Shown here: one piece after another, positions 1 through 64,000 of the stretch
How positions within the stretch are numbered: position 1 is the stretch's first letter
Layout: each line of letters begins with the position of its first letter
Assembly: GCF_030846775.1 (NCBI RefSeq)
Contig: NZ_CP132910.1
Coordinates: forward strand, 4,095,001 to 4,159,000
DNA: 64,000 nucleotides
Direction of reading: 5' to 3'
Origin: Geothrix sp. 21YS21S-2
GTDB taxonomy: Bacteria; Acidobacteriota; Holophagae; Holophagales; Holophagaceae
Translations under genes and position numbers: made by a program
The notes under the pieces: model-generated
What the model saw: only the letters and a program-made list of their open reading frames with translations
The model's database searches: none
Told to the model about the DNA's origin: nothing

Positions 1-1855
1 TCTCGGTGGGGTTGCCCTGCTTGGTCACGGAGTTGGTGATGCCCTCGAGGACCTTGGAGTTGTAGCGGGCCCAGGCGGCGCTGACGAGCCAGTTGCCGTC
101 GCCGAGGATGTCGTACTTCGTGCCGAAACGGGGGGAGAAGCCGCTGGCGGAAGCCGTGGACTTGCCGGTCTCGTTCTCGGCCTTGAATTTGTCGAAGCGC
201 AGGCCGATGTTGAAGCTCAGGTGCTTGTTGACGGTCCACTTGTCGTTGACATAGAGGGCCTCGGAGAAGTTGTGGGCCTCGCCGTCGCCGCTGATCCATT
301 CCCAGACGTCGCGGGGGCGGGCTTCCCAGATTCCGGCGACCTGGCCGTTGAGGGAGGGCCGGGTGACGCCGAAGGTGAAGCCGGTGGGGGACTGCTCGTT
401 GCGGGCCTTGGAGATGCCCTTGTAGTAGTCGACGCCGACGTCGGTGGTGTGGCTGCCGGCGCCGTCCCAGAACATGCTGACCTTCGCGTTGAAGGTCTGG
501 TTGTTGCGGTTGTCGCCGCCGTCGTTCTGGTTGAAGATGCCGTTGTTCAGATAGCCGCCCGTGGCGGAGCTGTAGTTGTACATCGGGCTGCCACCGGCCA
601 CGTTGGCGCCGGCGGAGAGCTTCTGCTTCTTGCGGCCGACCTTCATCTCCGACGTGATGGTGTTGGACCAGATGGCGCGCCACTGGAGGTTCAGGAACTC
701 GGAGGTGCTCACCTGCGGAACCAGCGCCGTGGTCATGGCCGCGCTGTAGTTGCGGTTGACGTCGTCGATGCGGGCGTTGTTGAAGGAGGTGACCAGGGTG
801 TGGTTCTGGTTGACGGCCCAGGTCAACTTGATCTGGCGGCGGATTTCCTTGGTCTGGGTGATATAGGGGGCGTTGAAGCCCACGAGGCCCGTCTGGTCGT
901 TGTTGGAGATGACCGGGTTGGAGCCGACGCGGTTGCCGAGGTCAAAGGTGATGGTGCCGGCGCCGGTCTGGTTGGTGGAGAAGAAGCTGCCAGAGAACCA
1001 GAGCTTGTCCTTGATGATGAAGCCGGAGAGGGAGATCGTCTTCTCCTCGTTCATCGTGTTGGGGAAGGAGCCGCGGGTGTCCTTCGGATTGTAGGCGTTC
1101 CAGGCGGCGTCCTTCAGCTCCCAGCGCAGCTGGCCGGCGAACTCGTTGCCGCCGGAACGGGTGATGGCGTTCAGCACGCCGCCGTCCACGTCGCCGTATT
1201 CGGCGGAGATGGCGCCGGTGATGACCTGGATCTCTTCGATCGAGTCGTCGATCAGGCGGACGCCGCGGTTGTTGTAGGCGTTGTCGGAGATGTTCTGGCC
1301 GTCCAGCAGGTAGAGGTTGCCGGAGGTCATGGCGCCGCGGATCTGGACGCGGTTGCCGACGCCGGTGGTGACGCCGGGGGTCAGCAGGGCGACGCCTTCC
1401 ATCGTGCGGGCGTTGGGCAGGGCGTCGACGGCGTCCAGGGAGTAGTTGGAGGCGGTCTTGACGTCGGTGCGGTCAACGGCGGCGGCGGTTCCGACCACTT
1501 CCACGACCGCGTAGGCGGTCTTGGCCATGGTGAAACGGGGCTGGTAGGTCTGGTCGATGCCGATCTTCTCAGTGGTCTTGATGGTCTGGAAGCCGGTCTT
1601 CGAGATGGTGATGGTGTAGTTGCCGGGAGGCAGCAGGCGGGTGATGAACCGGCCCTTGTCGTCCGTCTGCAGGACGCGGGGGCCCTGGAGGCTGGTGGAA
1701 ACCAGGTTGACGGTGGCGCCGGCGACCGCAGCGCCGTTCTGGTCGACGAGGCTGCCGCTGATGCTGGACGTCTGCGTGCCCTGGGCGGCGAGGGTCACGG
1801 AACCCACGACGATCAGCGCGGCGATCCGGCCGAAGTTTTCGAGTCTACGATGCAT
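1..1855 (-). CDS. TonB-dependent receptor, Oar-like (3' end outside window)
   Basis: Outer-membrane beta-barrel receptor; only about the first 618 residues are visible because the gene runs off the left edge. A signal peptide (starts MHRRLENFGRIAALIVV) is followed by a carboxypeptidase-regulatory-like Ig fold at about residues 30-105 (GNYTITISKTGFQ), then a TonB plug at about 120-240 (QIRGAMTSGNLYLLDGQ, AEYGDVDGGVLNAITRSGGN), then aromatic- and Asn-rich barrel strands. This order is typical of Oar/OmpA-like TonB receptors of Acidobacteriota and Myxococcota, whose substrates (proteins, peptides or glycans) are mostly unknown. The start at 1855 is chosen because AGGAGG lies 6 nt upstream; an in-frame ATG at 1861 abuts the AGGAGG and is unsuitable. 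Confidence 0.9.
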   Translation of the reverse strand, partial: MHRRLENFGRIAALIVVGSVTLAAQGTQTSSISGSLVDQNGAAVAGATVNLVSTSLQGPRVLQTDDKGRFITRLLPPGNYTITISKTGFQTIKTTEKIGIDQTYQPRFTMAKTAYAVVEVVGTAAAVDRTDVKTASNYSLDAVDALPNARTMEGVALLTPGVTTGVGNRVQIRGAMTSGNLYLLDGQNISDNAYNNRGVRLIDDSIEEIQVITGAISAEYGDVDGGVLNAITRSGGNEFAGQLRWELKDAAWNAYNPKDTRGSFPNTMNEEKTISLSGFIIKDKLWFSGSFFSTNQTGAGTITFDLGNRVGSNPVISNNDQTGLVGFNAPYITQTKEIRRQIKLTWAVNQNHTLVTSFNNARIDDVNRNYSAAMTTALVPQVSTSEFLNLQWRAIWSNTITSEMKVGRKKQKLSAGANVAGGSPMYNYSSATGGYLNNGIFNQNDGGDNRNNQTFNAKVSMFWDGAGSHTTDVGVDYYKGISKARNEQSPTGFTFGVTRPSLNGQVAGIWEARPRDVWEWISGDGEAHNFSEALYVNDKWTVNKHLSFNIGLRFDKFKAENETGKSTASASGFSPRFGTKYDILGDGNWLVSAAWARYNSKVLEGITNSVTKQGNPTE

Positions 1856-1975
1856 GTGCATCCTCCTGTTTGGGGTTAGCGTTAGCGATAATTGGTTATA
1901 TCACTTCGCTTAGGGGTTAATTCCGGGGGTTCAAAGACATCAAGGCCTTTCCCCGGCCCATTATTGGAAAATATC

Positions 1976-1998
1976 AGGTGACCTAAGTAGGGTGACCC
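1976..1998. promoter_or_regulatory. Paired near-palindromes upstream of the TonB receptor
   Basis: Two 9-bp near-palindromes, AGGTGACCT (1976-1984) and GGGTGACCC (1990-1998), lie 14 bp apart centre to centre and about 120-140 bp upstream of the TonB receptor start, in an AT-richer 275-bp gene-free stretch. They could be a regulator site. No regulator can be named. Confidence 0.25.
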
Positions 1999-2130
1999 AT
2001 GCTAGCACGGTGGAGAAAGTTCCCCAATCGTGTTTTCTTTTTTTGGGGTCATGTTAATTTTTGTTAAGGATTGAAAACAGGGCAATAAAGCATTTGTCAA
2101 CTTGTATGTGAAGAAGGTCACAGCCTTTTT

Positions 2131-3087
2131 TCAGGGTCTCGGAGTGGCCGTCAACAGGGCCTTGATGACATCGTCCGTGGTCACCCCGTCGGCCTCGCTC
2201 TCGTAGGTGAGCAGGAGCCGGTGCCTCAGGACGTCCGGGGCGAGGGCCGCCACGTCCTCGGGGAGCACGTGGTCCCGCCCGGAAAGGTAGGCCAGGGCCT
2301 TGGAGGAGGCCTGGAGGGCCAGGGAAGCCCGGGGGGAGGCGCCGCAGCGGAGCAGCTCCCGGTCCTTCCAGGCCTTGCCGTGGCCGGGGCGGGTGGCCTG
2401 GACCAGGCGCACGATGTAGTTCCGGATGGCCTCGTCCAGCCGGACCCTGCGGGCCTGGACCCCCCCTTCAAGGATCTCCTCGCCGCTCATCATGGGCAGC
2501 ACGGGCTCCTCGCGCCCATCGGCGCGGCGGAGCACCTCCCCCTCCTCCTGGAGGCTGGGGTAGTCGATGCGGAGCTTGAAGAGGAACCGGTCCATCTGGG
2601 CCTCGGGCAGCGGGAAGGTGCCCTCCTGCTCCAGGGGGTTCTGGGTGGCCAGGACCAGGAAGGGGTCCGGCAGGGGGAAGCTCTCCTCCCCGAGGGTGAC
2701 CTGGCGCTCCTCCATGGCCTCCAGGAGGGCCGACTGCACCTTGCTGGGGGCCCGGTTGATCTCGTCGGCAAGGAGCAGGTTGGCGAAGATGGGGCCCTTC
2801 TTGGGGGTGAAGGTGAGGTTCCTCGGGTCGAAGACCAGGGTGCCCACCACGTCCGAGGGCAGCAGGTCCGGGGTGAACTGGATGCGCCGGAAGTGCATGC
2901 GGCTCGCCGCCGCCAGGGTCTTGACGGTCCGGGTCTTGGCCAGCCCGGGAAGCCCCTCCAGCAGCACGTGCCCGGGCACCAGCAGGGCCACCAGGAGCCG
3001 GTTCAGCAGCTGGGGCTGGCCCACGATGACCTTCCGGCACTCGTGCAGGAGGGTATCCAGGGGGCGGGAGGGGTGTGCGGGGGCCAT
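2131..3087 (-). CDS. MoxR family AAA+ ATPase
   Basis: Cytoplasmic AAA+ ATPase of the MoxR class, 318 aa. Visible are the Walker A-like GLPGLAKT, the Walker B LLADEINRAP, the sensor-1 stretch LVLATQNPLEQEGTFPLPEA and the C-terminal lid (residues about 230-318), all in family order. MoxR proteins usually act as chaperones for a VWA- or DUF58-domain partner; no such partner lies next to this gene. The frame stays open upstream to 3222, but the added residues lack homology and cross AT-rich intergenic DNA, so the ATG at 3087 (residues MAPAHPSRPLDT) is preferred. That gives the usual family length. The Shine-Dalgarno site is weak. Confidence 0.9.
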   Translation of the reverse strand: MAPAHPSRPLDTLLHECRKVIVGQPQLLNRLLVALLVPGHVLLEGLPGLAKTRTVKTLAAASRMHFRRIQFTPDLLPSDVVGTLVFDPRNLTFTPKKGPIFANLLLADEINRAPSKVQSALLEAMEERQVTLGEESFPLPDPFLVLATQNPLEQEGTFPLPEAQMDRFLFKLRIDYPSLQEEGEVLRRADGREEPVLPMMSGEEILEGGVQARRVRLDEAIRNYIVRLVQATRPGHGKAWKDRELLRCGASPRASLALQASSKALAYLSGRDHVLPEDVAALAPDVLRHRLLLTYESEADGVTTDDVIKALLTATPRP

Positions 3088-3222
3088 GGGATCGTCCGGG
3101 GGGGTCCAGTTATCGTGGGGTGAGGTGGGGAAAACTGCAACCAGGGGTTGGGTCCGGCAGGAATCGCTTAGGCTAATTGTAGATAATAAATAAGATGTAT
3201 GCGACCGGATTTCATCCTTCAT

Positions 3223-3257
3223 CGCCGAGGTGGCCGAGGAGCCGAGGTTCGCCGAGA
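3223..3257. repeat. Dispersed GCCGAGG-type repeat, copy 1
   Basis: A short element built from four CCGAG-containing units at 8-10 nt spacing, lying between the 3' end of prfA and the start of moxR. A 24-nt core (3233-3256) recurs exactly at 12317-12340 in the same orientation, also just after the 3' end of a leftward gene. Confidence 0.6.
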
Positions 3258-3310
3258 AAGACAGGGCACCTCGTCCTTTCAGCCATCCTTATATATAAGT
3301 GAGTTTTTCC

Positions 3311-4384
3311 TCAGGCCTCCAGTTGCTGGAGCCGTTCCGCCTCGTGGGCCGCGCGCAGGGGTTCGAGGATGGGCTCGATCATGCCCTGCATGAACGCGTC
3401 CAGCTGGTGGATGGTGACGTTCACCCGGTGGTCGGTGACCCGGCCCTGGGGGAAGTTGTAGGTGCGGATCTTCTCGCTCCGGTCCCCGGAACCCACCTGC
3501 GTCTTGCGCAGGCTGGCCTCGGCCTGGTCCACCTCGGCCTGGGCCTTCTCCAGGAGGCGGCTTCGCAGCACGGTCATGGCCTTGGCCATGTTCTTGAGCT
3601 GGCTGCGCTCGTCCTGGCACTGCACCACGGTGTTGGTGGGCAGGTGGGTGAGGCGCACGGCGGAGTAGGTGGTGTTCACGCTCTGGCCGCCCTTGCCGCC
3701 CGAGCAGAAGGTGTCGATGCGCAGGTCCTCCTTCCTGACGTCGATGTCGACCTCGTCGGCCTCGGGCATGACCGCCACGGTGCAGGCTGAGGTGTGGATG
3801 CGGCCCTGGGTCTCGGTCTTGGGCACCCGCTGCACCCGGTGGACGCCGCTCTCGAACCGGAACAGGGAGTAGGCCCCGGCCCCTTCGACCTCGGCGACGA
3901 CCTCCCGCAGCCCGCCCTGGTCGGCCTCGCTCTCGCTGAGCACCGACACCCGGTACCCCCGGCGCTCCGCGAAGCGCACGTACATCCGGAAGATCTCCGC
4001 GGCGAACAGGGCGGCCTCCTCCCCCCCGGTGCCGGCCCGCACCTCCAGGATGACGTTGCGCTCGTCCTTGGGGTCCTTGGGCACCAGCAGGCTCCGCAGG
4101 GCGGCCTCCCCGGCCTGGATGGCCTCCTTGAGCTCGGGGATCTCCATGCCCGCCATTTCGCGCAGGTCCGCGTCCTGGGTCCTGTCGGCGAGTATCTGCT
4201 CGGCCTCCTCCAGCTGGCGGAGCCGGGTGCGCTGGAGGTGCCAGGCCTCCACCACGGGCTCCAGTTCCGAGCGCAGCTTGGTGAGCTCCCGCAGCCGCTT
4301 CATGTCGCTGACGACGGCGGGGTCCTGGAGCTGGGCTTCGATCTCCTGGTACTTGGCATCGAGGGATTCAAGCTGGTCGAGCAT
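3311..4384 (-). CDS. prfA: Peptide chain release factor 1
   Basis: Recognises UAA/UAG in the ribosomal A site and triggers peptidyl-tRNA hydrolysis; 357 aa, normal for RF1. The GGQ catalytic loop is present as CSGGKGGQSVNTT, preceded by the RF1-style block HRVQRVPKTETQGRIHTSAC. The codon-recognition tripeptide position reads PKT, fitting the PxT pattern of RF1 (RF2 has SPF). The acidic GTGGEEAALFAAEI segment is also RF1-like. It follows rpmE (upstream on this strand), with a strong terminator between them, so it probably has its own promoter or depends on read-through. Confidence 0.95.
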   Translation of the reverse strand: MLDQLESLDAKYQEIEAQLQDPAVVSDMKRLRELTKLRSELEPVVEAWHLQRTRLRQLEEAEQILADRTQDADLREMAGMEIPELKEAIQAGEAALRSLLVPKDPKDERNVILEVRAGTGGEEAALFAAEIFRMYVRFAERRGYRVSVLSESEADQGGLREVVAEVEGAGAYSLFRFESGVHRVQRVPKTETQGRIHTSACTVAVMPEADEVDIDVRKEDLRIDTFCSGGKGGQSVNTTYSAVRLTHLPTNTVVQCQDERSQLKNMAKAMTVLRSRLLEKAQAEVDQAEASLRKTQVGSGDRSEKIRTYNFPQGRVTDHRVNVTIHQLDAFMQGMIEPILEPLRAAHEAERLQQLEA

Positions 4385-4401
4385 GGGTCACCCACACATA
4401 C

Positions 4402-4433
4402 AAAAAAAGAACGGGCCGAGGATCGGCCCGTTC
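4402..4433 (-). terminator. Rho-independent terminator of rpmE
   Basis: A perfect 11-bp stem (4409-4419 with 4423-4433, 3-nt loop) is followed in the leftward direction by seven T residues (A-run 4402-4408). It sits 15 nt after the rpmE stop codon and only 18 nt before the prfA start. Confidence 0.9.
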
Positions 4434-4448
4434 CTGGGAATGCTGTAG

Positions 4449-4712
4449 CTACTGGTTGGCTTCGGCCGGAGCTTCCGCCTCGGGAGCGGCCTCGGCCACG
4501 GGGGCCGCCACTTCCTTCTTGGCATACTTGCGGTTGAACTTTTCCACCCGGCCGGCGGTGTCCATGAGCTTCTGCTTGCCGGTGAAGAAGGGGTGGCAGG
4601 CCGAGCAGACTTCGACCCGGAGCTCCTTCTTGGTGGAACGGGTGACGAACTCGCTGCCGCACGCGCAGTGGACGTTCACGTCGAAAAGCTGGGGATGGAT
4701 CTTGTCCTTCAT
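4449..4712 (-). CDS. rpmE: 50S ribosomal protein L31 (zinc-binding type)
   Basis: 87-aa ribosomal protein L31. The N-terminal [20 protein letters not shown] and the [13 protein letters not shown] block are family signatures. Cys16, Cys18, Cys36 and Cys39 form the zinc-binding set, so this is the C+ (zinc) form. The C-terminus carries an Ala/Glu/Pro-rich tail (from about residue 67) that is longer than in E. coli. The start at 4712 has AGGAGG 7 nt upstream. The frame is open further upstream, but that part has no L31 similarity. Confidence 0.95.
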
Positions 4713-4812
4713 TGGGGCCTCCTGGAACCGACCGGATGCCATGACGGCACGCGGCTTGTTCACGCACAAGGGAGAAAGTGTAGCCCGGATAGCCTTGGAA
4801 CTCAACCCGAAA

Positions 4813-5559
4813 TCACTGGGGGGCCAGCAGCCACCGTCCCGACAGGAGCCGCTTGAGGTGGAGGGCCACCAGGACCGCCAGGGCCAGGGTGAAGTTGAAG
4901 CTGAGCTCCAGGAGCCAGCTGTACGGGCGCCGGTGGGTGAAGATGAAGGTGTAGGCCAGGTAGTCCAGCACGGTGAAGCCCACCGTCTCCAGGACCGCCT
5001 GCCAGGCCGGCCGGGGTTCCGAGTGGCGCTCCAGCATGTAGCCCGTGAAGGCTCCGTAAAGGAGCCGGCTGGAATTGAAGCCCCGCAGGCTGGTGAACCC
5101 CAGGGGGATGGCCATGAGGGTGCCAAATACCAGGGAGGTGAGGATCCGGCCCTGCCTCCCCAGGCGCTGCCAGCGGCGGCGCACCAGGAAGATGCCCGCG
5201 CCCACCGCCAGGCCGTGGGCCATGCAGAAGGCCAGGCTCAGGTGCCAGGGCCAGCCGCCCTGGAGGTAGAGGTAGCCGCCGGTGGCCAGGCCCAGGAGGC
5301 TGCCGGCCAGCAGCGAGGTCTCGCTGCGGTGGGTGGCGTCGGTGCCTTCGCCGCTGGAGAGCTCCTGTGCCAGCTCCCGGGGGCGCTCCTTTTCCGCCAG
5401 GAGGTCCGCCATCTGGGCCTCCGTCTGGATGCCCCGGGCCTCCGCCTCATCCTGGAGATGGGCCGCGAGTTCCCGGATGATCAGCCGCCGCCTGCTTGAG
5501 GAAAGCCCCCCGAGTCCCCGCTCCACTTCGGAGAGGTAGGCGGCGAGCGCCTGGCTCAC
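4813..5559 (-). CDS. HAAS-type membrane protein coupled to PadR
   Basis: 248-aa protein. The N-terminal ~70 residues ([19 protein letters not shown] to about residue 70) resemble the HAAS/permease-prefix helical domain commonly paired with PadR regulators. The rest holds several hydrophobic segments (about residues 80-175 and 205-235), so it is likely an inner-membrane protein. It is read from a GTG at 5559 that overlaps the padR stop (GTGA), indicating translational coupling. In known systems the HAAS partner is regulated by, or modulates, the PadR repressor; the exact function here is unknown. Confidence 0.7.
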
Positions 5560-5882
5560 GGCCGGGGTCCCACGAAGCCGTCCACCATGGCCACGAACTG
5601 CCCCCATTCCTGCTTCTTGGCGGCCAGGAAGGACGCGCCGGCAGGCTGGATGGCGTAGTAGCGGCGGTCCCGGCCGTTGGGCTGGGTCTGCCAGTAGGAC
5701 GTGATGAACTCGGCCGCCTCGAGCTTGTGCAGGGCAGGGTAGAGCGCGCCCTCCTTGAGGGTGTAGCTGCCGTCGGTCCTTTGTTTGACCGTCTCGATGA
5801 TCTGGTACCCGTACATAGGGCCGTCCGTGAGCAGAGACAGCAGAAGAAGCGGAGTGCTCCCCTTTAGCAGTTCACGGTCCAT
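5556..5882 (-). CDS. PadR family transcriptional regulator
   Basis: 108-aa winged-helix repressor of the PadR type. Diagnostic are the LLLLSLLTDGPMYGYQIIE start, the KEGALYPALHKLE recognition-helix/wing region and the NGRDRRYYAIQPAG wing. The protein is short, lacking a long C-terminal dimerisation domain (PadR-s2-like). GGAGG precedes the ATG at 5882. It lies 89 bp downstream of an ABC exporter operon on the same strand and overlaps the HAAS-type gene by 4 nt. Plausible targets are its own operon or the exporter; this is inference. Confidence 0.9.
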   Translation of the reverse strand: MDRELLKGSTPLLLLSLLTDGPMYGYQIIETVKQRTDGSYTLKEGALYPALHKLEAAEFITSYWQTQPNGRDRRYYAIQPAGASFLAAKKQEWGQFVAMVDGFVGPRP

Positions 5883-5971
5883 AGTGCCTCCCGTTTAGTG
5901 ACCAGTTTACCTCGCAAGCTGATGCCGTCAATGCGCGGTAGAAAGGAGTGTAAAAGAAATTTATTAATCGT

Positions 5972-7198
5972 TCAAGCCCTCATGGCCTCGGTCACGGGGA
6001 TGCGGCTGGCCCGCCAGGCCGGCAGGAAGCCTCCCGCCACCCCCATCAGGATGCTGAAGCCCACGCCCTGGGCCATGAGGTCCGGGGTCACGGCGAAGGC
6101 GTAGCTCACGTCGGACCAGGTGTTCATGTTCACGGTGCCGGTGCGGATGCCGTTGAAGAGCAGGGAGAGCCCGGCGCCCAGCAGGCCCCCCAGGGCCGTG
6201 AGGAGGATCGCCTCCCACTGGAAGCTGGCCAGGATCTCCCGGCGGCGGAAGCCCAGGGCCCGGAGGGTGCCGATCTCGGGCGTGCGTCCGGCCACGGTGG
6301 CGTACATCGTGTTCATGGCCGCGAACACCGCGCCCACGGTGAGGATCAGGGTGATGATCTGGCCGAGCACCTGCATGGGCCGGCCCGCGTCGCCCAGGTC
6401 CGCGAAATAGGCGGGCTCGGGCTTGGCCTCCAGCTTGAGGCGCACGTCCTGCTCCATGTCCCGGACGAAGGCGGGCACGTCCGCCGCGCTGCGCAGGCGC
6501 ACGGCCATGGATGAGTCATTGCCGTAGCGGCGGAAGGCCTGGCGCAGGTCGCCCACCTCGGTCCAGATCTCCGAGTCGAAGACGCTGCCGTCCCCGTCGA
6601 AGACCCCCACGACCTTCCAGCTCCTCCCGGCCATGTCGATGCTCCGGCCCCATTCCACCCCGGTGTACCGGTTCAGCATCTTCTGGGGGACCACGGCCTC
6701 GGAAAGGCCGGGGTTGAACCAGCGGCCCCTGAGCATCCGCACCTGGCTGCGCATGCGGATCCCGGCCGGGGTGGTGCCCCGCACCGTCACGCTCATGGCC
6801 CCGGACCCGTCGGCCAGGGCCACCTGCTTGCTGACGATGATGTCCTCGGTGGCCAGGGGCCCCACCTCGTCATGGGCGATGAGGGGGTGGGTGAGGATGA
6901 GCCGGGCCTGGGCCAGGCTCACCGAGCTCATCATCTCCACCCGCGCGTTCTGGCGCATGATGATCACCTGGTCCTCGCGGCCGCTGCGCACGTAGGCCTT
7001 CGAGACGCCCTGGGCCATGGACAGCACCACCACGAAGACCATCACGACGATGGCGATGGCCCCGACCGTGGAGAGCGTGCCCGCCCACCGCTGCCAGATG
7101 GAGCGCCAGTTGTAGGTCAAGGGCAGCGGGTGGAAGGCCGCGGCCCACAGCAGCCACAGCAGGTACGGGGCGAGGGGGACGAAGAGGTACCAGATCAC
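5972..7198 (-). CDS. ABC transporter permease, FtsX/MacB-like (2nd permease)
   Basis: 408-aa permease with the MacB/FtsX layout: an N-terminal TM helix, a long periplasmic domain (about residues 60-270, with [20 protein letters not shown]) and three C-terminal TM helices (from about residue 280). The FtsX signature is [16 protein letters not shown], and the end is [14 protein letters not shown]. It starts with GTG at 7198, overlapping the preceding permease stop by 4 nt (GTGA). The pair of different permeases plus one ATPase and one adaptor suggests a heteromeric MacAB/LolCDE-like exporter. The substrate is unknown. Confidence 0.88.
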
Positions 7199-8358
7199 AG
7201 GGCCCTCAGCCCTTCGGTGATGGGCCTGCGGCTGGCGCGGTAGGCGGGGATGAAGGTGGAGAGCAGCCCCAGGGCGAGCGTGATCAGCACGCAAAGGAGA
7301 AGCGTCTCGGGCGTGATGATGAAGTCGGCCATCCACGGGAGTATCTGGCCCGCCACCTTCGCCGCGGCCGAAGCCACCCCCATGGCCATGGCGATGCCCA
7401 GGGCGCTGCCCAGGAGGGAGAGGAGGAGGCCTTCGGCCATGAGCAGCGAAAGGATCTGCCCGGACCGGAAGCCCAGGGCCCGCATGGTCGAGATCTGGGT
7501 GGTGCGCTCCCGGATGGCCATGGCCATGGTGTTGGCGGTGACGATGAGGATGGCCACCAGCACCGCCGCGGAGATGGAGTGGACCATGGTGGAGTAGTCC
7601 CCGAGCATCTTCATCATGTTCAGGTTGAACGCGTTCTCGGTGATGGAGAGGGTCTCCTGGGCGCTGTTGGCGAAGTGGCGGTCGATGCGCTCGCAGAGCT
7701 TCGGGATGTCGGCGGGGTTCTTGGCGCGCACGGTGAAGGCGCCCACCCGGCCCTTCATCCACGGCACCGCCTCCTGCAGCTGCTTGATGTTGAAGGCCAG
7801 GAACATCTCGTCGGACTTGCGCAGCCCCGTGAAGATGATGCGGATGTTCAGGCGCAGGGTGAGGTTGAAGATGGGGCTCTTCAGGGGCACCACGTCGCCC
7901 AGCTTCCAGCCGAACTTGTCGGCCAGGGTCCTGCCCACGATGCACCCGTTGCCGTCCCGCAGGAAGTCCCGCACCTGGTCCAGGGGGATGCTGGGGAGGT
8001 TGGCCTCCTCGCGGTACACCTGGAGGTAGGGCTCGGGGTCCACGCCGAAGTTGGCGAAGAAGTTCTTGGGGTCCTTGTACTCGCCTCCGAACCACTGGAA
8101 GGAGGTGAACCGCTCCACCTCGGGCTGCTGGCGCAGGAAGTTGGCGTAGGCCTGGGGGATCACGTTGGTGAAGGAGGCCTTGTCCTGCACCACGAAGCGC
8201 GTGCCGCTGGCGGTGGACGTGGAGAGGGAGTCCATGGTGCCCAGCAGGCTCTGCAGCAGCGCGATGAGAAACACCGACACCGACAGGCTCAGCACCGTCA
8301 GGAAGGTCCTCCGCTTGGAGCGGAACAGGGAGCGCAGCACCAGGGTGAGGAACTTCAT
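7195..8358 (-). CDS. ABC transporter permease, FtsX/MacB-like (1st permease)
   Basis: 387-aa inner-membrane permease: a TM helix at about residues 15-38 ([19 protein letters not shown]), a periplasmic MacB-PCD-like domain to about 270, then three TM helices around [19 protein letters not shown], ending in [15 protein letters not shown]. Its ATG at 8358 overlaps the ATPase stop (ATGA), and its own stop overlaps the next permease. Together with the ATPase and the membrane-fusion protein it forms a tightly coupled exporter operon. Confidence 0.9.
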
Positions 8359-9077
8359 GTCAGGAGGCGGGGAAGGGCGGGGCGGTCGTGCACCTCCACC
8401 GTGCGGTCCAGGACGCCCTTCTCCAGGTGGATCTGGAAGCGCGCGTGGCTGGCGGCCTTGGGGTCGTGGGTGACCAGCACGATGGTCTTGCCCAGTTCCT
8501 GGTTCAGGTGCTCCAGGAGGATGAGGGCCTCCTCGGCGTTCTTCGCGTCCAGGGCCCCGGTGGGCTCGTCGGCGACGATCAGCTCGGGGTCGTGCACGAT
8601 GGCGCGGGCGATGGCCACCCGCTGCTCCTGGCCGCCGGAGAGCTGGCGGGGGTAGTTGTGCATGCGGTCCGTGAGGTTGACCAGGGACAGGGCGTGGAGC
8701 ACCCGCTCGCGCCGCTCGGCCCGGCCCAGGTCCTGCAGGAGCAGGGGCAGCTCGACGTTCTCGTAGGCGTTGAGCACCGGCACCAGGTTGTAGTTCTGGA
8801 AGATGAAGCCCACGTTCCGGCTGCGCCACCCGGCCAGTTCGTCGTCGTTCAGCCCGTTGAGGGCGTGGCCGCACACCTCCAGCTCCCCGCCCGAGGGCCG
8901 GTCGATGCCGGCGATGAGGTTGAGGAGCGTGGTCTTGCCCGAGCCGCTGGGGCCCATGAGGGCGTAGTAGCCCCCCTTGGGGATGTCCAGGTCGATGCCC
9001 GTGAGAACGGGGATCTCGAGGGTCCCCCGCCAGTAGCTCTTGGCCAGGTTGCGCAGCCTGACGCTGACGTCGTCCAT
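8355..9077 (-). CDS. ABC transporter ATP-binding protein (MacB/LolD class)
   Basis: 240-aa nucleotide-binding subunit. It shows Walker [11 protein letters not shown]-loop [19 protein letters not shown], signature [14 protein letters not shown], Walker [14 protein letters not shown] and H-loop [10 protein letters not shown]. The FQNYNLVP and DEPTGALD variants are typical of the LolD/MacB/SalX clade. It lies 1 nt after the adaptor gene stop and overlaps the first permease by 4 nt. It energises the exporter made with the two neighbouring permeases. Confidence 0.93.
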
Positions 9078-9078
9078 C

Positions 9079-10167
9079 TCAGCGCTCCCGGGGGATGACG
9101 CGCTTGCCCTCCTCCAGCTTGACCTCCTGGGGCACCACCAGGAGCGGGAGGTCGGCGGGGATGCCCCTGGCCACGAAGCCCACGGGATTCTCCGCCCCCA
9201 GTTCCACGGGGCGGAGCGCGGCGCGGCCTCCGTCCACGGTCCACACGAACGTCCTCCCCTGCCGGCGCACGATCTGCTCCCGGCCCAGGAAGAGGGTCTG
9301 GGCGGGGAAGGGATCGCCCATGAAGGTGATCTTGGCGCCCATGTCGGGCACCAGGATGGGGTGCCGGTCCACCAGGGCCACGCGCACCAGGACGGTGGCC
9401 TTCTGGCGGTTGGAGGAGGGGTAGATCTCCCGCAGGGTGCCCCGCAGGGGCTTCGCCCCGGGCTCGGCGTCCAGGGCGTCCACGCGGATCTCGGCGGGCA
9501 TGCCCTTGCGGAGCCTGGGCAGGCCGGTCTCGTTCACCTCCACCTCCAGCTCCAGGCTGTCGAAGTCGGCCAGGACGGCCACGGCGTTGATGGCGTTGGC
9601 GCCGCCCGCGCTGCCCGGGCTCACGGTCTCGCCCACTTCGGAGAGCTTCTGGGTGACGGTGCCCGTGAAGGGGGCGCGCAGCACCATGTTCTCCAGCAGG
9701 GCGTCCTGGTAGGCCAGCTGGGCCTTGAGGGTGAGGCAGGCGGTGCGCAGCTTGTCCAGCGAGGCCCGGTCCAGCACCCCGTCCCTGGCCAGGGCCTCGC
9801 CCCGGTCCCGGTCCAGGACGGCCTGCTTGAGCTGGGCGTCGATCTGGTCGCGGGAGGCCTGCAGGTCCGGCGCCTCCAGCCGGGCGATGACCTGTCCCTT
9901 GCTCACCCGGCTGCCCTCTTCCACCCCCAGCCATTCGATGCGCCCGGGAACCTTGGCCGAGAGGGTGGCCCGGTGCCGGGCCACCAGGTAGCCGCTTGCC
10001 GTGAGCACCGGATTTCGTTCGCCGGCCTGGTACACCGTGGGTGCCGTCACCGCCAGCTTCAGCGGGGCGTTCCGGGCGGAGATGATGCCGAACACCACCA
10101 CCGCCGCCAGGCCGCCCAGGAGCAGCCAGCCCCAGGGGAAGCGTTTCTTGAACACCGGTTTGGACAT
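9079..10167 (-). CDS. Periplasmic adaptor (membrane fusion protein) of the ABC exporter
   Basis: 362-aa HlyD/MacA-type adaptor. It has an N-terminal TM anchor (WGWLLLGGLAAVVVFGII, about residues 12-30), a barrel-sandwich/lipoyl hybrid (VLTASGYLVARHRATLSAKVPGR and VLRAPFTGTVTQKL) flanking an alpha-helical hairpin (about 100-150), and beta-barrel domains to the C-terminus (LVVPQEVKLEEGKRVI). First gene of the exporter operon. The ATG at 10167 has GGAG 6 nt upstream; a longer frame to 10203 has no such site. It would bridge the permeases to an outer-membrane channel encoded elsewhere. Confidence 0.9.
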   Translation of the reverse strand: MSKPVFKKRFPWGWLLLGGLAAVVVFGIISARNAPLKLAVTAPTVYQAGERNPVLTASGYLVARHRATLSAKVPGRIEWLGVEEGSRVSKGQVIARLEAPDLQASRDQIDAQLKQAVLDRDRGEALARDGVLDRASLDKLRTACLTLKAQLAYQDALLENMVLRAPFTGTVTQKLSEVGETVSPGSAGGANAINAVAVLADFDSLELEVEVNETGLPRLRKGMPAEIRVDALDAEPGAKPLRGTLREIYPSSNRQKATVLVRVALVDRHPILVPDMGAKITFMGDPFPAQTLFLGREQIVRRQGRTFVWTVDGGRAALRPVELGAENPVGFVARGIPADLPLLVVPQEVKLEEGKRVIPRER

Positions 10168-10280
10168 GGGCCACTCCGAGAGATCGAATGATCCAGGTAA
10201 CAACGAATTCAGGAACCGGACAAGCGACTATCGGACCAGGGACCCCGAATGGCCTCCCAACGCGTGGATCCGGGCGACGG

Positions 10281-10880
10281 TCACCCGAGGCTCCTCCGCC
10301 GGCTCACCCAAGGGGTGCCCGCGGCCGCGAACCGCCAGGGCCGGTCCCGGTCCTCCGGGGCGGCGAAGTCCACCCCCACCCGGGGGCCTGCGAGGATGGC
10401 CGCGGGCGGCGTCCCCGCCAGCAGCTCCAGGCCCCCCGGCTCGTAGAAGAGCCGGCCCGTGAAGGCCAGATCCACGCCCAGGGCCTGGGCCACCTTGCCG
10501 GGGCCCGTGAGGAGGGCGGGGCCCTTCAGGTGCCGCCTCCGCTCCAGGACCGTCTCCAGCCCCTCCACCGGCTCGCAGCTGCGGATGAGCACGGCCTCGG
10601 CCCGGTCCGGGGGGCCGGTGACGACGTTGAGCATGTGGTGCATGCCATAGCAGAAGTAGACATACGCCCGCCCCCCGGCCTCCCACATGGGGGCGTTGCG
10701 GGGGGTCCGGCCGGAGCGGGCGTGGCTGGCCGAGTCCCCCGGCCCGCCGTAGGCCTCCACCTCGGTGACGCGCAGGGTCACCGGGCCCAGGCGCAGGTGC
10801 CGGCCCAGGAGGTCCCGGGCCACGACGTCCACGGCGCGCAGATAGAAGGAGGCGGGGATCAGGCTCCCAGGGCGTGGCAT
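10281..10880 (-). CDS. DNA-3-methyladenine glycosylase (AAG/MPG family)
   Basis: 199-aa base-excision repair glycosylase of the mammalian AAG/MPG fold. Matching blocks are DLLGRHLRL, VTEVEAYGGPGDSASHARSG (with the catalytic Glu in EVEAY), MWEAGGRAYVYFCYGMHHMLNVV, AVLIRSCEP and LLTGPGKVAQALGV. It excises alkylated purines. Its ATG at 10880 lies inside the end of guaD (22-nt overlap), so the two genes are co-transcribed and probably translationally coupled. The C-terminus is complete. Confidence 0.92.
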   Translation of the reverse strand: MPRPGSLIPASFYLRAVDVVARDLLGRHLRLGPVTLRVTEVEAYGGPGDSASHARSGRTPRNAPMWEAGGRAYVYFCYGMHHMLNVVTGPPDRAEAVLIRSCEPVEGLETVLERRRHLKGPALLTGPGKVAQALGVDLAFTGRLFYEPGGLELLAGTPPAAILAGPRVGVDFAAPEDRDRPWRFAAAGTPWVSRRRSLG

Positions 10881-12229
10881 CGGCGGCCCCGCACGTAGGT
10901 GGCGCGGATCATGGTGGGGTCGGAGCGGTACAGGAGCCGGGAGAGCACCTCGGCGGCGGGTTCCGAGGCGCGGACCGGGGCCGGGTCGACCCGCCGGGGG
11001 TCCACAACGATGAAGTCCGCGTCCTTGCCGGGGTCCAGGCTGCCGGTCCGGGCCTCCAGGCCCAGGGCCCTGGCGCCGTGGAGGGTGGCCAGGTGGAAGG
11101 CCTCCACGGGCGTGACCGGTTCGTCGGGCTCCAGGTCCAGGGCCTCGGCGAGGCGCGCTCGCAGGGCGGGGTCGAGCCCCTCCACCGCGTCCAGGCGCAG
11201 GCCCTGGAGCCGCGCCACGGCCCACCGGGTCTTGGAGGCGTTGCAGGCCGCCGCCATCTCGCCCCACATGTCGAGCCTGGGGCCGCCGCCCACGTCCGTG
11301 GCCAGGCCCACGGAGAGGCCCTCGGAGAGCCAGCGGCGCAGGGGCATGATGCCGCTCTTGATGAACTCGTTGGAGCGGGGGCAGTGCACGACGGTGGCGC
11401 CGGCCTCCCGGATCGCGTCCCGCTCGGAGCGGGAGAGGTGGATGCCGTGGCCCAGGAGGGTCCGGGGCCCCAGCATGCCCGCGGCCGCGTAGACGCCGGT
11501 GTAGTCCGCCGCCTCCGGGAACAGCTCCCGCACCCGCTCGATCTCCCCGACGCTCTCGCTGATGTGGGTCTGGATGTAGGCGCCGTGGCGGTCCGCGGCC
11601 TTCGCCAGGCCCGTCATGAGCTCCCGGGAGCACACCGGCGCGAAGCGGGGCGTGAAGGCGTAGCCCAGGCGCCCGCCGTCCCGGCCGTGCCAGGTCTGGC
11701 ACAGCTCCTCGCTCTGGCGCAGGGAGGTCTCCGTGTCCTCCAGCAGCGACTCGGGCGTGTGCCGGTCCATCATCACCTTGCCCAGCACGCCGCGGATGCC
11801 GCAGCGCTCGGCCTCCCGGAAGGCGCGGTCGGCGGCCTCCTGGTGCACCGTGAGGTAGACCACCGAGGTGGTGGTGCCCAGGGCCAGCTGGCTGCGGAAG
11901 TAGTCCCGCGCGGCCCGGCCCGCCACCTCCGGGTCCCGGAACCGGGACTCGGCCGGGAAGATGTGGGTCTCCAGCCAGGGCAGCAGCTCCAGCCCGTCCA
12001 GGGCCACGCACTCGAACTGGGGCAGGTGGGAATGCAGGTCGATGAGTCCCGGCAGGATCCAGTGGGGCCGCAGGTCCATCACCTCGGCGCCCGGATGGGC
12101 CGCCTCCAGGGCCTCGAAGGCCCCCAGGTCGACGATGCGCCCCGCCTCGTCCACGAGCAGCCCGCCGTCGACAAACTCCTTCAGGCGCGCAGGGGCGTCG
12201 GGGCTCAGCAGGTGAGCGCGGTACAGCAC
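10859..12229 (-). CDS. guaD: Guanine deaminase
   Basis: Amidohydrolase that deaminates guanine to xanthine, 456 aa from the chosen start. Metal ligands are in PGLIDLHSHLPQ, HISESVGE, GHGIHLSRSE and LATDVGGG. The GuaD-specific ETHIFPAESRF block and CPRSNEFIKSG are also present. The start is taken as GTG at 12229, with GGAG 8 nt upstream, giving VLYRAHLLSP as the N-terminus, like other GuaD proteins. An ATG at 12298 in the same frame has no ribosome site and adds an atypical hydrophobic leader. It overlaps the glycosylase gene downstream. Confidence 0.85.
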   Translation of the reverse strand: MLYRAHLLSPDAPARLKEFVDGGLLVDEAGRIVDLGAFEALEAAHPGAEVMDLRPHWILPGLIDLHSHLPQFECVALDGLELLPWLETHIFPAESRFRDPEVAGRAARDYFRSQLALGTTTSVVYLTVHQEAADRAFREAERCGIRGVLGKVMMDRHTPESLLEDTETSLRQSEELCQTWHGRDGGRLGYAFTPRFAPVCSRELMTGLAKAADRHGAYIQTHISESVGEIERVRELFPEAADYTGVYAAAGMLGPRTLLGHGIHLSRSERDAIREAGATVVHCPRSNEFIKSGIMPLRRWLSEGLSVGLATDVGGGPRLDMWGEMAAACNASKTRWAVARLQGLRLDAVEGLDPALRARLAEALDLEPDEPVTPVEAFHLATLHGARALGLEARTGSLDPGKDADFIVVDPRRVDPAPVRASEPAAEVLSRLLYRSDPTMIRATYVRGRRCHALGA

Positions 12230-12316
12230 GTGGGTATCTCCGGAAGAATGGCCGACGGTCGGGTCGACGCAAAACAGCAGGAAGATATCACGGATCATCG
12301 GGGTTGATCAAATCCT

Positions 12317-12340
12317 GCCGAGGAGCCGAGGTTCGCCGAG
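12317..12340. repeat. Dispersed GCCGAGG-type repeat, copy 2
   Basis: A 24-nt exact copy of the core at 3233-3256, same orientation, lying 2 nt beyond the 3' end of the leftward PEP/pyruvate-binding gene and upstream of guaD. See copy 1. Confidence 0.6.
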
Positions 12341-12342
12341 GG

Positions 12343-15084
12343 TTAGTGTTCGCTTGCGCTCCGGATGTAGCCGAGCGCCCGGTCGGTGTTGCCGTCCATC
12401 ACCACCTCCAGGCGGCAGCCCGGGAAGGCCTGCTCCACGTCGATGACGCGCACGGCCTTCTCCAGCCGCACGTGCTCCGGCAGGAACTGGGTCAGGACAC
12501 TGGGGCTGTTGGCCAGGAAGTCCTCGTTGAAGAGGTTGCCCTCGTCGTCGGGGTAGAGGGCCAGGTAGTGGATCTTCGCCTCCACCAGGTCCTGGAAGAA
12601 GTGGGTGCCGAAGGAGAGGTCGGGGACGTAGTTGCCCTTCTTGCGGGCGATCTCCACCAGGAGCGACGTGTTGTTGATGCCGGAGTAGGTGATGCCCACG
12701 CCCAGGGTGACGTCGCCCCGGCTGCCCCAGCGGCCGGGGCCCATGAGGATGAACTTCCGGCGGGGCAGGATCCCGTTGAGGCGGTTCACGGCGTCGGCGA
12801 TGGAGAGGAGGTCGGCCAGGTCGGGGATCTTGCGGTACTCCTCGGGGTCCACGTAGACGATGTAGCGGATGTCGGGCACGTAGCCGTTGGTGATGAACTT
12901 GGACGCGGAGAAGATCTTGTGGTCGAAGGGCACCTTGGTGGGCATCTGCATGAGGCCCTCCTCCTCCATGCGGCTCTGGGGGCGGCACTGCAGGAGGTAG
13001 AGGTTGGCGCCGTCGTGGGCGAACTCCATGTCCACGGCCGTGCCCAGGGCCTCCTGGAGGATGGCGAGGATGGCCCGGATCTGGGGCACGAAGTCCGTGC
13101 GCTCCACCAGGCCCGCGAAGGTCACGACCAGGTCGTCCTTGGCGGCGCTGACCATGCCCTTCATGGGTTTCTTCAGGAATCCGTCCTCCAGCACGGAGAC
13201 GATCTGCTCCAGGAGCGGGTAGTCGTCCCCGGCCTCCTTCAGCAGGTCCTCCACCGCATGGGTCTCGAAGCGGCCCGTCTCGAGGTTGATGACGTCCATG
13301 TGGCTCTGGGCGTAGTGGGTGACCTGCTCGGGGGTGACGTTCACGCGGATCTTGGGCTGGCCGGGGCTCAGCATGAAGGGGAAGTCGTTGCCCAGGCGGT
13401 CCACGGCGCGCGTGCCCAGGCCCGCGACCATGCGCACGATGCCGTCCTCGCGCTTCAGGCGCGGGGACCAGCGGTACTCGTTGTGGCTGAAGGCCACGCC
13501 GGCAAAGGCCGGGAAGAAGTACGTGCCCACCTGGCGCCCCACCACCTTCTGGATGATGATGCCCATCTCCTCCACGAAGTCCAGGAGGCCGCGCTCGGCG
13601 CGGTACTGGATGGGGTCGGGCCCGAAGACCGAGGCGTACACCTCGCACACCGCGTCCATGAGCGCCTCCAGGCGGTCCTCGCGGCTGCCCACGTTGGCCA
13701 GGAAGAGGCTGCGGTACTTCCCGGAGAAGGCCATGCCCTCGCTGTCCTCCAGGAGGCTCGAGGAGCGCACGATCACGGGCCCCTCGCCCAGGTCGTCCAT
13801 GGCGAACTGGATCTGCTGGTACATCTCGGGCGAGAAGAAGGAGTTCTTGAAGGCCTGCTCCAGGTAGGGGAAGGTCTGGCGCACCTCCTCCACGGGGCTG
13901 AACTTGAGGCTCCACAGGTCCTCGAGGCTGTTGTGGCGCAGGAAGTTGTAGATGCCGTCGGAGGTTATGTACCAGGTCTTCGGCGTCTTCACGTTCTCGA
14001 CCATGGCGTTGCCGCTGCCCAGGCGCTTGAGGATGCGCGCGCCCAGGATGAGGCCCGCGGCCTTGCCGCCCAGCTTGCCGTTGCCCTGGGCGGGGCCCAC
14101 CACGTGGTTGAGGATCTTGCCGAAGTCGTAGACGGAGAGGTGGCGCTTGGCGATGCCGATGAACTTCAGGTTCTCCGTGAGGAAGCGGCGGATGAGGGCC
14201 ACCCGCACGTTCTGGTCGTCCTGGCTGGCCAGGGCCGGGACCGCCTCGTCGGTCTCGCGGCAGAAGCGGTCCACGATCTCGGTGATCTCCACCAGCGGGA
14301 TGTCCCGCTTCTCCGTGGCGATGGCGAGGAAGCCCAGCTTGTCCTGGCGCATCCACTGCTTGAGCAGGGCCGTGAGGTCCGCGTCCTGGAACACGATGGA
14401 GGCGATGTCCTCGATCTCCCTGAACGTCTTGACCATGGTGGCCATGTCCCGCTTGGGCAGCGGGGCGTTGGAGCCGTGGGAGGAGGCCTCCCCCTGGGCG
14501 TAGATGGCCGGGTCGAACAGCGCGATCATCTTCTGCACGCCGGGCACGCCCACCTTGGTGGCGTGGTTCATGAGCCTACGGATCAGCCTGTGGTGCAGGG
14601 CCGGGTCGATCTCCGTGAGCAGGTCCAGGATGTAGCGCCACTCGGGTTTCTGGGCGGGCGCGGGCGGAGCCGGCGGCGGCACGTGCTCGCCGCCGTGCTG
14701 GGCGATGCGCACCTCCGCAAGCTGCCCCAGCTTCTGGGCCGTAAGGTCCACCAGCTTCTTCTGGTCCAGGTGGAAGGGGTTTCCCGGCGCCCGGGACGAG
14801 CGGTTCTCCAGGTAGACCACCTCCACCTCGCCCAGGGTCTCCCCCCGCACCACGATGGGCGCCCGGAGGGTCCAGGGGCTCGGCGTGAACCCCTTGGTCT
14901 CGAAGCACTCGCCCCAGAAGTGGATGCGCGCCTGGCAGACCTCCTCGTGCTTGAACCCCTTGGGCAGGGCCTCGGCCACCACCTGGAGGATCTGCGTGAG
15001 GGAGAGGTCCTCGCGGGTCAGGAGCGCCGCGATGGCGAAGATGGCCTGGAGTTCCCGGGACTGGCCGAAGTTCTTTTCGTTCAT
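12343..15084 (-). CDS. PEP/pyruvate-binding (PPDK N-domain) protein with GAF-like N-terminus
   Basis: 913-aa cytoplasmic protein. Residues about 1-135 look like a GAF-type sensor (MNEKNFGQSRELQAIFAIAA). Residues about 325-690 carry the ATP-grasp PEP/pyruvate-binding domain of PEP synthase and PPDK (GKLGGKAAGLILGARIL, GPVIVRSSSLLEDSEG, MAFSGKYRSLF, LYLLQCRPQSR). The last ~200 residues (GPGRWGSRGDVTLGVGITYS) belong to a conserved but uncharacterised C-terminal domain. No phosphohistidine swivel domain and no PEP-utilising TIM barrel is visible, so it cannot be an ordinary PEP synthase or PPDK. It may be a regulatory or unusual phosphotransfer enzyme. It stands alone between guaD and gdhA. Confidence 0.8.
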   Translation of the reverse strand: MNEKNFGQSRELQAIFAIAALLTREDLSLTQILQVVAEALPKGFKHEEVCQARIHFWGECFETKGFTPSPWTLRAPIVVRGETLGEVEVVYLENRSSRAPGNPFHLDQKKLVDLTAQKLGQLAEVRIAQHGGEHVPPPAPPAPAQKPEWRYILDLLTEIDPALHHRLIRRLMNHATKVGVPGVQKMIALFDPAIYAQGEASSHGSNAPLPKRDMATMVKTFREIEDIASIVFQDADLTALLKQWMRQDKLGFLAIATEKRDIPLVEITEIVDRFCRETDEAVPALASQDDQNVRVALIRRFLTENLKFIGIAKRHLSVYDFGKILNHVVGPAQGNGKLGGKAAGLILGARILKRLGSGNAMVENVKTPKTWYITSDGIYNFLRHNSLEDLWSLKFSPVEEVRQTFPYLEQAFKNSFFSPEMYQQIQFAMDDLGEGPVIVRSSSLLEDSEGMAFSGKYRSLFLANVGSREDRLEALMDAVCEVYASVFGPDPIQYRAERGLLDFVEEMGIIIQKVVGRQVGTYFFPAFAGVAFSHNEYRWSPRLKREDGIVRMVAGLGTRAVDRLGNDFPFMLSPGQPKIRVNVTPEQVTHYAQSHMDVINLETGRFETHAVEDLLKEAGDDYPLLEQIVSVLEDGFLKKPMKGMVSAAKDDLVVTFAGLVERTDFVPQIRAILAILQEALGTAVDMEFAHDGANLYLLQCRPQSRMEEEGLMQMPTKVPFDHKIFSASKFITNGYVPDIRYIVYVDPEEYRKIPDLADLLSIADAVNRLNGILPRRKFILMGPGRWGSRGDVTLGVGITYSGINNTSLLVEIARKKGNYVPDLSFGTHFFQDLVEAKIHYLALYPDDEGNLFNEDFLANSPSVLTQFLPEHVRLEKAVRVIDVEQAFPGCRLEVVMDGNTDRALGYIRSASEH

Positions 15085-15142
15085 GGTTCCCCTACGGATG
15101 GGCGTGATCCGGCCATTATCTCCGGGATGCCCGCCCGCACAG

Positions 15143-15173
15143 AAAAAAACCGGCCCGCCGAAAGCGGGCCGGT
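15143..15173 (-). terminator. Rho-independent terminator of gdhA
   Basis: A 10-bp GC stem (15149-15158 with 15164-15173, loop CGAAA) is followed leftward by a T-tract (A-run 15143-15149). It starts 23 nt after the gdhA stop. Confidence 0.88.
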
Positions 15174-15196
15174 CTGCCGGAACGTCTTGACCGGGA

Positions 15197-16483
15197 CTAC
15201 ACCCAGCCGCGCAGGTGGCTGGCTTCGGCCACGCGCTTGATGCTGATCATGTAGGCGGCGTCGCGCATGTAGACCTTCTTCTCGCGGGCCAGGGCGGAGA
15301 CGGCCTTGAAGCCGTTGGTCATCTTCTGGTCGAGCTTGCTGAGGACTTCTTCCTTCTCCCAGAAGTAGTTCATGTTGCACTGCACCTGCTCGAAGTAGGA
15401 GCAGGTCACGCCGCCGGCGTTGCAGAGGAAGTCGGGGATCATGAAGATGCCCTTCTGCTGGATGACGACGTCGGCTTCGGGGGTGGTGGGGCCGTTGGCG
15501 CCCTCGGCGATGATCTTGACGGAGGGACGGATCTTGGCCACGTTCTCGGCGTTGATCATGTTCTCCTGGGCCGCGGGGATGAGGACGGTGACGTCCTGCT
15601 CGATCCAGGCGTCGGCGGCCAGCTGCTCCCAGCCGTTGGCCTTGGCCTTGGCGGGGTCGATGGTGCCGAACTTGTCGATGGAGGCCATGAGCTTGTCGAA
15701 GGCGATGCCGTCCTTGCAGCGGTAGGTGTAGGGCACCTTGTCGGTGTTGTCCCAGCAGGAGATGGCGATGACCTTGCCGCCGTACTTGGTGAAGAGGTCG
15801 AGGGAGTACTGGGCCACGTTGCCGGCGCCCTGGATGGAGGCGGTGGCGCCCTTGATGTCCAGGCCCATCTCCTTCATGGCTTCGCGGACGGTGTAGATCA
15901 CGCCGTAGCCGGTGGCCTCGGTGCGGCCCAGGGAGCCGCCCATGCCCACGGGCTTGCCGGTGATCATGCCGGGGAACCGGCCGCCGTTGAGCACTTCGTA
16001 CTCGTCCATCATCCACAGCATGTGCTGGCCGTGGGTCATGACGTCGGGAGCGGGGACGTCCTGCAGGGGGCCGACGTTGCGGGACACCTGGCGGACCCAG
16101 CCGCGGCAGATGAGTTCCTGCTCACGGTCGCTCAGCTCGCGGGGATCGCAGATCACGCCGCCCTTGCCGCCGCCCAGGGGGATGTCCACCACGGCGGTCT
16201 TCCAGGTCATCCAGGTGGCCAGCGCGCGCACGGTGTCGATGGTCTCGTGGGGGTGGAAGCGGATGCCGCCCTTCGCGGGACCGCGGGCGTCGCTGTGCTG
16301 CACGCGGAAGCCCTTGAACACCTTGACGGCGCCGTCGTCCATGCGGACGGGGATGTTGAAGTGGAACTCGCGGGCGGGGCTGCGCAGGAAGTCGCGGGTG
16401 CCCTGGTCCAGACCAAGCTTCTCGGCCACGGCATCGAACTGCTTCTGGGCCATTTCGAACGGGTTGAAGGCTTTCTCAGCCAT
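15197..16483 (-). CDS. gdhA: Glutamate dehydrogenase (Glu/Leu/Phe/Val dehydrogenase family)
   Basis: 428-aa hexameric-type dehydrogenase interconverting glutamate and 2-oxoglutarate plus ammonia. Seen are the substrate domain with KGGIRFHP and TWKTAVVDIPLGGGKGGV (catalytic Lys in GGGKGG), DVPAPDVMTHGQHM, and the Rossmann domain with ASIQGAGNVAQYSLDLF. The length and lack of a long N-terminal extension fit the small NAD-type GDHs; cofactor choice cannot be proved from sequence. It is monocistronic: a terminator follows, and a 220-bp gap precedes it. Confidence 0.92.
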   Translation of the reverse strand: MAEKAFNPFEMAQKQFDAVAEKLGLDQGTRDFLRSPAREFHFNIPVRMDDGAVKVFKGFRVQHSDARGPAKGGIRFHPHETIDTVRALATWMTWKTAVVDIPLGGGKGGVICDPRELSDREQELICRGWVRQVSRNVGPLQDVPAPDVMTHGQHMLWMMDEYEVLNGGRFPGMITGKPVGMGGSLGRTEATGYGVIYTVREAMKEMGLDIKGATASIQGAGNVAQYSLDLFTKYGGKVIAISCWDNTDKVPYTYRCKDGIAFDKLMASIDKFGTIDPAKAKANGWEQLAADAWIEQDVTVLIPAAQENMINAENVAKIRPSVKIIAEGANGPTTPEADVVIQQKGIFMIPDFLCNAGGVTCSYFEQVQCNMNYFWEKEEVLSKLDQKMTNGFKAVSALAREKKVYMRDAAYMISIKRVAEASHLRGWV

Positions 16484-16646
16484 AAGACGACTCCTCGGAG
16501 AGTGTGTGGGTTTCCGTGCCTGCCCCGCAGGCCCATGGTTCCTAGGCGTGACAGCCTAACGCAGTGACTATAGCTCCCTTATTCCGGGTTGATAGAGGGT
16601 GGGGGGAAGTACGTGACTTTCGGCACTGGAACGGCGTACACACGGA

Positions 16647-16692
16647 GGGCCCGCTGTTCCAGGACCGTCACGGTCCTGTGACAAACGGGCCC
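16647..16692 (-). terminator. Nested hairpin after the lipoprotein gene (possible terminator)
   Basis: An outer 7-bp stem (16647-16653 with 16686-16692) encloses an inner 8-bp stem (16660-16667 with 16671-16678, loop TCA). It starts 11 nt past the lipoprotein stop. There is no T-tract, so it may act as a factor-dependent terminator or as a structured 5' element of gdhA. Confidence 0.4.
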
Positions 16693-16703
16693 CCTGAGAC
16701 GGA

Positions 16704-17447
16704 CTACTTGGCGGGCGGAACGGCCTTGGCCAGGGCCCTGGGCTGCACGAGGTAGTGGATGTAGATGATGCCGTAAGTCTTGTCGGCCTTCTGGCGGGCG
16801 GTCATCTCGATGATGGGCTTGCCCTGGAAGCCGAGGACCAGCGCGGTCTCGAGGTTGTTCTTGGGATTGGGCGTGGCCTTCATGAGGGCCACTTCGCTCC
16901 ACAGCTCGGCGGGCACGCCCTTGAGGAGGCGGTAGATGCCGGCGTTGTACATGGGGCGGAGCAGGGGGCCGTTCATGGCCGCGAAGGCCTTGGGGTTCTC
17001 CTTTTCGCCGGGAAGCTTGTCCACCTTGAGCAGGTCGACGCCCTGCATTTCGGCGGGCAGGGCGGGGATGGCCTTGGCGGAGAGCTTGTCCATGGCCGCC
17101 TGCATCCCGGCCATGCTGACGCCGGGGGCGAGGTAGCCCAGGTTCTTGGCCTCCTCGGCGCCCAGGCCCTTGATCTCCTCGTCGGTGAGGGTCAGGTCCA
17201 TCTGGCCGGCATGATTGTGGAACCACCAGGCGTTGCCGTAGAGGCCGGCGAGATCCTGGGGGGCGATCACGGGGATGTCGGCGAAGTCCTTCCGGACCGC
17301 GATGTACTTGAAGTGGGCCAGCAGCTCGTGGGGCTCTTTCGCGGCCATGGGAGCGGTCTTGGGGATGGTGTCGGCGGGCTTGGAGTCGCATCCCACGATG
17401 AGCGCCATGCCTGCGATTGCGGGAATCCAGACGTTTTTCAGAAACAT
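16704..17447 (-). CDS. Lipoprotein of unknown function
   Basis: 247-aa putative lipoprotein. The signal sequence MFLKNVWIPAIAGMALIVGC ends in a lipobox (LIVGC), and the mature part begins CDSKPADTIPK. I do not recognise the soluble domain (FKYIAVRKDFADIPVIAPQD, NAWWFHNHAGQMDLTLTDEE, YGIIYIHYLVQP). It is a mixed alpha/beta domain of about 210 residues rich in Lys and Ala, with no Cys after the lipidated one. The start at 17447 has GGAGG 4 nt upstream; the frame is open 34 codons further but without a signal sequence. Divergent from rlmH, with 64 bp between the starts. Confidence 0.75.
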   Translation of the reverse strand: MFLKNVWIPAIAGMALIVGCDSKPADTIPKTAPMAAKEPHELLAHFKYIAVRKDFADIPVIAPQDLAGLYGNAWWFHNHAGQMDLTLTDEEIKGLGAEEAKNLGYLAPGVSMAGMQAAMDKLSAKAIPALPAEMQGVDLLKVDKLPGEKENPKAFAAMNGPLLRPMYNAGIYRLLKGVPAELWSEVALMKATPNPKNNLETALVLGFQGKPIIEMTARQKADKTYGIIYIHYLVQPRALAKAVPPAK

Positions 17448-17511
17448 GAAACCTCCAAATGGAACTGGTAGATTATGGGAGGTATCGATCTTCTTTTCCA
17501 GCGGGATTCCT

Positions 17512-17970
17512 TTGTATCCGATCCGACTCATAGCAATTGGGCGGCCCAAGGGTGGGCCCCTCAGGGACTTGGAGCAGCACTACCGCACCCTGCTGAAAGC
17601 CTATGCCCGCCTGGATGTAGAGGAACTGGCGGAGGGCCGCGGAGACCCCGCGCGCCAGCTGAAGGATGAGGGGGAGCGCCTGCGGGCCCAGCTCGCGACG
17701 GTCCGGTGCCCGGTCCTCCTGAGCGCCGAGGGCCCCCCCCGCACCTCGGAGGACTTCGCCCGGTGGCTGGGGGCCCGCATGGACCGGGGCGAGAGCCTGG
17801 CCTTCGCCATCGGCTCCAGCCACGGGTTCGACCCGGCCCTCAAGGCCGAGATCAGGGAGCACCTGAGCCTGAGCCCCATGACGTTCCCCCACGACCTGAG
17901 CCGGGTGCTGTTCCTGGAACAGGTGTATCGCGCCTTCTCCATCCTCAAGGGCACCAGCTACCACAAGTAG
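17512..17970 (+). CDS. rlmH: 23S rRNA (pseudouridine1915-N3)-methyltransferase
   Basis: 152-aa SPOUT methyltransferase modifying helix 69 of 23S rRNA. Diagnostic features are the C-terminal block LSLSPMTFPHDLSRVLFLEQ, then VYRAFSILKGTSYHK, and the knot motif AIGSSHGFDP (usually IGGPEG, so the loop is variant). No ATG gives a sensible length. TTG at 17512 yields MYPIRLIAIGRPKGG, aligning with the family start, and normal size. The upstream Shine-Dalgarno site is weak (GCGGGA). It is transcribed away from the lipoprotein gene and followed by a long gene-free AT-rich region. Confidence 0.85.
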   Translation: MYPIRLIAIGRPKGGPLRDLEQHYRTLLKAYARLDVEELAEGRGDPARQLKDEGERLRAQLATVRCPVLLSAEGPPRTSEDFARWLGARMDRGESLAFAIGSSHGFDPALKAEIREHLSLSPMTFPHDLSRVLFLEQVYRAFSILKGTSYHK

Positions 17971-18451
17971 GTCACGGACCGGACGGTATGCCTGTTGATG
18001 CATGTAGTATTTATTGGAATTAGGATTCCACGACCCTTTAATAAATAGACCGCTATAAGCCGTCATATGCAGGCCACCACTGCATCTAGCTTGCAAATCA
18101 AAATGCAAGCCAAACAATCGGAAAAAAAAATTTTGTGAGCAAGGGAACTTTTCCAGATCTAGGTTTCCGGCCAAATCCGACCAGATCGACGCCTGTTTTT
18201 TACTATTAAAGACCATAAAATCTGTTTTCAAATCAGGGAACATGGGGAATTGAACCCCAATAATATCGAGGAAAAATCGCCTCTATTTCAAATAACAGAG
18301 TGACTTTGTCAGGTTTTTCTTTCCTTGCGGGCCCCCTGGGGACTCCGTAGCATTTCTCAAAACAGATCTTCGGACCCAGCCATCTGGTTTTCCGATTCCC
18401 AATCAGATGCTTCGAAACATGTCATTCCATCTTCAGTGGAGGAGGTCCTCA
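17971..18451. promoter_or_regulatory. AT-rich gene-free leader before the cytochrome cluster
   Basis: 481 bp without a credible gene, much more AT-rich than its surroundings (poly-A and poly-T runs around 18119-18130 and 18195). It holds a perfect 7-bp inverted repeat GCTTGCA/TGCAAGC at 18089-18110 with an 8-nt loop, a candidate operator or small hairpin. It most likely contains the promoter and control sites for the porin/cytochrome genes. No confident -35/-10 pair was identified. Confidence 0.45.
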
Positions 18452-18520
18452 ATGCGCACGCGATCCATGGTCAAAGCGACCGCACCGTTGCGCGGGATTG
18501 TGGATGGAGGTCGGTCATGA
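18452..18520 (+). CDS. 22-codon leader ORF overlapping the porin start
   Basis: Short ORF starting ATG CGC ACG with GGAGG 6 nt upstream, encoding 22 residues (MRTRSMVKATAPLRGIVDGG, then RS). Its TGA stop overlaps the ATG of the porin gene in ATGA. The strong ribosome site and exact overlap suggest a translated leader peptide that couples or regulates porin translation. No homology is recognised. It is in a different frame from the porin. Confidence 0.45.
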   Translation: MRTRSMVKATAPLRGIVDGGRS

Positions 18521-19899
18521 GACACCGCACCCACATGGCCCTGCTCGCCACCCTGATGACGGCCACGGCCTTCGCGCAGGACATCAACGTCTACAGCACA
18601 ACCATGGCCCAGAGCTGGAAGCAGGACACTCCCGGCTTCGACAAGACCACCCTCATGCCGGTCACGGAATTCCTGGGCATCGACGCCAACCACCTCGGCA
18701 CGGACGCCCTGTCCCTGCACCTCTACGGCTGGGGCCGGACGGACCTGAAGGACCAGTCGGCCATCGGCGGCAAGAACGCCGGCGACCTCACCTACGGCTA
18801 CCTCCAGTACAGCTTCGACCGCGCCAACGCCGAGATCAAGGCGGGCCGGATCGTGGTGAACCAGGGGATCGGCAACGAGATGGTCGACGGCGTCTCGATG
18901 CGCACCGACCTGCGCAACGGGTTCACCTTCTCCGCCTTTGGCGGCCAGCCGGTCATCTTCAAGAACCACAGCGGGCTGCCCCAACTGGACCAGTCCTTCC
19001 AGCGCGATTTCATCGTCGGGACCCGCCTGGGCTGGCGCATGGCCAAGCTCGGCGAGATCGGCGTCTCCTACCTGCAGGACGGCACCACCGCGGCCAAGGA
19101 TCTCCCGGTCCCCAACCCCATCGACTACACCCGCCGCCAGGTGGGCGCCGACATCACCCTGGCCCCCGCGGCCTTCCTGGACTTCAGCGGCCGCACGGTC
19201 TTCGACGTGGCCAAGCACCCCGACGCGCTGCCAGGCCAGGACCGCTCCTCTATCGCCGAGCACGACTACAAGGCCACCGGCAAGATCCTGGACAACCTCT
19301 CCGTCACCGGCAACTTCGTCCAGCGCAACTTCTACGCCTACTACGCCGGCACCAACCTGCCCAGCCTCTTCAACCAGAACGAGAAGGGCAAGTTCAGCTC
19401 CAACGGCATCTCGGCCAGCTGGAGCCCCCTGGCCTTCCTGAACCTGGTCGCCGACCTGCGCACCACCAAGCGCGAGACCTACGGCAACACCACCCGGGCC
19501 GGTCTGGATGGGCGCCTCACCTTCGCGGCCCAGCACCTCGTCCTGGGCGGCGGCTACCACAAGGTGAACGCCTTCAAGGTCAAGCTCGTGGATTCCCTGA
19601 CCCCCGCCTACAGCGTCTCCCACAGCGAGATGCGCGGCTGGGCGATGTATGAGAAGGGCAACTTCTCGGCCAGCCTGGACGCCATCCGCCTCCACTACAG
19701 CGGCGCCGAGGTGAACCCGAACCTCAACCACAAGGCCATCGAATCCGAGATCGTGGGCTCCCTGGGCTACCAGGCCACGAAGAACTTCAAGATCTCCGGC
19801 GACATGAGCTTCGCGGACACCCCCCTCTACAAGAAGCAGGTGATGGGGCTCCTCCGGGCCGACTTCCGCTTCGGCTTCGCCGGTAAAGGAGGCAAGTGA
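18517..19899 (+). CDS. Outer-membrane porin-like beta-barrel of the cytochrome cluster
   Basis: 460-aa secreted protein: signal peptide MRHRTHMALLATLMTATAFA, then DINVYSTTMAQSWKQD and a long series of alternating, aromatic-ended beta strands (for example LSLHLYGWGRTDLK and FDRANAEIKAGRIVVNQGIG). This is a typical outer-membrane barrel of roughly 18-20 strands by eye. It does not carry the CXXC of MtrB. Placed first in a run of lipoprotein multihaem cytochromes, it is the likely sheath of a porin-cytochrome electron conduit (inference). The start at 18517 has GGAGG 7 nt upstream; the frame is open 64 codons further, but the signal peptide fixes the start. Confidence 0.8.
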   Translation: MRHRTHMALLATLMTATAFAQDINVYSTTMAQSWKQDTPGFDKTTLMPVTEFLGIDANHLGTDALSLHLYGWGRTDLKDQSAIGGKNAGDLTYGYLQYSFDRANAEIKAGRIVVNQGIGNEMVDGVSMRTDLRNGFTFSAFGGQPVIFKNHSGLPQLDQSFQRDFIVGTRLGWRMAKLGEIGVSYLQDGTTAAKDLPVPNPIDYTRRQVGADITLAPAAFLDFSGRTVFDVAKHPDALPGQDRSSIAEHDYKATGKILDNLSVTGNFVQRNFYAYYAGTNLPSLFNQNEKGKFSSNGISASWSPLAFLNLVADLRTTKRETYGNTTRAGLDGRLTFAAQHLVLGGGYHKVNAFKVKLVDSLTPAYSVSHSEMRGWAMYEKGNFSASLDAIRLHYSGAEVNPNLNHKAIESEIVGSLGYQATKNFKISGDMSFADTPLYKKQVMGLLRADFRFGFAGKGGK

Positions 19900-20366
19900 T
19901 GTTCAAGAAATTCGCCCTCATCGCGGCGGGCCTGGGTCTCGGCCTCCTCACCGCCTGCGCCCTGGTCTCGCCTGAAGCCAGCTTCGCGCGCACCCACCCC
20001 CAGGAGCTGAGCGCCGGCCGCCCCAGCTGCACCGAGTGCCACGGCACCGAGCGGGTCAAGAGCACCCAGAAGACCTTCGCCTCGCTGGACCACACCACCA
20101 CGTTCGTGAAGGACCACAAGGTCCAGGCCACCCAGGACGGCGCCACCTGCGCCTCCTGCCACGCCCAGTCCTTCTGCTCCGACTGCCACGGCGGCAAGAC
20201 CGCCATGCTGCCTTCGGCCAAGCTGGGCAACCGGCCCGACCGCCTGTCGCCGCACCGGACCGGCTACCTGACCATGCACCGCATCGACGGGAAGGTTGAT
20301 CCCACGGGCTGCTTCAAGTGCCATGGCCGCGCCAACAACGAAAAGTGCACCGCTTGCCACAAGTAG
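19899..20366 (+). CDS. Pentahaem c-type cytochrome lipoprotein
   Basis: 155-aa lipoprotein: MFKKFALIAAGLGLGLLTAC with lipobox LTAC (lipidated Cys20). It has five CXXCH haem motifs at residues 44-48, 84-88, 93-97, 138-142 and 150-154 (CTECH, CASCH, CSDCH, CFKCH, CTACH). The closely packed CASCH/CSDCH pair resembles cytochrome c7/DmsE-like domains. The start is the ATG at 19899 (AGGAGG 6 nt upstream) rather than GTG 19896; it overlaps the porin stop by 1 nt. The lipid anchor suggests membrane attachment on the periplasmic side, feeding the porin-decaheme conduit. Confidence 0.88.
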   Translation: MFKKFALIAAGLGLGLLTACALVSPEASFARTHPQELSAGRPSCTECHGTERVKSTQKTFASLDHTTTFVKDHKVQATQDGATCASCHAQSFCSDCHGGKTAMLPSAKLGNRPDRLSPHRTGYLTMHRIDGKVDPTGCFKCHGRANNEKCTACHK

Positions 20367-20376
20367 GGGTCTGATC

Positions 20377-21024
20377 ATGAACAAAACCTTGATTGCAAAG
20401 ACCTTCTTCGCGGCAATGGCGGCGTTGGCCATCATCGGTTGCTCCAGCACCGCGGCCGACAAGGCGGCGACGCTGAACCCGGCCACGGGCGCCCATCCGG
20501 CCACCTGGCAGGCCACCCACTGGTCCGAGTACCTGAAGAATCCCGACGGCTGCAAGCCCTGCCATGGCTCCACCACGGACACCGCGGCGGCGGGCGGCAC
20601 CTCCGGCGTCAGCTGCTTCGGCTGCCACCACCCCAACGGCCCCCACCACCCCGCCGGTTGGGCGAACCCCTCCCAGCATGGGCGGCTGGGCGCCCAGGGC
20701 GCCCCCAACGGCGCCACGTTCCTCCAAGGCAAGGGTTTCGCCTCCTGCACGCCTTGCCACGGCTCGGACTACACCAACCCTGTCGGCATCGCTCCTTCCT
20801 GCAAGGCCTGCCACACCAAGGCGCCGCACCCCAGCAAACCCTGGCAGAGCGGCCTTTCCCCGTTGAACCCCAACCACGACAAGACCGATTACGCGAACGC
20901 TTCCGAGTGCGTGAAATGCCATGCCCTCGGCGCCAATTCCGATATCACGCCCCAGCCCCCCGCACCCGCGGGAACGACACCCGGCTGCTTCAACGGAACG
21001 CTCTGCCACACCACCAAGTTTTAA
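20377..21024 (+). CDS. Multihaem c-type cytochrome lipoprotein (5 or 6 haems)
   Basis: 215-aa lipoprotein: MNKTLIAKTFFAAMAALAII then GCSS, lipidated Cys22. There are five CXXCH motifs at residues 59-63, 80-84, 124-128, 142-146 and 178-182. Near the C-terminus Cys204 and Cys210-His211 form a CX5CH arrangement (CFNGTLCH) that could bind a sixth haem through a non-standard motif. Many extra His residues (HHPNGPHH) can serve as distal ligands. It starts 10 bp after the pentahaem gene, so it is probably in one operon with the porin. I cannot place it in a named family beyond multihaem cytochrome c. Confidence 0.85.
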   Translation: MNKTLIAKTFFAAMAALAIIGCSSTAADKAATLNPATGAHPATWQATHWSEYLKNPDGCKPCHGSTTDTAAAGGTSGVSCFGCHHPNGPHHPAGWANPSQHGRLGAQGAPNGATFLQGKGFASCTPCHGSDYTNPVGIAPSCKACHTKAPHPSKPWQSGLSPLNPNHDKTDYANASECVKCHALGANSDITPQPPAPAGTTPGCFNGTLCHTTKF

Positions 21025-21176
21025 TTTCCAGACGGCCACCGCGTCGTTTTGAAGCAACTGATCTGTCAGACCACCACGGGAGGTGCACGACTTGACACAT
21101 AAGCGACGTCAACCCAATCACTGCCAGCTCCAAGCAAGGCAATTTTGCGCAAATGCTAATAAAAGGAGGAAGTAGC

Positions 21177-24038
21177 ATGGAAATGAAACCTCTCAAGAGG
21201 TTGGGCACCCTGGTCGCCACTGCGGCCATCGCCCTCGCCCTCATCGGCTGTCGCGGTGCGACAGGCGCCGCCGGCGCCAATGGCGTCAACGGCACCAATG
21301 GTACCAATGGCACCAACGGCACCAACGGCTCCAACGGCACCAACGGCACCAACGGCACCGGCCCCCAGGTGCTCGCCGCCAACCTGACGCCCACTGAATG
21401 GAGCGACCTGGCCCTCCAGGGCACCATCACCAGCGCGACCGTCACCAACGGCAAGCCCGTCATCAACTTCAAGGTGACCGACAACAACGGTACCCCCGTG
21501 GTCGGCCTCGGCTTCACCTCGAAGGCCTCCAACGCCCTCGCCGCCAGCTATCCCAACTTCGGCTTCACCATCGCCAAGCTGGTGCCCGGCACCGCCGGTT
21601 CCCCCAGCACCTGGGTGAACTACGTCGTCACCACGATGCCCACCACCACCACGGCTTCGGTCCCCGGCAAGCCTTCCACCGACAGCACCGGCACCCTCGT
21701 TGACAACGGCGACGGCAGCTACGTCTACACCTTCTACCGCGACATCACCAAGGTGCAGGCTGCCTTGGACGCCTTCACGTACACCGGCAACAACAGCCGC
21801 GCCGACCTGGGCGACGTGACCTACGTTCCCACCCTGACCCACCGCGTCGCCATCCAGATCGGCGGCAACGCCCGCGGCACCAGCACCAACACTGCCACCG
21901 GCGCCGACAGCGGCGTTCCCGCAGCCCCCATCCAGGTGGCCGCGAACATGGTCTACGATTTCGTTCCCGCCACCGGCAAGGCCGTCGCGGCCACGGACCA
22001 GCAGCGGGTCGTGACCTCCCTCGGCGCCTGCAACGCCTGCCACACGCGCCTCACGGTGCACGGCGGCAACCGCTTCGACCCCAACTACTGCGTGATCTGC
22101 CACACGGACCAGCGCAAGTACACCTACGGTGAGGCCTCCTCCACCGTCGTGGGCGCCACCGCGACCGTGCCCGCCCACCTCAAGTTCACGGGCAGCACGA
22201 TGAAGGTCCGCGGCCTGGCCGTGGCCGACTTCCCCGCGTTCATCCACCGCCTCCACATGGGCGAGGGCCTTGTCAACGAGGGCTACAACTACGCCAACGT
22301 CCTGTTCAACGAAGTCGCCTACCCCATGGACCAGCGGAACTGTGTGCAGTGCCACAGCGCGTCCACCGGCGCGGCCCAGGGCGACAACTGGAACACCGTC
22401 CCCAGCCGCACCGCCTGCGGTGCCTGCCATGACGCAGTCGACTTCGCCAACGGCGTCAACCACGCCGCGCTCGCCGACGATTCCCAGTGCACCCAGTGCC
22501 ACACCCCCGGCGGCATCAAGATCAACCACACCCCGGTCGTGGCTCCCAACGCCAACAACGGCTATCTGGCCGCGCCTCCTGCCGGCTCCCAGCCCCGCAA
22601 CAACAACACCAACGCCTCCTACGTGGCCGGCTACACGGGCAACCTGCCCGCCGGTGCCTGGATCCCCACCTGGGAACTCAAGTCGGTCATTCTGAACGCC
22701 TCCAGCCAGCCCGTGTTCACCTTCCGCTTCATGGTTGACAAGCAGGACGGCCAGGGTCCCAAGGCCCAGACCATGCAGACCTATGCGGCGGGCACTGTCA
22801 CGGAGATGTTCGCCGGCTATGTCGGCAGCCCCAGCATCTACCTGGCCTTCGCGATTCCCCAGGACGGCATCGCCGCCCCCGCGGACTACAACGCCACGAT
22901 CAGCACCTACCTGAAGCGCGTCTGGAACGGCACCGCCACCGGCAACGCCGTGGGCACCCTCTCCGCCACCCCCGACGCCAACGGCTACTACACCCTCGCC
23001 CTCACCGCCGTGAAGGTGCCTTCCACCGCCACCATGCTCACCGGCGGCATCGGCTACACCTACGGCGTGAACACGGACGTCACCAAGGACACCCAGCCCC
23101 TGACCCAGACCGGCGTCACCGGCTACGCCTACGACCCCGCCACCAAGCAGGGCGGCCTGTCCGTTCCCGCTCCCAACGTCTGGAAGATGGTAGCCAACGG
23201 CTTTGATGCCTCCGGCAAGGCCGTGACTCCGGCCAACGGCAGCACCGCGCTCTACGCCCAGGTTCAGCCCCGGCGCGCGATCGTCACCAATGCCAAGTGC
23301 AACGCCTGTCACGCCGCCCTCGGCATCTTCACCGAGAAGGTGTACCACGCCGGCCAGCGCAACGACGCCCCGACCTGCAACTTCTGCCACAACCCGAACA
23401 AGGCCAATGCCTATGGTTGGGCCGTGAACATCAAGGACGCCGTCCACGCCATCCACGCCGCCGACAAGCGGGTCAACAAGTTCAGCTGGGAAGTCGCCTC
23501 CGGTGACTACTACTGGAACGTGACGTACCCCGCGATCCTGAACAACTGCGAAGCCTGCCACGTGCCCGGCTCGTACGACTTCGGTGGCACGGCCAACGCC
23601 GCCGCCATTCCCAACCTGCTCTACTCCACGGCCATGGCGGGCACCACCACCGCGCCCACCACGCCTGCCGCCACCCCCACCATCGTTGTGGGTGACGGCG
23701 TCGCCGAGCCCCTGTCCTGGCAGAACAACTACTGGGCCCCCGGCATCGCCCCCAACACCAGCTACGGCCTCGTGTTCCAGACGAGCTTCAAGGCCGCCGA
23801 CGTTACCGCGAATACCTACTCCACCCCCGCGGATACTCGGAACCTGGTCCACTCGCCCGTCACTGCCGCCTGCTGGTCCTGCCACGACAGCAAGACCGCC
23901 ACGGCTCACATGCTCGCCAACGGTGGTTCGATCAACGAACCCCGCGCGACGGCCATGCTGAAGTCCGAGCAGTGCACGCTCTGCCACGCCGCCGGCAAGA
24001 CCGCCGACGTCAGGGCCGTCCACATGAACTTCAAGTAA
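21177..24038 (+). CDS. OmcA/MtrC-family decaheme c-type cytochrome, lipoprotein
   Basis: 953-aa outer-membrane decaheme cytochrome. A lipoprotein signal ends LALIGC (Cys25) and is followed by a collagen-like GXX stalk (residues 27-61). Ten CXXCH motifs occur in two groups of five, as in MtrC/OmcA: CNACH, CVICH, CVQCH, CGACH, CTQCH, then CNACH, CNFCH, CEACH, CWSCH, CTLCH. Beta-rich domains sit before and between the two haem groups. FIHRLHMGEGL and AVHAIHAADKR are family motifs. It is the likely cell-surface terminal reductase for metals, humics or electrodes. GGAGGA lies 6 nt upstream of the ATG. It is 152 bp after the previous cytochrome, so it may have its own promoter. Confidence 0.93.
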   Translation: MEMKPLKRLGTLVATAAIALALIGCRGATGAAGANGVNGTNGTNGTNGTNGSNGTNGTNGTGPQVLAANLTPTEWSDLALQGTITSATVTNGKPVINFKVTDNNGTPVVGLGFTSKASNALAASYPNFGFTIAKLVPGTAGSPSTWVNYVVTTMPTTTTASVPGKPSTDSTGTLVDNGDGSYVYTFYRDITKVQAALDAFTYTGNNSRADLGDVTYVPTLTHRVAIQIGGNARGTSTNTATGADSGVPAAPIQVAANMVYDFVPATGKAVAATDQQRVVTSLGACNACHTRLTVHGGNRFDPNYCVICHTDQRKYTYGEASSTVVGATATVPAHLKFTGSTMKVRGLAVADFPAFIHRLHMGEGLVNEGYNYANVLFNEVAYPMDQRNCVQCHSASTGAAQGDNWNTVPSRTACGACHDAVDFANGVNHAALADDSQCTQCHTPGGIKINHTPVVAPNANNGYLAAPPAGSQPRNNNTNASYVAGYTGNLPAGAWIPTWELKSVILNASSQPVFTFRFMVDKQDGQGPKAQTMQTYAAGTVTEMFAGYVGSPSIYLAFAIPQDGIAAPADYNATISTYLKRVWNGTATGNAVGTLSATPDANGYYTLALTAVKVPSTATMLTGGIGYTYGVNTDVTKDTQPLTQTGVTGYAYDPATKQGGLSVPAPNVWKMVANGFDASGKAVTPANGSTALYAQVQPRRAIVTNAKCNACHAALGIFTEKVYHAGQRNDAPTCNFCHNPNKANAYGWAVNIKDAVHAIHAADKRVNKFSWEVASGDYYWNVTYPAILNNCEACHVPGSYDFGGTANAAAIPNLLYSTAMAGTTTAPTTPAATPTIVVGDGVAEPLSWQNNYWAPGIAPNTSYGLVFQTSFKAADVTANTYSTPADTRNLVHSPVTAACWSCHDSKTATAHMLANGGSINEPRATAMLKSEQCTLCHAAGKTADVRAVHMNFK
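21255..21359 (+). repeat. 9-bp tandem repeats encoding a collagen-like stalk
   Basis: About twelve consecutive 9-bp units (consensus GGCACCAAC) encode Gly-X-X triplets, mostly Gly-Thr-Asn, just after the lipid anchor of the decaheme cytochrome. Unit number could vary by slippage. Confidence 0.8.
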
Positions 24039-24046
24039 CGTCCATG

Positions 24047-24072
24047 CCGGGGCAGGGCCCACCCTTCCCCGG
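24047..24072 (+). terminator. Hairpin after the decaheme gene
   Basis: A stem of CCGGGG/CCCCGG plus an inner AGGG/CCCT with a 4-nt loop, 9 nt after the cytochrome stop. There is no T-tract. It probably ends or attenuates the cytochrome transcript before the HhH gene. Confidence 0.45.
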
Positions 24073-24147
24073 TGCTTCGATCTGAATGCTAAGATGGCCC
24101 GGGCGCCCCAAGGCTCCCGGGTCATCTTGCTCATCCGGAGGAACCGA

Positions 24148-24513
24148 ATGAACCGCAGCACCCTGAAGACCGCCCTCGCCGCCCTTCTGATCCTCGGGTC
24201 CGGCACCGCCGTGCTGGCCCAGGACGATGACCAGCCGCGGGCGCCCAAACCCCGGGCCGCCAAACCCCATCCCAGGAAGAAGCCCGCGAAGCCCATCGGC
24301 AAGCAGGTGGACATCAACAGCGCCAGCAAGGACGAACTGCAGAAGGTCCCCGGCATCACGCCCGACCTGGCCTCCAGGATCATCGCCGGAAGGCCCTACG
24401 TCACGAAGTCCCATCTGGTCGAGAAGAATGCCGTGCCCATGGGGGTCTACCTCGCCATCAAGGACCGGGTCTTTGTGAAGCAGAACATGAAGGTTGCGCC
24501 CAAGGGCAAGTAG
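24148..24513 (+). CDS. Secreted helix-hairpin-helix protein (ComEA-like domain)
   Basis: 121-aa exported protein: signal peptide MNRSTLKTALAALLILGSGT with cleavage near VLAQ, a Pro/Lys/Arg-rich linker (residues about 27-52), then one HhH module (VDINSASKDELQKVPGITPD, LASRIIAGRPY). The domain is that of ComEA-type DNA-binding proteins, but the protein is short and basic, so DNA binding in the periplasm is plausible, not shown. GGAGG lies 6 nt upstream of the ATG. It is 109 bp downstream of the decaheme gene with a hairpin in between, so it may be a separate unit. Confidence 0.8.
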   Translation: MNRSTLKTALAALLILGSGTAVLAQDDDQPRAPKPRAAKPHPRKKPAKPIGKQVDINSASKDELQKVPGITPDLASRIIAGRPYVTKSHLVEKNAVPMGVYLAIKDRVFVKQNMKVAPKGK

Positions 24514-24519
24514 CAGGAT

Positions 24520-24549
24520 AGGGCTCCGCACCGCGAGGCGCGGGGCCCT
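24520..24549. terminator. Convergent hairpin between the HhH and Rrf2 genes
   Basis: A 10-bp stem with one mismatch (24520-24529 with 24540-24549) lies exactly between two convergent stop codons (24513 and 24550). It could end transcription from both sides, although no T-run is present on either side. Confidence 0.55.
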
Positions 24550-24987
24550 CTACTTCTTCGCGGCCGTGAGTTCCCGGTGCTGCTGCATGTCGAGGATCTG
24601 CAGGTCGCGGATGGTCACGTTGGTCATCGACGCGTCCATGTGGGCCTTGACCTCGTTCCAGGCCTTGTGGAGGGGGCAGGGGTTGTCCACGTTGTCGCAG
24701 TGGGCGAAGCCCATGACGCAGCCCGACATGGTCTCGATGCCCTCCAGGGCAGCCACCACCTCGCCCACGGTGATGTGGTGGGCGGGACGGGCCAGCCGGA
24801 ACCCGCCGCGGGGACCCCGCACGGAGTGCAGGATGCCCTCCTGGGCCAGGGACTGGAGGATCTTGGCCAGGTAGGGGCCGGGAAGGTCCAGGAGCGAGGC
24901 CAGGTCCTTGGCCAAGCTGTACGTTCCATCCTCGGGCATCGCTGCCAGAGCCCTGAGTGCATAGCCGGTTGCCGTCGAGAAGAGCAT
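24550..24987 (-). CDS. Rrf2 family transcriptional regulator (probable Fe-S sensor)
   Basis: 145-aa winged-helix regulator: MLFSTATGYALRALAAM, the recognition region SLLDLPGPYLAKILQSLAQE, and the wing SVRGPRGGFRLARP. Cys90, Cys97 and Cys104 (CX6CX6C) sit where IscR/NsrR-type members hold an Fe-S cluster, though the spacing differs from classic NsrR and IscR. It could sense NO, redox or iron state. The start at 24987 gives the normal N-terminus; the open frame to 25035 adds unrelated residues. It follows a Crp/Fnr gene on the same strand (72 bp apart) and converges on the cytochrome cluster. Confidence 0.88.
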   Translation of the reverse strand: MLFSTATGYALRALAAMPEDGTYSLAKDLASLLDLPGPYLAKILQSLAQEGILHSVRGPRGGFRLARPAHHITVGEVVAALEGIETMSGCVMGFAHCDNVDNPCPLHKAWNEVKAHMDASMTNVTIRDLQILDMQQHRELTAAKK

Positions 24988-25059
24988 GGCGAATCCCTGT
25001 TTAATTAAGGATAGGCTTGTCTTCTTAAAAAACAAATGAATTAATGAACGTTACACATC

Positions 25060-25686
25060 TTATTTCCTGGACAGGGTCGTTCCCTTCACCTGGAGAACAC
25101 CCTGGTCCTGCAAGGTTCTGAGGCTCCTGGACAGGGTTTCCGGGGTCATGCCCAATTGAGCCGCCAGGGTCTTTTTTGTGACCGGAAGCACCATGGAGCC
25201 GCCGGCGGGCACGTGCTCCCGGATCCACGTGCGCAGGCGGTCCGAGCTGTCCGAGCCCGTGAGCTGCTCCACCTTGCGGGTGAGCTTGCGCAGCCAGACG
25301 GACTGGGCGTGGATGATGGCCAGGGCCAGGTCCGGGTCCTCGCGCATGGCCGCCATGAACGGAGCCTTGGGAAAGTGGTAGACCCGGGAGGGCTTGACGG
25401 CCGTGGCGGTGGCGGGGAAGACCTCGCCTCCGAACATCGCGGCCTCGGCGAAGCTGTTCACCGGGGTCACCACCGCCAGGGTGGGGTGGGAGCCGGGGGT
25501 GTCGCCGCTGCGGGTGAGCTGGATGGCGCCCTCCACCAGGACGTAGAAGCCCGTGCAGGGTTCGTTCTCCAGGAAGAGCATGGTCTCGGGGTCCAGGATG
25601 CGGGAGGTGGCGAGGCGTCCTACCCGTTCGCGCTGGGCGGGTTGCAGAGTGCGGAAGAGGGGGGCGGCGGACCAGGGCGGGATCAT
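25060..25686 (-). CDS. Crp/Fnr family transcriptional regulator
   Basis: 208-aa regulator with an N-terminal cyclic-nucleotide-binding-like jelly roll (LFRTLQPAQRERVGRLATS to about residue 120), a dimerisation helix and a C-terminal HTH (VTKKTLAAQLGMTPETLSRS). It lacks the N-terminal Cys cluster of FNR and the Arg-Ser phosphate pocket of CRP is not evident, so the signal may be haem/NO (Dnr-like) or other. It sits between lnt (22 bp upstream) and rrf2. Control of the nearby cytochromes is an attractive guess only. Confidence 0.88.
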   Translation of the reverse strand: MIPPWSAAPLFRTLQPAQRERVGRLATSRILDPETMLFLENEPCTGFYVLVEGAIQLTRSGDTPGSHPTLAVVTPVNSFAEAAMFGGEVFPATATAVKPSRVYHFPKAPFMAAMREDPDLALAIIHAQSVWLRKLTRKVEQLTGSDSSDRLRTWIREHVPAGGSMVLPVTKKTLAAQLGMTPETLSRSLRTLQDQGVLQVKGTTLSRK

Positions 25687-25708
25687 GGGACCAGGATAGT
25701 CAGTGGGA

Positions 25709-27196
25709 TCAATTCAGTCTCGTTTCTCTTTTATTCCGGGCGGCCAGGGCGAAGGCCACGGTCAGCACGCCGAGGATGCCGGGGGCCAGCCAGGGGCTGC
25801 GGGCGGGGGTGGCGATGGGCCGCCAGGCGAGGTGGAGGCTCCGGGAGGCCTCGGTCATGGGCTGGCCCCAGAGCTCCCAGGAGCCGTCCGCCCGGAAGAG
25901 GCCGGACTTGCCCGTGAGGGTGGCGCGCAGGAGCGGCAGGCCCGCCTCCACGGCCCGCAGCCGGATCTGCACGGCGTGGAGGTCGGTGGCGACGCTGCGG
26001 TCGAACCAGCCGTCGTTGGTGTGGTTGGTGAGCAGCTGGCCCCCGGCCAGCGCGACGCCCTTGGCCACGCGCTGCTCCAGCAGGGCCTCGCTGCAGATGA
26101 GGGGATGGACCGCCAGGGGGCCCTGGGGGGTGGGGAAGCGGAAGCTGGAGTCGGGTCCCAGGGTGCCGGCCTCGGCGGAGTAGAAGCCCAGCTGGCGGTC
26201 CAGGAAGTCCCGCACCGCGGGGGGCCCGGGCATGCGCTCCCCGAAGGGCATGGGCAGCACCTTGGCCTGGATGAAGCTGGGCTGGCCCGCGGCCTCGCCG
26301 CGCACCAGGTTGAAGCGCCCGCCCTCGGTGCCGTAGAGCCAGGCCACGCCGCGGCTCCGGGCCTCCTGGGGGAGGCGGCCTCCGGGGGCCCGGTCGTCGC
26401 GGCCCAGGACGGAACTCTCGGGCCAGAGGACCAGGGTGGCGAAGGCGGGGCGGGGCAGGCCGGCCCGGCGCAGCTCGGCGTCGGTGCGCCGCCACATGTC
26501 CGCTTCCATGCCCGGCATGCGTTCGCCGGGGGGGTAGTTGGGCTGGATCATCACCACGTCCAGGGCCAGCTGGGGGCCCCGGGGCAGGTAGTGCCAGGCG
26601 GCGTTCAAGGCGCCCAGGAGGAGCAGCAGGGCGGCGGGGGCCGCAAGGACCCTGCGGGGACCGGCGCCCTTGGCGGACTGGAACCCCGTCCAGGCCCCCA
26701 GTCCCCACAGGAGGGCCACCAGGCCCTGGGCGCCCAGGAAGGCGGCGCTGCGGGCCATCCAGGGCACGGCGCCCAGGGGGGAGGCGAAGCTCAGGTCATA
26801 GATGTGGAAGGCGTAGGTCTGCCACACGGCGATGCCCAGGCCCGCGGCCAGGGCCCCCGCCAGGGGGCTGCGCCGCCGGGCCCAGCGGGCCAGGGCGGCC
26901 ACGGCCAGGAGGCCCGCGGCTTCGTAGGCGTAGAAGAGGCCCGCCACGCCCAGGGCCGCGGCCATGGGCATGGGGGCCTTGGAGTGCATGACCTCGGGCA
27001 CCCAGTGGAAGCCGCCGATGGTGCCGGCCAGGAGGCCCAGGTACACCCAGCCCAGGCGCCGCCCGCGGCCCACGGCGGCAAATACGAGCGCGGGCAGGAG
27101 GAAGGCGGCGCAGGCCTCCAGGTAGCCCCGGCCCGAGGCCATGGGGAAGCGGTTGGCGGCCAGGTAGGCCAGGGCGATGAGGAGGGCGTCCTTCAT
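25709..27196 (-). CDS. lnt: Apolipoprotein N-acyltransferase
   Basis: 495-aa inner-membrane enzyme that adds the third acyl chain to lipoproteins. Six or more N-terminal TM helices (residues about 5-205) precede a periplasmic nitrilase domain. The Glu-Lys-Cys catalytic triad is visible: Glu260 in LVLWPES, Lys312 in IQAKVLPMPFGE, Cys368 in PLICSEAL (more often ICYE). A final TM helix lies near residues 470-490. The ATG at 27196 overlaps the stop of the upstream methyltransferase gene (ATGA). It is relevant to the lipoprotein cytochromes nearby. Confidence 0.93.
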   Translation of the reverse strand: MKDALLIALAYLAANRFPMASGRGYLEACAAFLLPALVFAAVGRGRRLGWVYLGLLAGTIGGFHWVPEVMHSKAPMPMAAALGVAGLFYAYEAAGLLAVAALARWARRRSPLAGALAAGLGIAVWQTYAFHIYDLSFASPLGAVPWMARSAAFLGAQGLVALLWGLGAWTGFQSAKGAGPRRVLAAPAALLLLLGALNAAWHYLPRGPQLALDVVMIQPNYPPGERMPGMEADMWRRTDAELRRAGLPRPAFATLVLWPESSVLGRDDRAPGGRLPQEARSRGVAWLYGTEGGRFNLVRGEAAGQPSFIQAKVLPMPFGERMPGPPAVRDFLDRQLGFYSAEAGTLGPDSSFRFPTPQGPLAVHPLICSEALLEQRVAKGVALAGGQLLTNHTNDGWFDRSVATDLHAVQIRLRAVEAGLPLLRATLTGKSGLFRADGSWELWGQPMTEASRSLHLAWRPIATPARSPWLAPGILGVLTVAFALAARNKRETRLN

Positions 27197-27963
27197 CGGC
27201 CCAGGCCCGCCCGGCGGGCGGTTTCAAAGCAGGCGATGCCGGCGGCCACGGCGGCGTTCAGGCTTTCCACCCCGAGGATGGGGATGGCCACGCGGGTGAT
27301 GCCGTCGGGCAGCTCCGCTCCGGTGAACCCGTGGCCCTCGTTGCCCACGAGGATGCGCACCCGCCCCGCCAGGGGGGCCCGGTCCAGGGGCAGGGCCCCG
27401 GGGGCGCCGTCCAGGGCGAGCCAGGCGCCCTCGTCCAGGTCCAGGGTCTCGCGCCGGCGCAGGGGCATCAGGAAGGCGGCGCCCATGCCGCCCCGCAGGG
27501 CCCGGGGGGCGAAGGGATCGGCGCAGCCGGGGCCGAGGATGGCCTCCTGGAAGCCGAAGGCCGCGGCGCTGCGGAGGATGGCGCCCAGGTTGCCGGGATC
27601 CTGGATGCCCCAGGGCACGATGACCCGGGCGGGCAGGGGGCCTTCCGGGGCGGGTTCCAGGGCGGCCAGGAGGGCGTGCTCGGGGGGGCTGCCGGCGTCG
27701 GCCAGGTCCCGCATGAGCTGCTCGCCCAGGACGCAGACCTCCACCTTCAGGGCCCGCTCCAGGGGGTGCGGCCGGGCGCCCTCCAGGCGGAGCCAGGTGA
27801 CCGGCCGGAGCCGCCCGGATTCGGGCCCGGCGGCCCAGGCCTCGATGAGCTTGGCGCCCAGCAGGAGGGTGTGGGTGCGCTTCGCCCCTCCCGCCGCGGG
27901 GAGGGTCCGGAGCGTCTTGAACCTGGGGTTGGCCCGGCTTGTGATCAGGTTCTCTTTTTCCAT
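27193..27963 (-). CDS. TrmH-family (SPOUT) RNA 2'-O-methyltransferase
   Basis: 256-aa RNA methyltransferase. It has an N-terminal substrate-binding part (NLITSRANPRFKTLRTLP) and then the SPOUT domain with the three motifs: NLGAILRSAAAFGFQEAIL (motif 1), RVRILVGNEGHGF (motif 2) and IPILGVESLNAAVAAGIACF (motif 3). The target (23S rRNA or tRNA) cannot be told. The start at 27963 fits family length; upstream frame residues are not conserved. Translationally coupled to lnt by a 4-nt overlap. Confidence 0.9.
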   Translation of the reverse strand: MEKENLITSRANPRFKTLRTLPAAGGAKRTHTLLLGAKLIEAWAAGPESGRLRPVTWLRLEGARPHPLERALKVEVCVLGEQLMRDLADAGSPPEHALLAALEPAPEGPLPARVIVPWGIQDPGNLGAILRSAAAFGFQEAILGPGCADPFAPRALRGGMGAAFLMPLRRRETLDLDEGAWLALDGAPGALPLDRAPLAGRVRILVGNEGHGFTGAELPDGITRVAIPILGVESLNAAVAAGIACFETARRAGLGR

Positions 27964-28090
27964 GCCTTCAAGCCTAGCCGGAAGGATTCCATAGGACACT
28001 TCAAAGGAACAAGGCAGAATCTTACCCATCGTCCAATTTGTCGCGCCGAGTACCAGCGGCCTGTCGCAAGCCTTAGTGGAGGGGGAACTA

Positions 28091-30211
28091 ATGCAACCCT
28101 ATGTCTCATCCGAGCAGAACTTGAGGGAATTCTCCCTCCGGGCGGTGCTCATCGGGCTGGTCCTGGCCGTCGTCCTGGGCGCGGCCAACGCGTACCTGGG
28201 CCTGAAGGCGGGCATGACCATCGCGGCCACCTATCCGGCCGCCGTCATCTCCATGGCCCTGATCAAGCTCATGAAGGGCACCATCCTCGAAGAGAACATG
28301 GGCCGCACCGTGGGCAGCATCGGGGAATCCGTGGCCGCGGGCGCCATCTTCACCATCCCGGCCTTCGTGATCTCCGGCATCTGGCCGAAGTTCTTCTCGC
28401 TGACCAACTACTTCACCTCCAGCGCCATCATGTTCGTGGGCGGCACGCTGGGCATCATGTTCGTGGCCCTGCTCCGGCGGGTCATGGTCGAGGACGCCGA
28501 GCTGCCCTACCCCGAGAGCGTGGCCGCCGCCGAGATCCACAAGGCCGGCGCGCAGGGCGGGGGCGGCACGAAGATCCTGTTCACCGCCATGGGCGTGGGC
28601 GCGGTCATCCAGGCCCTGGTCCAGGTGCAGCTGTTCGCCAGCACCTGGCAGTGGTTCGTGTACTTCAAGCAGAACAGCTTCGCGCTGATCGCCAAGGGCA
28701 AGGCGGCGCTGGCCCAGGGCGGCCTCTACCTCACGGCCCCCGGCATCAGCCCGGCCTACATGGGCGTGGGCTACATCATCGGGCCCAAGCTGGGCGCCCT
28801 GAACTTCGCGGGCGGCGTGATGGCCTGGGGCCTCATGGTCCCCCTGATCATCTATTTCATCGCCCCCTACTCCATGCCCGCCGACGCGACCATGGCGGAC
28901 TGGTTCGCGCTGTCGGCTGCCGTCTGGAAGTTCATCGTGCGGCCCATCGCCATCGGCGGCATGCTCATGGGCGCCAGCTTCACCCTCTTCAAGATGCGCA
29001 AGAGCCTCACCACCGGCCTGGCGCGCTCGGTCTCGGACGTCAAGAAGGCCGCCGCGGGTGGCCACACCGTCGACCGCGTCAACCAGGACCTGCCCTTCTT
29101 CTGGGTCATGATGGGCATCCTCTTCGCCGCCGTGGCCACCTTCCTGATCACCTGGCAGATCTTCCACGTCGGCTTCATGGTCTCGATCGTCGCCGCCCTG
29201 GTGATGATCATCGTGGGCTTCTTCTTCTCGGCCATCAGCGGCTACCTGGTGGGCATCATGGGTTCGAGCAACAACCCCATCTCCGGGCTGACGCTGTCGG
29301 CCCTGGTGGTGACGGCGCTGGTGATGGTGGCCCTGGGCGTCAAGGGCAACGCCGGCGTCGCCGCGGTGCTCGGCGTGGCCGCCATCGCCTGCGTGGCCAC
29401 GGCCGTGGCCGGCGAGATGCTGCAGGACCTCAAGGTCGGCTACATCCTGGGCGGGACCCCCTGGCGCATGCAGATGGGCGACATCCTGGGCGTGGGCCTG
29501 GCCGCCGCCGTCCTCTTCCTCCCCCTGATGATCCTGCACGAAGGCGACATCAAGAAGGCCGCCGAGACCCAGATCATCCAGCTGGAGGCCAACCACGTCT
29601 CCTCCGTGACCTACCTGGACAAGACCTACAGCATCAATGAGCTCCGCCAGCTCCCCGCCGACCAGAAGAAGGTCGTCATGCAGCTCGACGCCGGCTTCGG
29701 CAGCCCCAACATCCCGGCCCCCCAGGCCGGCCTGATGGCCATGCTCAGCCGGGGCATCGTGGAGGGCAAGATGGCGTGGCCGCTGATCATCGTGGGCATG
29801 CTCATGGGCTTCGCCTTCATCCTCATGCAGGTGCGCAGCCCCATGCTGGTCAGCGTCGGCATGTATCTGCCCCTGGGCACCACCTTCGCCATCTTCCTGG
29901 GCGGGTGCGTGAAGGGCGTCGTGGACATGGTGGCCGAGCGCAAGGGCCTCAACGCGGCCCAGAAGGTGCGCGTGGAGAACTCCGGCGTGCTGGTCGCCGC
30001 GGGCCTCATCGCCGGCGAGGCCCTGGTGGGCCTGCTCTTCGCGGGCATGACGTTCTTCGAGGTGAAGTACATCATCTTCGCCAATCCCCCGGCGATCACC
30101 TTCCTGGTGAGCCTGGCCATCCTGGCCGGCATCGCCGTCTACCTGGTGAAGCTGCCCATGAACAACGCCGGCGCCGCGGACGAGCCCGCGCCCCCCAGCG
30201 CGAACTTCTAG
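28091..30211 (+). CDS. OPT family oligopeptide transporter
   Basis: 706-aa inner-membrane transporter with about 15-16 hydrophobic segments. The N-terminal block SLRAVLIGLVLAVVLGAANA, then YLGLKAGMTIAATYPAAVIS, followed by ENMGRTVGSIGESVAAGAIF and ELPYPESVAAAEIHKAG, is typical of the bacterial OPT branch. A soluble loop lies at about residues 495-550. Substrates of bacterial OPTs are peptides or metal chelates; not predictable here. The ATG at 28091 follows a purine-rich GGAGGGGG. Followed by a strong hairpin. Confidence 0.92.
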   Translation: MQPYVSSEQNLREFSLRAVLIGLVLAVVLGAANAYLGLKAGMTIAATYPAAVISMALIKLMKGTILEENMGRTVGSIGESVAAGAIFTIPAFVISGIWPKFFSLTNYFTSSAIMFVGGTLGIMFVALLRRVMVEDAELPYPESVAAAEIHKAGAQGGGGTKILFTAMGVGAVIQALVQVQLFASTWQWFVYFKQNSFALIAKGKAALAQGGLYLTAPGISPAYMGVGYIIGPKLGALNFAGGVMAWGLMVPLIIYFIAPYSMPADATMADWFALSAAVWKFIVRPIAIGGMLMGASFTLFKMRKSLTTGLARSVSDVKKAAAGGHTVDRVNQDLPFFWVMMGILFAAVATFLITWQIFHVGFMVSIVAALVMIIVGFFFSAISGYLVGIMGSSNNPISGLTLSALVVTALVMVALGVKGNAGVAAVLGVAAIACVATAVAGEMLQDLKVGYILGGTPWRMQMGDILGVGLAAAVLFLPLMILHEGDIKKAAETQIIQLEANHVSSVTYLDKTYSINELRQLPADQKKVVMQLDAGFGSPNIPAPQAGLMAMLSRGIVEGKMAWPLIIVGMLMGFAFILMQVRSPMLVSVGMYLPLGTTFAIFLGGCVKGVVDMVAERKGLNAAQKVRVENSGVLVAAGLIAGEALVGLLFAGMTFFEVKYIIFANPPAITFLVSLAILAGIAVYLVKLPMNNAGAADEPAPPSANF

Positions 30212-30227
30212 CCGTTCCGTTCTTCCC

Positions 30228-30256
30228 CCGCGGGTCCCGGTTTCCGGGACCCGCGG
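30228..30256 (+). terminator. 13-bp perfect hairpin between the OPT and PqqD-like genes
   Basis: A perfect 13-bp GC stem (30228-30240 with 30244-30256, loop TTT), 16 nt after the OPT stop and just before the ribosome site of the next gene. No T-tract follows; terminator or attenuator. Confidence 0.6.
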
Positions 30257-30283
30257 CCGTTGAGGAGGTCTCCATTGGGAGGC

Positions 30284-30610
30284 ATGAGCACCGCCGAGAT
30301 GATGACCAGGGTTCCGGAACGGGCCGTGGAGCATGAAACGAACGAGGAGGGCCGCGTGGTCCTCCTCCGTCCCAAGTTCCTCAGCCCCCGCCTGGGCTGG
30401 TTCCAGAAGCTCCTGCCCCGGCCCGTCTTCCGGGTGAAGCTGGACGCCACGGGGTCCTTCATCTGGGAGACCCTGGATGGCACCCGCACGGTGCGGGACG
30501 TGTGCGAGGCGGTGCGGGAGCGCTTTGGAGCCGGGGCCGAGCCGGTGGAGGAGCGGACGGTGGCCCTGGTCTTCCAGATGGCCTCGGGGGGGTTCATCAG
30601 GTTGCTATAG
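30284..30610 (+). CDS. PqqD-like small protein heading the sia operon
   Basis: 108-aa protein of the PqqD fold: VVLLRPKFLSPRLGWFQKLL, then VKLDATGSFIWETLDGTRTV and RDVCEAVRERFG. The G-FIW-LDG-T pattern is the PqqD/peptide-chaperone signature. PqqD domains bind precursor peptides for radical-SAM enzymes, but no RiPP genes are near. Its stop is 7 nt before siaA, so it seems to be the first gene of the siaABCD operon. The start is uncertain: ATG 30284 has GGGAGG only 1-2 nt away, while TTG 30275 has AGGAGG at the ideal 6 nt. Confidence 0.75.
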   Translation: MSTAEMMTRVPERAVEHETNEEGRVVLLRPKFLSPRLGWFQKLLPRPVFRVKLDATGSFIWETLDGTRTVRDVCEAVRERFGAGAEPVEERTVALVFQMASGGFIRLL

Positions 30611-30617
30611 TGTCTTC

Positions 30618-32612
30618 ATGAACCTCGGCAGCCTCAAGGTCCGCTCCATCCTGACGATCCTCTCGATCTACCTGGCGGTAGGGGTCGTCACCGTTCTCGC
30701 CTTCCTTTGGGCCGCCCAGGGAATTTCCGGGGCCTTCGGCCAGCGGTTCGCGGAGAAGAACGCGCAGCTGGAGAAGGAGCGCCTCATGGGCCCGGTGCGC
30801 CGGGAGGTGGCCCTGGCCCGCAAGCTGGCGGACTCGGCGGCCCTGCGCGGCTTCTGCCGGGCCGAGGGGGATCCCGGGGCCCGGGCCGCGGGGCTGGCGG
30901 AGCTGGAGAGCTTCCGCCGGGCCTTCGCCGACCAGAGCTGCTTCTTCGTGGTGGCCCGGAGCCGGCACTACTACTTCGGCGATCCCGCCGCTCCGGCCAG
31001 GGCCCCCCGGTACACGCTCGAGGCGGGGGCGGTGAACGACCGGTGGTACTTCGAGGCCCTGGACAAGGTGGACGATTTCGCCCTCCACGTGGATTCCAGC
31101 GTGCCCCTGGGCGTCCTCAAGGTCTGGGTCAACGTCGCGGTGAAGGACGGCGGCCGGAAGGTGGGCCTGGCCGGCACGGGCGTGGACCTCTCGGCCTTCC
31201 TCAAGGCCCTGGTCCAGGGCTCGGACCGCAGCGCCCAGACGATCATGGTCGACCCGAAAGGCGTCCTCCAGGCCCACCCGAGCATCCGGTACATGGACTT
31301 CAACGCCCGCATGAAGGACGAGTCGCGCCGCATGACGCTCTACCAGCTGGTGGACTCCGAGGCCGGCAGGAGCCTGCTGCGGGAGCGCCTGGATCGCCTG
31401 GTGAAGGGGGACTCCGCCCTGGAGTCCTTCCAGATCAGCGTCGAGGGCCGTCGCTACCTGGCCGCGGCCCTGTTCATCAGGGAGATCGACTGGGTGACGA
31501 TCACCCTCGTGGACCCCTCCCAGGTGATGGGCCTGCGCAGCTTCCTCCCCATCCTGGCCCTCCTGGCCCTGAGCCTCCTGGTGACCATCGCCCTGGTGTC
31601 CTGGCTCCTGAACCGCATGGTGCTCGAGCCCCTGGCGCGCCTGACCCGGTCCAGCCGGGAGATCGCCGCGGGCAACTACGGGATCACCCTGCCCGTGGAC
31701 CGGGACGACGAGATCGGCCGGCTCACCCGGACCTTCAACCACATGGCCGCCACGATCCTGGACTACACCTCCAACCTGGAAGGCCTCGTGGAGGAGCGCA
31801 CCCTGGCCCTGACCCAGTCCAACAGGAAGATCCTGGACAGCCTGGCCTACGCCCACCTGATCCAGGAGAGCATGCTGCCCAAGCCCGCGGACCTCTCCCG
31901 CCACATCCCGGACCACTTCGTGCTGTTCCGCCCCCGGGACATCGTGGGCGGGGACTTCTACGCGTGCCTCCCCGACGAGCGCGGCTTCCTGCTGGCCGTG
32001 GGGGACTGCACGGGCCACGGGGTGCCCGGGGCCTTCATGAGCATGAGCGCGGGCGCCATCCTCAGCCAGCTTGTGGCCAAGCTCGGCTCGGCGGACCCCG
32101 CCCTCATCCTCAGGGAGATGAACGGGGCCCTCAAGCGCCTGCTGCACCAGGGCAACGGTGAACCCGCGCCCCGCGGCGGGATCATGGACAACGGCCTGGA
32201 CCTGGCGCTCCTGAAGGTGCTGCCGGACCGGGTGGTGTTCGCCGGGGCCCGCCTGCCGCTGTGGACGCTGGGGCCCGGGGAGGAGGAGCTGACCGTGCAC
32301 GCCGGGGACTCGCACAGCCTCGGGTACCGCCGCTCCCGGGAGGACTTCCCCTTCCGGAACCAGGAGCTGCCCCTGGCGCCGGGCACGGTGCTCTACCTCT
32401 TCACGGACGGCATCCTCGACCAGCACGGGGGCAAGTTCAGCTTCGGCTTCGGCCGGCGCCGGCTGGGCAGGCTCCTCCAGGACCTGCGCGGGCTTCCCAT
32501 GGCCGCCCAGGGCGAGGCCCTGGCCCAGGCCTTGGCCGACTACCAGGGGGGCAACCCCCAGCGGGACGACATCACCATCCTGGGGTTCCGCAGCGGCCCC
32601 GCCGAGGAGTAG
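30618..32612 (+). CDS. siaA: SiaA-like membrane PP2C phosphatase (sensor-HAMP-PP2C)
   Basis: 664 aa. TM1 at about residues 10-35 and TM2 at about 310-332 bracket a periplasmic Cache-like sensor domain. A HAMP follows (ARLTRSSREIAAGNYGITLP), then a short coiled coil and the SpoIIE/PP2C domain with metal-ligand motifs DIVGGDFYACL, GDCTGHGVPGAFMSM, LFTDGILDQHG and RDDITILGF. This is the SiaA/RsbU layout. In Pseudomonas SiaA dephosphorylates SiaC. The next three genes are siaB, siaC and siaD homologues in order, which supports the call. The start probably relies on coupling to the PqqD-like gene. Confidence 0.9.
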   Translation: MNLGSLKVRSILTILSIYLAVGVVTVLAFLWAAQGISGAFGQRFAEKNAQLEKERLMGPVRREVALARKLADSAALRGFCRAEGDPGARAAGLAELESFRRAFADQSCFFVVARSRHYYFGDPAAPARAPRYTLEAGAVNDRWYFEALDKVDDFALHVDSSVPLGVLKVWVNVAVKDGGRKVGLAGTGVDLSAFLKALVQGSDRSAQTIMVDPKGVLQAHPSIRYMDFNARMKDESRRMTLYQLVDSEAGRSLLRERLDRLVKGDSALESFQISVEGRRYLAAALFIREIDWVTITLVDPSQVMGLRSFLPILALLALSLLVTIALVSWLLNRMVLEPLARLTRSSREIAAGNYGITLPVDRDDEIGRLTRTFNHMAATILDYTSNLEGLVEERTLALTQSNRKILDSLAYAHLIQESMLPKPADLSRHIPDHFVLFRPRDIVGGDFYACLPDERGFLLAVGDCTGHGVPGAFMSMSAGAILSQLVAKLGSADPALILREMNGALKRLLHQGNGEPAPRGGIMDNGLDLALLKVLPDRVVFAGARLPLWTLGPGEEELTVHAGDSHSLGYRRSREDFPFRNQELPLAPGTVLYLFTDGILDQHGGKFSFGFGRRRLGRLLQDLRGLPMAAQGEALAQALADYQGGNPQRDDITILGFRSGPAEE

Positions 32613-32615
32613 ACC

Positions 32616-33158
32616 ATGGGCGACCTGGACCAGATACGGCATTTCCTGGCCTCCGAGGGCATCCTCATGTGCTTCAACGGCCCCTTCCGGCACAGCATCA
32701 TCGAGGAGCTGGGCAGGGCGGTGCGCAGGCACCTGGAGGCCGAGGCCGTGCGGAAGGCTGCCATGGCCGACGTCTTCACCGTCTTCATCGAGGCCGCCCA
32801 GAACGTGGCCGGCTATGCCTCCCTGGGTCCCTGGACCGGCCCGGAACGGGCCCAGGCCGAGGCCGGGGTGCTGGTGATCGGCCGCAGCGGCGACCGGTAC
32901 CTGGTGCGGTGCGGCAACTTCATCCGGCGCCAGGACGCGCCTGCGCTCCTTGCGAGGCTGGACGCCCTGGGAAGCCTGGCCCCGGCGGACCTCAAGGCCC
33001 TCTACAAGGCGCGCCTGCGCGCCGAGCTCCCGCCCGGCGCCGCGGGCGCGGGCCTGGGCCTCATCCGCATGGCCCGCACCGCCTCGGCGCCCCTGTCCTA
33101 CTCGGTGGTGCCAGCGGATGCCGGCCTGGACTTCTTCTCCCTCACGGTGACGCTATGA
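32616..33158 (+). CDS. siaB: SiaB family protein kinase
   Basis: 180 aa. The N-terminal ILMCFNGPFRHSIIEELGRA and the VFIEAAQNVAGYA helix (an N-box-like Glu-Asn) match the SiaB family, a GHKL-related Ser/Thr kinase that phosphorylates SiaC. The C-terminal GAGLGLIRMARTASAPLSYS is the glycine-rich ATP-lid/G-box equivalent. It starts 3 nt after siaA and overlaps siaC by 4 nt (ATGA), so all are co-translated. Confidence 0.88.
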   Translation: MGDLDQIRHFLASEGILMCFNGPFRHSIIEELGRAVRRHLEAEAVRKAAMADVFTVFIEAAQNVAGYASLGPWTGPERAQAEAGVLVIGRSGDRYLVRCGNFIRRQDAPALLARLDALGSLAPADLKALYKARLRAELPPGAAGAGLGLIRMARTASAPLSYSVVPADAGLDFFSLTVTL

Positions 33159-33547
33159 CCCTCGAGAACCTGTCGTTCGCAGCCACCGCCTCCAGCCCCC
33201 GGGTGCGGAGCGACGCCGAGGCCGGGCTCCTCGAGCTCACCGGGGAATCCTACCCCGAGAACTCCTTCGAGTTCTTCCAGCCGATCCTCGGATGGGTCGC
33301 GGACTTCCTGGCCCGGGACGACCGCCCCCTGCACGTGGAACTCCGCCTCACCTACCTCAACACCAGCAGCATCAAGTGCATGATGGACCTGCTGGACGCC
33401 ATGGAGGAGGCCCACCTTTCCGGCCGGGCCGTCTCCCTCACCTGGTTCTACGATCCCGAGAACGACAGGGCCCTGGACCTCGCCGAGGAATTCCGGGAGG
33501 ATCTGGGCCTGCCGTTCCACATCGTCCCCTCGCCTTCGGAAGGATGA
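33155..33547 (+). CDS. siaC: SiaC family regulatory phosphoprotein
   Basis: 130 aa, DUF1987. The hallmark GESYPENSFEFFQPILGWV and YLNTSSIKCMMDLLD segments are both present. Thr70 in YLNTSS corresponds by position to the Thr phosphorylated in Pseudomonas SiaC (Thr68). There, unphosphorylated SiaC activates the diguanylate cyclase SiaD; SiaB adds and SiaA removes the phosphate. The gene sits between siaB and siaD with 4-nt overlaps on both sides if SiaD starts at 33544. Confidence 0.92.
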   Translation: MTLENLSFAATASSPRVRSDAEAGLLELTGESYPENSFEFFQPILGWVADFLARDDRPLHVELRLTYLNTSSIKCMMDLLDAMEEAHLSGRAVSLTWFYDPENDRALDLAEEFREDLGLPFHIVPSPSEG

Positions 33548-33552
33548 TCGCC

Positions 33553-34314
33553 ATGGCCACCACGGAAGGGAACCCCAGATTCCGCTTCACCCGGGCCGGG
33601 GACGCCGCGGTTAGATCCCTCCTGTACCGGGACCCCGCCGCCGCCGACGTGCGCAGCCGCCTGGAGGCCCTGCGGTCGGACCCGGCCAACCGGGACCACC
33701 CGCTCCTGGCGGAACTGGAGAGGCTGGGCGACGCCCACCTCCGCCTTCTGCGGCGCCTGGGGAAGATCACCCGCATCTCCGACGGCTTCCAGAGCCAGCT
33801 CAAGGCCCTGAACGAGGTGCTCCAGCAGGCCTCCCGCACCGATTCCCTCACGGGCATCCCCAACCGCCGGGCCATGATGGAGGATCTCCGCTCCGAACTG
33901 GCGCGCTCCGTGCGCGAAGGCGGCACCATGGCCGTGCTCATGGCCGACGTGGACCGGTTCAAGAGCGTGAACGACACCCACGGGCACGAGACCGGCGACC
34001 GGGTGCTGGTAGCCCTGGCCCACGCGCTGCGCGACGCCCTGCGGGCCTACGACGTCTGCGCCCGGTGGGGCGGCGAGGAGTTCCTGGTGCTCCTGCCCGC
34101 CACCGGCCGCGAAGGCGCCCTGGAGGTGGGCGAGAAGCTGCGCAGGGCCGCCGCCGCGCTGTCGGTCTCCACCGCCGAAGCCCTCGTCTCCGTGGGCCTC
34201 AGCGTCGGCCTGGCGGTGCTGGAGCAGGGGGAGTCCATGGATTCCCTCATCCGGAGGGCGGACGGCGCGATGTACCTCGCCAAGCGCCTGGGCGGGAACC
34301 GGGTGGAGGGCTAG
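33553..34314 (+). CDS. siaD: Diguanylate cyclase of the Sia system
   Basis: 253-aa GGDEF protein making c-di-GMP. The helical N-terminal region (residues about 1-85) ends in a coiled-coil signalling segment (FQSQLKALNEVLQQA), then the cyclase domain DSLTGIPNRRAMMEDL with active site WGGEEF. The inhibitory I-site RxxD (RAYD) lies five residues before GGEEF, so product inhibition is expected. The start is set at 33553, where GGAAGG is 9 nt upstream; the overlapping ATG 33544 abuts that site. The last 4 nt overlap the convergent OMP gene. Confidence 0.92.
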   Translation: MATTEGNPRFRFTRAGDAAVRSLLYRDPAAADVRSRLEALRSDPANRDHPLLAELERLGDAHLRLLRRLGKITRISDGFQSQLKALNEVLQQASRTDSLTGIPNRRAMMEDLRSELARSVREGGTMAVLMADVDRFKSVNDTHGHETGDRVLVALAHALRDALRAYDVCARWGGEEFLVLLPATGREGALEVGEKLRRAAAALSVSTAEALVSVGLSVGLAVLEQGESMDSLIRRADGAMYLAKRLGGNRVEG

Positions 34315-34853
34315 AACCGATAGGTCAGGCCCGCGGTGACGGTACCCAGGTTCCGGCCCTCGGTCGAGATGGAGTGGTACCGGGCCAGCAGGCCCCACCT
34401 CTCGTTCATGTCGACGCCGAAGCCCGCGTTCCAGGACAGCTTCACGCCGGTCTCGTAGAGGAAGTTCCCCTGGCGGCGCTGGACGTTCATGCCGCCGGCG
34501 CCCAGCACGATGAAGAAGCCCTGGAAGTCGGCCCGGGGCTTGAATACGTAGTTGAGGGTGAGCGACTGGCTCTGGGCCTCGCCCCGGCCGCCGTAACCCG
34601 GCGCGAGGCGGCTGGAGGACCGGGGGTGGAAGTTCCCGTCCAGGGCGAGGCGGATGGCGTGGCCGGGACGCTGCTCCCAGTCGGCGAAGGCGCCCACGGT
34701 GCAGCCCGCGCTCTCGGTGATGTGGTCCCGGGTGCCGCCGGTGGGCCAGGCGGCGCCGGCCGTGAGGCCCAGGCGGGGCGCCTCGGCGCCCAGGACGGTG
34801 GCGGCCGCGCAGAGCAGGCCCAGGCGCGCCAGGCGGGAAGTCGAGGTGGTCAT
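34311..34853 (-). CDS. Small outer-membrane beta-barrel protein
   Basis: 180-aa secreted protein: signal peptide to about residue 24 (LGLLCAAATVLGAEA), then about eight amphipathic strands (TESAGCTVGAFADWEQ, SQSLTLNYVFKP, FGVDMNERWGLLARYHSIST) ending LTYRF with the C-terminal Phe typical of BAM-inserted barrels. It resembles OmpA/OmpW-size barrels; function unknown. GGAG lies 5 nt upstream of the ATG at 34853. It converges on and overlaps siaD by 4 nt. Confidence 0.75.
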   Translation of the reverse strand: MTTSTSRLARLGLLCAAATVLGAEAPRLGLTAGAAWPTGGTRDHITESAGCTVGAFADWEQRPGHAIRLALDGNFHPRSSSRLAPGYGGRGEAQSQSLTLNYVFKPRADFQGFFIVLGAGGMNVQRRQGNFLYETGVKLSWNAGFGVDMNERWGLLARYHSISTEGRNLGTVTAGLTYRF

Positions 34854-34962
34854 GGTCACTCCGGAAGGTGGGTGGGAAATGGATGATTTCTTTATTCATC
34901 CAGGATCCCCGTGGGACCCTTCCGCTCATGTGACGCAAATTCCAGCTTGGTTACACGCAAAG

Positions 34963-34983
34963 TTCGGCCCCTGGCCCGCCGAA
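34963..34983 (-). terminator. Weak hairpin after ftsZ
   Basis: A 6-bp stem TTCGGC/GCCGAA with a 9-nt loop, 26 nt beyond the ftsZ stop and followed leftward by CTTTG. A weak terminator candidate only. Confidence 0.3.
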
Positions 34984-35009
34984 TCGCGATCCAAGGGCTG
35001 ATGTAAAAT

Positions 35010-36254
35010 TTATTCGATTCCGAGGCGACCCTGGGTCATGCGGATGATGGCCGGCACGTGCAGGTCCTCGGTGAGGTTGGCCATCTCGCCGCTGGGCGTG
35101 GGCGCCTGGGGCAGCAGCCGCGTGGGGGTCAGCACCGGCGGATCCAGGGGGCTCTGGGGCACCTCGCCGTAGACGCGGCCGGAGTCGCCGTTGGCGGTGC
35201 GCGGAGCCTCGGCGAAGGTGCGCAGTTCCTGAGGGGCGGCCTCCTGGTCCAGGTCCTGGCTCGACTCCACGAAGCCCGAGGCCAGCACGGTGACCAGGGC
35301 GCGGTCCTCCAGCTCGGGGGCCTCCACCTGGCATAGCTTGATGTCGGCGAGGCCGTGGTAGTGGCGGCTCAGGAAGCCCATGGCCGTCTCCACCGCGGAG
35401 AGTTCCACGCGGTCCCAGTCGGCCATGACGGAGACGATGACCTGGGAGGCCGAGCCCCGGGTGTCGCGCTCCAGCAGGGGGCAGTCCAGGGCGCGCTGCA
35501 GGGCGTCCAGCAGGGCCTCCTCGCCGCGGCCGATGCCGGTGCCGATGAGGGCCTCGCGGCCGTTGCGCAGCACGGCCTCCACGTCGGCGAAGTCGCCGTT
35601 GAGGGTGCCGGGGCGCAGGATGAGGTCGGTGATGCCGCGAACGCCCTGGATGAGCACGCCGTCGGCGACCCGGTAGGCCTCCTTGATCTTCACGCCCTTC
35701 TCGCACAGCGTCAGCAGCTTCTCGTTGGACACCACGATGACCGTGTCGGCGGTGTTGCGCAGGTTCTCCAGGCCCTGGCTGGCCTTGTCGGACTTGTTCA
35801 CGCCTTCCCAGCGGAAGGGCGTGAGCACCACGGCCACGGTGAGCGCGCCGAACTCCCGGGCGCAGCTGGCCACGATGGGCGCCGCGCCGGTGCCCGTGCC
35901 GCCGCCCATGCCGCCCGTGATGAAGACCATGTCCGCGCCCTGGAGCTGGGCGAGGATCTCCTCGCGGCTCTCCTCGGCGGCCACGGCGCCGCGCTCGGCG
36001 TTGCCGCCGGCGCCGAGCCCGCGCATGCTCTGCGGGCCCAGGGGGATCTTCACGTGGGCCTTGCTCTGGGCGAGGCTCTGCTGGTCGGTGTTCATGGCGA
36101 TGAACTGCACGCCGCCGACGCCGCTCTGGATCATGCGGTCGATGGCGTTGCAGCCCGCGCCTCCCACGCCCACCACCTTGATGTTGGCGCCGGGAAGGTG
36201 GACGGGGTTGGGGAGGAAGGGGATGCCGCTCATGGGGTCGCCGGTCAAATCCAT
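35010..36254 (-). CDS. ftsZ: Cell division protein FtsZ
   Basis: 414-aa tubulin-like GTPase forming the Z-ring. It has the GTP-binding GVGGAGCNAIDRM, the tubulin signature GGMGGGTGTG (residues about 114-123) and the T7 synergy loop NGDFADVEAVL. A Pro/Glu-rich linker (about 330-395) leads to the C-terminal peptide DLHVPAIIRMTQ that binds FtsA. The start at 36254 overlaps the ftsA stop by 10 nt with AGAGG 8 nt upstream. Last gene of the ogt-murB-ftsQ-ftsA-ftsZ run. Confidence 0.97.
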   Translation of the reverse strand: MDLTGDPMSGIPFLPNPVHLPGANIKVVGVGGAGCNAIDRMIQSGVGGVQFIAMNTDQQSLAQSKAHVKIPLGPQSMRGLGAGGNAERGAVAAEESREEILAQLQGADMVFITGGMGGGTGTGAAPIVASCAREFGALTVAVVLTPFRWEGVNKSDKASQGLENLRNTADTVIVVSNEKLLTLCEKGVKIKEAYRVADGVLIQGVRGITDLILRPGTLNGDFADVEAVLRNGREALIGTGIGRGEEALLDALQRALDCPLLERDTRGSASQVIVSVMADWDRVELSAVETAMGFLSRHYHGLADIKLCQVEAPELEDRALVTVLASGFVESSQDLDQEAAPQELRTFAEAPRTANGDSGRVYGEVPQSPLDPPVLTPTRLLPQAPTPSGEMANLTEDLHVPAIIRMTQGRLGIE

Positions 36255-37459
36255 CGCTTGATCCTCTCGAACAGACCGCTGCCCCCGCGGGGGCGTCCGG
36301 TGGATTCGTTCATGCTGCGGTGAAGGGCCTTCACGGCCCCCAGGGCGTTGGTGTAGAGCGGGTTGGCGATGGCGTGGGAGAGCCCCTGGACGCCGATCAC
36401 GCGGCCCAGGACGACCCGCGGGCGGCCCAGGATGTTCTGCGCGAGGATGGGCATGCCCGGCAGGAGCGAACCCCCGCCCACCAGGTGCACGCCGCCGTGG
36501 ATCTCGTGGATGAGCCCCGAGCGCCCGATCTCCGCCAGCACCATGTTCAGGAGCTCGATGGCCCGGGCGTGGAGCACGTCGGCCAGCTCGCGGCGCGACA
36601 CCTGGCGTCCCTCCTCCTCGAGCTCGATGTGCTCCTCGGCGGGGACCGTGCTGGGCAGGGCGGTGCCGTAGATGCGCTTGATGCGCTCGGCCATGCCGAT
36701 GCCGCCCAGGTGCTTGGTGATCTCCAGGTCCTTGGTGAAGTGCATGCCCCCGATGGGGATCACCGCGGAATGGAAGAGCGTGCCGCGCAGGAAGACGCCC
36801 ATGTGCGTGAGCTGCTCGCCGACGTCCACGACGACCGCGCCGTTCTCCGCGTCCTCGCGGCTCAGCACGGCCTCGGCCGAGGCCAGGGGGGAGTACATCA
36901 GGGCGGCGTCCTGGAGGCCCGAGAGGTGCAGGGCGCGGTTGATGTTCTCCAGCACGGAGCCCGGCGCCACGATGATGCGCACCTCGGCTTCCAGGGTGTC
37001 GCCGATCATGTTCACGGGGTTCTTGATGTCGCGCTGGCCCTTGATGTGGAACATCTGGGGGATGCGGTGCAGGACCGTCTCCTCCTTGGCGAGCTTGCAG
37101 CCGTTGGTGGCCTGCTCCATGACGCGGTCCTTGTCGCTGGGCGTGATGACCCGGTCCGCGGACGCGATGGTGATGGAGTCCCGCAGGTTCTCGCCCTTGA
37201 ACTGGATGCCGTCCACGGTGACGCGGATGCCGTCGAGCCGCGTCTGGCCCGAGGTGCGCATGGCCTCCTCCACGGCGCGGGTGATGGCCGTGACCGTGAG
37301 GTTGATGTCGGTGATCTCGCCCTGGCGGATGCCCCCCTCGGGGTTCGCCTGGCTCGCGCCGGTGACGTTCAGGAGCCCGTTCTCCTCCTGAACTGCAACA
37401 ACTGCGACAACTTTGCTGGCTCCGAGATCCAGTCCTAGCAGAACGGCAGGTTGCACCAT
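36245..37459 (-). CDS. ftsA: Cell division protein FtsA
   Basis: 404-aa actin-like ATPase that anchors FtsZ to the membrane. It has the phosphate-1 motif LLGLDLGASKVVAVVA, the SHS2/1C domain (DGIRVTVDGIQFKGENLRDS), phosphate-2 NGAVVVDVGEQLTHM, adenosine motif GGVHLVGGGSLLPGM and a C-terminal amphipathic membrane-targeting helix (SGLFERIKRWI). The start at 37459 has AGGA 6 nt upstream; the frame continues upstream without similarity. It overlaps ftsZ. Confidence 0.96.
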   Translation of the reverse strand: MVQPAVLLGLDLGASKVVAVVAVQEENGLLNVTGASQANPEGGIRQGEITDINLTVTAITRAVEEAMRTSGQTRLDGIRVTVDGIQFKGENLRDSITIASADRVITPSDKDRVMEQATNGCKLAKEETVLHRIPQMFHIKGQRDIKNPVNMIGDTLEAEVRIIVAPGSVLENINRALHLSGLQDAALMYSPLASAEAVLSREDAENGAVVVDVGEQLTHMGVFLRGTLFHSAVIPIGGMHFTKDLEITKHLGGIGMAERIKRIYGTALPSTVPAEEHIELEEEGRQVSRRELADVLHARAIELLNMVLAEIGRSGLIHEIHGGVHLVGGGSLLPGMPILAQNILGRPRVVLGRVIGVQGLSHAIANPLYTNALGAVKALHRSMNESTGRPRGGSGLFERIKRWI

Positions 37460-37524
37460 GAGTATTCCTGTTTCCTTGACCCCAAGCATAACCGCACGGG
37501 AACTGGATTTACAGGGTTGAAAAT

Positions 37525-38319
37525 TCAGCGGGGCTGGGCCACGGCCTTGGGCGGTGCGGAATCGGCAGGTTCGCCCACCGCGATCTCGTCGTCCCACCTC
37601 AGATCGATGTACCGCAGGGAGCCCGCATCCGCCCTCTTGGACAGCTCGTTCAGGAACAGCATCTGGAAATTGGGGATGTTTTTCGTGGGTTCCAGGCGCG
37701 AAAGATAGATGGGGGCGTCCAGGCCCTCCAGGAAGGCCACCGGGCCCCGGTCGCTCCACCGAAGCTCCGTGAGGCGGTCGTAAAACTCCTTCTGTTTGTT
37801 GCGGAGGCTCGTGGCGGTGCGGATCAGCTGGACCATCGGCCCGTCCTGCTGGCTTTTGGGATCCGCCACCACGGGAATGGGTGATAAATCAACTTGATTG
37901 AGCCGATCCAGCACAATGCCGTCGTCGGACACCAGGAAGACGCCTTCCGGGCGGACGAGCCAGAGGATCGGCTTGCGCTCCTCCAGCACCAGGCTGAGCC
38001 GGTCCGGCGGGTCCCGGCGGATGAGGAGCCCCTTCACCCAGCGCTTGGATTCCAGGGATTCCCGCAGTTTTTCCGCGTCGAACCAGAACAGCGGCTTGCC
38101 CAGGCAGACCTTGTCGGCGATGGCCTGGGCCTGCTCCAGGCGCTCCCCCCGGCAGCCGGAAATGGTGATCTGCTCGATGGTGAGCTTCTGCAGGCCCAGA
38201 TACTTGTGCCCCAGTTCCAGGGCCGCGTAGCCCGCCCCCGCCACCAGCAGCCCCACGAGGCCCACCCGGGCCCAGGGCATCCAGGGTCGCTTCGGGCGGG
38301 TGCGGGGAATCATGGGCAT
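37525..38319 (-). CDS. ftsQ: Cell division protein FtsQ
   Basis: 264-aa divisome protein: a short basic cytoplasmic tail, one TM helix (RVGLVGLLVAGAGYAALELG, about residues 18-38), a POTRA domain (IEQITISGCRGERLEQAQAI) and the FtsQ beta domain (LSLVLEERKPILWLVRPEGV, then FLVSDDGIVLDRLN). The position between murB (5-nt gap) and ftsA is the usual dcw order. No clear ribosome site; ATG codons at 38319 and 38313 are both possible. Confidence 0.9.
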   Translation of the reverse strand: MPMIPRTRPKRPWMPWARVGLVGLLVAGAGYAALELGHKYLGLQKLTIEQITISGCRGERLEQAQAIADKVCLGKPLFWFDAEKLRESLESKRWVKGLLIRRDPPDRLSLVLEERKPILWLVRPEGVFLVSDDGIVLDRLNQVDLSPIPVVADPKSQQDGPMVQLIRTATSLRNKQKEFYDRLTELRWSDRGPVAFLEGLDAPIYLSRLEPTKNIPNFQMLFLNELSKRADAGSLRYIDLRWDDEIAVGEPADSAPPKAVAQPR

Positions 38320-38324
38320 GGGTG

Positions 38325-39209
38325 TCAGGTGTACCAGATCTCGACCTCAGGTTCGAGTTCAATGCCGTGGACGTCCAGGACTTTCTCCCGGACCCTCGCC
38401 ATGAGCTCGCCGAATTCCGCCGCCGTGGCCCCCCCCAGGTTCACCAGGAAGTTCCCGTGCTCCGGGCTCACCTCCGCGTCGCCCACCCGGAAGCCCTTGA
38501 GCCCGGCCAGGTCGATGAGCCGTCCCGCGCTCTGGCCCGGGGGGTTCTTGAACACGCACCCGGCGTTGCGCTTGTGCAGGGGCTGGCTGGTGCCGCGCCT
38601 GGCCCTGCATTCCTCCACCCGGGCGCGGATGGCGGCGGGATCCCCCTCGGCGAGCCGCACCACCAGGCCCAGGGCCAGGTGGCCCCCCTCCAGGAAGCTC
38701 CACCGGTAGCGGAACTCCCCCGGTTCCGGGGCCTTCTCCACCAGGTCGCCGTCGGGCGTGAGGAACCGGAACCGGGCCAGGACGTCCACCGTCTCCCGGC
38801 CGTAGGCCCCGGCGTTCATGTGCAGGGCGCCCCCCACGGACCCCGGGATGCCCGAGGCGTATTCCATCCCCGTGAGCCCCATGGCCGCCGTGTCGCCGCT
38901 GAGGCGGATGTGGCCGTAGGACGCCGGGGCGTGCACCTCCAGGCCTTCGCGGCGCACCTCGCCGGGGAACCGGAGGCGCACCACCGGGGTCTCGATGTCC
39001 CCCAGGACGACCAGGTTGCTGCCGCCGCCCAGGACCCGCCAGGGGAGGCCCTCCCGGCGGCAGGCCCGCACGAAGGCCTGGGCCTGGGGCTCGTCCACCG
39101 GCTCGAAGAGCCACCGGCAGATCCCTCCCACGCCCAGGGTCGTCAGCTTGGAGAAGGGCACGTCCCGCTTGTGGGGGATCGCCAGGAGGTCGTCGGGCCA
39201 GGGCTTCAT
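38325..39209 (-). CDS. murB: UDP-N-acetylenolpyruvoylglucosamine reductase
   Basis: 294-aa flavoenzyme making UDP-MurNAc in peptidoglycan synthesis. FAD-binding LGGGSNLVV, then GIPGSVGGALHMNAGAYG, and C-terminal NAGCVFKNPPGQSAGRLID, LKGFRVGDAEVSPEHGNFLVN. The catalytic acid position, Ser229 in the E. coli enzyme, is Cys218 here (AGCVF). It lacks the extra loop of type I enzymes. It starts 3 nt after ogt and runs into ftsQ. Confidence 0.95.
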   Translation of the reverse strand: MKPWPDDLLAIPHKRDVPFSKLTTLGVGGICRWLFEPVDEPQAQAFVRACRREGLPWRVLGGGSNLVVLGDIETPVVRLRFPGEVRREGLEVHAPASYGHIRLSGDTAAMGLTGMEYASGIPGSVGGALHMNAGAYGRETVDVLARFRFLTPDGDLVEKAPEPGEFRYRWSFLEGGHLALGLVVRLAEGDPAAIRARVEECRARRGTSQPLHKRNAGCVFKNPPGQSAGRLIDLAGLKGFRVGDAEVSPEHGNFLVNLGGATAAEFGELMARVREKVLDVHGIELEPEVEIWYT

Positions 39210-39212
39210 GGG

Positions 39213-39689
39213 TCAATTATGCCGGAGCCGCACCCCTTCGAGCGCCAGAAGCCGAGCCTTGGCCTCCAGGCTCCCGAAGAGGGAGAACCCGCCGGGGCCG
39301 TCGGCGGCCAGCACCCGGTGGCAGGGCACGAGGATGGGCAGCGGGTTGCGCGCCACGGCCTGCCCCACGGCCCGGGAGGCCCCCGGCGACCCCGCCAGGA
39401 GGGCCACGTCCCCGTACGTGAGGGTCTGCCCCGGCCGCGTGGCCAGGAGCACCTCCATCACCCGGCGCCGGAAGGGTGGCAGCCCCTCCAGGTCGAGCCG
39501 GATCCCGTCCAGGGAGCCCCCCTCCCCGGCCAGGTGCGCCGTGAGGGCCCGCACCGCGTCGGCCACCCAGGCGGGAGGCGGATCCCCCGGTTCCGGCTCC
39601 ACGCCGAAGGTCAGGGAGCGCACGCCCCGGTCCGTCCACCGCAGCCGGCAGACACCCAGGGCCGTCGGGAAGTCCAGGAACCGCTCCAT
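39213..39689 (-). CDS. ogt: Methylated-DNA--[protein]-cysteine S-methyltransferase
   Basis: 158-aa suicide repair protein for O6-methylguanine. The acceptor is Cys123 in ILVPCHRVL. Upstream are the helix-turn-helix block QTLTYGDVALLAGSPGASRA and VGQAVARNPLPILVPCHRV, all typical. The N-terminal domain is short. The ATG at 39689 has no clear ribosome site and lies only 18 bp from the divergent ruvX start. First gene of the murB-fts run (3 nt before murB). Confidence 0.93.
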   Translation of the reverse strand: MERFLDFPTALGVCRLRWTDRGVRSLTFGVEPEPGDPPPAWVADAVRALTAHLAGEGGSLDGIRLDLEGLPPFRRRVMEVLLATRPGQTLTYGDVALLAGSPGASRAVGQAVARNPLPILVPCHRVLAADGPGGFSLFGSLEAKARLLALEGVRLRHN

Positions 39690-39707
39690 GCATGTAGGAT
39701 GGCACAT

Positions 39708-40148
39708 ATGCGCTGGATGGGCCTCGACCACGGAACGAAGAACATCGGGATCGCCTTCACGGACGACCTGGAGATCCTCGCCTCGCCCTTCGAGGTGTGG
39801 CCCAACCAGGGCGAAGCCTCCCTGGCGCGGCTCGCCAGGCTCGCGAAGGAGGAGGGCGTCCACGCCCTTCTTGTGGGCCTGCCCCTGCACAAGGACGGCT
39901 CCGAGAGCGCCACCGCCCCCCTGGCCCGGTCCTTCGGGGAGGCCCTGCGGGATCGCACCGGCCTGCCCCTGGTGTTCTGGGACGAGCGCCTCACCAGCGT
40001 CGAGGCCGACCGGCTCCTGGCGGCGCGGGGCGTGAAGGCCAGGGACCGCAAGGCCCGGCTCGACGCGGCGGCGGCGGCGGTGATGCTGGCGGATCTCATC
40101 GAGACGAGGAGATCCAGGGGGCGGGCTGTGGGGAGCCCTGAGATCTGA
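39708..40148 (+). CDS. ruvX: Pre-16S rRNA nuclease / Holliday-junction resolvase-like protein
   Basis: 146-aa YqgF/RuvX family RNase H-fold protein that matures the 16S rRNA 5' end. Motifs are MGLDHGTKNIGIAFTD (catalytic Asp), ALLVGLPLHKDGSE, WDERLTSVEADRLL and RKARLDAAAAAVMLADLIE (final Asp). The start is taken at ATG 39708 (AGGA 8 nt upstream); an ATG at 39699 is also possible. It is divergent from ogt, with almost no space for separate promoters. Confidence 0.92.
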   Translation: MRWMGLDHGTKNIGIAFTDDLEILASPFEVWPNQGEASLARLARLAKEEGVHALLVGLPLHKDGSESATAPLARSFGEALRDRTGLPLVFWDERLTSVEADRLLAARGVKARDRKARLDAAAAAVMLADLIETRRSRGRAVGSPEI

Positions 40149-40224
40149 GTTCCCTGGGAGCGCGGGTCAGGCTTCTTTTCTTCGCATCTGCGTGCCACGG
40201 TTCAGAACCTCTGGGCCGACATCC

Positions 40225-41106
40225 CTACCGGTCCCGCTCAAGTGCTGATAAACGCTTCTGCAGGTCGGTGATCAGGCGGTCCTTCTCCTCGATCACCTGG
40301 TCCTTCTGCTCGATGACTTGGCCCTGGTCCTTGATGACTTGACGATAGTCCGAGGACTCCCGTGCATGGCTCTGGAAGGTGGCAAGCAGGTCGTCCTCCA
40401 CGTCCATTTTTCCGCGGACATCCTGTTCCGCCCCGGCCCGCATCAGCCGGCGCAGCACCTCCCGGTGCCGCTCCGGGAAGTTCTCCTCCAGGATATCAAG
40501 CAAATGCGGATCCGAACGGGATGCCAGACCCTGGTCGAACACTTCCAGCAGGCGTTCCAGATCGGTTCGCCTGCGATTCTTCAGGCGGTTGATCTGAACC
40601 ACGATGGCATCATGGGTGAGCGCTTCCACGAATGGGTCGGTGATCCGCACCTCGTCCCCGGTGGCTACGTCCAGATAATGCCTGTTGACCTTGAGCACCG
40701 GCACATCGACGGACTCCAGGCCTTCTCCCAGGAAGTAGATGGTCACGATCGGCAGCGCCTGCTGCTCCCCGTCCGGGTCCAGGTAGGCGTTCTCCGGGCT
40801 CATGTAATTGGCGCCCAGGTAACGCCGGAAACGCTGCACGTCCCCGGCAGTGCGGGCCTTCTGGATCTCGATCAGGACCAGCTTGTGCCCGCCGTCCTCC
40901 TGGCGCACCTTGGCGGCGAAATCCATCCGCAGGACCAGGAGCTGGGTGCCGTCCGGCTTGGGCGCCTCGAAATGCACTTCCGTGGGGCGGAACTGCAACT
41001 CGAGCACTTCCTTGCCCAGCAGGGCGGAAAGCAGCAGGCGGGCCACTTTCTCGTCATCGAGCATGTACTTGAAGACGACATCATAGATGGGGTTGGCGAT
41101 GTGCAT
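40225..41106 (-). CDS. Rpn family PD-(D/E)XK nuclease (PDDEXK_2, transposase-like)
   Basis: 293 aa. The nuclease core runs from NPIYDVVFKYMLDDEKVARL to about residue 130 and includes RMDFAAKV and LVLIEIQKARTAGD, the Asp and Glu-x-Gln/Lys of the PD-(D/E)XK fold. The C-terminus (about 240-293) is a coiled coil with the near-repeat VIEQKDQVIEEKDRLI. Rpn proteins cut DNA and promote RecA-independent recombination; many lie in multicopy families. It is alone, transcribed leftward, with a good upstream purine tract (GGAGGATCC). Confidence 0.85.
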   Translation of the reverse strand: MHIANPIYDVVFKYMLDDEKVARLLLSALLGKEVLELQFRPTEVHFEAPKPDGTQLLVLRMDFAAKVRQEDGGHKLVLIEIQKARTAGDVQRFRRYLGANYMSPENAYLDPDGEQQALPIVTIYFLGEGLESVDVPVLKVNRHYLDVATGDEVRITDPFVEALTHDAIVVQINRLKNRRRTDLERLLEVFDQGLASRSDPHLLDILEENFPERHREVLRRLMRAGAEQDVRGKMDVEDDLLATFQSHARESSDYRQVIKDQGQVIEQKDQVIEEKDRLITDLQKRLSALERDR

Positions 41107-41184
41107 GGTCCGGATCCTCCCGGGCGAAGTGTAGCGACCCCGCGCGTCGGCGGACCACGGAACGGCTTATTCCGGCCGTTCAGG

Positions 41185-41862
41185 CTACCGCACTTCCTCC
41201 ACCACCTTCGGCCCCAGCCGCACGATCCGCCCACACCTTTCGGCCAGCGCCATGTTGTGGGTGACCAGCAGCGTCGTGGGCCTGAGCTCCTGGTGGAGCC
41301 TCATCAGGAATTCGAACACCTCCAGCGCCGTGGCCGGATCCAGGTTCCCGGTGGGCTCGTCCAGGAGCCACAGGCCGGGGCGCCGCGCCAGGGCCCGCGC
41401 CAGTCCCACTCGCGCGGCCTGGCCCCCGGAGAGGGTGCTGGGCAGGCGCCCGCCCAGGTCCGCCAGGCCCACGGTGGCCAGGAGTTCGCGCACCCAGGCT
41501 TCGTGGGCGGGGGTGACGTCCCCGGCGATGCGGATGGGCATGAGGAGGTTCTCCTCCACCGTGAACTCGGGCAGGAGGTGGGGCTGCTGGAAGGCCAGGC
41601 CCACGTGGGCGCGCCGGAAGAGGGCCGAGGCCTCGGGCCGGCCCGTGGGGACCTGGTGGCCGCCGGCCTCGATGGTGCCGCCCTCCCAGTGGTCGAGTCC
41701 GGCCACGCAGTTGAGCAGGGTGGTCTTGCCCACGCCCGAGACGCCCACCACGGCGCAGAGCTCGCCGGGTTCGACCTCCAGGGAGAAGCCGTCGAACACG
41801 GGGTGCTCGGCGCCCAGGTAGGTCTTGTGCAGGTCCCGGATGGAGAGGGCCATTCCCGTCAT
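41185..41862 (-). CDS. lolD: ABC transporter ATP-binding protein, LolD-like
   Basis: 225 aa. Walker A GVSGVGKTT, Q-loop LAFQQPHLLPEFTVEENLLM, signature LSGGQAARVGLARA, Walker B LWLLDEPTGNLD and H-loop LLVTHNMALAE are visible. It probably powers lipoprotein release with the LolC-like permease encoded two genes upstream; an exonuclease gene lies between. The start at 41862 overlaps the exonuclease stop (ATGA). The second Met (41853) is an alternative. Confidence 0.88.
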   Translation of the reverse strand: MTGMALSIRDLHKTYLGAEHPVFDGFSLEVEPGELCAVVGVSGVGKTTLLNCVAGLDHWEGGTIEAGGHQVPTGRPEASALFRRAHVGLAFQQPHLLPEFTVEENLLMPIRIAGDVTPAHEAWVRELLATVGLADLGGRLPSTLSGGQAARVGLARALARRPGLWLLDEPTGNLDPATALEVFEFLMRLHQELRPTTLLVTHNMALAERCGRIVRLGPKVVEEVR

Positions 41863-42425
41863 CGCATGAGCCCCACGAGCTTCCAGTAGAGTTCGAAGGT
41901 GGCCAGGGCGTCGCCCAGGGCGGTGTGGCGCTTCTCCTCGGGAACCTCGATGCCGAAGTGGGCGAAGAGCGCCGTGGAGCTGAGGTTGTCCAGGGGCAGC
42001 CTGCCGGCGTCCCGCAGGGCCGCGGCCAGGCTGTGGGTGTCCACCACGCGGTGGCTGAAGCGGGGCTCCAGGCTGTGCCCCAGGCTGTCCAGGAAGGCGC
42101 CCAGGAAGGCCTGGTCGAAGCCGACGTTGTGCCCTGCCAGGATGATGGGCTTGCAGATGTGGGGGAAGTGCTGGTCCAGGAAGACGTTCATCACCCCCAG
42201 GGCGATGTCCGGCTCCAGGGCCCCCGCGGTGTGCTGCACCAGGTCGATGCGGTTTACCTTCATCCCTCCCGCGGAGACCACGTAGGGTTCGTGGCGGATG
42301 AGGATCTCCAGGCTGTTGGCGACCCCGCCGGCGTCACCCACCACCAGCGCCACGCTCAGCAGGCTGTGCTTCCGGGGATCCAGGCCGCCGGTCTCGGTGT
42401 CGATGAAAAGCAGCGATTGGCTCAT
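41859..42425 (-). CDS. DEDDh 3'-5' exonuclease (DnaQ/RNase T fold)
   Basis: 188-aa exonuclease. ExoI LLFIDTETGGLDPRKH (Asp-x-Glu), ExoII AGHNVGFDQAFLGAF and ExoIII KRHTALGDALATFELY (His-x5-Asp) give the full DEDDh set. It is a free-standing domain of the DNA pol III epsilon/ExoX kind. It is placed between lolC (6 nt upstream) and lolD (4-nt overlap), an unusual guest in this operon. The substrate is unknown. Confidence 0.9.
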   Translation of the reverse strand: MSQSLLFIDTETGGLDPRKHSLLSVALVVGDAGGVANSLEILIRHEPYVVSAGGMKVNRIDLVQHTAGALEPDIALGVMNVFLDQHFPHICKPIILAGHNVGFDQAFLGAFLDSLGHSLEPRFSHRVVDTHSLAAALRDAGRLPLDNLSSTALFAHFGIEVPEEKRHTALGDALATFELYWKLVGLMR

Positions 42426-42431
42426 GGTTCC

Positions 42432-43667
42432 TCACTCGGCCCGCAGGGCGTCCACGGGGTCCACGCCCGAGGCCCGCCGCGCGGGGAACCTCGAGGCGAT
42501 CCAGGCCACCAGCAGCGGGAAGACCGCCACCACCGCGATGTCCAGGAAGCTTAAGCGCAGGGGGACGTAGGTGATGAAGTCGTACACCGCCGAGGGCAGC
42601 GGGATCAGCTTCCAGCGGTCCGCCACCAGGCACAGGGGCACCGACACCGCCAGGCCCCAGAAGGTGCCCACGGCCCCGATGCGGATGCCCTGCAGCTCGA
42701 AGAGCCGCTGCACCTGGCGGGGCGTCGCCCCCAGGGCCAGCAGCACGCCCAGGTCCCGGCGCTTTTCCGTCACCAGCAGCACCAGGCTGGCCACGATGTT
42801 GAAGACGGCGATGAGCACGATGAGCGAGAAGATCGCCGCCATCATCCACTTCTCCACCTTCAGCGCGGCGAAGAGGGCCCGGTTGGTGTCGCGCAGGTCC
42901 TGGGCGAGCCAGGGGCCCTTGCCGCCGCCGTTGAGGGCCCCCATGACCGCGGGCTTGGTGCGCTCGATGGCGTCGATGCTGGGGGCGCGCACCTCGATGA
43001 ACTCGGCCTGTTCGCTCCCGGCAAGGCGCATGGAGTCGTTGATGTGGATGAAGCCCCAGGCCTTGTCGTACTCGCCGATGTGGCTGGTGAAGATGCCCGC
43101 CACCTTGTAGGCGGCCAGCTTGGGCTGGAGGCCCGAGAGGCCCAGGTCCAGCCGCATGAAGACGACAGCCACCGGGTCGCCCACGTGGATGCCCAGGTCC
43201 TTGGCGAGGGTGGCGCCCAGGAGGATCTCCCCTTCCTTGAGGCTCTCCACCGGCGTGGGCTCCAGGGAGTCGAAGATCCGCGAGGTGCCGTGGGCCGAGG
43301 CCGGGTCCACGCCCTTGAGCAGCAGCGGGGAAGGGGGGGCGGTGGAGTTGGTGGGCCGGATGAGGCCGTGGTCCATGCGCATGGGACTGGCCGCCACGAC
43401 GCCGGGGGTCCGGCGGATGCGGGCCAGGGCGGCCTGGGTGTCCGGGATCTCCCCCTCCAGGTGGGCCACGGTGAAGTGCCCGGTGGCCGAGAAGAGGTTG
43501 GCCTGGATCTCCTCCAGGAGCCCGTTGGCGATGGCCAGGGCCACCACCATGGCGAACACCCCCAGGGCGATGCCCCAGCGCGCGAACCGCACCATGACGC
43601 GCACGAAGGCGCCCTTCTTGCGGGTATGGAGGTAGCGGTTGGCGACGAAGGCCTCGAAGGAGGTCAC
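42432..43667 (-). CDS. lolC: Lipoprotein-releasing permease, LolC/LolE-like
   Basis: 411-aa inner-membrane permease: the LolCE N-terminus FVANRYLHTRKKGAFVRVMV, TM1 at about residues 30-52, a periplasmic domain (about 55-270) and three C-terminal TM helices with EKRRDLGVLLALGATPRQVQ and the end FPARRASGVDPVDALRAE. Only one such permease is present, so the complex may be a homodimer with LolD. It overlaps the 99-aa membrane-protein gene by 4 nt. Confidence 0.9.
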   Translation of the reverse strand: MTSFEAFVANRYLHTRKKGAFVRVMVRFARWGIALGVFAMVVALAIANGLLEEIQANLFSATGHFTVAHLEGEIPDTQAALARIRRTPGVVAASPMRMDHGLIRPTNSTAPPSPLLLKGVDPASAHGTSRIFDSLEPTPVESLKEGEILLGATLAKDLGIHVGDPVAVVFMRLDLGLSGLQPKLAAYKVAGIFTSHIGEYDKAWGFIHINDSMRLAGSEQAEFIEVRAPSIDAIERTKPAVMGALNGGGKGPWLAQDLRDTNRALFAALKVEKWMMAAIFSLIVLIAVFNIVASLVLLVTEKRRDLGVLLALGATPRQVQRLFELQGIRIGAVGTFWGLAVSVPLCLVADRWKLIPLPSAVYDFITYVPLRLSFLDIAVVAVFPLLVAWIASRFPARRASGVDPVDALRAE

Positions 43668-43963
43668 GGGCGTTCCCTCTCATGGTCGTGCAGGAAGCGC
43701 ACCAGGATCCGGTCCACCAGTTCCCACACCTCGACGAGGGCTGCGATGGCCATGGCCAGGCCGATGCCCAGCATCAGCCCCCGGCCCAGGGGCGTGAACC
43801 AGAACTTGGCCACCCGCGGCCACCCCCAGATGAAGGCCGGCAGGCGCACCCGGTTGTAGGCCGCCAGGGTCCCCAGGAGCATGCCGCCCCAGAGCAGGTA
43901 GAAGAAGCGCAGGCTCCGGCCGAGGGAGTCCAGCAGCGGGGAGTAGGCCCGGGGCTTGGGCAT
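43664..43963 (-). CDS. Small two-TM membrane protein of unknown function
   Basis: 99 aa with two hydrophobic helices (about residues 18-38, FFYLLWGGMLLGTLAAY, and about 62-80, LMLGIGLAMAIAALVEV) and a charged tail ending HDHERERP. No family recognised. Its ATG shares one base with the upstream peptidase stop (TGATG) and its stop overlaps lolC, so it is firmly part of the gmk-ctp-lolC operon. Confidence 0.75.
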   Translation of the reverse strand: MPKPRAYSPLLDSLGRSLRFFYLLWGGMLLGTLAAYNRVRLPAFIWGWPRVAKFWFTPLGRGLMLGIGLAMAIAALVEVWELVDRILVRFLHDHERERP

Positions 43964-45555
43964 CAGTTGCGGGCGACCAGCGGGGAGTCCTTGCCGTCCT
44001 TCATGGAAAGCACCTTCTTCTTGAGCATGGCCGCCGCCTCGGGCATGACCTCCAGGGCCTTCTTGACCTGGGGGTCCCGGCCGGAGATGTACTTGAACCC
44101 GGCTTCCATCCCGTAGGCCACGTTCTGCATCTCCATGGCCAGCTGGTCGCGCATCTCGGCCTGGTTGGCGGGGTCGTTCCACTCGGCGTCGGTGCACTCG
44201 ATCTTCTGCTCCTTCATCCAGGCGTGGAAGGCCTTCATGAGGGCCTCGTCGGGCACCTGCTGGGGCTTGATGCCGTGCTTCTCCTTCTCGATCACCGCGA
44301 ACTTGAAGAAGGCGCTGGTGCGGAACCGGAGGTTGCCCACGAAGGTGGTGAGCTTGGCCTGTTCGACGGTGTAGTCGGGGGTGATGCCCCCGCCGCCGTA
44401 GACCGTGCGGCCCAGGTCGGTCTTGTATACGGGGCCCTTGTCGCCCAGGGGCTCCTTGGTGTCCTCGGGCAGCAGGTAGTCGTCGATGCCGTGCTGGTAG
44501 TCGCGCTGGATGCACCGGCCCGAGGGGGTGTAGTAGCGGGCCGTGGTCAGCGCCAGGCCCCGGGTGCGGTTGATGGCCATGACGGCCTGCACGAGCCCCT
44601 TGCCCCAGCTGGTCTGGCCCACCACCACGCCGCGGTCGTGGTCCTGCACGGCGCCGGTGACGATCTCCGAGGCCGAGGCGGTGCCGCGGTTGATGAGGAT
44701 GACCATGGGGAAGGTGTCGAGGACCGAACCCTTGGGGGTGCGGGTCTCCTGCATGTCCCGGCCGTCGCGGCCCTTCTGGGTGACGATGAGCTCGCCCGCG
44801 CCCAGGAGCTGCCGGCAGATGCCCGTGGCCGCGTCCAGCATGCCGCCGCCGTTGTTGCGCAGGTCCAGGAGGAGGTCGGTCATGCCCTGGGCCTTGAGGT
44901 TCCGCACGGCCTTCTCGAACTCCTCGGAGGTGGTCTCCCCGAAGTCCTTGATGGCGATGAGGCCCGTGGTGGGCGTGAGCATGAAGGCGTACTGGACGCT
45001 GTTGGAGGGGATCTCGCTGCGGGTGATGGAGAAGCGGATGAGGCCGGGGAAGCCCGCCCTCTGCACGGCCACCTCCACCACGGTGCCCTTGTCGCCGCGG
45101 AGCTTCTGGACCACGGCGGTGCTGGTGAAGCCCTCGGTGCTCTTGCCGTCCACCTCGCGGATGAAGTCCCCGGCGCGGATGCCCACCTTCTCGGAGGGGC
45201 CGCCGCGCACCGTGCTCACCACCACCACGCCGTCGGGCTGCTGCTGGATGATGGAGCCGATGCCGAAGAAGGAGCCGCGCTGGTCCTCGCGCATGGTGCG
45301 GAACTCGGACTCGTCCATGTAGTAGGAGTGGGGGTCCAGGGTGTGGAGCATGCCCGAGATGGAGGCGTGCGAGACCTGCTTGGGGGCAGGGGGGTCCACG
45401 GCCTGCTTCTGCACCAGGCCCATGATCTCCGTGAGGGTGTCGAGGGACCTCTGCCGGGCCTTCTCGTCCCCGGTGCGCCCCGCGAGCGGGGCGTAGACCG
45501 CCACCGTGATCGCGATGACCATCCAGATCCAGCTGCTCTTGAACCAACGCGCCAT
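43963..45555 (-). CDS. S41 family C-terminal processing peptidase
   Basis: 530-aa periplasmic serine protease: an N-terminal membrane anchor/signal (SSWIWMVIAITVAVYAPLAG), a PDZ domain at about residues 90-180 (GIGSIIQQQPDGVVVVSTVR, GDFIREVDGKS), then the catalytic core with LLLDLRNNGGG, the nucleophile Ser in INRGTASASEIV and the general-base Lys in GQTSWGKGLVQ. A ~130-residue helical C-terminal extension follows (KIECTDAEWNDPANQ). Likely processes or degrades envelope proteins. It lies 12 nt after gmk and is coupled to the next gene. Confidence 0.93.
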   Translation of the reverse strand: MARWFKSSWIWMVIAITVAVYAPLAGRTGDEKARQRSLDTLTEIMGLVQKQAVDPPAPKQVSHASISGMLHTLDPHSYYMDESEFRTMREDQRGSFFGIGSIIQQQPDGVVVVSTVRGGPSEKVGIRAGDFIREVDGKSTEGFTSTAVVQKLRGDKGTVVEVAVQRAGFPGLIRFSITRSEIPSNSVQYAFMLTPTTGLIAIKDFGETTSEEFEKAVRNLKAQGMTDLLLDLRNNGGGMLDAATGICRQLLGAGELIVTQKGRDGRDMQETRTPKGSVLDTFPMVILINRGTASASEIVTGAVQDHDRGVVVGQTSWGKGLVQAVMAINRTRGLALTTARYYTPSGRCIQRDYQHGIDDYLLPEDTKEPLGDKGPVYKTDLGRTVYGGGGITPDYTVEQAKLTTFVGNLRFRTSAFFKFAVIEKEKHGIKPQQVPDEALMKAFHAWMKEQKIECTDAEWNDPANQAEMRDQLAMEMQNVAYGMEAGFKYISGRDPQVKKALEVMPEAAAMLKKKVLSMKDGKDSPLVARN

Positions 45556-45567
45556 GTTCGCGCCCCT

Positions 45568-46182
45568 TCAGAATCCTTCGAGTATCCGTTGCGCCGTGTC
45601 ACCCATCCGCTCCCGCCGGAGGCGGGTGGCGAGCACGATGGATTCGAGGTCCCGGTAGGCCCGGTCCAGCGTGTCGTTCACTACAAGATAGTCATATGCG
45701 GGGTACTCGCACAGTTCGTGCTTGGCATAATCCAGGCGCACCTGGATCTCCGCTTCGGGATCCCGCCCCCGGCTCCTCAGCCGGTTGGACAGTTCCGCTG
45801 CCGAAGGGGGGATGAGGAAGATCATCACCGCGTCGGGAATGGCCTCGTGGACGTTGCGGGCCCCCTGGGTCTCGATGTCCAGGAGGATGTCCTTGCCGGC
45901 CGCCAGGTGGGTCGTGATCCATTCCTTGCCAGTGCCATACTTATGCCCGTAGACCTCCACCCATTCCACGAGGCCGCCCGTGCGGATCATCTCGTCGAAG
46001 GTGGCTGGGGACACGAAGAAGTAGTCCTTGCCGTCCGTCTCCCCGGCCCTGGGGGCCCGGGTGGTGAAGGATATGGAAAAATCAAGATCAGGAAGGTCCT
46101 TTACCAGCCGCTTGGCCAAGGTGGATTTCCCGGTGCCCGACGGGGCGGAAAGGACGAATACGTTCCCGGAATGACCGATCAA
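45568..46182 (-). CDS. gmk: Guanylate kinase
   Basis: GMP to GDP kinase, 204 aa. P-loop VLSAPSGTGKSTLAKRL, GMP-binding FTTRAPRAGETDGKDYFFVS, GGLVEWVEVYGHKYGTGKEW, and LLDIETQGARNV are all canonical. The best start is TTG at 46182 (GGAG 7 nt upstream), which gives an N-terminus of family length. The in-frame ATG at 46203 lacks a ribosome site. First gene of a six-gene operon and divergent from the tmRNA gene. Confidence 0.95.
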   Translation of the reverse strand: MIGHSGNVFVLSAPSGTGKSTLAKRLVKDLPDLDFSISFTTRAPRAGETDGKDYFFVSPATFDEMIRTGGLVEWVEVYGHKYGTGKEWITTHLAAGKDILLDIETQGARNVHEAIPDAVMIFLIPPSAAELSNRLRSRGRDPEAEIQVRLDYAKHELCEYPAYDYLVVNDTLDRAYRDLESIVLATRLRRERMGDTAQRILEGF

Positions 46183-46296
46183 TGGGTGGCTCCAAAGGAA
46201 CATCTTAGCCGCTTGTGGTCCCCCGGCGGAGGTCTCATACTCAGGACCCCGGTCAGCCGCACCTCGCGGGGCGAGGCGACAGGGGACGCACCACCC

Positions 46297-46682
46297 GGGG
46301 GTGACTGGTTTCGACAGGTTGCCGCAGGTGTGAGAGGCGCAGGCGGGGGTTTATCGGTTGGCCCCCTTATCAAGCCGATAAAAAACAAAAACGCCAACGA
46401 CAACTTTGAATTGGCCCTCGCCGCCTAACCGGCGGACGAGCGAGTCCCCGTGATCTCCTGGTAGCGGGCTCGTTAAACTGTTGAAAGGGTGACTTCGGTC
46501 TGCCGGACGACAGGACAGGATAGGTTGCCGCGACGCCCCCTGACGGCAGCCGAGATTGGGGGGCACGTCCTCGATCGGGGTTGTCCGGTTCCCCGCAGAG
46601 GTCACGCGATCCGGACCAAGCCTGTAACGACCCTCCATGTCTCGCTTCTTGGACGCGGGTTCAACTCCCGCCACCTCCACCA
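46297..46682 (+). ncRNA. ssrA: tmRNA (transfer-messenger RNA)
   Basis: The 5' end GGGGGTGACTGGTTTCGACA and the 3' end with T-arm GGTTCAACTCCC and encoded CCA are diagnostic. GGGGGTG at 46297 pairs with CACCTCC near the 3' end as a 7-bp acceptor stem with one G-U. The tag reading frame starts at GCC 46393 and ends TAA at 46426-46428, giving ANDNFELALAA, a typical proteolysis tag. One-piece, 386 nt. Confidence 0.97.
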
Positions 46683-46690
46683 ATCAAAGG

Positions 46691-46708
46691 GCCCGGCGAA
46701 AGCCGGGC
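46691..46708 (+). terminator. Terminator of tmRNA
   Basis: GCCCGGC-GAAA-GCCGGGC hairpin, 9 nt after the tmRNA CCA, followed by TGTTGTGT. The T-tract is weak, but the position is right. Confidence 0.7.
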
Positions 46709-46813
46709 TGTTGTGTCGCGGAACCCAAACCTGTCGAGAACGACAGGATGGGGTTCAAGGTTCGCAGCGACGCGTCGGGGTGAATTTCCGGGCCAGCAGG
46801 CGTTTTGTCGAAA

Positions 46814-47938
46814 TCAGGGTTGGGTTCGATTCAATTCGTAGCTGGTGCTGCGGCCTCCGGCGTCTCTTTTCCTGAGTACGCCGTGCATCACCAGGTCGTT
46901 GATGTCCCGCAAGGCCGTGTCCTGGGAACATTTGGCGATGGCTGCCCATTTGCTGGTGGTCAGGTTGCCTTTGAATCCGTCCAGCAGCTTGATGAGCAGC
47001 TTGACTTGGCGTTCGTTCAACGCGAGTCCAGCCCAGCGCTGCCAAAAACGGCCCTTGGCCAGGACTTCGTCAAGCGCGATCTGGGCCCGAAGGACCGCCC
47101 GGTGCAGGACATCCAGGAACCAGGCGAGCCAAAGCGTGACATCCAGAGACCCCCTTTGGGTCTGCTCCAGGATCGCGTAGTAGGCCTTTCTTTCCCTCTG
47201 GATCTGGGCCGACAGGCTGTAGAACCTCTGGGAACTTCCGTCCGCGCGCGCAAGGAGCAGGTCGCCGATGGCGCGTCCGAGGCGGCCATTGCCGTCGTCA
47301 AAGGGATGCAAGGTGACGAACCACAGGTGGCCCAGCCCGGCCCTGATCAGTGGCGGTTCGACGGGCTTATCGTCGGTCCAACGGAGAAACCGGTCCATCT
47401 CGGCTTCCAGGCGGGCCGCGGGCGGTGCCTCGAAGTGCACGTGTTCACGGCCCGTGGGGCCGGACACGACCTGCATGGGACCCTTGGCATCGTCACGCCA
47501 GGCGCCGACCCGTAGCCTGGACAGGCCGGAGTACCCCGTGGGAAACAGGGCGGCATGCCAACCGAACAGCCGATCCCGGGTCATTCGAGCCTGGCTGTTG
47601 ATGGTGGCGTCGATCGTGATGTCCACGACACCGTCGGCATGTCGGTCCACAGGGGCAAGGGTTCCGATGTCGATGCCCAGGCGGCGGGCGACGGATGAGC
47701 GGACCGAATGCGCATCCAGGATCTCTCCCTCGATTTCGCTGGTCTTGAGGGCATCCTCGGTGAGGGCCGCGAGGTTGGCCCGGGCTCGTGTGTCCAGGCC
47801 CACATCGGCGAGGCGCCCGAGCAGCAGTCCCTGGGCATGGCTGGCTTTCGCCATTGGGTCGGCTAGGGCCGCCAGGTCGAAACGCCATTCTGGCCAATCG
47901 TTTGATTGCCAAAGGAAGGGATAATCTCCGCTCTTCAT
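46814..47938 (-). CDS. Fic domain protein with N-terminal inhibitory helix
   Basis: 374-aa protein with an active Fic motif HPFDDGNGRLGR (residues 211-222), expected to AMPylate targets. An inhibitory motif T-x3-EG (TSEIEG, residues 66-71) lies N-terminal, so this is a class II, self-inhibited Fic protein rather than a two-gene toxin-antitoxin pair. The N-terminus fits the Fic_N/DUF4172 type; a C-terminal winged-helix-like region (about 290-374) could bind DNA. The start is ATG 47938, where no clear Shine-Dalgarno is seen; GTG 47962 is an alternative. It lies directly downstream of tmRNA, on the opposite strand. Confidence 0.88.
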   Translation of the reverse strand: MKSGDYPFLWQSNDWPEWRFDLAALADPMAKASHAQGLLLGRLADVGLDTRARANLAALTEDALKTSEIEGEILDAHSVRSSVARRLGIDIGTLAPVDRHADGVVDITIDATINSQARMTRDRLFGWHAALFPTGYSGLSRLRVGAWRDDAKGPMQVVSGPTGREHVHFEAPPAARLEAEMDRFLRWTDDKPVEPPLIRAGLGHLWFVTLHPFDDGNGRLGRAIGDLLLARADGSSQRFYSLSAQIQRERKAYYAILEQTQRGSLDVTLWLAWFLDVLHRAVLRAQIALDEVLAKGRFWQRWAGLALNERQVKLLIKLLDGFKGNLTTSKWAAIAKCSQDTALRDINDLVMHGVLRKRDAGGRSTSYELNRTQP

Positions 47939-48386
47939 GCGGTAAATATGGGGTGCTTTCACCGCTTTGACAAGATTATCGATGCAATTATTGCGGTGAA
48001 TACAGGCGGCGTTCGCCGCACATTCAGCCCGTCAAGTTGGCTTCCCGGTTAGTGGAGGTCGGGGAAGGGCATTCCAGCCGTCTGATTGGCATCCAACGAA
48101 CGGCCATACTCCAGCCCTGACATCATTTCCTTCACGGCACAGGGCTTGTGATCCCTAGTTCTTGATTGGCTTTTAACAGCCCTGTGAAAGATAGGTGAGA
48201 ACCATGACCGTGGCGTTGTCCCGGACAGGAGGTGTCATGTTGGATGAGGCCGTTCACATCCTGCGCAACCTCCCTGGGAATGCGTTGGAGAATCACCTGG
48301 GGGAGGGATGAGTCCCCGCGCTCACTGGGCATCCTAGCCGGCAAAATGCACGCTCGAAAAGATCCTGATCGCCGCGACGCCGGCAA
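47939..48386. other. Gene-poor stretch between Fic and the intron relic
   Basis: 448 bp with lower GC than the core genes and no recognisable gene. A 24-codon ORF at 48237-48311 has GGAGGT upstream (MLDEAVHILRNLPGNALENH) and could be a small protein or decayed fragment. Nothing else is supported. Confidence 0.3.
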
Positions 48387-48560
48387 GCTAGGGCCCTGGC
48401 GCACTTCCGCTACGAAGTTGGGCGAAGGTGGCGCGGATGGCTCAATCGTAGGTCCCAACGGGCGCGCATGACCTGGGAGCGGATGAACAAGCTGCTGGCT
48501 CGTTTTCCGCTGGCACCTGTCATCAGTTATGCCTCGAAACTACGCCCTCAGCGACCGTGA
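48387..48560 (+). pseudogene. Group II intron reverse transcriptase/maturase, C-terminal remnant
   Basis: About 57 codons remain. Residues HFRYEVGRRWRGWLNRRSQR and ARMTWERMNKLLARFPL are the thumb/X-domain end of group II intron RTs (the W-x-LNRRSQ-x-TWER pattern), closed by TGA at 48558-48560. No start codon, RT active site or upstream domains are present. Confidence 0.8.
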
Positions 48561-48639
48561 TACGAGGAGCCGGATGCGGTAGTCCCGCACGTCCGGATCT
48601 GAGGGGGGCCGGGGGCGCAAGCTCCCCGGCCTACCCGAC
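48387..48639 (+). mobile_element. 3' relic of a group II intron
   Basis: The sequence holds the C-terminal end of the intron-encoded reverse transcriptase, then a 34-nt domain V (48567-48600) starting GAGCC, with a helix around GGATGC/GCACGTCC, and a domain VI-like GC hairpin (48605-48631), ending near CCTACCCGAC at about 48639. This order (ORF end, DV, DVI, splice site) is that of bacterial group II introns. The 5' ribozyme half and most of the RT are absent, so it is immobile on its own. Confidence 0.8.
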
Positions 48640-48700
48640 TATTTGGGATGAAAAGGGATGGGGCCCCAGACTCCAATAACGCGATGAAGTGTTCAGACTT

Positions 48701-48730
48701 CAGAGGGCCCGGCGAAAGGCGGGCCCTCTG
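48701..48730. terminator. Terminator hairpin of the hydrolase gene
   Basis: An 11-bp perfect stem (48701-48711 with 48720-48730, 8-nt loop), 2 nt beyond the stop of the leftward hydrolase. No T-run. A 15-nt part is identical to the tmRNA terminator region (see findings). Confidence 0.65.
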
Positions 48731-48732
48731 TG

Positions 48733-49746
48733 CTATTTGAGCGCCTTGTCGAAGAAGTCCGCAAGTTCCGGGCCCAGCTTTTTCAGATAGGCGGCCCGGT
48801 CGAACCCGGGTGGATCGGCGGCGATGTCGCCGTCCGGGGTCTGGATGGGGATGCTGGGGGTATCCATGAAGGCGAAGTGCCAGGCGTTGGGCACCAGGTG
48901 CAGTTCCGCGCCGGGCAGGTTCTTTGCGATCCACATGGCGTGGAAGCGCGGGACCAGCCAGCGGTCCTTCGCTCCGGCATGGATCGCCACCGGGATCTGG
49001 ACCGTGGCCAGGGACTCGGCCGTGAACAGGACGCCCAAGGGGGCCAGGGCCACCACGGCGCGGATCCGGTCGTCCTTGAGGGACGGGCCGGCCTGGGGCG
49101 GGACGGTGGGCCGCTCGGACCCGACGGTGCGGCAGTACAGGGGGTCGTCCTTGCCTTCCTCCCGGCAGTGCCGCTTCGACTGGGCAGGGTCGGCGATACC
49201 TCCGGCCAGGGCAAGGACCGTATAGCCGCCGGCCGAATGACCCAGGGCGCCGATCCGCGGGCCCTTGGCGTCGCGGGCGATGCGGTCCTTCCAGGCGGGG
49301 TCGGCCATCAAGGCGTCGATGACCCGGCCGACCTGGCGCGGCCGTTCGGAGAAGTACCGCTCCGGGGTCTTGTTCAACAAGGAACTGTCCATCCAGTTGT
49401 CGCCCGGATGGCGGAGGGCGGCCACCAGGTAGCCACGGGCGGCCAGGGCCTCGGCCAATCGGCCATGGGCGAGTTCCGACCCGGCCAGTCCATGGCTCAC
49501 CACGATCAGGCCCTTGACCGTGGGTTCCGGCTCACCCTTGATGGCGGCGTGGACCTTGAAGGGACCCATGGGGATGTCCCGGGCTGGCGATGGGCTGGGG
49601 TAGGTGAGCGCCACCGTGATGGCCGGTGCGCCTTCGTCCTTGGCGGGAACCTCGTAGCTGGACCAGCCCACCTGGGCGGCCAGGGGAAGGGCCGCGAAAA
49701 TCAGGAACGAAAGGGAGACCAGGCAGAAACGCGCAGCTGCTTTCAT
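48733..49746 (-). CDS. Secreted alpha/beta hydrolase (PAF-acetylhydrolase/dienelactone-hydrolase-like)
   Basis: 337 aa with signal peptide ARFCLVSLSFLIFAALPLAA. The alpha/beta-hydrolase fold has the nucleophile elbow IGALGHSAGGYT, oxyanion region IVVSHGLAG, an acid in HAGAKDRWLVP and the His in LVPNAWHFAF. It probably acts on short esters in the periplasm; the substrate is unknown. GGAGG is 6 nt before the ATG at 49746. A second in-frame ATG at 49836, with an even stronger site, would add 30 residues before the signal peptide. It lies downstream of a TetR-linked OMP gene, likely in one operon. Confidence 0.85.
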   Translation of the reverse strand: MKAAARFCLVSLSFLIFAALPLAAQVGWSSYEVPAKDEGAPAITVALTYPSPSPARDIPMGPFKVHAAIKGEPEPTVKGLIVVSHGLAGSELAHGRLAEALAARGYLVAALRHPGDNWMDSSLLNKTPERYFSERPRQVGRVIDALMADPAWKDRIARDAKGPRIGALGHSAGGYTVLALAGGIADPAQSKRHCREEGKDDPLYCRTVGSERPTVPPQAGPSLKDDRIRAVVALAPLGVLFTAESLATVQIPVAIHAGAKDRWLVPRFHAMWIAKNLPGAELHLVPNAWHFAFMDTPSIPIQTPDGDIAADPPGFDRAAYLKKLGPELADFFDKALK

Positions 49747-49877
49747 GACAATCCTCCAGGGATGGATGGCGCTGCTGTTGATCGAAATCGTTCCTTCGCG
49801 GCGGCTCGGTGCCGCCATGTCGTCGTGCGGGGCCATGGTATGCCTCCTCGTCTGCTTTGTCTGGGTTAAAGAGGTCA

Positions 49878-50540
49878 TCAGGCAGTCTTCTTGACGAAGC
49901 GCAGGCCAAGAATGACGGCGACATCGTTGCGGGTGGCAGCCTTGCCGCCTCCCGTGAGCGGCTTGAACCTGGAGACATAGTCCCGGACCTCGAGGCGCAG
50001 GTGAACGCGGCGGATGGCGAACTCGCCTCCCGCGCTGCCATAGGCGGCGAGGTTCCAGGTTGGATCGGCGGGGAGCTCGGGGATGTTGTAGGTCCGGGCG
50101 CCGCCGCCGATGCCGGCGAAAGGCGCGACTGTCCAGGCGCCGCCCAGGGACCTGGGGGTGCCGCGCGTTTCGGCCCCGACATCCCAGGTGAAGATGTCGA
50201 GCTTGGGCTCGCCGGCGATGGCGAGGGCGTGGCTCCGCGCCCATTGGAAGGTGCCCGTGACGGCGAACGACGGGCGGGGGACATAGGACACGACCAACGC
50301 CGTCAGATCGGCGCCCTTGATGCCGGCCCGCTGGGCGCCGGTGGGAATGAGCCAGCCGCCGGTGAGGTAGAGTTCCCATGCGTCCGCCTGTCGGGGGGGT
50401 GTGTGGGCTTCGGCCGGGCGCATGGAGGCGAGGCCCAGAACGGCCGCCCCAAGGGCCGCGAACACGGTGCGCGTGAAACCCGGAGGGCGGGAAGGGGCTG
50501 TTCGGGGGTGAGTGGTGGGGTTTGCACGACGGGCGGGCAT
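49878..50540 (-). CDS. Outer-membrane beta-barrel protein
   Basis: 220 aa. The N-terminal basic stretch and hydrophobic segment (FAALGAAVLGLASMRPAEA) form a signal peptide cleaved near AEA-HTPP. After it come amphipathic strands (WELYLTGGWLIPTGAQ, LTALVVSYVPRPSFAVTGTF, FAIRRVHLRLEVRDYVSRF, VAVILGLRFVKKTA), typical of a small OmpX/OmpW-sized barrel. No specific family. It is divergent from the tetR gene, with paired operators in between, and precedes the hydrolase. Confidence 0.75.
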   Translation of the reverse strand: MPARRANPTTHPRTAPSRPPGFTRTVFAALGAAVLGLASMRPAEAHTPPRQADAWELYLTGGWLIPTGAQRAGIKGADLTALVVSYVPRPSFAVTGTFQWARSHALAIAGEPKLDIFTWDVGAETRGTPRSLGGAWTVAPFAGIGGGARTYNIPELPADPTWNLAAYGSAGGEFAIRRVHLRLEVRDYVSRFKPLTGGGKAATRNDVAVILGLRFVKKTA

Positions 50541-50699
50541 TCGGGATTCCCTTCAGGTGGATGGAGCCAGTGGGCGCACCGGTGGGCGTCTTGCGGGCGT
50601 TCTCCGTGTCCATGCCGCCGTGCGGCAACTGTGACCGAAAATGAGACTGAGACCATCTATTAATAATTGGGCTGACTTCGGCGCCGGGACGATCGGAAG

Positions 50700-50736
50700 T
50701 GTATACGGCATACACTGTTCTGTATACGGTATACAC
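50700..50736. promoter_or_regulatory. Double TetR-type operator
   Basis: Two 16-bp near-identical sites, TGTATACGGCATACAC (50700-50715) and TGTATACGGTATACAC (50721-50736), repeat with a 21-bp period, exactly two helical turns. The second contains the palindrome TGTATAC-G-GTATACA. They lie between the divergent OMP (start 50540) and tetR (start 50776) genes, so they are the likely binding site of that regulator controlling both directions. Confidence 0.8.
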
Positions 50737-50775
50737 TGTAGGGGTTTAGTCAATGGCCCATGGAAAGGGAGCGAC

Positions 50776-51627
50776 ATGGCAGGTAGGACTGGCCAAGGGC
50801 ACCGGCCGAGCCCCGGGGACACCCCCAAGGCCTCCGGCGATCCCGAGGGCGCGGGCCGGGAGCTAGAAAAGCGGAGCGAACGGCTCTGGGAGGCGCAGCC
50901 CCGGCCAGGCCGGGGCTTCAAGCCCACGAAGAGCCGCGAGGACATCATGCAGGCCGCGATCGCCCTGGCCGATGGAGATGGCCTTGCAGCGCTTACGATG
51001 CACGCGGTCGCCGAAAGGCTCGGGTTCACGACGATGGCGCTTTACCGCTACTTCCCGAACAAGGAGGCGTTGATGGACGCGGCCGTCGACGCCGCCATGG
51101 GAAGGCCGCCGGAAAGGTGCGGTCCGCGGGGGGGCTGGCGTCAGGAGGTGAAACACTGGGCCCATGCGAAGCGGGCGATGCTGTGTTCGCGGCCCTGGCT
51201 GGCGGAATTGCCGTTCGTGGCGGCTCCCCATGGCCCCAACTGGCTGAGCTGGCACGAAGCGTTCCTTCAGGCCATCGCCGACACGCCCCTGAGCCCCGAG
51301 GACCGGATGGACATGCTCAGCGTGGTCCATGGATATGTGAGCGGAGCCTCGGACACGGCCATCTCGCTCGCCAGGGCCCTGTCCCGCGGCATTCCAGCCG
51401 AAGCGTGGGCGAAGGCCGTGGGCGCGGACCTCCGCCGGGCGATCAACGACCCGCGCTACCCGAATCTGTCCGCCATCCTCACCTCGCAATCGGGAGGGAT
51501 CACGGATTCGTCGCCGATGCCGGTGCGCGCGGGAAGGCCGCGCACGATGGAGGAGGGCTTCGACTTCGGCCTTGAACGGGTGCTGGACGGAATCGAATGC
51601 TACCTGAACCTGAACGCAGGCTCCTGA
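50776..51627 (+). CDS. TetR/AcrR family transcriptional regulator
   Basis: 283-aa repressor. An unusual ~50-residue basic/Pro-rich N-terminal tail precedes the HTH (SREDIMQAAIALADGDGLAA, LTMHAVAERLGFTTMALYRY, FPNKEALMDAAV). The C-terminal part (WRQEVKHWAHAKRAMLCSRP and the following ~150 residues) fits the TetR_C ligand-binding fold of the ActR/TetR_C_1 type. GGGAG is 4 nt upstream of the ATG. The doubled operator just upstream indicates autoregulation and control of the divergent OMP-hydrolase genes. Confidence 0.9.
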   Translation: MAGRTGQGHRPSPGDTPKASGDPEGAGRELEKRSERLWEAQPRPGRGFKPTKSREDIMQAAIALADGDGLAALTMHAVAERLGFTTMALYRYFPNKEALMDAAVDAAMGRPPERCGPRGGWRQEVKHWAHAKRAMLCSRPWLAELPFVAAPHGPNWLSWHEAFLQAIADTPLSPEDRMDMLSVVHGYVSGASDTAISLARALSRGIPAEAWAKAVGADLRRAINDPRYPNLSAILTSQSGGITDSSPMPVRAGRPRTMEEGFDFGLERVLDGIECYLNLNAGS

Positions 51628-51729
51628 GCCATTCCAGCCAGGGCAGGATGGCCTTGTTCCCCTTTCATAGGCCTTGTGCTGCATACAATTGACGGTTGAA
51701 TGCGTACAAAATTCCGTCAAGGGATCGCC

Positions 51730-52986
51730 ATGAATATCACTCGGTAACTGGATTCGGAATGGAAACCGGCTTTGGGGTGCACTGAGCCCTTCGCCGTTGC
51801 CTGGGCTGCTTCTCTGGCCGCCTCCCAGGGTTCCTGAGCGATCCGCAGTGTCCGCCTCAGGTGTGATGCGCGAACCTACAAGAATTGCTACGCGGTGGGG
51901 ATTCCCAACTCAAACCGGGCTACCGGGATTCTGTGGGCGGAGGCGCTCGGCGCCAACCTGCCGGATGGCAGCCTCGGGTTGAGCAGTTTCGAAGGCATCA
52001 CCGACGCGGCCATCGAGGCCTCCGGCGTCCTCCTGGGGAGCGGAAGCGTCAGTGTGGACATTGATTCCTCCCGGACCGGCCTGATGATCGAGGTGACGGT
52101 CGTCCGGGAACAGGGCACCGGCCGTGCGCTGCTCCTCCATGACCACGGCAATCTTGCGCGGCTGGAAAAGGATGGCGTCCTGGTGCGCGGGGAGGACGCC
52201 CTGCCGGAAGGGGCGAAGGGTGTTCCCATCCGGCAGCTGTTGGCCGAGCTACCCATCGAGAGCCTCATGGATCTGGCGAGGACCCTCTCCCGGGAAGACC
52301 GGGCAAAGCTCCAGCGTGGCTTTGCCATGAACATGAAGATCGCCAAGCACGGCTTGGGGATTCTTCCGGGTGGATTCGCTGGGCCCGGCCGTCCGGAAGC
52401 TCCGGTGGCCCTGTCCCACCTGGTCAGTGCCGGGGTGTTCGCGCGCATGTCCGGGGAATCCAACCCGGTGATGACCCTGGCCGGATCCGGCAACAATGGG
52501 ATCACCTTGTCGATCCCGGTTTTCGAAGGCGGCAGGCGGGCTGGCCATGCGGAAGAGCGGGTCGAGGAAGCCCTGGCTTTCGGCTGACTCATGGCCTCCG
52601 CGGCCACCTGGCACCTCGGGTCCCTCTCCGCCATCTGCGGGGCGGCGAACGCCGCGGGCATAGGAATCGCGTCAGCCTTCGTCTTCCTGGAGGGTGGCAG
52701 CCACGAGCAGGTGAGCCTTGCCGTCAACACCATGGTCGGCAACCTGGCGGGGATGATTTGCGATGGGGCCAAGATCGGTTGCGCCATGAAGACCCTGACC
52801 GGGGTGGAAGCCGCCTTCCGGGCGGCCAGCATGGCCCTGGCGGGCATGGGCATTCCTGCGACGGACGGCATCGTCGGGAAGGACGGAAGGGCTTCGCTCT
52901 CCAATCTGGGACGGCTGGCCCAACGGGGTATGGCCGGCGTGGACACGGAGATCCTGCGGATCATGCAGGACAAATTGCGACCGTAA
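51730..52986 (+). pseudogene. L-cysteine desulfidase family (CyuA/YhaM, UPF0597) gene with three in-frame stops
   Basis: One reading frame from ATG 51730 (AAGGGA upstream) to 52986 matches the whole L-cysteine desulfidase/serine dehydratase-alpha family: WKPALGCTEPFAVAWAASLA, YKNCYAVGIPNS, GSGNNGITLSIPVFEGG, SAICGAANAAG, GMICDGAKIGCAMK. The Cys residues of CTEP and MICDGA...C, which would hold the Fe-S cluster, are kept. The frame is cut by TAA 51745-51747, TGA 51835-51837 and TGA 52585-52587, with no frameshift. The product would have degraded cysteine to pyruvate, sulfide and ammonia. Probably inactive. Confidence 0.85.
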
Positions 52987-53123
52987 TGCCGATGCCCTGA
53001 ACCTTTCAAGGAAGGCCAGGAAACGGATCGGCGACAGCCGGTCCCGACCTCGTTGTTCCCGTAAAGGAGCGGAAAGCCAAGGTCCAGCCACTCCTGGCTG
53101 CCAGGTTGATCCAGCCCAGCCAT

Positions 53124-54188
53124 TCATTGACGGAGGGGCCACCTGGCCAGGAGGCAGGTCCCTCCCCCATCGCGGGGCGCAAGGAGGATCTGCCCCTTAT
53201 GCTTTTCCACGATGGTGGAAAAGGCGAGGGCGAGCCCTTGTCCGGAACCGCGGCCCACGGGCTTGGTGGTGAAGAAGGGCTCGAAGACCCGCTCCCGGAT
53301 TTCCTCTGGAATCCCCGTTCCATTGTCCGCCACGCGGAGTTCCACCTGGTCCCCCGTGAGGCGGAGGGAAAGTTCGATCCGCCCCCTGGCGAGCTTGCCC
53401 CGCTCGATCTGCTCGCCGATGGCATGGGCGGCGTTGATCACCAGGTTCATGACGACCTGCCCGATCTCGTCGCGCAGGCAGGCCACGGGCGGCAGGTCCG
53501 GGTCGATTTCCAGCTCCAGATCCGCGACGTGCTTCCATTCACTTTGGGAAACCGTGACGGCGGAACGGGCGATTGCCCCGAGATCCTCCAGTTCCATGAC
53601 GCCGCTTGAAGCGTGGGAGAAGGTTTTCATCGCCTTGACGATGCCGGCGATGCGGGAAAGTCCCTCGGAGCATTGGGCCAAGGCCAGGGGCGCCTGCTCC
53701 CGGACGAATTCGAGATCCGCTGCATCCCGCAAGGAATCGAAGTCGGAAAGCTGTTCTGCGTTGCTGGATGTCTCACGCATCTTTCCGACGAGGATCAAGG
53801 ATGCATCGATGAGAGCCAGGAGGGGCTCCAGCGTCGACCGGAGGAAGGTGATGTTGTCGGCGACGAACTGGGTGGGGGTGTTGATTTCATGGGCAATCCC
53901 CGCGGCGAGCTGGCCGATGGATTCCATCTTCTGCATCTGGAGCATTCGAACCTGGGTCTGCTTCAGTTCCGCGAGCGTCTTTTGCAGTTCCGCACGCTCC
54001 GCGGCCAGCTCCTGGGTTTTCCGCTCGACGACCTTCTCGAGGGTGAGGTTCTGTTCCAGAAAGTGGAGGGTTGAGCTTTCACGGGCTCGAATGTCGAGTT
54101 GCCGGCGTATGAGGACCTCGATGGTCTTGTCCCGGGCGGCCAGTTGGCGCCTCAGCTCCGCCAGGGTGTCCTGGTCTCCGCAACTCAT
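53124..54188 (-). CDS. Sensor histidine kinase (cytoplasmic)
   Basis: 354 aa, no TM segment. A long N-terminal coiled coil (residues about 5-90, ERAELQKTLAELKQTQVRML) leads to the HisKA box MESIGQLAAGIAHEINTPTQ with His100. HATPase motifs follow: VMNLVINAAHAIGEQI (N box), VADNGTGIPEEIRERVFEPF (G1/F) and GSGQGLALAFSTIVEKHKG (G2). Its ATG overlaps the stop of the FIST sensor gene, so the soluble kinase probably takes its signal from that sensor. Last gene of the leftward four-gene signalling operon. Confidence 0.93.
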   Translation of the reverse strand: MSCGDQDTLAELRRQLAARDKTIEVLIRRQLDIRARESSTLHFLEQNLTLEKVVERKTQELAAERAELQKTLAELKQTQVRMLQMQKMESIGQLAAGIAHEINTPTQFVADNITFLRSTLEPLLALIDASLILVGKMRETSSNAEQLSDFDSLRDAADLEFVREQAPLALAQCSEGLSRIAGIVKAMKTFSHASSGVMELEDLGAIARSAVTVSQSEWKHVADLELEIDPDLPPVACLRDEIGQVVMNLVINAAHAIGEQIERGKLARGRIELSLRLTGDQVELRVADNGTGIPEEIRERVFEPFFTTKPVGRGSGQGLALAFSTIVEKHKGQILLAPRDGGGTCLLARWPLRQ

Positions 54189-55306
54189 GCCGCACCGGGC
54201 CTTCCCAGGACGATGCCCGTAAGCGTCTGGTTCACATGGATGCCGTTGAACTGCTCTCCATAGGTGGAGAAGCCGAAGACCTGCCGGCTGGCCATCAACG
54301 CTCCCACGGCACCGTCGTTTCCGAGGTTCTCGAATTCCAGTCGCCGGAGGATGCAGTCGCAGGCCAGAACCGCGAGAGGGTCGCCAGCCTTCTGCCGCAC
54401 CTCTGCGAGGGTCCGGTCGAGCAGGGCGAAGGGATCGACGGATTCCCCGATACTGACCACCAGGCCTTCATCGATGGCGCAGTACAGGGCCAGGGACTGG
54501 TCCGGGAGCGCTCTGGCAATGGAGCGCACGTGGTGTTCCGTCCCGATGGACATCAGGAACGGATGTTGTGAGAAAACCTTCGCATTCAACTCCTCCAAAG
54601 GGAGGCCCAAGGCCCGGGCGTAGACGGCGGCGGCCGGCTCGCCATTGACCTCGAGGATGAGGCGGCGGTCAGCATCCGCCTCCGTAATGACAAGGTTCTG
54701 CCTGCCAGGAATGAAATGCTTCAGCATGAAGGGCACGACCGGGCCACGGGCCCGGAAGCTGGCCAGGACGGCCGCATCACTCAAGAACCGGCCATCGAAA
54801 TAGACGAAGGTCCGGGTAAAACCCAGATCGTCGCCCGCGGAACCACCGATTATCGGCGTATTCCCCAGGGCCAGATAGATGGCCGAAGTCACACGTTCCT
54901 CCATCATCGACAACCCGTCGATCACCAGGAAGCCGAAGGGATGCAGCCGCCCCGAGGGGGCCTCCTCCCGGATGGCAGCGGCGATGCCGACGACCTGATC
55001 CTGGAACCCGGCCAGAGGATGGATCAGGTGGGGCACCATGGACAGGTTCCCGCCGCGAAAGCCCGTGGCTGCCATTCCGCCTTTCTGGAAGCCGTGGGGC
55101 CCGACCTGCCCCGCGGAGGTGCAGCCGATGATCGGACATGCAAAGGACCGCTGCAGTTCCGCCGCGACCTGGTCCAGGTCATAACTCGAGGAACAGAAGA
55201 AGAAGAGGGCATCCAGACCCGCGTCTCCAACCTGGGACTTCAGGTCCGCAACCGCCACCCGGGGGTCGGGATCCTGGGTCATGCCGTGCCGCACCGAATC
55301 GTCCAT
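54185..55306 (-). CDS. FIST domain signal-sensing protein
   Basis: 373 aa with FIST-N (GLDALFFFCSSSYDLDQVAA, IIGCTSAGQVGPHGFQKGGM) and FIST-C (QHPFLMSIGTEHHVRSIARA, GVFGFSTYGEQ-like end). FIST proteins bind small ligands, and the NosP subgroup binds haem and senses NO with a partner kinase. Haem binding here is not provable by eye. GGAG lies 5 nt upstream of the ATG at 55306. It overlaps the kinase gene by 4 nt and follows two response-regulator genes. Confidence 0.9.
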   Translation of the reverse strand: MDDSVRHGMTQDPDPRVAVADLKSQVGDAGLDALFFFCSSSYDLDQVAAELQRSFACPIIGCTSAGQVGPHGFQKGGMAATGFRGGNLSMVPHLIHPLAGFQDQVVGIAAAIREEAPSGRLHPFGFLVIDGLSMMEERVTSAIYLALGNTPIIGGSAGDDLGFTRTFVYFDGRFLSDAAVLASFRARGPVVPFMLKHFIPGRQNLVITEADADRRLILEVNGEPAAAVYARALGLPLEELNAKVFSQHPFLMSIGTEHHVRSIARALPDQSLALYCAIDEGLVVSIGESVDPFALLDRTLAEVRQKAGDPLAVLACDCILRRLEFENLGNDGAVGALMASRQVFGFSTYGEQFNGIHVNQTLTGIVLGRPGAA

Positions 55307-55390
55307 CGAGGCTCCACCCTATGACATATCTATCGAACTCAACGACCAAGGCATTAAGGGAATTCCATCGGCGAATCACCCCTGGGACCC

Positions 55391-56341
55391 CTATTTCACG
55401 AAGGACTCCATGGTCACTGAGAGGGTGGCCAGGACGACGGGATCATATCGGCCGCGCTGCATTCGTAATTCCTCCAATGCAACATATTTGGACTTAACGC
55501 TTTGCTCGATCGCGTTGAAGTCCTGGAGTGCTCGCAGGACGCGGGCCCCCAGGGGAATCGCCTCGCCGCGGATCGAATCCTCGGGTATGCCCGTCCCATC
55601 GAGGTTCTTCCCCTGGTACCTGACGATCTGGGCGACGCCTTCCAGCTTCGGGATGGGCTGGAGCAGGTTGGCGGCGCGCTCGATGGCAGCGCTGAGCTGG
55701 GCCTTCCCGGCTGGGTCCTCAAGCTTTCTCCGGGCCCATTGCAGCCGCACCTCGGATGTCAGGGACACCAGCCAGAGGGGCGAATACAGTGCTGCGAGGG
55801 TGATCGACCAATCATCTGCCACCCCCATCGCCCTGGCCACGAGGGCAGCACGGTGGGCCAGGGTCTGCGCGGCCAGGTAGACGGCAGGGTCAAGGACTTC
55901 GAGGATTCCGGTCATCGCTTCGATGCTGCGGGTGAGCGTGACCTCGAGGAGGTCCCTCTCCCCGGCGATCAGGTGGTATTGCCGGATGCCGGCATCCACG
56001 ACCCGGCTGATTTCCTCCGTGTCACAGGGTTTTGAAAGGAACCTGAAGACCTGGCCACTGTTGATGGACTCCAGCAGTGTGACGGGACCGGGGTGTCCCG
56101 TGAACATGATGCGGATCGTGTCAGGGGCCAGGACCTGGGCCTTTTTCAGGAACTCGATCCCGTTCATGCCGGGCATCGCCATGTCCGCGACGACCACCGC
56201 ATACGGTCCGCTCGTTTCCATCGCCTTCAGGGCCTGCGCGCCGCTGGCGGCGAGCTCCAGATCGTAGCGTTTCTTGAAATTGCGATGGACCGATTCAAGC
56301 AGGCTTTCATCGTCGTCCACGAAAAGCACCTTTTCATTCAA
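55391..56341 (-). CDS. Response regulator with degenerate HD-GYP-type output
   Basis: 316 aa. Receiver domain (KVLFVDDDESLLESVHRNFK, phospho-acceptor Asp53, FRFLSKPCDTEEI), then an RpfG-like domain in which the metal-binding His-Asp is lost (AALYSPLWLVSLTSE instead of the LLHDIG pattern). A trace of the GYP region remains (GKNLDGTGIPEDSIRGEAIP, LGARVLRAL). Probably not a c-di-GMP phosphodiesterase. It starts at TTG 56341 with GGAGG 6 nt upstream, overlapping the upstream regulator stop by 8 nt. Close paralogue of the gene at 58818. Confidence 0.85.
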   Translation of the reverse strand: MNEKVLFVDDDESLLESVHRNFKKRYDLELAASGAQALKAMETSGPYAVVVADMAMPGMNGIEFLKKAQVLAPDTIRIMFTGHPGPVTLLESINSGQVFRFLSKPCDTEEISRVVDAGIRQYHLIAGERDLLEVTLTRSIEAMTGILEVLDPAVYLAAQTLAHRAALVARAMGVADDWSITLAALYSPLWLVSLTSEVRLQWARRKLEDPAGKAQLSAAIERAANLLQPIPKLEGVAQIVRYQGKNLDGTGIPEDSIRGEAIPLGARVLRALQDFNAIEQSVKSKYVALEELRMQRGRYDPVVLATLSVTMESFVK

Positions 56342-57548
56342 GGATCGCCTCCGGATTGAAAAAGGGGTCGGCCACGGCTTTCCATGCCTGCAACCGGTCG
56401 CCGGCAAGGGACGCAGGTTCCAGCGGCCCAAGCTTGCGATGAATATCGAATACCATCCGATCACCCTGGGCCATGGAAAGGAATTCCGCGCCCTGGATGA
56501 TACTCGTGGGATTTATCGTTTTTTCCGGGTCAAACCGGTCATGGTGGCGGCTAACGGCCTCGACCACGGCGTTGGGGAGCCCCCAAAGTCCCAGGAGGTA
56601 GCCTCCGACCTCTCCGTGGTGGATTCCCATGACCTGTGTTTCCGCTTCGGCAATCTCCAGGGGCCCCTCGGCGACCATCCGGTAAATTTGGTTGTAGTGT
56701 TCGGGCAAGGCAGAGATCAGCAGCAGCAGGCCCACATCATGGAGAAGGCCACTCGTGAAGCTGTCGGACCTCCCGGTCCTGTCCAGGCCTTCCAGGGCCG
56801 CGATCGCCTGGGAAGCCCTGGCCATGCCGAGGCTGTGGCTCCAAAGGTGGAGGCAGCGGAATTCGGGAGGACTTCCCTTCATTTGCTGGAACACACCGTG
56901 GAGCAGGGAAATCGCCTTCAGGGTCTCCACGCCCAGGAAGGAAACGGCCTCCGTCGGGCTTGAAACCCGTTGACGGAGACCGAAATAGGAAGAGTTGACC
57001 AACTTGAGGATGTTGGCGGTAAGCCCCGGATCCCGTTGAACGACAGCTCCGAGGTCCGCAACGGTCGTCGTCTCGGACGTGAGCAGCTTCTGGATTTCGA
57101 GATAGGTGCCGGGAATCACGGGGAGATGGGAAATGCCTCCGAGGATCTTGCGTATGGCATGGCCTTTCAGGTTCCTTCCCACCAGGCTCGCCCCGCGGAT
57201 CACCGACCGCAGCAGGTCCGGATCGCAGGGTTTCGTGAGGAACTGGTGGGCCGCGCCCTCCGCCTGCAGGATGAGATCCATTTCAGCATGTCCGGACAAT
57301 ACGAGCCGGATGGTTTCCGGGTAGAGGTCTCGAACTCGGTTAAGGAATTCCGCTCCATTCATACCGGGCATCCGGAGATCGGTCACGACCACATCGAAAG
57401 GGGTTGCCGCAAGGGTAACCAGGCCTTCCGCGCCGCTGGCCTCGAAGCTCATCTCCCATTCCCCGCGCATGTCGCGCAGGAGTCGCCTGAGCCCCTGGAG
57501 CACAAATGGCTCATCGTCTACAAACAAGACTCGAATTTTTTCGTCCAT
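56334..57548 (-). CDS. Response regulator with HDOD output domain
   Basis: 404 aa. The receiver (VLFVDDEPFVLQGLRRLLRD, Asp57, HQFLTKPCDPDLL) is followed by an HDOD domain from about residue 135 (ISHLPVIPGTYLEIQKLLTS, RDPGLTANILKLVNSSYFGL, SGLLHDVGLLLL, GIHHGEVGGYLLGLWGLP). It keeps the HD dipeptide. HDOD proteins usually act as signal-transduction scaffolds. First gene of the leftward operon (HDOD-RR, HD-GYP-like RR, FIST, kinase); GGAAGG precedes the ATG. Divergent from a second, similar pair. Confidence 0.92.
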   Translation of the reverse strand: MDEKIRVLFVDDEPFVLQGLRRLLRDMRGEWEMSFEASGAEGLVTLAATPFDVVVTDLRMPGMNGAEFLNRVRDLYPETIRLVLSGHAEMDLILQAEGAAHQFLTKPCDPDLLRSVIRGASLVGRNLKGHAIRKILGGISHLPVIPGTYLEIQKLLTSETTTVADLGAVVQRDPGLTANILKLVNSSYFGLRQRVSSPTEAVSFLGVETLKAISLLHGVFQQMKGSPPEFRCLHLWSHSLGMARASQAIAALEGLDRTGRSDSFTSGLLHDVGLLLLISALPEHYNQIYRMVAEGPLEIAEAETQVMGIHHGEVGGYLLGLWGLPNAVVEAVSRHHDRFDPEKTINPTSIIQGAEFLSMAQGDRMVFDIHRKLGPLEPASLAGDRLQAWKAVADPFFNPEAILE

Positions 57549-57710
57549 GGTCCTTCCAGGCTCTTCCTTATGTATCGATCAAATTCAAGTGAAGCTGAAT
57601 CTCATCCAATACTTGATCTGGTCGATACGGTAAGCAGGTCATGGGCAGGCGCCGCCACTACTGTTCATGTTCCCATTTGTGGCCAGTGTCTGACTTGAGG
57701 GAGGATCCGA

Positions 57711-58814
57711 GTGTCGCGGCCCAGAATTCTCCTCGTCGATGACCAGAAAATGATCCTGCTCGGCCTGGAACGCATGCTTCGGCGGATGCGCAATGCTTGG
57801 GATGTGGTCCTCGCGGGGTCGGGAAGGGAGGCCCAGGGGTGCATGGAGGATCAGGCCTTCGATGTCCTCCTCAGTGACCTGAACATGCCGGGTTTCGGCG
57901 GAGCCGAATTGCTGGAATGGAGCCGGGAAAGGCATCCCGGCACCATCCGGATCGTGCTTTCGGGTCATCAGAACAAGCCCATGATCCTGGCTTCGACGCG
58001 CACCGCCCACCGTTTCCTGACCAAACCGTGCGAGCCGGATGTTCTCGTGGCGACCCTCTCCGAAACCTTGGAGGCTTGCCTGCTCCCCGCCGGAAAGGGA
58101 GGTGTCCGCCAGGCGGTGGTGGGGATGGGCAGCCTCCCGGTGGGCCCTGGTGCCGCCAGGGGCGTTGCGGAGCAGCTCCAGGACCCCTCCGGGACGGTTC
58201 CTTGTCTCCAGGACCATTTTCTGGAAGATGCCGGCCTGGCTTCGATGGTGCTTCACTTTGTCAATTCAGCCTTTTTTGGCGTCCCGAGGCCGATCCTCAA
58301 TCCCTGGGAGGCGTTCCAGCTTCTTGATCGGGATAGCTGGCCGGCGATCAGGGTTGATCCGGTGCCGTCCGAACTGGAATCCCGGCTCCAGCCCCTCCGG
58401 GAAAAGCACCTGGCCCAGGCCCGGCACGCGCTCTCCATCACCCGGTCCGAGGGCGCACCGGTCGAAGTCCAGAACCTGGCCTACATCGGCGGGCTCCTGG
58501 CCGTTGCCGGCCCCATGATCCTCGCCATCTCGTTCCCTGAACGGTTCGAGGAGGCGATGGCTCAGCCGCAGGCTTTGGGGGTCGACCTCCAACAGCTTGC
58601 CTACCACTATTTCAGACTCAGGGGCCTTCCCGCCCCCCTTCTGGAAATCGTGGGCAACCCTCGGGAACCGGGGAGGTACCGCCAGCCACCCTCTCTTGCC
58701 TTGGCGGCCGTCCATGTCGCCTCTGGAAAACCTGATGAATCGTTTCTTTCTGGTACGCCGTTCCTCGGCCGGGTTCCCACATGGCAACGCCTCCACGTTC
58801 CTGCCCAAGGATGA
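57711..58814 (+). CDS. Response regulator with degenerate HDOD-like output
   Basis: 367 aa, starting at GTG 57711 with GGAGG 6 nt upstream. The receiver (ILLVDDQKMILLGLERMLRR, Asp56, HRFLTKPCEPDVL) is clearly related to the regulator at 56334. The C-terminal half keeps parts of HDOD (LASMVLHFVNSAFFGVP, AYHYFRLRGLPAPLLEIVG) but lacks the HD dipeptide (YIGGLLAVAGPM). Likely a non-catalytic scaffold. It is 3 nt before the next regulator, on the right side of a 162-bp divergent promoter region. Confidence 0.85.
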   Translation: MSRPRILLVDDQKMILLGLERMLRRMRNAWDVVLAGSGREAQGCMEDQAFDVLLSDLNMPGFGGAELLEWSRERHPGTIRIVLSGHQNKPMILASTRTAHRFLTKPCEPDVLVATLSETLEACLLPAGKGGVRQAVVGMGSLPVGPGAARGVAEQLQDPSGTVPCLQDHFLEDAGLASMVLHFVNSAFFGVPRPILNPWEAFQLLDRDSWPAIRVDPVPSELESRLQPLREKHLAQARHALSITRSEGAPVEVQNLAYIGGLLAVAGPMILAISFPERFEEAMAQPQALGVDLQQLAYHYFRLRGLPAPLLEIVGNPREPGRYRQPPSLALAAVHVASGKPDESFLSGTPFLGRVPTWQRLHVPAQG

Positions 58815-58817
58815 TTC

Positions 58818-59969
58818 ATGAGCCCCAAGGTCCTGCTGGTTGACGACGACTCCAATATCCTGTCCGCGTACACCCGCCTGCTTCGGGGGCGGTTCGAATT
58901 GGAAACCGCACAGGGGGGCGAGGAGGCCCTGACGCGAATCAAGGCCGCGGGCCCGTACGCAGTCATTCTTTCCGACATGCGAATGCCCGCCATGGATGGC
59001 ATTCAGTTCCTGGCCGAAGCGAGGATCCGGACACCGGATTCGGTCCGGATCATGCTCACCGGGAACGCCGACCAAACCACGGCGATCGAGGCCGTCAACC
59101 GGGGGAACATTTTCCGCTTCCTGACGAAGCCTTGTGAACGGGGACTGCTCGTCAGCTCCATCGAAGCAGGAATCAAGCAGAACCAGCTCATCATCGCAGA
59201 GAGGGAACTGGTTGAAGGAACCGTCAAGGGCTGTATCGACCTCCTGGTGGAACTGCTTTCCATCGCCGATCCCGTTGCCTTCCAGCAATCCCAGCGGCTG
59301 GGCCTGCTGGCCCAGAAGGTGGCGCGGGTCATGGAAATGGAAGCCGATTGGGTGGTGGTGGTCGCGTCACTCCTCGCGCCGATCGGCGTCCTTACCCTAC
59401 CCGGGTCCGTCATGATAAAGGTGCGGAAGGGTGATCAGATCACGCCGCGGGAGCAGGATGCGGTTGTTCGCCTGCCCGAAATCAGTTCCAACCTCCTCAA
59501 CCACATTCCACGGATGGCGGAGGTCGCCCAGGTCATCCTCTTCAAGAACAAGAATTTCAACGGCTCCGGTTTCCCGGCCATTCCCGCGCACCGGGAGGAG
59601 ATCCCCCTGGGGGCACGGATCCTCAGGGTGGTTTCGGATTTCCTGGGCGCCATGGAGAAGCGTTCCAATGCTCGCCATGTCCTCGAAGAAATGCGTCAGA
59701 ACCAGGTCTTCTATGACCCAAGGGTGATCAACGCCCTCGGCCTGGCCCTGGCCGTTCCGGATGAAGTGATCAATGATGGGGCCCCCTCCTCCTACCACGC
59801 CACCCACAAGACGGTCCAAGTGGGCGAAATCCTGGTGGAGGGTGTCTATACCCGGGAAGGGCAGCTGCTCTATCCTCCGAAAACGGTTGTCGGCCAGAGC
59901 CACCGGGAACGCCTGAAGAATTATGCCGCGCTGGTGGGCCTCAAGGAGCCGTTCCTCGTTCAGGCCTGA
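58818..59969 (+). CDS. Response regulator with degenerate HD-GYP-type output
   Basis: 383 aa. Receiver (KVLLVDDDSNILSAYTRLLR, Asp53, FRFLTKPCERGLL), then an RpfG-like helical domain where LLHDIG is replaced by LLAPIGVLTLPGS and the HHExxDGxGYP block by FKNKNFNGSGFP. The metal ligands needed for c-di-GMP hydrolysis are therefore missing. Paralogue of 55391-56341, with a C-terminal extension of ~60 residues. Transcribed together with the upstream regulator (3-nt gap). Confidence 0.87.
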   Translation: MSPKVLLVDDDSNILSAYTRLLRGRFELETAQGGEEALTRIKAAGPYAVILSDMRMPAMDGIQFLAEARIRTPDSVRIMLTGNADQTTAIEAVNRGNIFRFLTKPCERGLLVSSIEAGIKQNQLIIAERELVEGTVKGCIDLLVELLSIADPVAFQQSQRLGLLAQKVARVMEMEADWVVVVASLLAPIGVLTLPGSVMIKVRKGDQITPREQDAVVRLPEISSNLLNHIPRMAEVAQVILFKNKNFNGSGFPAIPAHREEIPLGARILRVVSDFLGAMEKRSNARHVLEEMRQNQVFYDPRVINALGLALAVPDEVINDGAPSSYHATHKTVQVGEILVEGVYTREGQLLYPPKTVVGQSHRERLKNYAALVGLKEPFLVQA

Positions 59970-60022
59970 AGGGACATGGAAGGCTCGAGTCCGTGGCAGG
60001 CGGGTGAGGCCGCCGCGGGGGT

Positions 60023-60205
60023 TCACCCCTGGTTCATGCGAAGAATCTGGGCCGGGTCCAGGGCGGCGGCTCTCAGGGCCGGGATCAGGCTCGCGATGAA
60101 ACTTGCGGAACCCATGACCAGGGTCGCGGCGGCGAAGGCGGCGGGATCCAGGGGGCCGATGCCGAACAACAGGCCTTCCATGGCATGTGCCGCCAGGCCT
60201 CCTAC
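60023..60205 (-). pseudogene. C-terminal remnant of a MacB/ADOP-type permease
   Basis: About 60 codons match the end of a MacB-like or acidobacterial duplicated orphan permease: LLFGIGPLDPAAFAAATLVM, then SLIPALRAAALDPAQILRMN and a stop. The final TM helix and the P-AxRAAxxDPxxxLR tail are recognisable. Everything upstream is replaced by the M13 peptidase gene, whose last bases it overlaps. A decayed fragment. Confidence 0.65.
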
Positions 60206-62205
60206 CAGACCTTGATCCGGTCCTTGGGCGCCAGGTACAGCTTCTGCCCCGGTTTCACCCCGAAGGCGAGGTACCACGCATCCAGGTTCCGCACGATGTC
60301 GGCCCGGTACTCATCGGGCGAATGAGGATCGTTGACAAGGAGATAGCGCCGGGTGGTTGCGGACTGGCAGCTGCGCCAGGTCTGGGCCCAGCTCAAGAAG
60401 AACTGCTGGTCTCCCGTCAATCCCTGGACCATGGGGGCGTTCGTTCCGTTGAGGAACAGGCGATAGGCATCGTAGGCAACGGCGAGCCCGGCGAGATCGG
60501 CGATGTTCTCGCCGAGGGTCAGATGGCCGTTGACCGCGAGGTCGGGGAAGGGACGATAGGCGTCGTACTGGCGGACAAGGGCATCGCCCAGCACCCTGAA
60601 CTGATCGGAATCCTCCGCGCTCCACCCGTTGCCCAGGCGGCCTTCGGCGTCGTAGCGGGCCCCACGGTTGTCGAAGCTGTGACTTATCTCGTGGCCGATG
60701 ATGGCGCCCATGGCGCCATAGTCCTGCGCGGCCGTGTGCCTTTGATCGAAGAAGGGCGGCTGAAGGTGGGCGGCCGGGAGGATGAAGGCGTTCAGGGGCC
60801 CCATGTTCGCGGCGTTGACGGTCTGGGGCGTCATGCCCCACTCGCTTCGGTCCGGAGGATGCCCGAGTTTCTTCAGGTTGCCTTGATGGTGGAACCTTTC
60901 GGCGCGCACGGCATTTCCGAAGGCATCGCCCAGGATGACCTGAAGGTCCGAGTAGTCCTGCCATGTGTCGGGATAACCGACCCCGATCTTGAGGGAGGCG
61001 AGCTTGGCCCTGGCCCGGGCCTTCGTCGCAGGGGTCATCCAGGCCAGGGATTCGATTCGCATGGCAAAGGCGGCAAGGATGGTGTCAACCATGGCCCGGG
61101 CCCTCGCTTTTTCGCCGGGGGGGCAATAGTCCTTCACATAGAGCCTGCCTACCGCTTCGCCCAGGGCCGCGTTGGTGACCGCCACCCCGCGTTCCCAGCG
61201 GGACGGGAAACCGGTGTAGCCATTCAGGGCCTTGCTGTGGAACTGATGGGAGGCCTTTACGAAGGCCCTGGGCAGGAAGGCGGTCCTTTTCCTGATCGCG
61301 TGGAAGAGGAGCCAATCCTTCAGGCCGTCCAGGGCTTCGCCGCCCACGAGGGCGGCGATTCCGATGACGGCGCTGGGCTGCGACACCACGAACGTCTCCT
61401 GAGTGGGGAGCAGAGCGGCCTGGAAGAACGCCTCCCAGTCCAGGCCGGGCGCCCTCGATTCAAGCTCCTTCCTGTTCCAGTGGTTGTTGCCCTTTACGGC
61501 ATCCCTGGCATCGACCTGGTCCCAATGGACCTGGGCGATCCTGGTCTCCAGGGCCAGGATCTTCGCCGCCCTGGACTCGGCTTCCTTCTCCTGGACCAGG
61601 TTCAACAAGGTGGTGATGTAGGCCAAATACTTGGCCCGGATGGTCCGCATGCCTTCGGATTCATCCAGGTAGTACCGACGGTCCGGCAAGCCCAGGCCCC
61701 CCTGCTCCAGAAAGGGAACGCTCCGGGACGGAACGTCTGGATCAGGGCCCACAAATAGCCTCAGCAGACCCCCGGGACCGGTCTCGGCGGCGCCCAGAAG
61801 CCGCGAAAGCGAACGGCGATCACCGACGAGCCTGATCTCTTCCAGGAAGGGCTGGAGGGGTTGGATGCCCCTCTTCTCGATGGTGGCCTCGTCAAGGAAG
61901 CTGCTGTAGTAGTCCCAGATCTTGCGGGCCTCGGTGCCGGGGGCGGCCTTCGCCGTGTCATCGATGATGGATGCGATCCGGCGGGTGGTGAGGGTGCGGA
62001 GTTTGCCGGTCACGCCGGCAGACTCGACGTCCTCGAGGATGGCGGCGTTGGCAAGCCACGTTCCGTTGGCGAAACGGTAGAAGTCGTCGCCGGGGGCAAC
62101 CGTCCAGTCCATGCCCTCGAACCCCGCCACGCTGGGAGGCTGGGCTGCCGCCAGGACGGCAAAGGCCGGGATGGCTAGGAGGAGTGCGTGGTGAGCAAGG
62201 CCCAT
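60202..62205 (-). CDS. M13 family metallopeptidase (neprilysin/PepO-like)
   Basis: 667-aa zinc endopeptidase, exported by a signal peptide (HALLLAIPAFAVLAAAQP). The M13_N helical domain spans about residues 30-410. The catalytic domain has IIGHEISHSFDNRGA (HExxH) and GENIADLAGLAVAYDAY (third ligand Glu), with CxxW-like end GVKPGQKLYLAPKDRIKVW. It probably degrades peptides in the periplasm or outside. It is not in an evident operon. Confidence 0.94.
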   Translation of the reverse strand: MGLAHHALLLAIPAFAVLAAAQPPSVAGFEGMDWTVAPGDDFYRFANGTWLANAAILEDVESAGVTGKLRTLTTRRIASIIDDTAKAAPGTEARKIWDYYSSFLDEATIEKRGIQPLQPFLEEIRLVGDRRSLSRLLGAAETGPGGLLRLFVGPDPDVPSRSVPFLEQGGLGLPDRRYYLDESEGMRTIRAKYLAYITTLLNLVQEKEAESRAAKILALETRIAQVHWDQVDARDAVKGNNHWNRKELESRAPGLDWEAFFQAALLPTQETFVVSQPSAVIGIAALVGGEALDGLKDWLLFHAIRKRTAFLPRAFVKASHQFHSKALNGYTGFPSRWERGVAVTNAALGEAVGRLYVKDYCPPGEKARARAMVDTILAAFAMRIESLAWMTPATKARARAKLASLKIGVGYPDTWQDYSDLQVILGDAFGNAVRAERFHHQGNLKKLGHPPDRSEWGMTPQTVNAANMGPLNAFILPAAHLQPPFFDQRHTAAQDYGAMGAIIGHEISHSFDNRGARYDAEGRLGNGWSAEDSDQFRVLGDALVRQYDAYRPFPDLAVNGHLTLGENIADLAGLAVAYDAYRLFLNGTNAPMVQGLTGDQQFFLSWAQTWRSCQSATTRRYLLVNDPHSPDEYRADIVRNLDAWYLAFGVKPGQKLYLAPKDRIKVW

Positions 62206-62291
62206 TTGGGGCTCATCCTACACCTTCCCGGTACGAACGCGCCTGGCGGATTGGAGCAACGTGCCGCACCGCACCGCCGGGCATGGCCTGC

Positions 62292-62807
62292 TCAGATGGC
62301 CGGAGCGGGCATGTGGTAGGCCTCCCACTCCTCCTTGGCCGGTCCGTAGATTCCCGGCACGCGCAGGCCGGCCTGGCGCATCAGGACCGTCATCTGGCCG
62401 ACGTGGTGGACCTGGTGGGTGAGCAGGATGCCCAGGGTCTCCCCCCGCTTCCACTGCTGGCCATACATGTTGTCCGAGACCTCCAGCGTGGCGTCGTTCC
62501 AGGCCTCCAGGGCGGTCCCGAGGGCATCGGCCGCATCCACGTAGGCCTGCCGGATTTCAGCCATCGTCGCGGGCAGGGGGAGGGGCTGGTCGGCCAGGAA
62601 GGCATCGCCGTGGGGCACCTTGAGGCCGGTGCGGGCGGGCATTTCAATGAGGGTCTCCACCAGATGGAAGGCCAGGCGGCGAAGATCGCGGTGGCCTTCC
62701 GCCACCGCCGTTCCCGCGGCGGTCTCGGGGATGGCGTCCAGGATCTTCAGGTAGCTCTCCCGGGCGTGGGCGAAGGAGGCGCGGAAGTCGTCGAGGCGTC
62801 GGAACAT
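62292..62807 (-). CDS. DinB family protein
   Basis: 171-aa four-helix bundle of the DinB/YfiT class. The metal-binding His triad is probably in LRRLAFHLVETLIE and LTHQVHHVGQMTVLMRQAG. These proteins are putative metal-dependent thiol transferases or have unknown roles. GGAG is 3-4 nt before the ATG at 62807 (GGAGTTCC). It is downstream of a WYL regulator on the same strand, 122 bp apart. Confidence 0.85.
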   Translation of the reverse strand: MFRRLDDFRASFAHARESYLKILDAIPETAAGTAVAEGHRDLRRLAFHLVETLIEMPARTGLKVPHGDAFLADQPLPLPATMAEIRQAYVDAADALGTALEAWNDATLEVSDNMYGQQWKRGETLGILLTHQVHHVGQMTVLMRQAGLRVPGIYGPAKEEWEAYHMPAPAI

Positions 62808-62902
62808 TGGAACTCCTTTGAATGGAATGGCCCAGCCTTGGAGGGGCCAGGACCCGTGTGAGTGGAATTGCCGCCATCCGTGGCGACCTCCTGGATGGAA
62901 GA

Positions 62903-62922
62903 CTGGCAGGGGCTCCTGCCAG
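62903..62922 (-). terminator. Hairpin after the WYL regulator gene
   Basis: 8-bp stem CTGGCAGG/CCTGCCAG with a 4-nt loop, 7 nt beyond the stop of the WYL regulator, followed leftward by TCTTCC. Confidence 0.5.
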
Positions 62923-62929
62923 GGATCTG

Positions 62930-63622
62930 TCAGGAGTCCCGGTGGTCATCCTCCGCCTTCCGGATGTAGTCCGCCAGGGTGTGGCCCTCGATCGGTTGGA
63001 AGGTGCCCTGGAGCACGTCCACAGACTGGATGCGGTCCAGGCGGAAGGTGCGGAACTCGTCCCGGAGCTCGCACCATCCCGCCAGGCACCAGGTGTGTCC
63101 CCAGAAAAAGAGTCCGAGGGGATAGACGGTCCGCTCCGAACAGGTTCCGTCCGCCCGCCGATAGCCCATGAGCACCTTGCGGCGGCCGCGCATGGCTGTC
63201 CGCAGTTCGCCCATGAAGCGGGCACCGCCCCCTGCCGCCAGGAAACCCGGCGCGTGCATCTCCGAGTGGGCCAGCCTCCGCCGCACCTCCGGGGAGGCCG
63301 CCGCTTCGACCTTGAGGAGGGCGGAGCAGGCCGCCTCCCTCAGGGCGGGGTCCGACCAGGCCTGGATCATGCGGGCCCCGGCGATCAGGGCCTCCAGCTC
63401 ATCCTCGGTGAAGCCGAGGGCCGGCAGCTCCGCGTGGCGGCCCAGGCGGTAGCCGGCTCCGGCCTCGCCCTCGATGGCCACGCCGGACTTCTGGAGGTCG
63501 GCCACATCCCGGTAGACCGTTCGAACCGACACCGCCAGCTCTTCCGCGAGCCGTTTCGCCGTGGAAAGGCGGTCGCGGCGCAGGAGCTGGACGATCTGGA
63601 ACAGGCGGTCGGCACGGCGCAC
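62930..63622 (-). CDS. HTH/WYL-domain transcriptional regulator (YafY-like)
   Basis: 230 aa. An N-terminal DeoR-type HTH_11 (ADRLFQIVQLLRRDRLSTAK, SVRTVYRDVADLQKSGVAIE), then a WYL domain (RRKVLMGYRRADGTCSERTV, PLGLFFWGHTWCLAGWCELR, TFRLDRIQSVDV). Such YafY/PafC-like proteins sense ligands or single-stranded DNA. The start is set at GTG 63622 giving VRRADRLF; TTG 63628 is an alternative. The frame is open further but without similarity. Confidence 0.88.
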   Translation of the reverse strand: MRRADRLFQIVQLLRRDRLSTAKRLAEELAVSVRTVYRDVADLQKSGVAIEGEAGAGYRLGRHAELPALGFTEDELEALIAGARMIQAWSDPALREAACSALLKVEAAASPEVRRRLAHSEMHAPGFLAAGGGARFMGELRTAMRGRRKVLMGYRRADGTCSERTVYPLGLFFWGHTWCLAGWCELRDEFRTFRLDRIQSVDVLQGTFQPIEGHTLADYIRKAEDDHRDS

Positions 63623-63778
63623 GACCAATGATAGCCAGCGGCCCAGGCGACGGCCATCCTCGATCCCGGAGGAATCTGGCCGCCGCGGCCGGCCGGCGCT
63701 ATCATCTCGCCTTGGGCGAACCGGCCGGCCCCTTTCCCATGGCCGCGCCCCGGGGCGAGACGCTGCTGGAGGTGCTTC

Positions 63779-64000
63779 ATGCCCATCCGAACCGGGCTCC
63801 TTTCCATCCTCCTTGCCCTGGCGGCCCTGTCCTCCTGGGCCGGCCCCGCGGTGAAGGTCCGGCTGATCTCCGACACGGATTCCGTTCAGCCGGGAAGGCC
63901 CCTTCGGGTCGGCCTGCGGTTCGAGCTGCAGGACCACTGGCACATCTACTGGAGCAATCCCGGCGATTCCGGCATGCCTCCCCAGGTGCGGTGGAAGCTG
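63779..64000 (+). CDS. DsbD N-terminal-domain-like protein (cut by window end)
   Basis: The first 74 residues are visible. A signal peptide (TGLLSILLALAALSSWAG) is followed by VKVRLISDTDSVQPGRPLRV and LQDHWHIYWSNPGDSGMPP, the start of the DsbD/DsbC-corrector (PF11412-type) domain of thiol:disulfide interchange proteins. GGAGG lies 6 nt upstream of the ATG. Whether a DsbD membrane and thioredoxin part follows cannot be seen. Confidence 0.75.
   Translation, partial: MPIRTGLLSILLALAALSSWAGPAVKVRLISDTDSVQPGRPLRVGLRFELQDHWHIYWSNPGDSGMPPQVRWKL

What the first reader, a model, noticed from the sequence alone, without database searches (positions are those of the whole stretch)
18452..24038. Porin plus three lipoprotein multihaem cytochromes: a candidate outer-membrane electron conduit
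A barrel gene, a pentahaem lipoprotein, a 5-6-haem lipoprotein and an OmcA/MtrC decaheme lipoprotein lie in a row. Known conduits are MtrCAB (decaheme periplasmic MtrA, large MtrB barrel) and Geobacter Pcc (octa- and dodecahaem). Here no MtrA-like decaheme is present, the barrel is small (460 aa) and both small cytochromes carry lipoboxes. Seen: genes, haem motifs, lipoboxes. Inferred: that they form one complex of new composition.
Basis: partly seen in the sequence, partly recalled or inferred. Interest (0 to 1): 0.65.

Follow-up and report, generated by a model that had tools for sequence, protein, structure and literature searches.

The report
Acidobacterial outer-membrane electron-export gene cluster
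Four neighbouring genes very probably encode a membrane pore plus three haem-rich lipoproteins that pass respiratory electrons out of the cell; the kind is known from Geobacter, but here it carries a Shewanella-type surface cytochrome and is conserved through a whole family of soil and sediment bacteria.

Summary
In a row on the + strand lie a 460-aa predicted outer-membrane barrel, a pentahaem lipoprotein, a hexahaem lipoprotein (five CXXCH plus a CX5CH) and an OmcA/MtrC-family decahaem lipoprotein. It is no chance row: the barrel is in 59 of 77 family genomes. In 40 distinct fetched loci the pentahaem and hexahaem genes follow the barrel wherever the contig allows (39 of 39), and OmcA/MtrC follows in 32 of 36. 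MtrB and true MtrA are absent from the complete genome.

'New composition' is only partly right. Barrel + pentahaem + hexahaem lipoprotein is the published make-up of Geobacter ExtBCD, and ExtB/E- or ExtEFG-type clusters are reported from Holophaga. What I add: an OmcA/MtrC cap on such a core; the family-wide conservation; and gene fusions suggesting that the hexahaem domain is an adapter onto which different outer cytochromes are plugged. Homology to ExtB/C/D could not be tested by sequence, and no usable structure was obtained. New variant of a known kind.

The parts
18517..19899 (+). Predicted outer-membrane beta-barrel (460 aa), ExtB/ExtE-like by context
   Evidence: Beta periodicity; in 59 of 77 family genomes; no Pfam/NCBIfam/PDB match
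19899..20366 (+). Pentahaem lipoprotein c5 (155 aa), ExtC/ExtF-like by composition; proposed barrel plug or inner relay
   Evidence: 5 CXXCH, lipid Cys invariant in 29 aligned sequences; ATGA overlap with the barrel gene; most conserved of the four
20377..21024 (+). Hexahaem lipoprotein c6 (215 aa); proposed adapter to the outer cytochrome
   Evidence: 5 CXXCH plus invariant CX5CH; same domain N-terminal in 19-29-haem polyhaem lipoproteins
20986..21009 (+). CX5CH putative sixth haem site of c6 (CFNGTLCH)
   Evidence: 40 of 40 sequences, 39 distinct loci plus the window
21177..24038 (+). OmcA/MtrC-family decahaem lipoprotein (953 aa)
   Evidence: TIGR03507 454.8 bits, cut-off 209.3; PF22113; PDB matches to MtrF, MtrC, OmcA
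21246..21362 (+). Collagen-like Gly-X-Y stretch (13 triplets) directly at the lipid Cys of the decahaem protein
   Evidence: Present in 35 of 35 homologues, 7-16 triplets; Pfam Collagen E 1.1e-4, under cut-off
24148..24513 (+). Secreted helix-hairpin-helix (ComEA-like) protein, linked downstream; role in the conduit unknown
   Evidence: PF12836 E 5e-10; downstream in 25 of 27 loci with a complete decahaem gene

Best explanation
The four genes encode one porin-cytochrome conduit that carries respiratory electrons across the outer membrane to extracellular acceptors (Fe(III), Mn(IV), humics or electrodes; which one is not known). The 460-aa protein is the barrel. The pentahaem lipoprotein sits in or at the inner mouth of the barrel and takes electrons from periplasmic cytochromes. 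The hexahaem lipoprotein caps the outer mouth as an adapter. The OmcA/MtrC decahaem protein, tethered by its lipid and a Gly-X-Y stalk, is the exchangeable outermost reductase. It works like Geobacter ExtBCD with an Mtr-type cap. Shown: genes, haem motifs, lipoboxes, conservation, fusions, absence of MtrAB. Inferred: complex, positions in the membrane, direction, acceptor.
For: Gene order barrel-c5-c6 in 39 of 39 testable distinct loci and OmcA/MtrC directly after in 32 of 36. In two of the other four (L035, L036) the c6 domain is fused to a 25-haem polyhaem protein; in the last two (L040, L044) c6 is doubled and a decahaem gene lies upstream. Both fit c6 as the dock for the outer cytochrome. 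Conservation falls outwards: median pairwise identity 62.6 (c5), 55.1 (barrel), 55.0 (c6), 52.5 (OmcA); c5 exceeds the barrel in 97% of 378 non-independent pairs. In L004 the barrel is 91% and c5 93% identical but OmcA 45%: the outer part is replaced. No MtrB (PF11854) and no MtrA over cut-off in the complete genome. The genome also holds a 9-haem/cytochrome b561 protein (CbcL-like), a NapC-type cytochrome (ImcH-like), and small tetra- and hexahaem proteins without a lipobox. In Geobacter, deleting extB, extC or extD nearly abolishes current while extA loss is milder (PMC8357294).
Against: No structure: AlphaFold2 failed, so barrel and plug are not shown. Beta periodicity of the window's own porin alone is weak (z 1.6). 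No adjacent periplasmic cytochrome. The gap of 152 bp before the OmcA start leaves separate transcription possible, although no promoter- or terminator-like site was found there on the + strand. No expression or biochemical data for this organism.
Confidence: 0.78

Rival explanations
1. The barrel, c5 and c6 form a conduit, but the OmcA/MtrC protein is an independent surface cytochrome that is only co-located.
For: A longer gap before OmcA; L004 has replaced OmcA while keeping the rest; several genomes carry 2-3 OmcA copies in tandem.
Against: OmcA directly follows in 32 of 36 testable loci; where it does not, a fused polyhaem protein or a decahaem gene just upstream takes its place.
Confidence: 0.2
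2. The conduit runs inward: an uptake system for electrons from Fe(II) or other cells.
For: Sequence cannot tell direction; iron oxidation by Holophaga/Geothrix near cable bacteria is suggested in PMC11748539 (passage).
Against: CbcL-like and ImcH-like quinol oxidases in the genome; relatives such as Geothrix fermentans are known Fe(III) reducers (PMC6295460 passage).
Confidence: 0.1
3. The 460-aa protein is an ordinary porin or solute channel and the cytochromes are separate surface proteins.
For: No family match for the barrel; no structure.
Against: No testable locus has the barrel without c5 and c6; c5 overlaps it by ATGA in the window.
Confidence: 0.05

Closest known systems
Geobacter sulfurreducens ExtABCD (and ExtEFG)
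   Same: Barrel followed by a pentahaem lipoprotein and, in ExtBCD, a second lipoprotein cytochrome given as hexahaem in one paper; the outer lipoprotein is often replaced (PMC6148476, PMC8357294).
   Different: No ExtA/ExtG-like dodecahaem in the cluster; an added OmcA/MtrC decahaem gene; homology by sequence not tested here.
ExtB/E-family porin-cytochrome cluster of Holophaga S7, and extEFG homologues expressed by a Holophaga genome bin
   Same: Related bacteria; Ext-type porin; an mtrF-type cytochrome expressed by the same genome bin (PMC7399161 sections 11 and 18; PMC11748539 passages).
   Different: The texts read do not describe gene order, the CX5CH site or the fusions; I did not have their sequences or figures.
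Shewanella MtrCAB/OmcA
   Same: The outer decahaem protein belongs to the same family (TIGR03507).
   Different: No MtrB match and no MtrA over cut-off anywhere in the genome.
Geobacter OmbB-OmaB-OmcB (Pcc)
   Same: Works alike: barrel plus cytochromes on both sides.
   Different: No octahaem periplasmic or dodecahaem outer cytochrome here.

Membership tests
Ext-type conduit (ExtABCD/ExtEFG) | Integral outer-membrane barrel (18-21 strands) | tested here: inconclusive
   Beta periodicity supports a barrel; strand number not determined; AlphaFold2 failed
Ext-type conduit (ExtABCD/ExtEFG) | Pentahaem lipoprotein next to the barrel | tested here: met
   c5, 5 CXXCH, lipid Cys; 39 of 39 testable distinct loci
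Ext-type conduit (ExtABCD/ExtEFG) | Second lipoprotein cytochrome (ExtD; hexahaem in PMC8357294, 12 sites in PMC6148476) | tested here: met
   c6, six sites counting CX5CH; the haem number of ExtD itself is given differently by the two papers
Ext-type conduit (ExtABCD/ExtEFG) | Periplasmic dodecahaem cytochrome (ExtA/ExtG) in the cluster | tested here: not met
   None in the window; none recognised in a one-family genome inventory, which is incomplete. extBCD without nearby extA is reported in print
Ext-type conduit (ExtABCD/ExtEFG) | Sequence homology to GSU2644/2643/2642 | not testable with these tools
MtrCAB | MtrB barrel (PF11854) | tested here: not met
   0 matches in G000; 3 of 77 family genomes
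MtrCAB | MtrA/DmsE periplasmic decahaem (TIGR03508) | tested here: not met
   Best 41.8 bits in G000 against cut-off 192.2; over cut-off in 4 of 77 genomes
MtrCAB | MtrC/OmcA surface decahaem (TIGR03507) | tested here: met
   454.8 bits, cut-off 209.3
OmbB-OmaB-OmcB | Octahaem periplasmic plus dodecahaem outer cytochrome | tested here: not met
   Haem-site counts in the cluster are 5, 6 and 10

The most novel reading that the evidence does not exclude
A modular hybrid conduit: an Ext-type core whose hexahaem adapter accepts interchangeable outer modules (OmcA/MtrC decahaem, fused 25-haem polyhaem, doubled hexahaem). The decahaem protein stands on a collagen-like triple-helical stalk, so that three decahaem heads could form one antenna over the pore, and an exported HhH (DNA-binding type) protein encoded next door could tie the conduit to extracellular DNA in the biofilm.
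Probability: 0.15. Interest if true: 0.65.

Novelty: new variant of a known kind. Interest (0 to 1): 0.42.

Why it matters
If right, most Holophagaceae cross the outer membrane without MtrAB, using an Ext-type core joined to an Mtr-type surface cytochrome. Two systems usually treated as separate inventions would then be parts of one plug-and-socket scheme. The fusions name the socket (the hexahaem protein), which makes the little-understood order of cytochromes in Ext conduits testable.

Tried and rejected
Rejected: chance row of cytochromes (conservation); MtrCAB variant. The only two hits of the pentahaem profile outside the family (G115, G307; 35 of 396 phylum genomes positive in all) have no barrel matching our profile on the fetched stretches; at G115 the neighbours are giant cytochrome/beta-propeller proteins. 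I do not count them as conduits.

Led nowhere: plasmid tblastn with c5, barrel and c6 (no match); viral-contig scans (no relatives); PDB searches for the barrel (none) and c5/c6 (only weak general multihaem matches); AlphaFold2 of the barrel. Strand counting from dyad peaks: 17 peaks against 11.9 +/- 2.5 in shuffles, not firm enough to state a strand number.

Selections: 40 of the 65 non-window places were fetched widely; L045 repeats L004 and was dropped from counts. Alignments used 30 of 42 barrels, 29 of 41 c5 and 25 of 41 c6 sequences, near-duplicates and fused or doubled forms left out. One search used 28 complete clusters, window included. The strict lipobox pattern matched 38 of 40 c5, 39 of 40 c6 and 33 of 35 OmcA sequences; in the five misses the Cys is present but the residues before it, or the start chosen by my script, did not fit.

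Full report
What is there. The window is part of a complete 5,248,135-base genome of the Holophagaceae: its closest named relative is the UBA692 bin, 91% identical in the barrel, and the genus was not established. The decahaem gene most likely starts at 21177, and the middle cytochrome has a sixth possible site, CX5CH, found in 40 of 40 sequences (39 distinct loci plus the window). No other open frame with two or more CXXCH motifs was found in the window.

Conservation. The barrel was found in 59 of 77 genomes of the family, 41 of 48 among the good ones. I fetched 40 loci around it plus L004 (41; 40 distinct). The pentahaem gene follows in 39 of 39 distinct loci where the contig goes on (L038 ends too early), and a hexahaem domain follows it in the same 39. 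Of 36 loci with room after that (L037, L038, L039 and L047 end too early), 32 have an OmcA/MtrC gene directly downstream, some cut by a contig end; two (L035, L036) have the hexahaem domain fused into a 25-haem protein; and two (L040, L044) have a doubled hexahaem gene with a decahaem gene upstream of the barrel. Some genomes carry two or three OmcA genes in tandem (L042, L063-L065, L067, L068). In a phylum sample of 396 genomes the pentahaem profile hit 35, of which 33 are in the same family and two are unrelated loci.

Is the 460-aa protein a barrel? It has no family or PDB match. Family-averaged hydropathy shows beta and no alpha periodicity. Singly, 41 family members have median z 3.0 (1.6 to 4.6) against 3.3 for an MtrB from the same family and -1.7 to 1.2 for nine other window proteins; the window's own sequence is at the low end (1.6). 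AlphaFold2 was limited to two near-identical sequences and failed (pLDDT 25.8), so the barrel is well supported but not shown.

How it probably works. Conservation falls from the pentahaem protein outwards (62.6, 55.1, 55.0 and 52.5% median identity for c5, barrel, c6 and OmcA), and the outermost protein is the one that gets replaced (L004: 91, 93, 80 and 45% for barrel, c5, c6 and OmcA). Published work on Geobacter conduits reports that outer parts are replaced more often than inner ones (PMC6148476 section 19). The hexahaem domain is also the N-terminal part of two polyhaem lipoproteins elsewhere in the same genome (L144 with 29 CXXCH, L150 with 19) and of the 25-haem proteins in second barrel loci. 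I therefore place the pentahaem protein innermost, the hexahaem protein at the outer mouth, and OmcA/MtrC or a polyhaem protein outside; the positions are inferred. Electron supply is plausible: the genome has a 584-aa protein with nine CXXCH and a cytochrome b561 domain (CbcL-like; that CbcL has this make-up is recalled), a NapC-type 499-aa cytochrome (ImcH-like; ImcH in Geothrix fermentans is reported in PMC6295460), and small tetra- and hexahaem proteins without a lipobox. In Geobacter, extB, extC and extD are each needed for electrode growth while extA is not strictly needed (PMC8357294 passages), which fits a conduit lacking an adjacent ExtA.

Membership. It is not MtrCAB: MtrB is absent and MtrA below cut-off genome-wide, though the cap belongs to that family. 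By composition it matches ExtBCD, but the dodecahaem partner is not in the cluster and sequence homology could not be tested; I therefore say it works like ExtBCD and may well be a member. Relatives in print: an ExtB/E-family cluster in Holophaga S7 (PMC7399161, passages and sections 11 and 18 read), extEFG homologues and mtrF expressed by a Holophaga bin (PMC11748539, passages), and Geothrix clusters, some with no homology to known ones (PMC6344600, passages). In searches (open-licence PubMed Central only; listings, and passages of the papers named here) I saw no description of the OmcA/MtrC cap, the CX5CH adapter or the fusions in this family. Figures and supplements were not available, so they may be drawn there.

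Verdict. A real and probably functional conduit, conserved across a family: a new variant of a known kind, of moderate interest.

Noticed in passing
window 24148-24513; 25 loci: A secreted helix-hairpin-helix (ComEA-like) protein gene lies downstream of the decahaem gene(s) in 25 of 27 loci with a complete decahaem gene (missing in L071, L072). Why a DNA-binding-type protein is tied to an electron conduit is unexplained.
   Followed up: partly
window 21246-21362; 35 homologues: A Gly-X-Y collagen-like stretch of 7-16 triplets starts at or next to the lipid Cys of every decahaem homologue, with changing residues (GTN, GPT, GAT) but kept periodicity. It could be a trimeric stalk.
   Followed up: partly
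L144:3839-7861 and L150:4392-7157 (own genome): Two giant polyhaem lipoproteins (29 and 19 CXXCH, more with longer motifs) that begin with the same hexahaem domain as the window's c6; no barrel matching our profile nearby.
   Followed up: partly
L120:6935-10514, L121:4244-7682: Two-gene MtrA-MtrB sets with no further multihaem gene beside them on the same strand, in two family genomes (G054, G056) that also carry the Ext-like barrel.
   Followed up: no
window 24550-25686 (- strand): An Rrf2-type and a Crp/FtrB-like regulator sit convergent to the cluster and keep that place in L055 and L056 and, further off, L058; candidate regulators of the cluster.
   Followed up: no
L125:3639-5936 (own genome, about 1.026 Mb): An octahaem protein of 766 aa with weak MtrA-like similarity followed by immunoglobulin-like domains, an unusual domain mix.
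   Followed up: no

Follow-up and report, generated by a model that had tools for sequence, protein, structure and literature searches.

A six-gene locus in the 64,000-nucleotide stretch of DNA analysed here (the window), which comes from the soil-type Holophagaceae bacterium Geothrix sp. 21YS21S-2, is best read, with a probability of about 70%, as a NosP-type NO-sensing two-component system with a branched and mainly non-catalytic output, which would have been assembled by rearrangement and not by inverted duplication. On the reverse strand we identified nosK, encoding a soluble histidine kinase with a HATPase_c domain (53124..54188), a nosP homologue with FIST N and FIST_C domains, encoding a candidate haem/NO sensor (54185..55306), and the genes for two response regulators, RR2, a receiver (REC) with a degenerate HD-GYP domain (HD_5) of lineage A (55391..56341), and RR1, a receiver with an HDOD domain (56334..57548; HDOD E 1.6e-54). 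Beyond a divergent intergenic region of exactly 162 bp (57549..57710), two further regulator genes lie on the forward strand, encoding RR3, a receiver with a degenerate HDOD domain (57711..58814), and RR4, a receiver with a degenerate HD-GYP domain (HD_5) of lineage B (58818..59969); the assignments of RR2 and RR4 draw on Pfam, tree and alignment. Open reading frame checks and Pfam searches recovered all six genes, with the strands, domain types and intervening gap that the original prediction had given. The nosP and nosK genes overlap by 4 nt, those of RR1 and RR2 overlap by 8 nt and form one operon, and the start of RR2 was refined to a TTG codon at 56341 with a GGAGG-like site upstream.

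The FIST protein aligned with the NosP model NF041558 over residues 9-368 of 373 and model positions 2-368 of 368 (360.6 bits, E 8.9e-108), a score below the curated cut-off of 450, as were those of the two highest-scoring Acidobacteriota hits of family f6 to the same model (404 and 430 bits). A genome-wide search found this to be the single NosP match in the 5.25-Mb genome, and nosP adjoins the gene of a histidine kinase that its product would regulate, as expected of a NosP system. A PDB sequence search returned no solved relative of the protein. The near-full-length match backs its predicted role, and the FIST protein is probably an NO/haem sensor.

NosK consists of an N-terminal coiled-coil-like segment followed by the H-box GIAHEINTPTQ, which carries a phosphatase-type HExxT motif (HEINT), and a HATPase_c domain (E 5e-21). 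No sensory domain was recognised by Pfam, HATPase_c being the only match above cut-off alongside a weak HisKA match, which bears out the view of NosK as a kinase that lacks a sensor domain. Six genomes of the genus yielded 18 kinase matches to the NosK subfamily at E<1e-40, all of which adjoin HDOD or HD-GYP regulator genes by coordinates, and because of this co-location it is plausible that a single kinase serves several regulators. The H-box region is also near-identical between NosK and the PAS kinases of a paralogous gene cluster described below. A different context for the nosP-nosK pair was observed in a genome of another genus (G024, L052 4519-11956), where it lies between two chemoreceptor genes with a hybrid kinase adjoining.

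The phospho-acceptor Asp is conserved in each of the four receivers, as is the Lys of the KPC motif. The shared receiver ends FLTKPCxPD and FRFLxKPC were likewise present, as QFLTKPCDPD and RFLTKPCEPD, and as FRFLSKPC and FRFLTKPC, respectively. Within the locus, regulators of like type across the divide are the most alike, with identities far beyond chance of 37% over 312 aa for RR2 and RR4 and 32% over 361 aa for RR1 and RR3. The HD pair is replaced by SP in RR2, which is also without the C-terminal ~70 aa present in its relatives, and by AP in RR4; both align with the HG of a Burkholderia pyrrocinia NosR-like regulator that carries HG and GTP. Hydrolysis of c-di-GMP by RR2 and RR4 is unlikely because the catalytic HD pair is kept in none of the 31 aligned HD-GYP-type regulators, these two included. 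The HDOD domain of RR1 retains an HD pair, within GLLHDVG, and that of RR3 has lost it, contains deletions and matches Pfam at only 44 bits. Judged by these residues, at least three of the four regulators (RR2, RR4 and RR3) are predicted pseudo-enzymes that lack catalytic output residues. AlphaFold models of RR4 and RR3 were built from shallow alignments (pLDDT 76 and 71.5, respectively), and the Foldseek and VIA lists obtained with them were taken up by receiver domains, and were uninformative for the output domains. The NosR family NF053512 was the best NCBIfam match of all four regulators, each below its cut-off of 400 (RR4 at 231 bits, RR2 at 173.5 bits), and RR4 is 77% identical to the gene that occupies the NosR position next to nosP in another genome of the genus (G002).

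Three genomes of the genus possess NosP (the window's own, G002 and G005), and their loci show three different layouts. In G002, genes for RR4, nosP and nosK share one orientation, the RR2 gene has the opposite one, and there is no HDOD gene; in G005, a histidine kinase gene, an HDOD gene, two HD-GYP genes, nosP and nosK are all co-directional. The four-regulator, two-operon arrangement is thus, on present gene orders, a variant seen in one of the three. Also identified, elsewhere in the window's own genome (G000:C1:4747292-4754478, L138), was a paralogous cluster in which homologues of RR4 (RR4', 66% identity) and RR3 (RR3', 51%) are encoded in the same direction as a PAS kinase, and a homologue of RR1 (RR1', 60%) in the opposite one. 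Other Holophagaceae genera usually show the co-directional order PAS kinase(s)-HDOD-HDGYP_A-HDGYP_B without NosP, and cassettes of this kind, which lack NosP and combine PAS kinase(s) with HDOD and degenerate HD-GYP genes, were found at L138, L139, L146-L153 and L157. Matches to an RR4-type query occurred in 38 of 77 sampled family genomes and to an RR1-type query in 40 of 77, both being single-query matches and not counts of complete cassettes.

From the likeness of the regulators across the divide, the original prediction had proposed an inverted duplication of a two-gene unit, which would mean that an HDOD/HD-GYP gene pair was recently doubled at this site. Regulator types do match on the two sides, at the identities given above, and the intergenic TCGATAC sites described below are mirrored. 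However, phylogenetic reconstruction placed RR2 in lineage A and RR4 in lineage B, old sister lineages of HD-GYP regulators that occur in tandem in other Holophagaceae genera, grouped RR1 with RR1' of the paralogous cluster, and recovered RR3 as sister to RR3' with support of 100/100. The receivers are consequently not mutual closest relatives, and approximately unbiased (AU) tests reject trees that make sisters of RR2 and RR4 (p 1.25e-6) or of RR1 and RR3 (p 9.5e-102). Furthermore, an RR1'/kinase/RR3'-RR4' arrangement is present elsewhere in the same genome, and conservation of the layout in related genomes, which the prediction had led one to look for, failed, the G002 and G005 NosP loci being different. 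Trees, AU tests and layouts together rule out the duplication, to which we assign a very small probability.

By these trees and gene orders, RR1-RR4 are instead old family members that rearrangement would have united, without a fresh mirror-image duplication. The intergenic region 57549-57710 shows a partial alignment with a G002 intergenic region in reverse complement only (44, where 200 shuffles reached 30 at most), and this one short alignment, along with the gene orders, suggests that the regulator block, which was rearranged relative to nosP-nosK in this genome, was inverted. A search for repeats at the block edges turned up only short matches at background level.

Third-position GC of the six genes (0.72-0.79) is the lowest of any run of six in the window, for which the mean is 0.892 (s.d. 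0.084) across 57 called genes of at least 100 aa with the six included, and 0.908 (s.d. 0.081) across 44 genes of at least 150 aa without them. Values are 0.92-0.95 for the genes of the G002 NosP locus and 0.91-0.97 for the paralogous cluster; some window neighbours of the six are also low (0.77-0.86). This pattern fits an import of the entire block into the lineage, and drift could also produce it. By far the lowest value in the window, 0.53, belongs to an open reading frame at 2-1879 (+).

Two copies of TCGATAC, in opposite orientations, lie in the divergent region 57549-57710, and one copy lies in each of two gaps of the G002 NosP locus (L051 8897-8963 and 10116-10279). By a count made post hoc, the sequence occurs in no other intergenic gap of the ten loci scanned; it is possibly a shared promoter or operator. 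Scans for sigma-70 promoters and terminators performed no better than on shuffled sequences.

Adjoining nosK is a CyuA/UPF0597-like gene (51895-52986, +), named from its sequence and not from a family search, which contains one in-frame TGA (52585-52587) at a position occupied by Cys in six relatives; the present copy is the only one of the Holophagaceae matches with a stop. Selenocysteine at this codon was considered and rejected: since the five tRNA-Sec matches of this genome proved to be four tRNA-Ser and one tRNA-Tyr (ARAGORN), and the fold 3' of the TGA was no better than in shuffles, the codon more probably reflects a nonsense mutation or an error of sequencing.

In the mechanism that we propose, NosP, with haem/NO binding expected from its family, would shift the balance between kinase and phosphatase activities of NosK. 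NosK would in turn exchange phosphoryl groups, in one step, with the NosR-like RR2 and RR4 and with the receiver-HDOD proteins RR1 and RR3. The outputs may then work through protein contact, most likely by tuning c-di-GMP enzymes encoded elsewhere, with effects on surface or motility behaviour; possible targets in the genome comprise 22 GGDEF and 6 EAL domains. By analogy with the action of Shewanella HnoD on HnoB, action through contact is likelier than hydrolysis for RR2 and RR4. The anatomy of the locus, with one kinase, four single-receiver regulators and no HPt, suggests one-step branched phosphotransfer. Of the branched phosphorelay put forward originally, the branching from a single kinase remains plausible, and the term phosphorelay finds no support. 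As to its history, NosP-NosK would have been joined to the old Holophagaceae cassette PAS kinase(s)-HDOD-dHDGYP_A-dHDGYP_B, in which d denotes degenerate, and the regulator block rearranged in this genome. The best reading of these loci would make NosP/NosK one interchangeable input to a non-catalytic regulator cassette. A more tentative extension, which we hold to be possible but doubtful, is that a single NO-responsive kinase governs all four regulators, of which three or more are pseudo-enzymes, and that the locus is one form of a Holophagaceae-wide HDOD and pseudo-HD-GYP cassette that exchanges its input kinases but keeps its non-catalytic outputs together; the regulators would then act as a joint scaffold and not as four separate outputs.

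Two caveats to this mechanism each correspond to a rival reading. Receivers of the HDOD type are unlike those of the HD-GYP type in sequence, and RR1' and RR3' adjoin a PAS kinase, such that RR1 and RR3 could have another kinase. NosK might accordingly partner RR2 and RR4 only, while RR1 and RR3 answer functionally to the paralogous cluster's PAS kinases and are passengers or cross-talk nodes here. This would fit G002, which retains RR2, RR4, NosP and NosK at a locus where HDOD regulators are, from its gene content, apparently dispensable, as well as the closeness of RR1 and RR3 to the paralogous copies and the absence of HDOD from published nosRPK operons (PMC12570481). Conversely, RR1 shares an operon with RR2, the HDOD gene of G005 lies in one gene run with nosP-nosK, and the near-identical H-box regions of NosK and the PAS kinases argue against so strict a division; we regard the narrower partnership as unlikely, though a serious contender. 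The other caveat is that NosP and NosR models were both matched below their curated cut-offs. The FIST protein might then sense a signal other than NO, such as haem level, redox state or an amino acid, and the locus would not be an NO system. FIST proteins are diverse, and V. cholerae CdpA has been described as haem-responsive (PMC8846402). The full-length NosP-type alignment, together with the FIST_C signature and the kinase partner that described NosP systems also have, nevertheless speaks for NO, and sensing of another signal appears rather improbable.

The original prediction knew of no described system with this layout, and our search of the open-access literature on Holophagaceae, or on HDOD with NosP, found no paper describing it; the claim was nonetheless too strong, given close precedents in Burkholderia nosRPK and Shewanella HnoK/HnoB-C-D. 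In Burkholderia pseudomallei, nosR-nosP-nosK corresponds to BPSS1648-1647-1646; Burkholderia NosK has no sensory domain, its control by NosP is NO-dependent, it phosphorylates NosR, and the HD-GYP motif of NosR is altered to HG-GTP (PMC12570481). The present locus shares with it the FIST sensor, the sensorless kinase, a receiver-HD-GYP regulator without the HD pair, and the gene order regulator-sensor-kinase. The core module is not new, because its combination of FIST protein, sensorless kinase and receiver with degenerate HD-GYP is that of Burkholderia nosRPK. The present locus differs in having two NosR-type and two HDOD regulators, in its two divergent operons and in its phylum. The H-NOX/HnoK-HnoB/HnoC/HnoD network of Shewanella oneidensis, in which an NO-linked kinase serves several regulators (PMC6335343, PMC8846402) and HnoD acts on HnoB through contact (PMC6335343), resembles the locus in branching from one kinase and in the use of a degenerate HD-GYP domain, there found in one regulator. 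Its sensor is H-NOX, whereas the sensor gene here encodes a FIST protein, and among its outputs are an active EAL phosphodiesterase and a transcription factor, both missing from the present locus; Pfam identified no EAL phosphodiesterase regulator and no H-NOX (HNOB) sensor among the genes of the locus, where outputs are HDOD and degenerate HD-GYP domains. Legionella NosP-NahK-NarR, as cited in PMC8846402, similarly joins NosP and a kinase to a c-di-GMP-related regulator, there the single regulator NarR with GGDEF-EAL domains. Active HD-GYP phosphodiesterases possess the HD metal-binding pair that is absent from RR2 and RR4.

Within the family, the Holophagaceae PAS kinase-HDOD-dHDGYP_A-dHDGYP_B cassette has a homologous kinase domain and regulators of the same types, but takes its input from PAS kinases instead of NosP/NosK and is co-directional in most loci. 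This cassette, which combines HDOD with pseudo-HD-GYP regulators across the family, is of more interest than the core. The locus would extend the NosP/NosK/NosR logic, described in Proteobacteria, to Acidobacteriota and tie it to that cassette, and should its outputs work together through contact, it would offer a tractable case for the role of non-catalytic HD-GYP and HDOD receivers.
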